A stretch of 21,667 nt of DNA from a virus (IMGVR_UViG_3300033148_002738:1-21667), one strand, 5' to 3'. Shown: positions 1 through 21,667, counted from the stretch's first letter. Numbers and translations are program-made. The notes: generated from the sequence alone by a model not told the origin.

Positions 1-3000
1 AACGACCCTTCTTTTCGTCTCGGTGATTTTTCCATCTTGGCTTTGCGCTCTGCAACGTCTTTTGTCAACTGGGCAATAATACGAACTTCCTCTTCGGTAA
101 TGACATTAACGACCGTTTGGGCGGCTTTGTATTTTGCCCTGGAGAGGTCGTATGCGTGCTGGAGTTTCAATCCTTCCTCGTCAAGCTCTATCGGCAGCCT
201 CGGTGTCTTTGCAAAGTCTTGCTCTCTGTACTTGGCTTCGAGTTTCTTTATAGTAGTAATGAGTCGCTTTTTCTTAGCTGTTAAGCGTTTGGACTCTTTT
301 ATTTCAACGCCTGCATCTTCGGCTTCTTTGAGTGCTTTGTCGTATTCGTCTTGCAGGAGAGGCTCAATCCAATCCCCAAAGTCTTTTGTCATTTGATATG
401 ACCATTTGGCAAAATCCCTACCCATAGCCTCAAGGTGAAATAGTCCTATCTTTGCAATATCAGCAAAGTCTTGTGCGTTAGGAACATAAACCGCACCCAT
501 ACCCGCCTTGTGTACCATTGCAGCCGCCTCTTTCTTTCGGCGGGCCATTATATTGTCGTATTCTGCGCGGGTTACTAATTTGTTCTTGCGTCCGTACTGG
601 CGGGTAGCTTTCTTTCTATAAGTATCAAACTCTTTTTTTGTAGTTTCGAGTTCGGTTTGTAACCGTCTAAGTTCAACTTCTAATGCAGAGACATCCTTGC
701 CTTGACGAACCATCTGCTCTTTTCGGGCCTTAACTATTTCCCGAATTGCTTTTACGGGGTCGGCATAATCCTGTTCGGTGTCTAACGATTTAATCCTTTT
801 ACCTAAAATAGTATGTTCACGGACTACATCTTCGTTCAATGCTAAATCCATTAACAGGTCAACATCGACGTTCATCTTACCATAGACTCTCAGCCCACTA
901 AATACGTTTTCAGGAAACAGGTCTTGCGGGGCGGGTTCTTTGTAAAAGGCAACCCTCTTAGCTCTTTCTGCATCTTCTTCAATAAACGCAGCTACTTTTT
1001 TGGCTTGTTCGGCCATAATCATAGCCCGATAAGTAGGCAATTCGTCATAAGCGGCCTCGCTTTGTTTTATCAATTCATCTTCAATAGCTTGTGCCAAAAT
1101 ACTGACGGATGAACCTCTTGGCTTTTCCTCGCCTTCTCCTATCTCTATGGTCTGGGGGATACTGTTCTTTACATCATCCCATATTTGGGTCAAGTGTGGC
1201 CTGATAGCATCGCCGAACTCGGCAATCATTCGTGCAGACCAGGCCTTAAAGTTTCTTATCCCTGCCTCGAAATGATACAATCCCACTTTGGTTAGATTGA
1301 CAATATCCTCCGGTGTAAATACGCGAACCGCACCTTTTCTCATACCCTTTGTTTGCTTGCCCTTTAGCGGCTCGAGTTGCAATGCTTTCTTTGCGGCTTC
1401 GTATTCCTCTGTGGTTACTATGACATTATCACTACCGTACTCCTTCCTCTCTGCTTTTTCCTCTACCGCTTTGGGGGGGACTATTGGCTTAGGAATAAAT
1501 GCTTTTTTCTTAGCTTCTGCTACTACACGCAAAGTTGTCCTCTTTGGATGGTCAGATATACGAACAGGATACAATCTACCATCAGGAAATACTATATTAC
1601 CATAAAGCGAACCAGTTTCAGCTTGGTCGTAAATTTCCAGACGACCTTCATCACCCAATTTTTTTTGAATTTGTTTTGCCTTGCCCCATTCAAAACTGGT
1701 AGGAAATCGAGGTTTTGTTCCAGCCCGACCCCAAAGACGAATACCGTCCACAATCGTTTCCTTCCCCTCTGCCGCTTTGGGGGGTACTAAAGAACCAAAT
1801 TCTTTAACAGATACAGCCTCAGCTTTGCTCTTGATAATAACTGACGACTTTGCTTTTACGGCATCAGGGCCGCCCACATAATAGGTGCTACCTTTTCCCT
1901 TATACAAAACGCCGCTGCGAGCCAAGTCAATTTTCCCATCGGCGTCTCTCGCTACATAAACCATTCCGTTCTTAACAATCGTTTCAGGACGAAAAACTTT
2001 GTACCGCTTGATGGGTGCGACCTCTTTTGCTCTACCTATATCGTGCTTTTTGTATAGTGATTCGACCGCACGCTCAACTCCACCTTCCCCTATTGGTACA
2101 ACATCTACTTTATCTTTATGGCCTTTCCACAATTCTACCTTATCGTGCGTTATGCCAAGAGAGTATCCTTTGGCTTCAAATGGAGCATTAAGGGTTTCAA
2201 AGTCAGGCTCCACCTTCCCCTCTACCGCTTTGGGGGGTGTTATAGCTGCCTCGGAGGGGGGTTTGGCCTTTGGCGCGGCAGCAGCGGCCTCTGACGGCTT
2301 CTCAGACACCTGCTTGACTTCCTTGCGTATCTTCTCAACCATTGCCATAAACTCGCCGGTATCGCGGGGAACTGTGCCGTATCGGGCTACCATTTCGTCC
2401 ACAGACCTGCCAATCGAAGGAGAAGGTGAAAAAACAGAAGCACCGCCCCCCATTAAGAAACCAGCCGCCATAGCATCCTGCCAACCCTGCGAGATTATAG
2501 ACCATTCCTGTTGGGCTGCTTTTAAGGCCGAGGCGTAATTCTCAGGGTCAATATCCTTAACTACTGCATCGACATAATTCTGGCCTAACTGGGCCAATAG
2601 CTCCTGAAAAGATTCCGCCGTACCTATTTTTAAGGCTCTAATGAGAAAAGGTTTGCCCCCGCCCTTCATTAGCATATCCATCGGGACTTTTTCAGTAATC
2701 ATCTCAATGGAACCTTCTAAAGTAGCACCAATTAAGGCAAGGTCTGGGTCAACACCCTGTTCTCTCAAACTGTCATAAGATTGGCTTGCGGTAGTAGTAC
2801 CTAATACAAATAAGCCTATGTTTGGGTTACCGGTCGCTAACGTAGTTGCTACTGCGATACCAAAAGATGCTGTGGATTCACCTGCCGCCATTGCAGCACG
2901 GTATATAGGTGCTTCCATAAAGTTTCGCTGTCTCAACGTCGCCGATTCAGGCGATTCAGGTATCATAAAACTGTTCGCCCATCTGATATATTTATTCCCA

Positions 3001-3488
3001 GCCCTGCGGAGCATATCGGCTCCCTCGCGGGCCTTCCGGCCCACAGGACTGTCCATCATTCGGCCACGGAACCTCTGAATAGCATAAGGTGAAATCTTTA
3101 ATTTTTCGACCTGTTTCCTCGTCCGGGCCTGTTCACCAAAAGCTTTTATTCCAACGCCCGGAAGTTTGCCTATGCCAATCAAACTCCTTTGAACACCTTT
3201 TACAACCTCTCCGGTCTTTTTTAGAAAGGTGAAATCTTCCATATTTGGGCCTTGTATAAGTCGTCCCGGTTTGATATAAGGAATATCCAAATCAGTACCA
3301 AAGACCTTATTGATTTCTAACAGGTTTGCCCTATTCATTTTGTCGCGGCGTTCCTGAAGAACTCTACGATTAGCCTCTCGCAAAGACACCCTCTCTCTAT
3401 CGGCATAGTCAAATGTATCATTGGCAAGGGCTTCGACCTCGTCGGGTTTTAATGAAGCGTCTGGTATGTTCTTGAGAAGTATGCTCAA
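1..3488 (-). CDS. Giant ejection-type polyprotein in the T7 gp16 position (C-terminus beyond window)
   Basis: An open frame of 1162 codons runs off the left edge without a stop. The start is TTG at 3488: its bases overlap the TGA of the upstream gene, and GGAGGA lies about 6 bases before it. No ATG is near. Visible parts in order: an N-terminal Arg/Lys-rich region; a hydrophobic Ala/Gly-rich stretch (about residues 190-240) followed by a segment rich in E-x-x-TE and QELLAQL-type motifs, common in phage membrane-interacting ejection proteins; three near-identical linkers reading PPKA(V/A)E at about residues 416, 569 and 669; and two related 80-residue modules (about 680-770 and 965-1045) with cores GLYHFEAGIRNFKAW and GLFHLEAMGRDFAKW. 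Coiled-coil-like charged stretches lie between and after them. From its place after gp13-, gp14- and gp15-like genes I infer an internal virion protein ejected into the host. No lytic transglycosylase motif was recognised. Function of the central domains is unknown. Confidence 0.8.
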   Translation of the reverse strand, partial: MSILLKNIPDASLKPDEVEALANDTFDYADRERVSLREANRRVLQERRDKMNRANLLEINKVFGTDLDIPYIKPGRLIQGPNMEDFTFLKKTGEVVKGVQRSLIGIGKLPGVGIKAFGEQARTRKQVEKLKISPYAIQRFRGRMMDSPVGRKAREGADMLRRAGNKYIRWANSFMIPESPESATLRQRNFMEAPIYRAAMAAGESTASFGIAVATTLATGNPNIGLFVLGTTTASQSYDSLREQGVDPDLALIGATLEGSIEMITEKVPMDMLMKGGGKPFLIRALKIGTAESFQELLAQLGQNYVDAVVKDIDPENYASALKAAQQEWSIISQGWQDAMAAGFLMGGGASVFSPSPSIGRSVDEMVARYGTVPRDTGEFMAMVEKIRKEVKQVSEKPSEAAAAAPKAKPPSEAAITPPKAVEGKVEPDFETLNAPFEAKGYSLGITHDKVELWKGHKDKVDVVPIGEGGVERAVESLYKKHDIGRAKEVAPIKRYKVFRPETIVKNGMVYVARDADGKIDLARSGVLYKGKGSTYYVGGPDAVKAKSSVIIKSKAEAVSVKEFGSLVPPKAAEGKETIVDGIRLWGRAGTKPRFPTSFEWGKAKQIQKKLGDEGRLEIYDQAETGSLYGNIVFPDGRLYPVRISDHPKRTTLRVVAEAKKKAFIPKPIVPPKAVEEKAERKEYGSDNVIVTTEEYEAAKKALQLEPLKGKQTKGMRKGAVRVFTPEDIVNLTKVGLYHFEAGIRNFKAWSARMIAEFGDAIRPHLTQIWDDVKNSIPQTIEIGEGEEKPRGSSVSILAQAIEDELIKQSEAAYDELPTYRAMIMAEQAKKVAAFIEEDAERAKRVAFYKEPAPQDLFPENVFSGLRVYGKMNVDVDLLMDLALNEDVVREHTILGKRIKSLDTEQDYADPVKAIREIVKARKEQMVRQGKDVSALEVELRRLQTELETTKKEFDTYRKKATRQYGRKNKLVTRAEYDNIMARRKKEAAAMVHKAGMGAVYVPNAQDFADIAKIGLFHLEAMGRDFAKWSYQMTKDFGDWIEPLLQDEYDKALKEAEDAGVEIKESKRLTAKKKRLITTIKKLEAKYREQDFAKTPRLPIELDEEGLKLQHAYDLSRAKYKAAQTVVNVITEEEVRIIAQLTKDVAERKAKMEKSPRRKEGS

Positions 3489-4972
3489 CGTACTTCCTCC
3501 ACTACCGCGCTCCCATTCTCGTCAAATCCAATTACTTCCCACTCCTTGCCGCCCCTGTCAATGACATCCCCTATATCGTACCATCGGTCGTTTCCAACGT
3601 GGAACTGCGAACTCATAGCATACATTTCCTTTTTAGTTGGAATTTTACCATCCCCTATTTGCCTGTCAACCCAGGTAATCAGGGACTCATTAACGAGCAT
3701 ATTGCGTTTCTTGTCGAGTCTCCATAATCGGTTATAACCATACACCTCACCATCAATTTCCGATTCGCCCTGCAAATTGGAAGCTGTTACTACTGAAAGA
3801 TTTTCAAGAACGTCCTTGGGGTACGGTTTGTCTATTTTTTCTATGGCCCATTTGAATTGGTCGTTGGTAATAGACCTGTCAACAAATCGCGCATTTAATA
3901 TAATATCGTATGCCTCCTTTGGTGATAATTGCAGGGTCGCTGCGTCATATACGGCATTAAACGAAATATCGTGTCCCTGTGGAGTGTTTTCGGTCGGGGC
4001 ATCTTTGTAAGAACCTTTTATATATGTTTTCCACAGCTCCTTGTCGCTTTTAAGTAAATCGCTGTTATCAATATCATCATAGGTCAATTTTCCATCAATA
4101 ATCGGCTCACTTAATTTGGCATATATCTCGCGGGTTAGCTGTTTGTCAGCCTCTTTTGTGGCTTTTATTCTACCTGCCACATAATTGTCCATCCAATCAC
4201 CGAGCACCTTATCGGCCTCTGCCGCCTCGGTTTCAGACAATACATTATTGTCAACAAGCTGTTTCAAGGACTCGGCAAGGGCTTTATATCCATCGTCTTT
4301 GTTGTTATTATCGCCAATAGCTGAAATCAGAACTGGTTTGATATTTTCTATTGCGCCTTCTACCATAACAACTTGGTTCTTTGCTTTCTCCGCCGCCGCT
4401 CTTTTCGGCCCAATAATACCGTTCTCATACAGTTTGTCTATCCTGCGGTCGGCTGCCTCTATATCGCCCGAACCGGCCTCGGCCCTTGCCATATCGGTTT
4501 CCGTTACTATGGTGTAGTCCACAAATTTTGCAGATGTTATCTCCCTTGCACGATTGTAAAGTCTTGGGAATATTTGGGTACTTAATGAGTCCACATTCCT
4601 TTTTACTCCTATCGAAGCACCTTCTTTTTCCTGATTTAACATTTTGTTGTAACTTGCTTGAAAAGCGGCAAGGGCTTTTTTTGCATCTTCAGGTGTTTCA
4701 ATAAGTGTTTTTTCGAGAGCTTCTTCCTGCTCGCCCGCCCATATCTGTATATTCTGACTGATTTTGTCTGTTTGGGTATCGTCGCTTATCTTTTGTTTTC
4801 TCTGTTGTATATCAAACATTAGTACAGATGCGTCCTGTAACGCCCTACCAGCCCCCGCAATAGCCCTGTACTGTGCGTCTCCAGTGTTAGTTAAAGCCCC
4901 TATGTCCTGGGCACGAACCAAACCTGTTTCTGTCGGTGGTGGTGTAGTGGCCGTATATCGTGGTAGTTTCAT
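3485..4972 (-). CDS. Internal virion (ejection) protein in the T7 gp15 position
   Basis: A 495-residue soluble protein, rich in Ala, Lys, Glu and Asp, with long helical and coiled-coil-like stretches. Its N-terminal part has the pattern AIAGAGRALQDASVLMFDIQ, which I recognise from ejection proteins encoded just before the largest virion protein in podoviruses. It has no signal peptide or membrane segment. ATG at 4972 is preceded by AGGAAATAGG, and the upstream gene's stop (TAG at 4978-4980) lies 5 bases away, so the two are probably translated together. Its own TGA overlaps the TTG start of the giant polyprotein. T7 gp15 is much longer (747 residues), so position and general composition, not proven homology, carry this call. 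Confidence 0.7.
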   Translation of the reverse strand: MKLPRYTATTPPPTETGLVRAQDIGALTNTGDAQYRAIAGAGRALQDASVLMFDIQQRKQKISDDTQTDKISQNIQIWAGEQEEALEKTLIETPEDAKKALAAFQASYNKMLNQEKEGASIGVKRNVDSLSTQIFPRLYNRAREITSAKFVDYTIVTETDMARAEAGSGDIEAADRRIDKLYENGIIGPKRAAAEKAKNQVVMVEGAIENIKPVLISAIGDNNNKDDGYKALAESLKQLVDNNVLSETEAAEADKVLGDWMDNYVAGRIKATKEADKQLTREIYAKLSEPIIDGKLTYDDIDNSDLLKSDKELWKTYIKGSYKDAPTENTPQGHDISFNAVYDAATLQLSPKEAYDIILNARFVDRSITNDQFKWAIEKIDKPYPKDVLENLSVVTASNLQGESEIDGEVYGYNRLWRLDKKRNMLVNESLITWVDRQIGDGKIPTKKEMYAMSSQFHVGNDRWYDIGDVIDRGGKEWEVIGFDENGSAVVEEVR

Positions 4973-4977
4973 TTTGC

Positions 4978-5526
4978 CTATTTCCTAAACAAATAGTTAG
5001 GTGCATTGGGGTCCAATGTTCCCATCTTGTAGCCCATATAACCCGCCTGTGCACCACCTTGCAAGAGGGTACTACCCGCTCCGATAACCGCTGCCTGACC
5101 ATATCCAGCCGCCCTGGAGCTTGCCGCGCTTGCCTTTGATATATCAAGGATAGACTGACTGCGATAAGACTGTGCCCTTCTCTCGCCGACGAGTCTGATA
5201 TTCTGTGCCTCTTTCGCTAACTGGGCGGCAGTGTCCTCTGCTACCAATAAGGGCGAACCCTCCATCTCGATACCACTTGCCCCTATCATAGCCCTCTGCC
5301 TACCAAGCAAGGCTTCGGCCTGACGTTTCTGCTGTTCAGATTTGAACTGGGCCGCCTTCCTTTCAGCCTCGGCTTGTCTTTGAGCTACTTTGGCGTTGTA
5401 TTGATGCCACGCAGCCTGGGCCTTGGCCTGGGCCTGGGCCTGTTTGTTCTGTCGGTATTGACCGTAGGCAGCTACACTGGTGCCGACAATGGCCGTTACT
5501 AATATGGCTGTTTCTATGCCTGTCAT
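4978..5526 (-). CDS. Internal virion protein B-like (T7 gp14 type)
   Basis: A 182-residue protein; T7 gp14 is 196 residues. It begins with a hydrophobic Ala/Val-rich segment (residues 6-20, ETAILVTAIVGTSVAAYG). A long Gln/Ala/Lys/Arg helical region follows, then the motif GASGIEMEGSPLLVAEDTAA (about residues 82-101), whose form G-(V/I)-x-x-x-GSP-x-x-V-x-x-(D/E)-TAA is typical of gp14-like ejection proteins. The C-terminal part is Gly/Ala-rich (GYGQAAVIGAGSTLLQGG). In the family this protein is ejected first and forms a pore-like channel in the host outer membrane. The ATG overlaps the TGA of the GNAT-like gene as ATGA, indicating translational coupling. Confidence 0.85.
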   Translation of the reverse strand: MTGIETAILVTAIVGTSVAAYGQYRQNKQAQAQAKAQAAWHQYNAKVAQRQAEAERKAAQFKSEQQKRQAEALLGRQRAMIGASGIEMEGSPLLVAEDTAAQLAKEAQNIRLVGERRAQSYRSQSILDISKASAASSRAAGYGQAAVIGAGSTLLQGGAQAGYMGYKMGTLDPNAPNYLFRK

Positions 5527-5960
5527 TCTTTAACTCTTTTAGAATAAATAAACCATTTTTGGCCTTCCGTTTCTACTTCCCGCGTTCTTACAAAACCTAA
5601 ATACTCAACTAACTTTATACTCTTTTCAAAACCGCATTTTATCGTTGCATTCAACTGGTTGAACGGGTATATCTCTTCAATAATTTTCAGGCCATCTTTT
5701 AAGCACATCAAGGTGTCTAACCGATGGCTTTGGCAGGTCTTGGATAGCCTCAGCCACATCTCGCCCTGTTCGGGTTCGTTTTCTATTGGATGTACTCCGC
5801 CACAACCTACTATCTCGCCGTTCCTTATCCCTGTTACCGCCAAGCCGGAATCTTCAATAGCTTGCACAAACTCCATATCAATTATTTCGGCATGAACCAT
5901 AGGCTCTATCGGCTCAAAAGCCTTAAAGTCATTCGCCTTAAATGGCCTTACGTATATCAT
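5523..5960 (-). CDS. GNAT-fold protein related to T7 gp13 (internal virion protein A)
   Basis: A 145-residue protein. ATG at 5960 is chosen because it overlaps the tail gene's stop as TGATG and has GAGG seven bases upstream; an in-frame TTG at 5963 would add one residue. The N-terminus IYVRPFKANDFKAF and the turn AVTGIRNGEIVGCGGVHPI match the first strands of GNAT acetyltransferases. The end, IKLVEYLGFVRTREVETE, matches the last helix and strand (A-x-x-x-Y-x-x-x-GF form). The acetyl-CoA loop (R/Q-x-x-G-x-G/A) is not clear, so it may be non-catalytic. Position between the gp12-like and gp14-like genes fits T7 gp13, needed for head assembly and ejection-protein loading. Confidence 0.75.
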   Translation of the reverse strand: MIYVRPFKANDFKAFEPIEPMVHAEIIDMEFVQAIEDSGLAVTGIRNGEIVGCGGVHPIENEPEQGEMWLRLSKTCQSHRLDTLMCLKDGLKIIEEIYPFNQLNATIKCGFEKSIKLVEYLGFVRTREVETEGQKWFIYSKRVKE

Positions 5961-8900
5961 CAATGTACCTCAAACTCAGCGGCTATACCCAGTAAAGTCA
6001 AGGGTTCCGGCGACTTCTGATAGACATAGATACTGGTATCCCTGCCGTATCCTGGCGGGAAAGTTTTTCTGTCCTGACCCGTAGTCTGGCCGGATAAATT
6101 GTAAGTCTCTAATGTATCCACGTCCTTACCTATTGAAAAATCACCGCTCACATACCAATTTGATACAACTTCATTTATCCGCTTTATTCTGCCCTGAATA
6201 GTCTCATTGCCGAGCCAGCTTAAAGGCATTGTCTCTAAATGGACTTCGTAAGGCAACCCTATTTGAACGGTAGAGGCAGTCGTTGTAACGCCACCGGACG
6301 ATAGTGTTATTGCCCCGTTTGATACTACTTCCGAATCAAATACAACACCATCGGCTAATACATATACTGTTTCACCTTCAAGATGGTCGAGTCCGGTCAT
6401 AGCAGAAGAGGGGGTAGAATCGTAAGTAATACCACAATCGACATAGTATGCGTCGGCGGCATCACTGCCAAAGTCCCTCGGCTGAAACTGTTCGATGTAC
6501 CTGACAGTTGAACCGTTTATTGTTCTTTTAATCACAGCCCAGACCTCATCTTCAGGGTCGCCGTGTATCCGTGCCACAGACTCAATATCCGAATCAGAAG
6601 TGCTGTCGGCTGTTACTATTCTCGACCACGCCGCTATATTCTCTTTTCTCTCATAAGAAAAGATTGGCATCTCGCCGTCGCTCCTGACGCACCATAAAAC
6701 CGAATCCGGCGTCTTTTGGAACGCAACATCAACAATACCACCATCGGCAACGAAGTTGGATAGTATCGTCATATCGGGGGCAACGTAAGAGTCAATCTCC
6801 CAGTTGTACGCAAGCTCCCTCATCTTTTCTGCGCCACGCTGAAAGAACAGAACGCTTTCATTGGCAAGGACGGCTTGTACGTCGGCACTGCCGTAAGTCG
6901 ATTGCTGTTGAGCAATTATGTTGGACGGTGTTAACGGTTCGTCTGTGCCGCCATCTATCGTCCACTCTGCACCTGAAGTACCGATAATCAACTTGTCCTT
7001 GCCTATAATCCATTCAATAACATTGACTTGCCTTGATGATAAAGTAAATATAATTGCATCATCGTCGTTTGTGCCGGACTTCATATTGTTGTAATCGCTC
7101 GTTACCGAGCCCCATATAGTGTCGGGCTGACTTATATTGCCGCCAAACACAAGCCTATCATCAAAGAAAGTTACCGTCCGAGGCCAACCCCTGTAATTAC
7201 TCCACGCACTCTCAGACCATTTATAAGTAGGGCCGGTTGAAGCAAGGGTGGTAAGAACCCTTCCGGTCGCAGACGTAGTAGATGCAACGGATGTTATCTC
7301 CACAATTCCTATATGCTCGGTCTGGTCAGTCGAAAAATATACTTCACAATCTTCGGCAGCATCACCGGTCGCCGTCAAAATACACCTGTAAGAAGCATCG
7401 CCCAAATCCTCTGTGCCCGTAGTCGAAACGTTACGGTCGTCGCTACTGCTAAATTCAAAAATTGCTTCCCATCCGTCGGCGTCGTGTGCCGCGCCTATAG
7501 TATAGTTTCTCTGTACTTCCAGTGTACCATTCCACGTCCCGTTAGTAATCAGAGTCCACGTTGCGCCCTTGTAAAGAGTGCCGCAATCCATCCAGCTTGT
7601 ATTCTCTACCTGACTGTTTGTATAATTATCTTCCAAGTCCGTATGGTATTCCAGTTCGCTAAGTGGGTGGACAAGTTTGAATAATGCCCCTGTCTGACTC
7701 TTTGAAGTAGGCTCGGAACCGCTCGGCAGGTGGCCTGAAATTGTTCCGGCGACAAACGGCGAACAGTTAGTGGCGGTGAGTATAACTGTACCTGTGGTTG
7801 CAGAGGCAGCTATTGTTTGGGTCGCGTCTGTGTTCTGGTCTCTAAATGGGCCGTTTTGGGCATTGAAAACGTCCAATGACCACGAATTATTGGCATAGCG
7901 GGAGAGCTTTCTCGTTTCATAATCGGGATGAGTTATATAAAGAACGTCGGCTGACTGTTCGTATTTCAATTCAAATAAATCCGCAGTCAGGTAAGGTGTA
8001 ATTATTTCGTAAGGAATTCCATTAGTAAGCGCAGCTACTTCGCTTGCTGTTAAGACATCTTTGAATATGGCTACGTTGTCAATCTTATCCGCCCAAATAT
8101 GGTCTAACCCACCGGCAGAGTTGGCATTTGCACCAATTCGCAGTTTGGCGGTGGTACTTTCCATTCCAACATAAGTGCTCACATCAGCCGTCGTCGTATC
8201 GACGGCAGAGCCGTCAACATAAAGAACTACCCCGTCCGTTGCCGAACTGCCGCCCTCACTGTTGTATGTCATAACTACGAAATGCCAGCCCACACTCAGG
8301 GCATCGTCAGTAACTACGGTTGGATACGAACCACCCAAATCTTCCGTACCCACCCCATAGTTATAAAGTGAAAATATCTCAGCAGCCGTTAAGGTTCTCT
8401 TAAACAATGCTACGTTATCTATTTTGTCCTGAAAGAAATTCGTAAGGGCAGGCCCTACACCGTACTTGGCACCGATAACCACCTTAGTTCCACCATTTAC
8501 CATCTTGGCATAAGCCGCATTATTGGTTTTAGTTGCATCGACCGACTTACCATCAACGTAAAGCGTTGCATAGTTCATCGCCGTTGCACCCGTCCAAGAA
8601 CTATGCTCACCGTTATATGTCGCACAGACAAAGTGCCAACCCACCGACAGGGCATCGTCGGCCTCCAGGTTAATTTTTATGTTGTTTGTCTCGTCGTAGA
8701 GAACAATCTGGGGCTTATTGTCAAAGGATAATCTGAACCTCCACTCCTTATCGGGAGCGTCATCGTCCCATTTAGTTAATATCTCCTCTTCCAAGCCGTT
8801 ATTTGTTACATTCACCCATGCACAGATACTAAAATCACCGTCCGTACCCTCTATAAAAGACAGTTCGTCGTGGTCGTTATCTATCACGACGGCATACTGA

Positions 8901-9805
8901 CCGTCCATATCAAACGAACCTGTTCCCACCTTGCCGGTAGCGTGGAGAACTGATGTATTGGCTTCCGCAGTACCATCGTGGGGGATAGACGATACATTAT
9001 CGTCAACCGTTGTGGATGCAGCATTTTCGTTTAACTTCCAATGTGCTATGCGGTCTGCGGTCAGGTCTATACTGTCGTCGGAAAATTCGACTTTCAATTG
9101 ACGAGTGGCATTCAAGGACAACTTATACTCTCTGGTTGAACCATCCTTCCATTTCGATATTATTACCTGCTCCACACCCGTATCGACTACACTTATCCAA
9201 GCGGCAATACTGAACGGATTATTGCCCGTTTCGTAAAAACTCAGTGCATCCGCATCTGCTATCTCAACGGCATAAACACCATTAAAGTCAAAACACCCTG
9301 TCCCTACCTTGCCTGTGTCGTGTAAGTTCTCAGTATTTGTTGTTGCTATTCCGTTATGTGCATTTTCTTCACCTGCGGTGTGGGTAGTGGCATCATTATC
9401 GTTCAGTTTCCAGTGTTCCACTAAGTTGTCAAGGGCAGATAAATCTTCCGTACCGGCATAACCACCTATAGCAGCACCATCCGTAAAAAATCTCATATAC
9501 TGATTGCCTAATTCGAGTATATAAGACTGGTCAGTAGAATACTCAAAAGGAATTATTCTGGTAGCGAGACTCGACTCTTTGACCTCGGCTATATATTTAG
9601 TGCCGGGCCGTTTGGTAGCACCGCCTTGCGGTAACGGAATCAGGTTCTCCATTACCTGACAACCCGACTGATACTTTGCCAAATCGTCCCTTGCGTTCAA
9701 GAGAGGCGAAAGCTCACCGGCATTGAAGTTATTGAATACCCTGTACGGATTACCGGCAAAGACCGCCGAGCATAACAATAATACAAAAACGAGTATCTTT
9801 TTCAT
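5960..9805 (-). CDS. T7 gp12-like tail nozzle protein with inserted LamG domains and a signal-peptide-like N-terminus
   Basis: A 1281-residue protein; T7 gp12 is 794. ATG at 9805 is chosen: it overlaps the upstream TAA as TAATG and has AAGGAA five bases before it. A TTG at 9826 would add seven residues. Residues 1-17 (MKKILVFVLLLCSAVFA) look like a Sec signal peptide and are followed at once by the usual family start, NNFNAGELSPLLNARDDLAK. The family scaffold runs to MRFFTDG (about residue 105) and resumes at PYEIITPYLTADLFELKYEQ (about residue 600). In between lie a LamG N-half, a complete LamG and a LamG C-half. The rest is typical family sequence: RGWPRTVTFFDDRLVFGG, then IGKDKLIIGTSGAEWTI, then FFQRGAEKMRELAYN. 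In the family it forms the hexameric nozzle at the tail tip. LamG jellyrolls often bind glycans, so a host-binding role is plausible but inferred. Confidence 0.85.
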   Translation of the reverse strand: MKKILVFVLLLCSAVFAGNPYRVFNNFNAGELSPLLNARDDLAKYQSGCQVMENLIPLPQGGATKRPGTKYIAEVKESSLATRIIPFEYSTDQSYILELGNQYMRFFTDGAAIGGYAGTEDLSALDNLVEHWKLNDNDATTHTAGEENAHNGIATTNTENLHDTGKVGTGCFDFNGVYAVEIADADALSFYETGNNPFSIAAWISVVDTGVEQVIISKWKDGSTREYKLSLNATRQLKVEFSDDSIDLTADRIAHWKLNENAASTTVDDNVSSIPHDGTAEANTSVLHATGKVGTGSFDMDGQYAVVIDNDHDELSFIEGTDGDFSICAWVNVTNNGLEEEILTKWDDDAPDKEWRFRLSFDNKPQIVLYDETNNIKINLEADDALSVGWHFVCATYNGEHSSWTGATAMNYATLYVDGKSVDATKTNNAAYAKMVNGGTKVVIGAKYGVGPALTNFFQDKIDNVALFKRTLTAAEIFSLYNYGVGTEDLGGSYPTVVTDDALSVGWHFVVMTYNSEGGSSATDGVVLYVDGSAVDTTTADVSTYVGMESTTAKLRIGANANSAGGLDHIWADKIDNVAIFKDVLTASEVAALTNGIPYEIITPYLTADLFELKYEQSADVLYITHPDYETRKLSRYANNSWSLDVFNAQNGPFRDQNTDATQTIAASATTGTVILTATNCSPFVAGTISGHLPSGSEPTSKSQTGALFKLVHPLSELEYHTDLEDNYTNSQVENTSWMDCGTLYKGATWTLITNGTWNGTLEVQRNYTIGAAHDADGWEAIFEFSSSDDRNVSTTGTEDLGDASYRCILTATGDAAEDCEVYFSTDQTEHIGIVEITSVASTTSATGRVLTTLASTGPTYKWSESAWSNYRGWPRTVTFFDDRLVFGGNISQPDTIWGSVTSDYNNMKSGTNDDDAIIFTLSSRQVNVIEWIIGKDKLIIGTSGAEWTIDGGTDEPLTPSNIIAQQQSTYGSADVQAVLANESVLFFQRGAEKMRELAYNWEIDSYVAPDMTILSNFVADGGIVDVAFQKTPDSVLWCVRSDGEMPIFSYERKENIAAWSRIVTADSTSDSDIESVARIHGDPEDEVWAVIKRTINGSTVRYIEQFQPRDFGSDAADAYYVDCGITYDSTPSSAMTGLDHLEGETVYVLADGVVFDSEVVSNGAITLSSGGVTTTASTVQIGLPYEVHLETMPLSWLGNETIQGRIKRINEVVSNWYVSGDFSIGKDVDTLETYNLSGQTTGQDRKTFPPGYGRDTSIYVYQKSPEPLTLLGIAAEFEVH
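8005..9440 (-). other. Inserted block of one whole and two half LamG-like jellyroll domains
   Basis: Inside the nozzle gene. The first unit starts with LVEHWKLNDND (about 9420) and stops in mid-domain near IDLTA. A second unit starts with RIAHWKLNENA (about 9050) and runs to completion at KIDNVALFKRTLTAAEIFSL (about 8370). A C-terminal half unit follows: DDALSVGWHFVVMTYN to KIDNVAIFKDVLTASEVAAL (about 8310-8030). The half units together would make one domain. A 14-bp direct repeat, aaatcttccgtacc, lies at 8337-8350 and 9441-9454, an in-frame distance of 1104 bases, and encodes GTEDL both times. That suggests tandem duplication followed by loss of two halves, or insertion of one domain inside another. 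Confidence 0.75.
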
Positions 9806-10560
9806 TATTTCCTTGCATTTAGCCAAGTCTGGGTCTTAATAGTCATTGCACCGCCTTCCTGCGCATCTAAGGCACGTGCCGTATCAAGATAACCGATAAC
9901 TTTTTTACTACCGTACAGCATAGCCTGCAAGTTCAAGGCCACAGCCTCATCACCCTTAATCGGGGCAGATAATTTACGGGCCAAGTTGATTACGAAACAC
10001 TCTTTGGCATATATCGGCCATGTGTCTAAAGTCGTATGCTGATAAATGTATTCGACCTTGAGCGTATTAAGGTCTGCGCCCTGTGAAGTACAATAACTGG
10101 ACAGGTCGGTAGTTTCAGTGCTTGATGTAAACGCCGTATCGACCAGATATGTCAGAGTGCTGCCCGAATCATCTGATTGAAGATACTCGCCTGCAAGATA
10201 GTCTGTGGACGTTACCCAACCAGATGGAGTTTCCCCCTCATTGGTCAATATTAAACCGTTTTCGACTTCAAACTTTGCGGTAGGGTCTTCCTCTATCTGT
10301 AATATCTTCAGATAATCCGAGGGCGGGGTGAAGGCATTGTCCCACCCAAACAAAGGGTCGGTAGTCTGGATTGCATAAGCCCTTTTCTTGGCGAAGTTCC
10401 ACTTACCTGCTACAAGGATTTCGTCCCTTGCATCATCGAAAAACGTCGTGCAATAAGTATGGTTCTGGCTCGAACCGCTCCCTACTATTTCCTCCGCGCC
10501 TATCAGGCCCAAAGATTGATTGCATAGGGCTATATTTGCATTGTTCTCGGTCATCGACAT
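9805..10560 (-). CDS. T7 gp11-like tail adaptor (gatekeeper) protein
   Basis: A 251-residue protein; T7 gp11 is 196. The N-terminal family pattern is clear: ANIALCNQSLGLIGAEEI, then a helix around FFDDARDEILVAGKWNFAKK, the W-x-F-A segment that defines the family. The C-terminal part has YIYQHTTLDTWPIYAKECFV followed by INLARKLSAPIKGDEAVALN, also typical. The extra length is a loop between about residues 105 and 165 (TPSGWVTSTDYLAGEYLQS region). In T7 twelve copies bind the portal and connect it to the gp12 nozzle, matching the neighbour here. ATG at 10560 has AGGGAG upstream; a second in-frame ATG lies two codons on. The gene ends in a TAATG overlap with the nozzle gene. Confidence 0.87.
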   Translation of the reverse strand: MSMTENNANIALCNQSLGLIGAEEIVGSGSSQNHTYCTTFFDDARDEILVAGKWNFAKKRAYAIQTTDPLFGWDNAFTPPSDYLKILQIEEDPTAKFEVENGLILTNEGETPSGWVTSTDYLAGEYLQSDDSGSTLTYLVDTAFTSSTETTDLSSYCTSQGADLNTLKVEYIYQHTTLDTWPIYAKECFVINLARKLSAPIKGDEAVALNLQAMLYGSKKVIGYLDTARALDAQEGGAMTIKTQTWLNARK

Positions 10561-10571
10561 AACAATACTCC

Positions 10572-11099
10572 CTAATTAGCCGATACTCTTGCGGCCCTGT
10601 CCAGCTTCCTGTAACACATATACCACGTTATCGCACCTGTTCCGGTAGATGATGTGTATTGCTCAATCTCGCCCGGCGAGCAGAACCAACTTAAGCGTCC
10701 ACCGGCACCTACATTGGCCGTTATGTCAAGAACGCCCTCGTCGGTAGCACTATTAAACCTTATAACATCACCGGCACCAAGAGTATTAACGGTAACATCC
10801 GTAGAAAAATGACGGTCATAGTCCGAACCGGCTGCTGCGTCTAACAGGATGGTCATATCACCCGGGTCGCCTCCCATCGCAGTAGTGCATTGGCCGAACA
10901 AAGATAAAATTTCAATCGGCCCGCCCGTTACTGTGAACATCTGGTCGGTCTGTGCAGTCATTACAGTTGACATCGAGATGAACTGTACCCCGTTGTCATA
11001 ACCTCTTGGTACTGCATAGGCAGGCTCGATAGGCAATCGCATAAACAATAGCCCGGCAATCAGACCGAGTATGACTGTACTTGTAATTAACTTCTTCAC
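10572..11099 (-). CDS. Probable virion surface protein with signal peptide (second of a paralogous pair)
   Basis: A 175-residue protein with a GTG start at 11099 preceded by AAAGGAAATAAC. Residues 1-29 form a textbook signal peptide: MKKL, a hydrophobic core (TSTVILGLIAGLLFM), then an AYA cleavage site before VPRGYDNG. The mature part is beta-rich and Gly/Thr/Asp-rich. It includes MFTVTGGPIEILSLFG and ends GTGAITWYMCYRKLDRAARV. The FTVTG-x-I block and the final Thr-Gly-x-Ile-x-W/Y-x-x-x-Y strand resemble the preceding gene's product, suggesting paralogy. Position between capsid and tail-adaptor genes suggests a head fibre, decoration or neck protein. No family was recognised with confidence. 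Confidence 0.7.
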   Translation of the reverse strand: MKKLITSTVILGLIAGLLFMRLPIEPAYAVPRGYDNGVQFISMSTVMTAQTDQMFTVTGGPIEILSLFGQCTTAMGGDPGDMTILLDAAAGSDYDRHFSTDVTVNTLGAGDVIRFNSATDEGVLDITANVGAGGRLSWFCSPGEIEQYTSSTGTGAITWYMCYRKLDRAARVSAN

Positions 11100-11112
11100 G
11101 TTATTTCCTTTC

Positions 11113-11147
11113 TTAAAATATAGGGGAGGGCTTTATGGCCCTCCCCT
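11113..11147 (-). terminator. Hairpin with short U-rich tail between the two signal-peptide genes
   Basis: On the minus strand GGGGAGGGC (11131-11123 complement, right arm 11138-11146) pairs perfectly over 9 bp around a 6-base loop, extended by an A-U pair. It is followed by TATATTTT. The strong GC stem supports an intrinsic terminator or an RNA processing or stabilising hairpin. The interrupted U-tract makes termination partial at best. The ribosome binding site of the downstream gene follows directly. Confidence 0.55.
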
Positions 11148-11155
11148 TAACCTGT

Positions 11156-11854
11156 TTACGGAGCTGCACCAACTACTGTCGCACCCGATGACAATGGTAT
11201 ATACTGAAGATAGAAATTAACTACCCCAGCAGTAAGGTCGTGGTCGTTGATAGTAAGTATTATATTACCATCTTTGACCACAAGCCATTCGTCAGCCATC
11301 TGTGCACCGTCAGCGTCAGCAGCAGTAATAAGCGTCCAAGTATCGCCTGCATCAAAAGCTGTACCATCTGCCACATCTTGTATTAAGAGTGCGGCGGTAT
11401 TACCCGGCACTCCTAACTCTAACGTATCGTTTGACGTTGAAGTTACTTGTGTGGTGATAGTCGCCGCAGCTCTGCATAATATGTCGCCTGTTACAGTAAA
11501 AATAGTGGGGTCATCAGCGGCTCCATATCCGTTGCCTGCCGTCATAGCACTTGTTGTATCACTAATCGTAATAGGTGTACCAGTAAGCAATGCCATCTCC
11601 GCAGCAGTGTCCATAGCGGAAGTATCAGCGATAATAGTGTCAAGGTCCGTGTGAGCAAGGTCAAGCGATGCCTTGATGTTATCGTCCTGTGCAGTACCGC
11701 CTATCGGGCCGGTAAAGTTGCCTATCATCGCATTTTGGTTGCCCGGCACTATCGGTCTTGCACTTAACGGCTGTACCATCAAATTAGCAATAAGCAAGGA
11801 GACAACAACCACAAGCAGAACTGCTATTGAAACTTTTCCAATTCGCTCTTTCAT
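11156..11854 (-). CDS. Probable virion surface protein with N-terminal signal or anchor segment (first of a paralogous pair)
   Basis: A 232-residue protein. ATG at 11854 has AAAGGAG nine bases upstream and follows the previous gene's TAA by 17 bases. The N-terminus has charged residues (MKERIGK) and then one strong hydrophobic segment (VSIAVLLVVVVSLLIANLMV, about residues 8-27). A possible signal-peptidase site follows at LSA before RPIVPGNQ. The mature part is rich in Ala, Thr, Asp and Gly and has few Lys, typical of beta-structured phage surface proteins. It includes a helix-like stretch (DLAHTDLDTIIADTSAMDTA) and PTIFTVTGDILCRAAATITT, which parallels the next gene's FTVTG block. Function unknown. 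The location next to capsid and decoration genes supports a structural role. Confidence 0.7.
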   Translation of the reverse strand: MKERIGKVSIAVLLVVVVSLLIANLMVQPLSARPIVPGNQNAMIGNFTGPIGGTAQDDNIKASLDLAHTDLDTIIADTSAMDTAAEMALLTGTPITISDTTSAMTAGNGYGAADDPTIFTVTGDILCRAAATITTQVTSTSNDTLELGVPGNTAALLIQDVADGTAFDAGDTWTLITAADADGAQMADEWLVVKDGNIILTINDHDLTAGVVNFYLQYIPLSSGATVVGAAP

Positions 11855-11871
11855 ACTTTCGTACTCCTTTC

Positions 11872-12684
11872 TTACTCAATGTGAAGGTCAATAATCGCAG
11901 TTTCAGAACCGCCGGCGGCACGCATAACGTAACCAATAAATGTATCGCCTTCAGCGGCAACGTCCATCAAACAGACCTGGCCTGCGGTGTTCGCACCTAC
12001 GGCAACCCAATCACCGACAACAATAGTGTCAGTACTGTCAACAATAACCGGGCACGGCCCTGTTACCTGTGCCCAGTAAAAGTAATTGGCAGCCACTGCA
12101 ATATGATTGACACCAACAGCAACGTTAGTCGGGTTAGTTGGAAATACGACCGTGTCTTTGTACTTGTTTTTGGTAAGTGTAATCTCACCAGAAGCAGCAG
12201 TCCAAGCAGTTCGTATTCCACCTGCATCAGCAATCTCTATCTCAATATCATAACCCGATGTAGCGTTGGCTGTACCAGCCTTGTTGTCCTTGATGATGTA
12301 CATATTGCCCTCGCCGGTCTCATCCTCAACGGTAAGATAACCGTCAATGAAATCGTGAGCAGAGGCCGTAGAAGCACAAACAACAGTAACATTTTTATCA
12401 CCGGCAGAAGGTACGCTCGGAGTATTATCCTGAGCTTCATTCTGCCAGTTGGCAGTACCAACCGCCGCCTGATTAACAAGTGCCTTTGTCAAAGCAACTG
12501 CGCCATTTTCACAATAACGCCATCTTCGACCATCACGAGATTCAGCAATAGCACCAAGAGGAAAATACTTGGTAGATGTCGCGTGAAAGATGTCGCGGTC
12601 TGAAAGCAGATTTTCAGCTTTGATTCGCCACTGAGTATGGTTGGGAGTATCAATGTCTCCCCAAAATAAATTGTCATAACTCAT
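11872..12684 (-). CDS. Probable head decoration or head-associated protein
   Basis: A 270-residue protein encoded directly after the major capsid gene and its terminator, the usual place for a decoration protein. ATG at 12684 has AAAGGA seven bases upstream. The N-terminal part (MSYDNLFWGDIDTPNHTQWR, then FPLGAIAESRDGRRWRYCEN) resembles proteins that dock onto the capsid. The rest is beta-rich, with IVVGDWVAVGANTAGQVCLM and a final FIGYVMRAAGGSETAIIDLH reminiscent of SH3-like or barrel decoration domains. It has no signal peptide, unlike the two following genes. Function is inferred from position and composition; I did not recognise the exact family. Confidence 0.65.
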   Translation of the reverse strand: MSYDNLFWGDIDTPNHTQWRIKAENLLSDRDIFHATSTKYFPLGAIAESRDGRRWRYCENGAVALTKALVNQAAVGTANWQNEAQDNTPSVPSAGDKNVTVVCASTASAHDFIDGYLTVEDETGEGNMYIIKDNKAGTANATSGYDIEIEIADAGGIRTAWTAASGEITLTKNKYKDTVVFPTNPTNVAVGVNHIAVAANYFYWAQVTGPCPVIVDSTDTIVVGDWVAVGANTAGQVCLMDVAAEGDTFIGYVMRAAGGSETAIIDLHIE

Positions 12685-12698
12685 AACTCTTTCCTTTC

Positions 12699-12719
12699 AA
12701 AAATGCGGGAAACACCCGC
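12699..12719 (-). terminator. Intrinsic terminator after the major capsid gene
   Basis: On the minus strand GCGGG-TGTTT-CCCGC (12719-12705) is followed by A and five Ts (12703-12699). It begins 11 bases after the capsid TAA. A short but GC-pure stem with a U-tract is a plausible leaky terminator that sets the capsid transcript apart from the downstream tail transcript. Confidence 0.6.
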
Positions 12720-12730
12720 GAGAATAAAAA

Positions 12731-13693
12731 TTATTGACATTCGATTTTGATGACCTTGTCTTCATCAAATCGCATGGCACCCATGTTCATGTGGACATAA
12801 ACCTGCTGACAGTATGAATGTTCCGGCAACCTGTCAATAGCGATAGTCAATTCATCGGCCACGCCGAGAACTATGCCATCCTGTGCCCAGCACCAACATT
12901 CATAAACATTGGCGTCGCCGTCCACGTCGTTACTCGAACCGAGGGTTATCTTAGGCGTGCTAATCCAGTTGACTCCCATCCAGTTACCGAGTAAGCGACC
13001 TCTGGTAAGGGGCTTACTATCGTTGTAGTCCACATTGACGTACTCTTCCTGACCGAACAGGTTTGTTGCTTCTCTTGGAGAAATCGCACACCAGATAGGA
13101 ATGTCCTCTTCAACGTCGTTGTTTGCGAAATACTCTAAAGCAAGCTCAATCTTCTCCGTCGTCATTCCTGTATCAGACGCGGAACAATTACCGGAAGAAC
13201 AATTGTATGCAATAGTTCGTCCGGTGTCCTTGCCGGTGTACTTGGTATTCCCGCCCTGGCTCGCCCATGTAATTGTACTTCCCGCCCTGCGACCTGAAAT
13301 GGTTGCGGCCTCAAACGCAGCAAGAATAATGTCGTCCTTCTTGCGATTGACGGCCCGCTTAAAAGCGGTAACGAACTCGCCTTCAAGAGATAACTTAATG
13401 CTCAAGTCGTCATCTTTGTCGTACCTCACCGAATTGTGGTACGGTGTGGTTTCAACCCAACGCCTTTGAGTGGAAGGGTCAAGTGTAGGAGTTTTAGAGT
13501 TTCTACCCGTCTTCTCCTGCAAGCTGAACTCGTCCATCATATCAAAGGCTTTGTCTTCGGCGGAAATAAGGCCGTACTCAGTCCTTACTGCTTTGGCAAA
13601 CTTCGACTCCTTTTGCTGACAAGCATGATACAAATCGTCATGAAACTCATCAACGAAGAAGTTCGGAGTGCTATAACTCATTGTAATACTCAT
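12731..13693 (-). CDS. Major capsid protein
   Basis: A 320-residue protein, the expected size for an HK97-fold capsid protein without a large propeptide. The layout fits: an acidic helical N-terminal region, then WVETTPYHNSVRYDKDDDLS (E-loop-like), a helix FVTAFKRAVNRKKDDIILAA, and TTEKIELALEYFANNDVEED followed by IPIWCAISPREATNLF, the P-domain helix and strand typical of podovirus capsid proteins. The end is MNMGAMRFDEDKVIKIECQ; the closing gA-x-R-x-(D/E)-x-x-x-V-x-x-I form is common in this group. It directly follows the scaffold gene. ATG at 13693 has AAAGGATAACC upstream. It is Cys-containing (several CW and CSSGNC sites), which is not unusual. Confidence 0.87.
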   Translation of the reverse strand: MSITMSYSTPNFFVDEFHDDLYHACQQKESKFAKAVRTEYGLISAEDKAFDMMDEFSLQEKTGRNSKTPTLDPSTQRRWVETTPYHNSVRYDKDDDLSIKLSLEGEFVTAFKRAVNRKKDDIILAAFEAATISGRRAGSTITWASQGGNTKYTGKDTGRTIAYNCSSGNCSASDTGMTTEKIELALEYFANNDVEEDIPIWCAISPREATNLFGQEEYVNVDYNDSKPLTRGRLLGNWMGVNWISTPKITLGSSNDVDGDANVYECWCWAQDGIVLGVADELTIAIDRLPEHSYCQQVYVHMNMGAMRFDEDKVIKIECQ

Positions 13694-13846
13694 AAGGTTA
13701 TCCTTTCCAAAAATACTTAAAAACGGTTTCTATTTCGGAAAGGTAATCCTTGCGGGGCTTTCCTAACACTTTACGCCTGTATTCGGCGGTGCCACTTTAG
13801 CACAAGCATCAGGGCCACTTACGTGGGTAATCTGAATTATAGATGC
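13694..13846 (-). promoter_or_regulatory. 153-base gap upstream of the capsid gene, possible promoter
   Basis: The longest untranslated interval between the scaffold and capsid genes. It contains no ORF longer than about a dozen codons. On the minus strand a perfect TATAAT lies at 13841-13836, but no good -35 hexamer sits 16-18 bases upstream, so promoter activity is only a possibility. A GGAAAG/CTTTCC inverted repeat occurs further down, followed by CCGTTTTTAAG. Extra capsid expression from here would make sense, but the evidence is weak. Confidence 0.2.
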
Positions 13847-14671
13847 CTACGCCGACATCTTCTTATATAGTTCGCTTTTTCTTTTTATAAGCTCCTTGTA
13901 CTTTGGTTGGTTCTTGAAATTAACCGGATTTTCTTTCATAATAGCGTCCATCTGCGAGCGTACATCATTTATCTGAGACCGGATATTGTCTTTCGACGCC
14001 GACGTCGTTGCGGGAACGCCCTTCAAAGTGTCCTCACTCATAGCATTTGCGATATTGTCGAGGAACTTTATTATAGGGACGTTGTTTTCGAGATTCGAAG
14101 CGGCAATAGCATCCACACCGCCGTATCTCTCCATGACGGCCTGTGCGCGTTGTACCTTCATATCGTATTCATCTTTCCACTCTTTCTTCAGCTCGGCCTT
14201 TGCCGCTTCTGCGGCCTCAGCCTGTTGCCGAGTGGTCTGTTCGCTGAAAGCGTCAATATCCTCGGAAATGCTGTTATGATAGAAGTCAAGAATGTCCTTA
14301 AAGTCCTGTTGAGACCAGTTCTTTTTCCTGCCAAACTCACATAAGGCTTCCATCTTCTTATCGTCGAGCGGGCCGAGCTTTACCGCTAATTCGTCGGGTA
14401 ACTCGTACTCGTAAGTCTCCGGCACATTATGGGCCTTCGCCCACGCCGCCTTGACCTCATCAGACGAAGTTTCGGTCGGTATCTCGACCAGCATGTTGGG
14501 GTCTTTACCGAGCTTCTTTTTGGTATTTATATGAGAAATTACAAGGTCATCATAAGTTTTGTATCTTGACAAATGGGCCTTGTTGTCTTCACCATACTTA
14601 TCATACCAGTTCTCGGCAAAAGTACCGTCGGGGTTTACAGGTGAGGTTGCTTCTGTTGTTTCATCCGGCAT
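13847..14671 (-). CDS. Scaffold (capsid assembly) protein
   Basis: A 274-residue acidic, helix-rich protein located directly before the major capsid gene. ATG at 14671 is chosen because GGGAGG lies 7 bases upstream and it overlaps the previous gene by 11 bases; a TTG at 14704 would add 11 residues without an obvious binding site. Landmarks: N-terminal NPDGTFAENWYDKYGED, then LVEIPTETSSDEVKAAWAKA and YEYELPDELAVKLGP, a pattern common in podovirus scaffold proteins (W...; peteYel). A long Ala/Glu/Lys/Gln coiled coil (about residues 140-190) follows, then a Lys-rich C-terminus (YKELIKRKSELYKKMSA) that would bind capsid subunits, as in T7 gp9 and P22 scaffold. Confidence 0.85.
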   Translation of the reverse strand: MPDETTEATSPVNPDGTFAENWYDKYGEDNKAHLSRYKTYDDLVISHINTKKKLGKDPNMLVEIPTETSSDEVKAAWAKAHNVPETYEYELPDELAVKLGPLDDKKMEALCEFGRKKNWSQQDFKDILDFYHNSISEDIDAFSEQTTRQQAEAAEAAKAELKKEWKDEYDMKVQRAQAVMERYGGVDAIAASNLENNVPIIKFLDNIANAMSEDTLKGVPATTSASKDNIRSQINDVRSQMDAIMKENPVNFKNQPKYKELIKRKSELYKKMSA

Positions 14672-15062
14672 TTTCAGTCCCTCCCTGTTTGTCGTTATCT
14701 TCAATGAAGTCCCAGTCGCCTGGCAAGGGTACCCGGTTCGCCCTGAATCCCGCCTGTTTCAACTGGGCGTTAGTTAAAGGTTCACCCCAATTGAGCTTTT
14801 CCGGTTCGTATCTTCGCCGGTACAGTTTCGGTATCCGTCCCCTTATCCGCTCACCGGTCTTGTTTTTCTGGCCGAGATTCTTTGGATAATCGAGTAGGTA
14901 GTCTTCCAGCGTAGCTACTTTGCCCGCTTTCTTCTCCCGCTCCACTTGCGGCTCAACAACCTCGCCGTCGGCCTTGCGACATTTACCACTGCAATAATCG
15001 TCGTCGTACCACACCACACCGTCTTTGCGTTCCGCTCCACAATACCTACATTTGTTTCTCAT
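14661..15062 (-). CDS. Small protein with an N-terminal zinc-finger-like Cys cluster
   Basis: A 133-residue basic protein. It starts at ATG 15062 with AAAGGAATTG upstream and overlaps the Bbp19-like gene by 17 bases and the scaffold gene by 11. Residues 5-29 carry CRYCG and YCSGKCR, giving a C-x2-C...C-x3-C set that suits one zinc site of treble-clef type. The middle is Lys/Arg-rich (KNLGQKNKTGERIRGRIPKL). The C-terminus is FRANRVPLPGDWDFIEDND. I do not recognise the family. Lying between portal-associated and scaffold genes, it could be a minor head or neck component or an assembly factor. Confidence 0.7.
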   Translation of the reverse strand: MRNKCRYCGAERKDGVVWYDDDYCSGKCRKADGEVVEPQVEREKKAGKVATLEDYLLDYPKNLGQKNKTGERIRGRIPKLYRRRYEPEKLNWGEPLTNAQLKQAGFRANRVPLPGDWDFIEDNDKQGGTENAG

Positions 15063-15327
15063 TTTTCAATTCCTTTTGATTTAAAAGTTTTTCTGCTTTC
15101 TCTATATTCCAGTCAATAACACTGTGAATAAAAACCGATACCGACCTTTGACCTGTATTATATGCACATTGGTAGGGGTTAAGATTAAAAGTGTTGGCCT
15201 TGTAGTTTGTGAATTTGTCCAATTCGTTTAAGACAAATTCACCGTCAGGGCCGCTAAAGAATCTCCTAAAACGGGCCGAGCGAGTCTTAATCATTTTTTG
15301 TTGTTCTTCTGTTAAGTTAAATTGCAT
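15046..15327 (-). CDS. Bbp19-like small structural protein
   Basis: A 93-residue protein whose core fits the Bbp19 pattern found next to portal genes in BPP-1-like podoviruses: FRRFFSGPDGEFVLNELDKF, then NTFNLNPYQCAYNTGQRSV and a final hydrophobic helix. The family signature is F-(S/L)-xx-x-G-x-x-V-L-x-(D/E)-L followed by F-x-x-(N/D)-P-Y-x-x-A-(Y/F)-x-(E/T)-G-x-R-(S/D)-V, all of which is visible. Bbp19 is reported as a virion structural component. The start ATG at 15327 overlaps the end of the portal gene by 11 bases and has GGAG seven bases upstream. The C-terminus is Lys/Glu-rich. Confidence 0.8.
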   Translation of the reverse strand: MQFNLTEEQQKMIKTRSARFRRFFSGPDGEFVLNELDKFTNYKANTFNLNPYQCAYNTGQRSVSVFIHSVIDWNIEKAEKLLNQKELKNEKQM

Positions 15328-16930
15328 TTAGAATCTCCTCTGTTATACTTCCTTCATCCGGTTTAGTTCCTGCGGTCTTAGCGGCCTTAGCAAGTTCAGG
15401 TACCGCCTCCAACATTTGCTGTTGTTGTATGGCCTGGGCGTCAGCTTCTCTCTTAGCGTCCCTGTCCTTTTCGCTTCTTAGCCAAGTGGCGGGGGCGCCA
15501 TGATTCCTCATAGAATCCCTGAACGCTGTATCGGTATTAAGATTGTCCATATGGTTGGAAATTTCAGCCATCGGTGCCCATTCCAATAATACCTGGGCCA
15601 ATGCTTCAGTTTCTAATGTCTTTAGCGCAAGGGCTAAGCGGCCTAAATACATTATATTATACTCTTTCCCGGATAATTCGGGCGGCATTTCGGGTAATTT
15701 GTTCTGTCTCGACAGTATTCCAATCATCCTATGTATCATCGGATTGAATAGTTCGCTCTGTAATCTGCCAATTATCGGGGTTAAGAACCTCATCTTCTGC
15801 TCAACCCTCGCCATAACCTCGGTAGCGGTCATATTCTGACGGTCGATAAGCGGGTCGAACATATCTACAAAGTAACCCTTCTGTATGTTCTGCTGGACGG
15901 AGAGAATAGCCTTTTCCATCTCAACTAAATTGCCTTTGAACTCCCAGTAGTCCGGCTTCTCGCCGCCCGGACTGTAGAGGACAACTCCGCCCGGCTGAGT
16001 TGCCAACGGCCAAATAGAACCGTCGTTCGGCAAAAGAACCGGTGGGTCAACCATCTTCTCCCAACCCTTTATGCGAGTCTTTTTCATAGCACAGCACATC
16101 TTTATATCGGGCAGCTTCTTCATTGTAGGCGACCGGCCATATTCCTCCTGAGCGTCCTTATCAAACCTGTTAACCTGATAAGGAAGTTCAGGATAACCAC
16201 CAACAGATATGCTTTGCCTCTCCGTTCGTGAGATATAAATAGAAGCAAAAGGCATATTTATAGGGTCGTCCTTACCGGGGTCGTATTCCTTCCTCGGAAA
16301 GACCGCGTGGATGAACTTGAACTTTTTGTCCATCTGGCCAATGTCGTTATAAGCAGTATTTATTTTTTCTCCGAGTTTGTCCGCACCAAACTCCTGCACC
16401 GCCTGACGTGCAGTGTATTCGAAAGTCCTGAATACCGTATCAACTATACCATCAGAATTGGTTACTATATAAACCCCTGATATATGAAAACACCTGAATA
16501 CTATCGGTGTCTTTTTGCCCTTCTCCACGTAAAGACAGGCAGTACCAAAACAACACAACTGCTTCAAGAAACAAAAGAACTCCTGACGGAAATTGGAACT
16601 CACAAGATACTTGTGCAAGACCGCCGTGGTCTTTTCAAGCCATTGCCTTACATTGTCATTGTCTGCAAGCTCCGCGTCGTCAATCTCTAAGACAAAAGCC
16701 CTGCTGTCCGTAGGAAACATATACGAATATAAACCCGCCGCCAATTGGATTAAAGACTCCTCGGCAGTAGTATCAAATAAATCTTCGCTCGGCTCGCCCT
16801 TGCCCTTCTTGTTCGTTATCTGATTGTTCTGGGGCATAGCGTAATCAGCACATTCCTGATATTGACTATCCCACACTGCGCGGTCAGCCTCAAGTATCTC
16901 TACTCGTTTTATAATTTTTTCAACATCCAT
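15317..16930 (-). CDS. Portal protein (T7 gp8-type head-to-tail connector)
   Basis: A 537-residue protein; T7 gp8 is 536. The N-terminal region RAVWDSQYQECADYAMPQNN is the family start, followed by LFDTTAEESLIQLAAGLYSY and MFPTDSRAFVLEI. The middle holds FGTACLYVEKG and YGRSPTMKKLPDIKMCCAMK, the Y-G-x-S/G-P-x-x-x-x-L-x-D/P-I-K/E signature of the clip and stem region. It continues with MTATEVMARVEQKMRFLTPI and IGRLQSELFNPMIHRMIGIL, the helix that lines the portal channel. The C-terminus is Gln/Ala-rich and probably crown-forming. Twelve copies form the DNA entry and exit ring, which binds the gp11-like adaptor. ATG at 16930 follows the previous TAA by 2 bases and has AGGTTAAAG before it. Confidence 0.92.
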   Translation of the reverse strand: MDVEKIIKRVEILEADRAVWDSQYQECADYAMPQNNQITNKKGKGEPSEDLFDTTAEESLIQLAAGLYSYMFPTDSRAFVLEIDDAELADNDNVRQWLEKTTAVLHKYLVSSNFRQEFFCFLKQLCCFGTACLYVEKGKKTPIVFRCFHISGVYIVTNSDGIVDTVFRTFEYTARQAVQEFGADKLGEKINTAYNDIGQMDKKFKFIHAVFPRKEYDPGKDDPINMPFASIYISRTERQSISVGGYPELPYQVNRFDKDAQEEYGRSPTMKKLPDIKMCCAMKKTRIKGWEKMVDPPVLLPNDGSIWPLATQPGGVVLYSPGGEKPDYWEFKGNLVEMEKAILSVQQNIQKGYFVDMFDPLIDRQNMTATEVMARVEQKMRFLTPIIGRLQSELFNPMIHRMIGILSRQNKLPEMPPELSGKEYNIMYLGRLALALKTLETEALAQVLLEWAPMAEISNHMDNLNTDTAFRDSMRNHGAPATWLRSEKDRDAKREADAQAIQQQQMLEAVPELAKAAKTAGTKPDEGSITEEILNAI

Positions 16931-16932
16931 CT

Positions 16933-17121
16933 TTAACCTAACCTGGTTTTGAGAATATCATTGCGCTGGGCCGTCATTCGACCGGCGAGTATATTCGCCT
17001 GCCTGCCGCCCCGCCTGTTCGTTACCCTTTTTTTGGCCTGTTCCTCTTCCCGGCCCAATACGGGTTCCGGTACGGGGTCTGGGTCTTTGAACTTTGGTTT
17101 CTGTGCGGCGCTACCAGTCAT
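16933..17121 (-). CDS. Small basic protein upstream of the portal gene
   Basis: A 62-residue protein with Pro-rich acidic N-terminus (FKDPDPVPEPVLGREEEQ) and a very basic C-terminal half (KKRVTNRRGGRQANILAGRM ... ILKTRLG). The RRGGRQ-x-x-I-L-x-G-x and terminal T-x-L-G pattern occurs in small proteins encoded beside podovirus portal genes; their function is unknown. ATG at 17121 has AAAGGAAAATCC upstream. The gene abuts the portal gene with a 2-base gap, so coupling is likely. A minor structural or DNA-contacting role is inferred from charge and position only. Confidence 0.7.
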   Translation of the reverse strand: MTGSAAQKPKFKDPDPVPEPVLGREEEQAKKRVTNRRGGRQANILAGRMTAQRNDILKTRLG

Positions 17122-17157
17122 AGGATTTTCCTTTCGATGTTGACTTTATGTTCCAAT

Positions 17158-17805
17158 TCATTTGTTTTCCAATGCCTCAATGCGCATCTTCAAACTCTTA
17201 ATGTCATTAACAATGGTTAGAAGTTCACTGGGAGTTATACCATCAACCCCGTCCTTGCCGTCCTTGCCATCGAAATAATCTTTGCCTTTGACAGGTGTGT
17301 AACCGTCCTTGCCGTCCTTGCCGTCCTTGCCATCAAAATAATCTTTGCCTTTGACGGGTGTGTAACCGTCCTTGCCGTCCTTGCCGTCCTTGCCATCAAA
17401 ATAATCTTTGCCTTTGACGGGCGTGTAACCGTCCTTGCCGTCTCCACCGTTCCTGCCGTCCTTACCGTCCCTGCCATCAAAATAATCTTTGCCTTTGACG
17501 GGTGTGTAACCGTCCTTGCCGTCCTTGCCATCAAAATAATCTTTGCCTTTGACGGGCGTGTAACCGTCCTTGCCATCGAAATAGTCTTTGCCTTTGACGG
17601 GCGTGTAACCGTCCTTGCCGTCTCCACCGTCTTTGCCAGGGTCTCCTTTCGGGCCTCTATCGCCCTGGGCCAAGACCTCTAACGGGCCGCCACCTTCGCC
17701 GACAAGAAAAAGACCACCCGACTTAACTATAATTCTGCTCGCTATCTTAGCGGCAAGCGATTCTGTGAGTTTTTCCTTTTCCGTTAAGTGCTTTTCTTTT
17801 ATCAT
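17158..17805 (-). CDS. Collagen-like fibre protein
   Basis: A 215-residue protein. Residues 1-45 are a helical, then hydrophobic N-terminal domain (LTESLAAKIASRIIVKSGGL). Residues 48 to about 187 are Gly-X-Y, starting GDRGPKGDPGKDG and then six copies of GYTPVKGKDYFDG separated by GKD spacers. In each copy two of four Gly positions are Pro or Tyr, yet the triplet register is kept. The C-terminus (ITPSELLTIVNDIKSLKMRI...) has heptad hydrophobics and probably forms a trimeric coiled coil that registers the triple helix. This motif is common in phage fibres and neck appendages. Location between terminase and portal genes suggests a head or neck fibre. ATG at 17805 has GAAGGG upstream. Confidence 0.85.
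   Translation of the reverse strand: MIKEKHLTEKEKLTESLAAKIASRIIVKSGGLFLVGEGGGPLEVLAQGDRGPKGDPGKDGGDGKDGYTPVKGKDYFDGKDGYTPVKGKDYFDGKDGKDGYTPVKGKDYFDGRDGKDGRNGGDGKDGYTPVKGKDYFDGKDGKDGKDGYTPVKGKDYFDGKDGKDGKDGYTPVKGKDYFDGKDGKDGVDGITPSELLTIVNDIKSLKMRIEALENK
17260..17630 (-). repeat. Six-copy tandem coding repeat in the collagen-like gene
   Basis: Six near-identical 39-base blocks encode GYTPVKGKDYFDG. Their start-to-start distances are, in coding direction, 45, 54, 81, 63 and 63 bases, all multiples of three. The variation comes from different numbers of GGCAAGGACGGT-type GKD units. Nearly identical codons point to recent expansion or gene conversion, and copy number probably varies between relatives. 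Confidence 0.9.
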
Positions 17806-17820
17806 AATGTACCCTTCGGT

Positions 17821-19446
17821 CTATAACTTGAAACTCATATTCTGCGTAACAACCTTCCGATGCTTCTGGTGCGATGCGGGGATTCCAACCTTCTTACAAG
17901 CAAGAAAAAAGAAGTTCAGAGCCGTCCGGTAATGGTCTTGCTTGTCGCCTATCTTCTTGTAATGGTAAGAAGTACTGCCCCTCGAATCAGTCTCTAAAAA
18001 TTTCGCCCTCTGACACATCTGGTGAGCGAATATATCAACTTCATGACAACGCCTCGGTATTAACATCCTGCCGGGCTTTGTTACCATGTAGTGAGTCTCG
18101 TCAAACAGGTCGGTCATATTGACTTTTACTACGTTATCTGTACCCCAATTATCAAACATCTTCAGATTGTGCTGGACGTAACAGGGATAAACCGTATTGC
18201 CGTAAGGAGCCTCTGTTTTTGCCCATTCCCGTATCTTGTGGCTCTCAGGCATAGCATCGCCGACAGTGGCCTTGACGTTGAACCTGACAGCCAAATCGTG
18301 CAAATCCGCCCAATCCTTAACACGAGCCAACTTGACTATCCTGTAACGGTCGTTGCCTATCCTGTGGCCTATAACAACGTGCAGTAAAGGAAAACCAACG
18401 TCAAAACCCATAGCACAAGGGCCAGGATGAGAATACATCATGTGGTCAGACGTGCAACATTGGAGCACCTCAGTCTCCCTCAAAATGTCCTCGGCGCGGG
18501 CAAAAGCGTTGCCCAATACCGTTCTCTGAAACTCGGCCTCGGTAGTATCGTAATCCTCTGGGCAATCATACTCTTTTAAGACGTGAGCCAAGTCTCTGTT
18601 CGGATTCAATAACTGTGAACACCAATAGCCAACAGTCTCCTTCGATGGTGAATCCATTTGCCACGAACCATTGACCCTGTGTATCCGCGAACCACAGTGG
18701 ACACAGGCGGGATAACCCTTACCATCCCTGTCTATCTTGATACAATCGGGAAAATCGGTCTCCATACAAGTAAATTTACGGCAGTTATCGCATTTTATTT
18801 GCCATCTACGCATATCTGATTTTCCGTAGAGCCTATCAATACCGTCATCAGGGAGCTTTGGAGTCCCCATATCACTCCTGCGATTGATTGTAGAGTTCCC
18901 TAACCTCTGACTGACCTGCGCGGCCATCTCATTATCAAATAAGTCCCTCTCGTCCAAAAGTACCCAGTCGGCAGGAATTGACCGTACCGATGTAGAATCC
19001 TTCGCCATACCACCAATAATAGTCGTACCAGATAAACCAAGAAAACTTATGTTGGTCTTGGCTATCCGCCGCTTATAAACCGCATTTATGTCGTTACAAG
19101 ACTTCTTCAGGAACGTATTGTCAGTCAACATCGGCTTGAACCGACTACCAGAAAAGTCCTCAACAGCAGTTTTTGACGGAAAATAGTATATAATACCCTG
19201 CGGATAGAGACCATACATAGCACCGTGGGCTATCTCAATGGCCTTGCCCATCGTAGCTCCGGTCTGAGAACCCTTCTTAATGACCTCAGTAGTCTTGACC
19301 TTACCGTCGTCAGTAACAGAACGCATTAACTCCAATTGATATTGACGACCCTTAAGAGAAAATGGCCGACCATCAATCAATAACCCGTTAGTCCACGCCC
19401 AGTAAGGCGCGTCAACCGCACTATTCTTTTCCCGACTTAATTCCAT
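17821..19446 (-). CDS. terL: Terminase large subunit, lambda GpA type
   Basis: A 541-residue packaging motor. The ATPase half shows a Walker A variant GSQTGATMGK (59-68) and a Walker B WVLLDERD (161-168). A zinc ribbon, CDNC (219-222) and CVHC (248-251), sits between ATPase and nuclease parts, as in GpA and GpA-like terminases. The RNase-H-like nuclease shows GFDVG (Asp349), VGDAMPES (Asp397) and a C-terminal DKQDHYRTALNFFFLA with the likely third acidic residue. The protein pumps DNA through the portal and cuts concatemers. ATG at 19446 lies only 11 bases after the terminator T-run and has just a weak AAG-type binding site. The T7-type portal downstream shows the packaging genes have a mixed origin. 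Confidence 0.93.
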   Translation of the reverse strand: MELSREKNSAVDAPYWAWTNGLLIDGRPFSLKGRQYQLELMRSVTDDGKVKTTEVIKKGSQTGATMGKAIEIAHGAMYGLYPQGIIYYFPSKTAVEDFSGSRFKPMLTDNTFLKKSCNDINAVYKRRIAKTNISFLGLSGTTIIGGMAKDSTSVRSIPADWVLLDERDLFDNEMAAQVSQRLGNSTINRRSDMGTPKLPDDGIDRLYGKSDMRRWQIKCDNCRKFTCMETDFPDCIKIDRDGKGYPACVHCGSRIHRVNGSWQMDSPSKETVGYWCSQLLNPNRDLAHVLKEYDCPEDYDTTEAEFQRTVLGNAFARAEDILRETEVLQCCTSDHMMYSHPGPCAMGFDVGFPLLHVVIGHRIGNDRYRIVKLARVKDWADLHDLAVRFNVKATVGDAMPESHKIREWAKTEAPYGNTVYPCYVQHNLKMFDNWGTDNVVKVNMTDLFDETHYMVTKPGRMLIPRRCHEVDIFAHQMCQRAKFLETDSRGSTSYHYKKIGDKQDHYRTALNFFFLACKKVGIPASHQKHRKVVTQNMSFKL

Positions 19447-19455
19447 CTTGCTTGC

Positions 19456-19502
19456 GCAAAAAAAGACGGCGTGTAGAAGGTGTAGGCTCCTACACAGCCG
19501 TC
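19456..19502 (-). terminator. Intrinsic terminator with alternative hairpin before terL
   Basis: In RNA sense the minus strand reads GACGGC-U-GUGUAG, loop, CUACAC-GCCGUC, then seven Us (19464-19458): a 12-bp stem with one bulge. The loop itself contains a second CUACAC (19485-19480), so GUGUAG (19495-19490) can instead close a small 6-bp hairpin around GAGC. It ends the small-gene operon just before terL and leaves 34 bases after the preceding gene's stop. Conditional read-through (attenuation) is possible, but only the terminator is well supported. Confidence 0.8.
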
Positions 19503-19536
19503 CTAATTTGCGTACTACCTTTATTTAATTATCAAA

Positions 19537-19779
19537 TTATTTTAGTTGCAACGGAATATGCCTAATGCCATCCCCGTCAATACTAAGCCGCCCTTCACCA
19601 AAAACGGCGAGGTCGGTAAAATACGCACCAAAATCCACCTTTCCCAGCCTTTCCGCAATAATTCGCTTGCAAGACCGTAACCAATGGTTTGCTTTCTTCC
19701 ATTCCTCGCGAGTCATTTGCCTTGACGGGTTCCTGTACTCAAAGTATATCATGTTTCTGGTTTCGTTACATCTATTCAT
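19537..19779 (-). CDS. Hypothetical protein, 80 residues
   Basis: An 80-residue protein starting at ATG 19779, which overlaps the SEC-C gene's TGA as ATGA and has AAGAGGAT about nine bases upstream. The N-terminal half is basic and aromatic ([20 protein letters not shown], then [17 protein letters not shown]). The C-terminal half is beta-like ([20 protein letters not shown]). There is no signal peptide. It is the last gene of the coupled chain before the terminator. I do not recognise its family; the coupling and binding site support that it is real. Confidence 0.65.
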
Positions 19780-20081
19780 ACTATTATCCTCTTGTCAGGG
19801 GTAACTATGGCCTTCTTCTCAATAATTACAGGCTTGAATATAAAAGCATCCTTTTTCGGGTTGTAACCCAGTGCCAATACCATGTCCTTCGGTAAAGAAT
19901 CCAAATCATCGGACGGAATAGTAATGGATTTTGCCTTTTCACGCGTACATATACTATTAACAACAAATAAAAACGCCCGATTAAGACCGGCCTGGTTCAA
20001 AGTCTTCCTTGTAGAGTTGCCACAACAGAATTTGTACTTCTTGCCACTGCCACAAGGACATAAATCGTTCCTGCTTACCAT
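19776..20081 (-). CDS. SEC-C zinc-motif protein
   Basis: A 101-residue protein. ATG at 20081 is chosen because it overlaps the upstream stop as TAATG with AGG eight bases before it, and it puts the motif at the very N-terminus, as in other small SEC-C proteins. An ATG at 20114 would add 11 residues. Residues 4-21 are [18 protein letters not shown], a perfect SEC-C zinc site (C-x-C...CC). This site is found at the C-terminus of SecA and in many small or modular proteins, where it binds zinc and mediates protein contacts. The rest ([20 protein letters not shown] ... [16 protein letters not shown]) matches no family I know. It lies in the pre-terminase small-gene operon, and its role is unknown. 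Confidence 0.8.
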
Positions 20082-20239
20082 TATTTCAACCTGCCCTTCT
20101 TGTCCCTCGGCCATAACTTAATTATCTTCTCAGGTAAAATGTCTATCCTGTTCCATAACTTAAAATTCGTCCTCGAAACCGTACTGTCGCCCTTGCCAGG
20201 ACCCCTGTATTTCAGTTTTGGACCGTATAACTCCCTCAT
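20081..20239 (-). CDS. Hypothetical small basic protein, 52 residues
   Basis: ATG at 20239 is chosen since it overlaps the upstream TGA as ATGA; a TTG at 20275 would extend it by 12 residues and overlap the upstream gene by 40 bases. The product is basic and compact ([20 protein letters not shown], then [19 protein letters not shown]). It ends in a TAATG overlap with the SEC-C gene. No family was recognised. The coupling on both sides is the best evidence that it is translated. Confidence 0.5.
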
Positions 20240-20478
20240 GGCATAAATTGAGCAGGCGGAGACGGCCTCTTCCAACGAGTAGCGTCAGAAACCGACACGC
20301 CTATTACCTCCGATAACTTAAATATCGCACGCTGTGAACGACCGTCCTCGTCCTTGCCCGTAATGTCAACCCAACCATCCACACCAGTACGCCAATCCTG
20401 TACCATACTAATAGCCTCCTCCTTGGGTACAAACGTATACCACTCATGAAAAGCTGTAAATATAGTAAAACAAATCAT
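20236..20478 (-). CDS. Hypothetical protein, 80 residues
   Basis: ATG at 20478 overlaps the TGA of the Cys/His-rich gene as ATGA and has AAGAGGG upstream. The product begins hydrophobic and aromatic (MICFTIFTAFHEWYTFVPKE), then has a polar region with WVDITGKDEDGRSQRAIFKL and ends [13 protein letters not shown]. The segment VIGVSVSDATRWKR has the look of a short DNA- or protein-contacting helix, but I cannot assign a fold. It lies within the coupled chain of small genes upstream of terL. Confidence 0.6.
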   Translation of the reverse strand: MICFTIFTAFHEWYTFVPKEEAISMVQDWRTGVDGWVDITGKDEDGRSQRAIFKLSEVIGVSVSDATRWKRPSPPAQFMP

Positions 20479-20627
20479 TTATGCTCGCCCTCTTCATCCA
20501 TTGTGTCGCTTTCGTCCCCTACACCCACAAGTATAGTGCAATCATCAGGGTGAAACCAACATTGAACACCTTCCGGTGGATTTGTCATAAAACGACATTC
20601 CTGACACCGCCTATCAGATTCTATCAT
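20475..20627 (-). CDS. Cys/His-rich 50-residue protein, probable zinc binder
   Basis: A short gene with an ideal binding site: AAAGGAG seven bases before ATG 20627. It ends in an ATGA overlap with the next gene. The sequence starts MIESDRRCQECRFMTN and carries Cys8, Cys11, Cys23, His26 and Cys30 (C-x2-C-x11-C-x2-H-x3-C), enough for one tetrahedral zinc site. The C-terminus is strongly acidic (GDESDTMDEEGEHK). It is a third small Cys-cluster protein in this phage, after the SEC-C protein and the one before the scaffold gene. Function unknown. Confidence 0.65.
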   Translation of the reverse strand: MIESDRRCQECRFMTNPPEGVQCWFHPDDCTILVGVGDESDTMDEEGEHK

Positions 20628-20647
20628 TAAATTGCTCCTTTCAAATA

Positions 20648-20743
20648 TTACCTGCGCCTCCGCCTCCTGCCGCCCCTGCGAGGCTTAATGTCCCCCTTCC
20701 TGCCTACCCTTGGAGTCCCACCACATTCACCTTTCCTTGCCAT
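20648..20743 (-). CDS. Tiny Arg-rich protein, 31 residues
   Basis: ATG at 20743 has AAGGGG seven bases upstream. The product is MARKGECGGTPRVGRKG then a tail ending in six arginines, a highly basic peptide that could bind nucleic acid. The good binding site and the position just ahead of the Cys/His-rich gene support translation. Very short Gly/Arg peptides can also arise by chance from GC-rich DNA, so this is tentative. Confidence 0.45.
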   Translation of the reverse strand: MARKGECGGTPRVGRKGDIKPRRGGRRRRRR

Positions 20744-20816
20744 TGCCTTGCCCCTTAATTAAATGAACCCTTAACTGTATGTATTATCAATACCCTACCT
20801 TTTTACTATACTAAAG
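20744..20816. other. AT-rich gap, no gene seen
   Basis: About 70 AT-rich bases between two small ORFs. On the minus strand TATAGT and GATAAT hexamers occur, but no convincing -35/-10 pair was found, so a promoter for the small-gene chain is possible but not supported. Confidence 0.25.
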
Positions 20817-20978
20817 CTAAAATTGAGATATATTTGAAGACGGTATAGTACATAGAACCACCCCCTCCCACTTCCCGCCTCCCCCCCTGCCTTGAAAAAA
20901 AGCATGCTTATTGCTCATAATTGGCCCGCCTTTGCCTGCCCTTTGGCCCGCCTTTGCTTGTCCTTTTCCCTGGTACAT
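20817..20978 (-). CDS. Small Gly-rich ORF, 53 residues
   Basis: ATG at 20978 has a perfect GGGAGG six bases upstream, spanning the end of the TerS C-terminal frame, which stops 2 bases before this ATG. The product starts MYQGKGQAKAGQRAGKGGPI and contains GRGGGGKWEGVV. Part of the DNA is a 15-bp direct repeat with a 22-base period (20921-20935 and 20943-20957), and the Gly run is encoded by a G-quadruplex motif. The binding site argues for translation. The low-complexity sequence argues for caution. Function unknown. Confidence 0.45.
   Translation of the reverse strand: MYQGKGQAKAGQRAGKGGPIMSNKHAFFQGRGGGGKWEGVVLCTIPSSNISQF
20859..20892 (-). other. Canonical G-quadruplex motif
   Basis: On the minus (transcribed-sense) strand G-runs of 7, 3, 3 and 5 are separated by AGGC, AAGT and A. 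This fits the classical rule of four runs of at least three G with loops of 1-7 bases. It lies inside the small Gly-rich ORF just downstream of TerS and could form in the mRNA or in single-stranded DNA. Confidence 0.7.
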
Positions 20979-20979
20979 C

Positions 20980-21276
20980 TTACGCCTCCCTAACCAACTT
21001 AATTCCTTTGCGTGCCTCATCCTCCGTTCTCAACCTTGCCGCGAGGGCCGCTAATGCCCTGTCTTCCTTACTCATAGCCTTCATGAGAGCCTGCTCCCGC
21101 TCCTGGTTAGGTGCCACCTCCCGCTTAGCACCTATCATATCAGCTACAAGAGAGGCGGCCCGGACCTTCTCGGTCTTGGTACTGGTGGGGTCGGTTACAA
21201 TAGCATACATCTTCTCAATTAATTGTTCGCGTGTAACATCGGCCTTTGCTGGCCTTTGCTTGGCTTTCACGGTCAA
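20980..21276 (-). CDS. terS: Terminase small subunit, C-terminal part (frame-separated)
   Basis: The open frame reads ADVTREQLIEKMYAIVTDP, then STKTEKVRAASLVADMIGAK and an Ala/Arg/Glu-rich helical tail (EDRALAALAARLRTEDEARK). This layout (T-(R/K)-E-x-L-x-x-x, then K-x-x-A-x-x-L-x-x-x-I-G) is the usual oligomerisation region of TerS after the DNA-binding domain. The frame opens at TTG 21276 without a binding site, and the first internal ATG is at 21210, so independent translation is doubtful. It is shifted by one base from the N-terminal part. Removing one copy of the 10-bp repeat at 21241-21260 fuses both into a single 154-residue protein, a normal TerS size. Confidence 0.7.
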   Translation of the reverse strand: MTVKAKQRPAKADVTREQLIEKMYAIVTDPTSTKTEKVRAASLVADMIGAKREVAPNQEREQALMKAMSKEDRALAALAARLRTEDEARKGIKLVREA

Positions 21277-21454
21277 TGGCTTCTATAGCTTCCCTAACCC
21301 GTAGGTTACCGAAGACGTCCTTGACGGCCTTACCAGACTTGCAACTTGACTCAGCGTAACCTATTTTGCGCATGGCAGCTTCTTTATTTCTGCCGTTAGT
21401 CGTAAATTCACGAGCTATGGCATTAACTGTGCTTTGGTCTTTTATGCTTGGCAT
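21215..21454 (-). CDS. terS: Terminase small subunit, N-terminal DNA-binding part (truncated by frame break)
   Basis: From ATG 21454 the frame reads MPSIKDQSTVNAIAREFTTN, then GRNKEAAMRKIGYAESSCKS and VFGNLRVREAIEAIDRES. The N-G-x-N-x-x-x-A-x-x-x-x-GY helix-turn-helix is typical of small terminases, which recognise the packaging site and regulate TerL. Instead of continuing into the oligomerisation helices, the frame enters a second copy of a 10-bp repeat and ends after KGRCYTRTIN at TGA 21215. A TTG at 21487 could extend it by 11 residues. If the frame break is real, this part alone could bind DNA but would probably not form a ring. Confidence 0.7.
   Translation of the reverse strand: MPSIKDQSTVNAIAREFTTNGRNKEAAMRKIGYAESSCKSGKAVKDVFGNLRVREAIEAIDRESQAKASKGRCYTRTIN
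21241..21260 (-). repeat. Exact 10-bp tandem duplication that breaks terS
   Basis: The plus strand reads ggcctttgct twice in a row, AGCAAAGGCC on the coding strand. With both copies the two terS parts are in different frames. With one copy the reading is ESQAKADVTREQLIEK, uninterrupted. Since 10 is not a multiple of three, each gain or loss of a copy switches the frame. Confidence 0.95.
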
Positions 21455-21572
21455 TTTTGGTTTTCTTGGCCTTTTTGGTTGGTTCAAGTGTTTTTGTTGG
21501 TTCTGGTTCTGGTTCTTTAGACAGTTTTGCAGCCCTGCGAGCTGCCTTCATTGGTTTGGGTTGTACTCGCAT
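21423..21572 (-). CDS. Small Lys/Pro-rich protein, 49 residues
   Basis: ATG at 21572 has a strong AGGAGA site seven bases upstream, the best in this part of the window. The product starts MRVQPKPMKAARRAAKLSKE, has a Pro-Glu repeat (EPEPEPTKTLEPTK) and a Lys-rich end (KKAKKTKNAKHKRPKHS). It overlaps the start of terS by 32 bases in another frame, so it may serve as a leader that couples terS translation. Alternatively it is an N-terminal extension of terS separated by a further frame change. No family was recognised. Confidence 0.5.
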   Translation of the reverse strand: MRVQPKPMKAARRAAKLSKEPEPEPTKTLEPTKKAKKTKNAKHKRPKHS

Positions 21573-21667
21573 TATTATTCTCCTAATTGAGTCTCTGGTA
21601 TTTAACAAACCAAATTGTACTCTTGTTAGTTATTTACTTAACAACATTAAACCAACAGGCTTAAACG
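21573..21667 (-). promoter_or_regulatory. AT-rich upstream region with inverted repeat
   Basis: About 95 AT-rich bases before the first gene, with no ORF of note. An inverted repeat TTGTTA-N10-TAACAA lies at 21623-21644, and a further TAACAA at 21603-21608. It could be an operator or part of a promoter region, but such short AT arms occur by chance and no clear -35/-10 pair was identified. Confidence 0.2.

Follow-up and report, generated by a model that had tools for sequence, protein, structure and literature searches.

A LamG domain nested in another LamG domain in a phage nozzle protein: a candidate exchangeable host-surface-binding module

Background

In short-tailed phages, fibres and spikes are usually credited with recognizing the host. 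The closest described counterparts of the protein analyzed here are the nozzle of Cobetia phage Carin1 (gp36; PDB 8ck1) and gp12 of phage T7 (7boy), which share its scaffold and fold and are encoded in the same gene order, with an adaptor, the nozzle and a small acetyltransferase-like protein. Binding of a host receptor by a tail tubular protein has a precedent, namely TTPB of phage OWB (PMC7241545). LamG/ConA-like lectin domains (PF13385) of phage structural proteins belong to the same family, and have the same predicted fold, as the insert described below.

The sequence that we analyzed is a viral contig of 21,667 nucleotides (IMGVR_UViG_3300033148_002738; hereafter, the window). Unlike the Carin1 nozzle, in which residues 103 and 104 are contiguous and no LamG domain is present at this point, and unlike T7 gp12, a protein of 794 amino acids (aa) that also lacks such an insert, the DNA-gating nozzle encoded in the window bears an exchangeable lectin-fold module that is swapped whole between strongly diverged nozzles.

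The nozzle gene and its scaffold

The open reading frame (5960-9826, minus strand) encodes 1288 aa when counted from the first TTG. Judging from the sequence, translation more likely starts at position 9805: the ATG there comes with a ribosome-binding site, AAGGA, and overlaps the stop codon of the adaptor gene (TAATG), and the product would be 1281 aa long. This protein matches the phrog_376 tail protein profile at positions 9-709 of 712 (E = 6.5e-191) and the Carin1 nozzle 8ck1 (E = 5e-113). A search with the AlphaFold2 (AF2) model of residues 27-1226 (pLDDT 85.6, pTM 0.65) retrieved phage tail and nozzle structures as the top twelve PDB matches, T7 gp12 among them (7boy_s, E = 2.4e-12, TM-score 0.34 of target); for 8ck1, the E-value was 1e-43. 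The sequence-profile comparison of T7 gp12 with relatives that have an empty insertion site yields a weak signal (hhalign probability of 24% over 75 columns), and it is the fold, together with the link through Carin1, that justifies calling the scaffold T7 gp12-type. Upstream of the nozzle gene is a gp11-like adaptor gene (phrog_394), and downstream are genes for internal virion proteins (phrog_4177/308 and phrog_418); the nozzle neighbourhood of phage HTVC203P has the same order. The domain labels of the left scaffold part (Table 1) follow the T7 domain order (PMC6702177), mapped onto the window by eye, and the right part, by homology to the solved nozzles, would comprise the rest of the propeller, the tip, the fibre dock and the platform.

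Table 1. Features of the nozzle gene and its LamG cassette (window coordinates)
Feature	Position	Strand	Basis or remark
Nozzle gene from the likely ATG	5963..9805	-	T7 gp12-type scaffold with nested LamG cassette; phrog_376, 8ck1, AF2 fold, start analysis
Signal-peptide-like N-terminus MKKILVFVLLLCSAVFA, putative	9755..9805	-	Sequence; common to most LamG-bearing relatives, lacking in those with an empty site
Left scaffold part	9467..9754	-	Alignment with residues 15-103 of the Carin1 nozzle; would comprise the platform strands and the beginning of propeller blade 1
Whole exchangeable cassette, ~483 aa	8018..9466	-	Not present in cultured relatives, Carin1 included
Repeat copy 1, GTEDL ahead of outer LamG	9441..9454	-	Sequence
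Outer LamG, N-terminal half	9062..9427	-	PF13385 15-63; N-half HMM
Inner complete LamG, in hairpin of outer LamG	8351..9061	-	PF13385 15-150, 66.4 bits; N-half and C-half HMMs
Repeat copy 2, GTEDL behind inner LamG	8337..8350	-	Sequence
Outer LamG, C-terminal half	8015..8335	-	PF13385 74-151, 43.5 bits; C-half HMM
Right scaffold part	5963..8014	-	Aligned to Carin1 nozzle residues 104-821; fold search

Architecture of the LamG cassette

The scaffold breaks off after ...YMRFFTDGAAI (aa 120) and picks up at ...IPYEIITPYLTADL (about aa 604). In the alignment with 8ck1, the break falls between Carin1 residues 103 and 104, with all scaffold residues retained and about 480 residues added. These comprise a LamG N-half (aa about 134-255), a complete LamG (256-492) and a LamG C-half (498-604); PF13385 is the sole Pfam family with a significant score in this region. 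The inner LamG scores well above the curated cut-off of 27.6 bits, and the C-half alone reaches 43.5 bits; the N-half alone is below the cut-off (17.4 bits, E = 0.005). When the two outer halves are joined, they match the profile in one stretch, 15-151, at 61.9 bits, over the cut-off and comparable to a natural single-LamG relative, L009 (52.8 bits). The outer halves cover complementary parts of PF13385, which rules out three independent complete domains.

The AF2 model of the cassette, built from an alignment of nested proteins only (pLDDT 85), contains the full strand set for both LamGs, with the strands of the outer LamG flanking the inner one on both sides. The inner LamG is located between the outer strand that ends near a DxS motif and the segment before GWHF, that is, in a beta-hairpin. 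The fold matches of the cassette are ConA-like jelly-roll domains; toxin binding domains also appear among the PDB matches, reflecting the common ConA-like fold. A GH16-type enzyme is ruled out: the catalytic ExDxxE motif of GH16-type ConA-like hydrolases was found in none of the 40 LamG cassettes.

A preliminary description of this DNA had recognized a gp12-type nozzle interrupted at 8005-9454 by an N-half, a complete domain and a C-half of LamG. The profile and fold searches bear out both the nozzle and the LamG assignments as well as this layout, and the boundaries agree with ours to within a few codons. It had further suggested that one domain might be nested inside the other, which agrees with the joined-half score, the model, and the co-variation and site states described below.

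Three near-identical contigs that were assembled separately (the window, L002 and L004) show the nested arrangement, as do 23 more distant loci, which rules out an assembly artefact. In L004, which shares 99.6% identity with the window, the inner N-half contains an apparent 19-bp deletion at 5923 (window 8886-8904) that breaks the frame and may be an assembly error.

Pairing of the LamG halves

All four halves are homologous, and the outer and inner LamGs, at about 36% identity, are equally similar within a protein and between proteins (43-48% in the window), so that an independent test is required to establish which halves pair. The homology by itself is compatible with a crossed, domain-swapped arrangement, in which the outer N-half would pair with the inner C-half and the inner N-half with the outer C-half; indeed, a simple MAFFT alignment of single and nested proteins joins the inner N-half with the outer C-half. 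Such an alignment is misleading when all halves are homologous, and we used half-domain trees and correlations between the distance matrices of the halves, calculated from the 24 nested proteins, in its place. The distance correlations are 0.76 for the two outer halves and 0.59 for the two inner halves, compared to 0.52 and 0.43 for the crossed pairs, and the nested correlations exceed the crossed ones in all 5000 of 5000 subsamples. Without the tightest clade, the outer halves still correlate at 0.80 and the crossed pairs at 0.26 and 0.30; the inner halves, however, reach only 0.28. In the half-domain trees, the outer C-halves form a single, weakly supported group, and the clustering of labels is far above that in shuffled controls. 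Together with the joined-half score, which is that of one whole domain, these results make crossed pairing very improbable.

The outer halves, although separated by ~240 residues, are thus inherited as one domain, as indicated by their co-variation. They co-vary far more with each other than with the intervening domain and, therefore, the inner LamG sits in one beta-hairpin of the outer LamG. The strand pairing within the outer LamG is predicted from profile, homology and co-variation.

States of the insertion site

We searched IMG/VR using the full-length protein as well as alignments of the nested and of the single inserts, and read the site with half-domain HMMs. Three states of the same site were observed among the homologs. 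In some relatives, it is empty, with about 9-11 aa between the anchors. A single LamG (about 252 aa) occupies it in 14 plain loci (245-260 aa) and, with further inserts, in L012 and L054. The nested order N-N-C-C (about 495 aa) was found in 24 loci including the window (483-503 aa, with one of 562 aa that contains an extra stretch). The difference in length between the nested and single inserts equals the length of one LamG. The half-domain HMMs detected the tandem order N-C-N-C at this site in no locus, which rules out tandem LamGs.

No LamG is present at this site in the cultured relatives HTVC203P, BcepC6B, a Vibrio phage, Carin1 and Shamal, and a search of 50,697 records of cultured phages with the insert sequence gave no match at E 0.01; metagenomes may thus be the sole known source of the module. 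A scan of genome contigs returned scaffold relatives with empty sites and distant LamG proteins, with no nested cassette among them.

Several loci show additional variation. The nozzle frame of L107 contains ~80 extra aa after the first inner LamG strand, to which Pfam assigns no family and which possibly represents a further level of nesting. In L012 and L054, another stretch is inserted in the C-half of the single LamG, near its end (in L054, with a weak match to F5/8 type C, E = 0.028), which suggests a second insertion-tolerant loop. Matches to LamG or LamG halves outside the nozzle frame were detected in L054 and L067, and weaker ones in L038, L058 and L064; LamG may thus recur elsewhere in these phages.

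The other inserts at the site in L012, L054 and L107 are what would be expected if the nested LamG were a functionless accretion, with an insert-tolerant hairpin collecting mobile domains. However, the frame is open and the core residues are conserved in 24 diverged nested proteins, and intact cassettes have been repeatedly retained; we consider accretion improbable.

The 14-bp repeat

An exact 14-bp repeat brackets the outer N-half and the inner LamG (Table 1), in frame and 1104 bp apart. At least one exact 14-mer repeat occurs in 1-4% of simulated or codon-shuffled genes, so the match is above chance, and it had been taken in the preliminary description for a duplication scar, consistent with a recent tandem duplication between the two copies that would have made the extra domain in the window phage. 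This interpretation failed on comparison with the relatives: 23 diverged proteins are equally nested and share at most 9 bp at the repeat positions. What most of these relatives conserve at both positions is the protein motif GxExL; a third GTEDL is found in the scaffold, at aa 804. The relatives thus share the nesting but not the DNA repeat, whose identity is peculiar to the window and younger than the nesting. Moreover, the outer and inner LamGs of the window are only 43-48% identical, and the outer and inner LamGs of one protein are, on average, no more alike than those of different proteins. A recent duplication is thereby refuted and carries next to no weight as an explanation, whereas an ancient one is conceivable; the 14-bp repeat is a conserved linker motif that is identical at the DNA level by happenstance in the window phage.

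Exchange and variability of the cassette

The distances for the left and right scaffold parts correlate with each other (Spearman 0.70); for the insert parts, the correlations are -0.07 to 0.12 with the short flanks and reach 0.21 at most with the long right part. The inserts of L029 and L036 are 70% identical, with flanks of 46% and 33% identity, and the converse is seen in L005 and L105, with a 39% identical insert between flanks of 89% and 78%. The identity changes at sharp breakpoints, TDGA..G/GTE and YEI/TPYLTADLF (the slash marks the breakpoint). On the scaffold tree, the supported branches alone require the nested state to have changed 10 times or more. A faster clock of the insert cannot make inserts more similar than their scaffolds and, by comparison of the sequences, the cassette moves horizontally between nozzles. 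The inner LamG also moves partly independently: L006 and L031 are 69% identical in the outer and 43% in the inner LamG, and L003 and L105 are 43% and 53% identical, respectively. Across the nozzle family, the inner LamG is more variable than the outer one, by a modest gap (42% versus 47% identity). The swapping of the two-LamG piece between diverged nozzles suggests an exchangeable attachment head.

Location and predicted function of the cassette

Mapped by eye, the insertion point would fall in the C-D hairpin of propeller blade 1 (about residues 90-100 of T7 gp12). The tail-tip location proposed in the preliminary description does not agree with this placement: in T7, it is blade 3 from which the tip domain emerges (PMC6702177).

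The explanation that, as a whole, we consider probable, albeit with reservations, is that the LamG-in-LamG on propeller blade 1 is an exchangeable host-surface-binding module. Under this scenario, the outer LamG would be inserted into a hairpin of the first beta-propeller blade of the nozzle, giving an insertion hierarchy of propeller, outer LamG and inner LamG, and the hexameric nozzle would display six copies of the cassette per virion. The outer LamG would serve as the adapter by which the module is anchored in the nozzle, and the inner LamG as the exposed, faster-changing head. The module would bind a glycan or glycoprotein on the host surface, and phages would trade the cassette by recombining within the conserved scaffold stretches that flank it, with a presumed effect on host range. 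Glycan binding, in particular, is plausible given the fold and the swapping of the cassette, and the most likely function of the cassette would be that of a swappable surface-binding head. The role envisaged here resembles that of OWB TTPB in that a nozzle protein is active in host recognition, but the partner of TTPB is a host membrane protein, Vp0980 (PMC7241545), as opposed to the surface glycan or glycoprotein proposed for the window phage.

Alternatively, the nested cassette could be structural, a brace or collar of the nozzle or a docking surface for tail parts, rather than a receptor binder. The very constant length of the insert and its position in the nozzle near the propeller, the loops of which contact neighbours in T7 (PMC6702177), are compatible with such a role. 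However, the cassette is missing from many relatives and is freely exchanged between scaffolds with which it does not co-vary, whereas a tightly fitted part would resist exchange. A structural role hence appears unlikely, if still worth considering, compared with the surface-binding module.

LamG nesting in an unrelated phage protein

Among models of viral proteins, the highest TM-score with the cassette model (0.44 of query) was obtained for M4QRQ0 of Synechococcus phage S-SKS1, which we matched to SWZG_00005 by its length of 960 aa. As in the window, a complete LamG interrupts another LamG of this protein at the same hairpin, and it is again the outer domain that is conserved and the inner one that varies. 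Its first LamG consists of profile positions 4-58, a complete LamG, positions 73-103, two LamGs and positions 111-150, and the joined pieces score 67.9 bits. In S-SKS1-related contigs, the outer pieces are 82-100% identical and the hairpin LamG mostly 40-46% (72% in L189). SWZG_00005 is nonetheless a different protein, in which no nozzle scaffold was detected, and its outer LamG, unlike that of the window, has a second insertion site that holds two more LamGs.

In the relatives that were scanned piece by piece, the nozzle family of the window and the S-SKS1 group were the only ones with nesting at this hairpin. Insertion of the same domain at one hairpin in two unrelated phage proteins translates into a testable rule, a conserved outer socket with a variable inner head. 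We tentatively propose, with considerable doubt, that the insertion of one LamG into another at a single hairpin is a general blueprint for phage adhesins that can be exchanged, with a fixed outer socket and a plug-in inner head, and that it originated two or more times, in nozzles of the podovirus type and in proteins of the S-SKS1 type. In the literature covered, which included little from subscription journals, we found no paper on nested LamG domains, LamG in nozzles or signal peptides on phage structural proteins.

Signal-like N-termini and other genes

A signal peptide would be unexpected in a virion protein that assembles in the cytoplasm. The signal-like N-terminus of the nozzle (Table 1), as predicted from the sequence, does not fit cytoplasmic assembly well and thus counts against the explanation that we favour. 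Signal-peptide-like N-termini were found in 31 of the 40 LamG-bearing nozzles versus 3 of the 102 with empty or other sites, counts that are confounded with phylogeny, many of the 102 being near copies.

Signal-peptide-like starts are also present in two genes of the window between the capsid and adaptor genes (10572-11099 and 11156-11854, both on the minus strand), and in relatives including L003, L005 and L105, one or two of the capsid-adaptor genes start in the same manner. Between the terminase and portal genes, the window additionally encodes a collagen-like protein with KDGYTPVKGKDYFDGKDG repeats (17158-17805, minus strand) that matches a collagen-like tail family.
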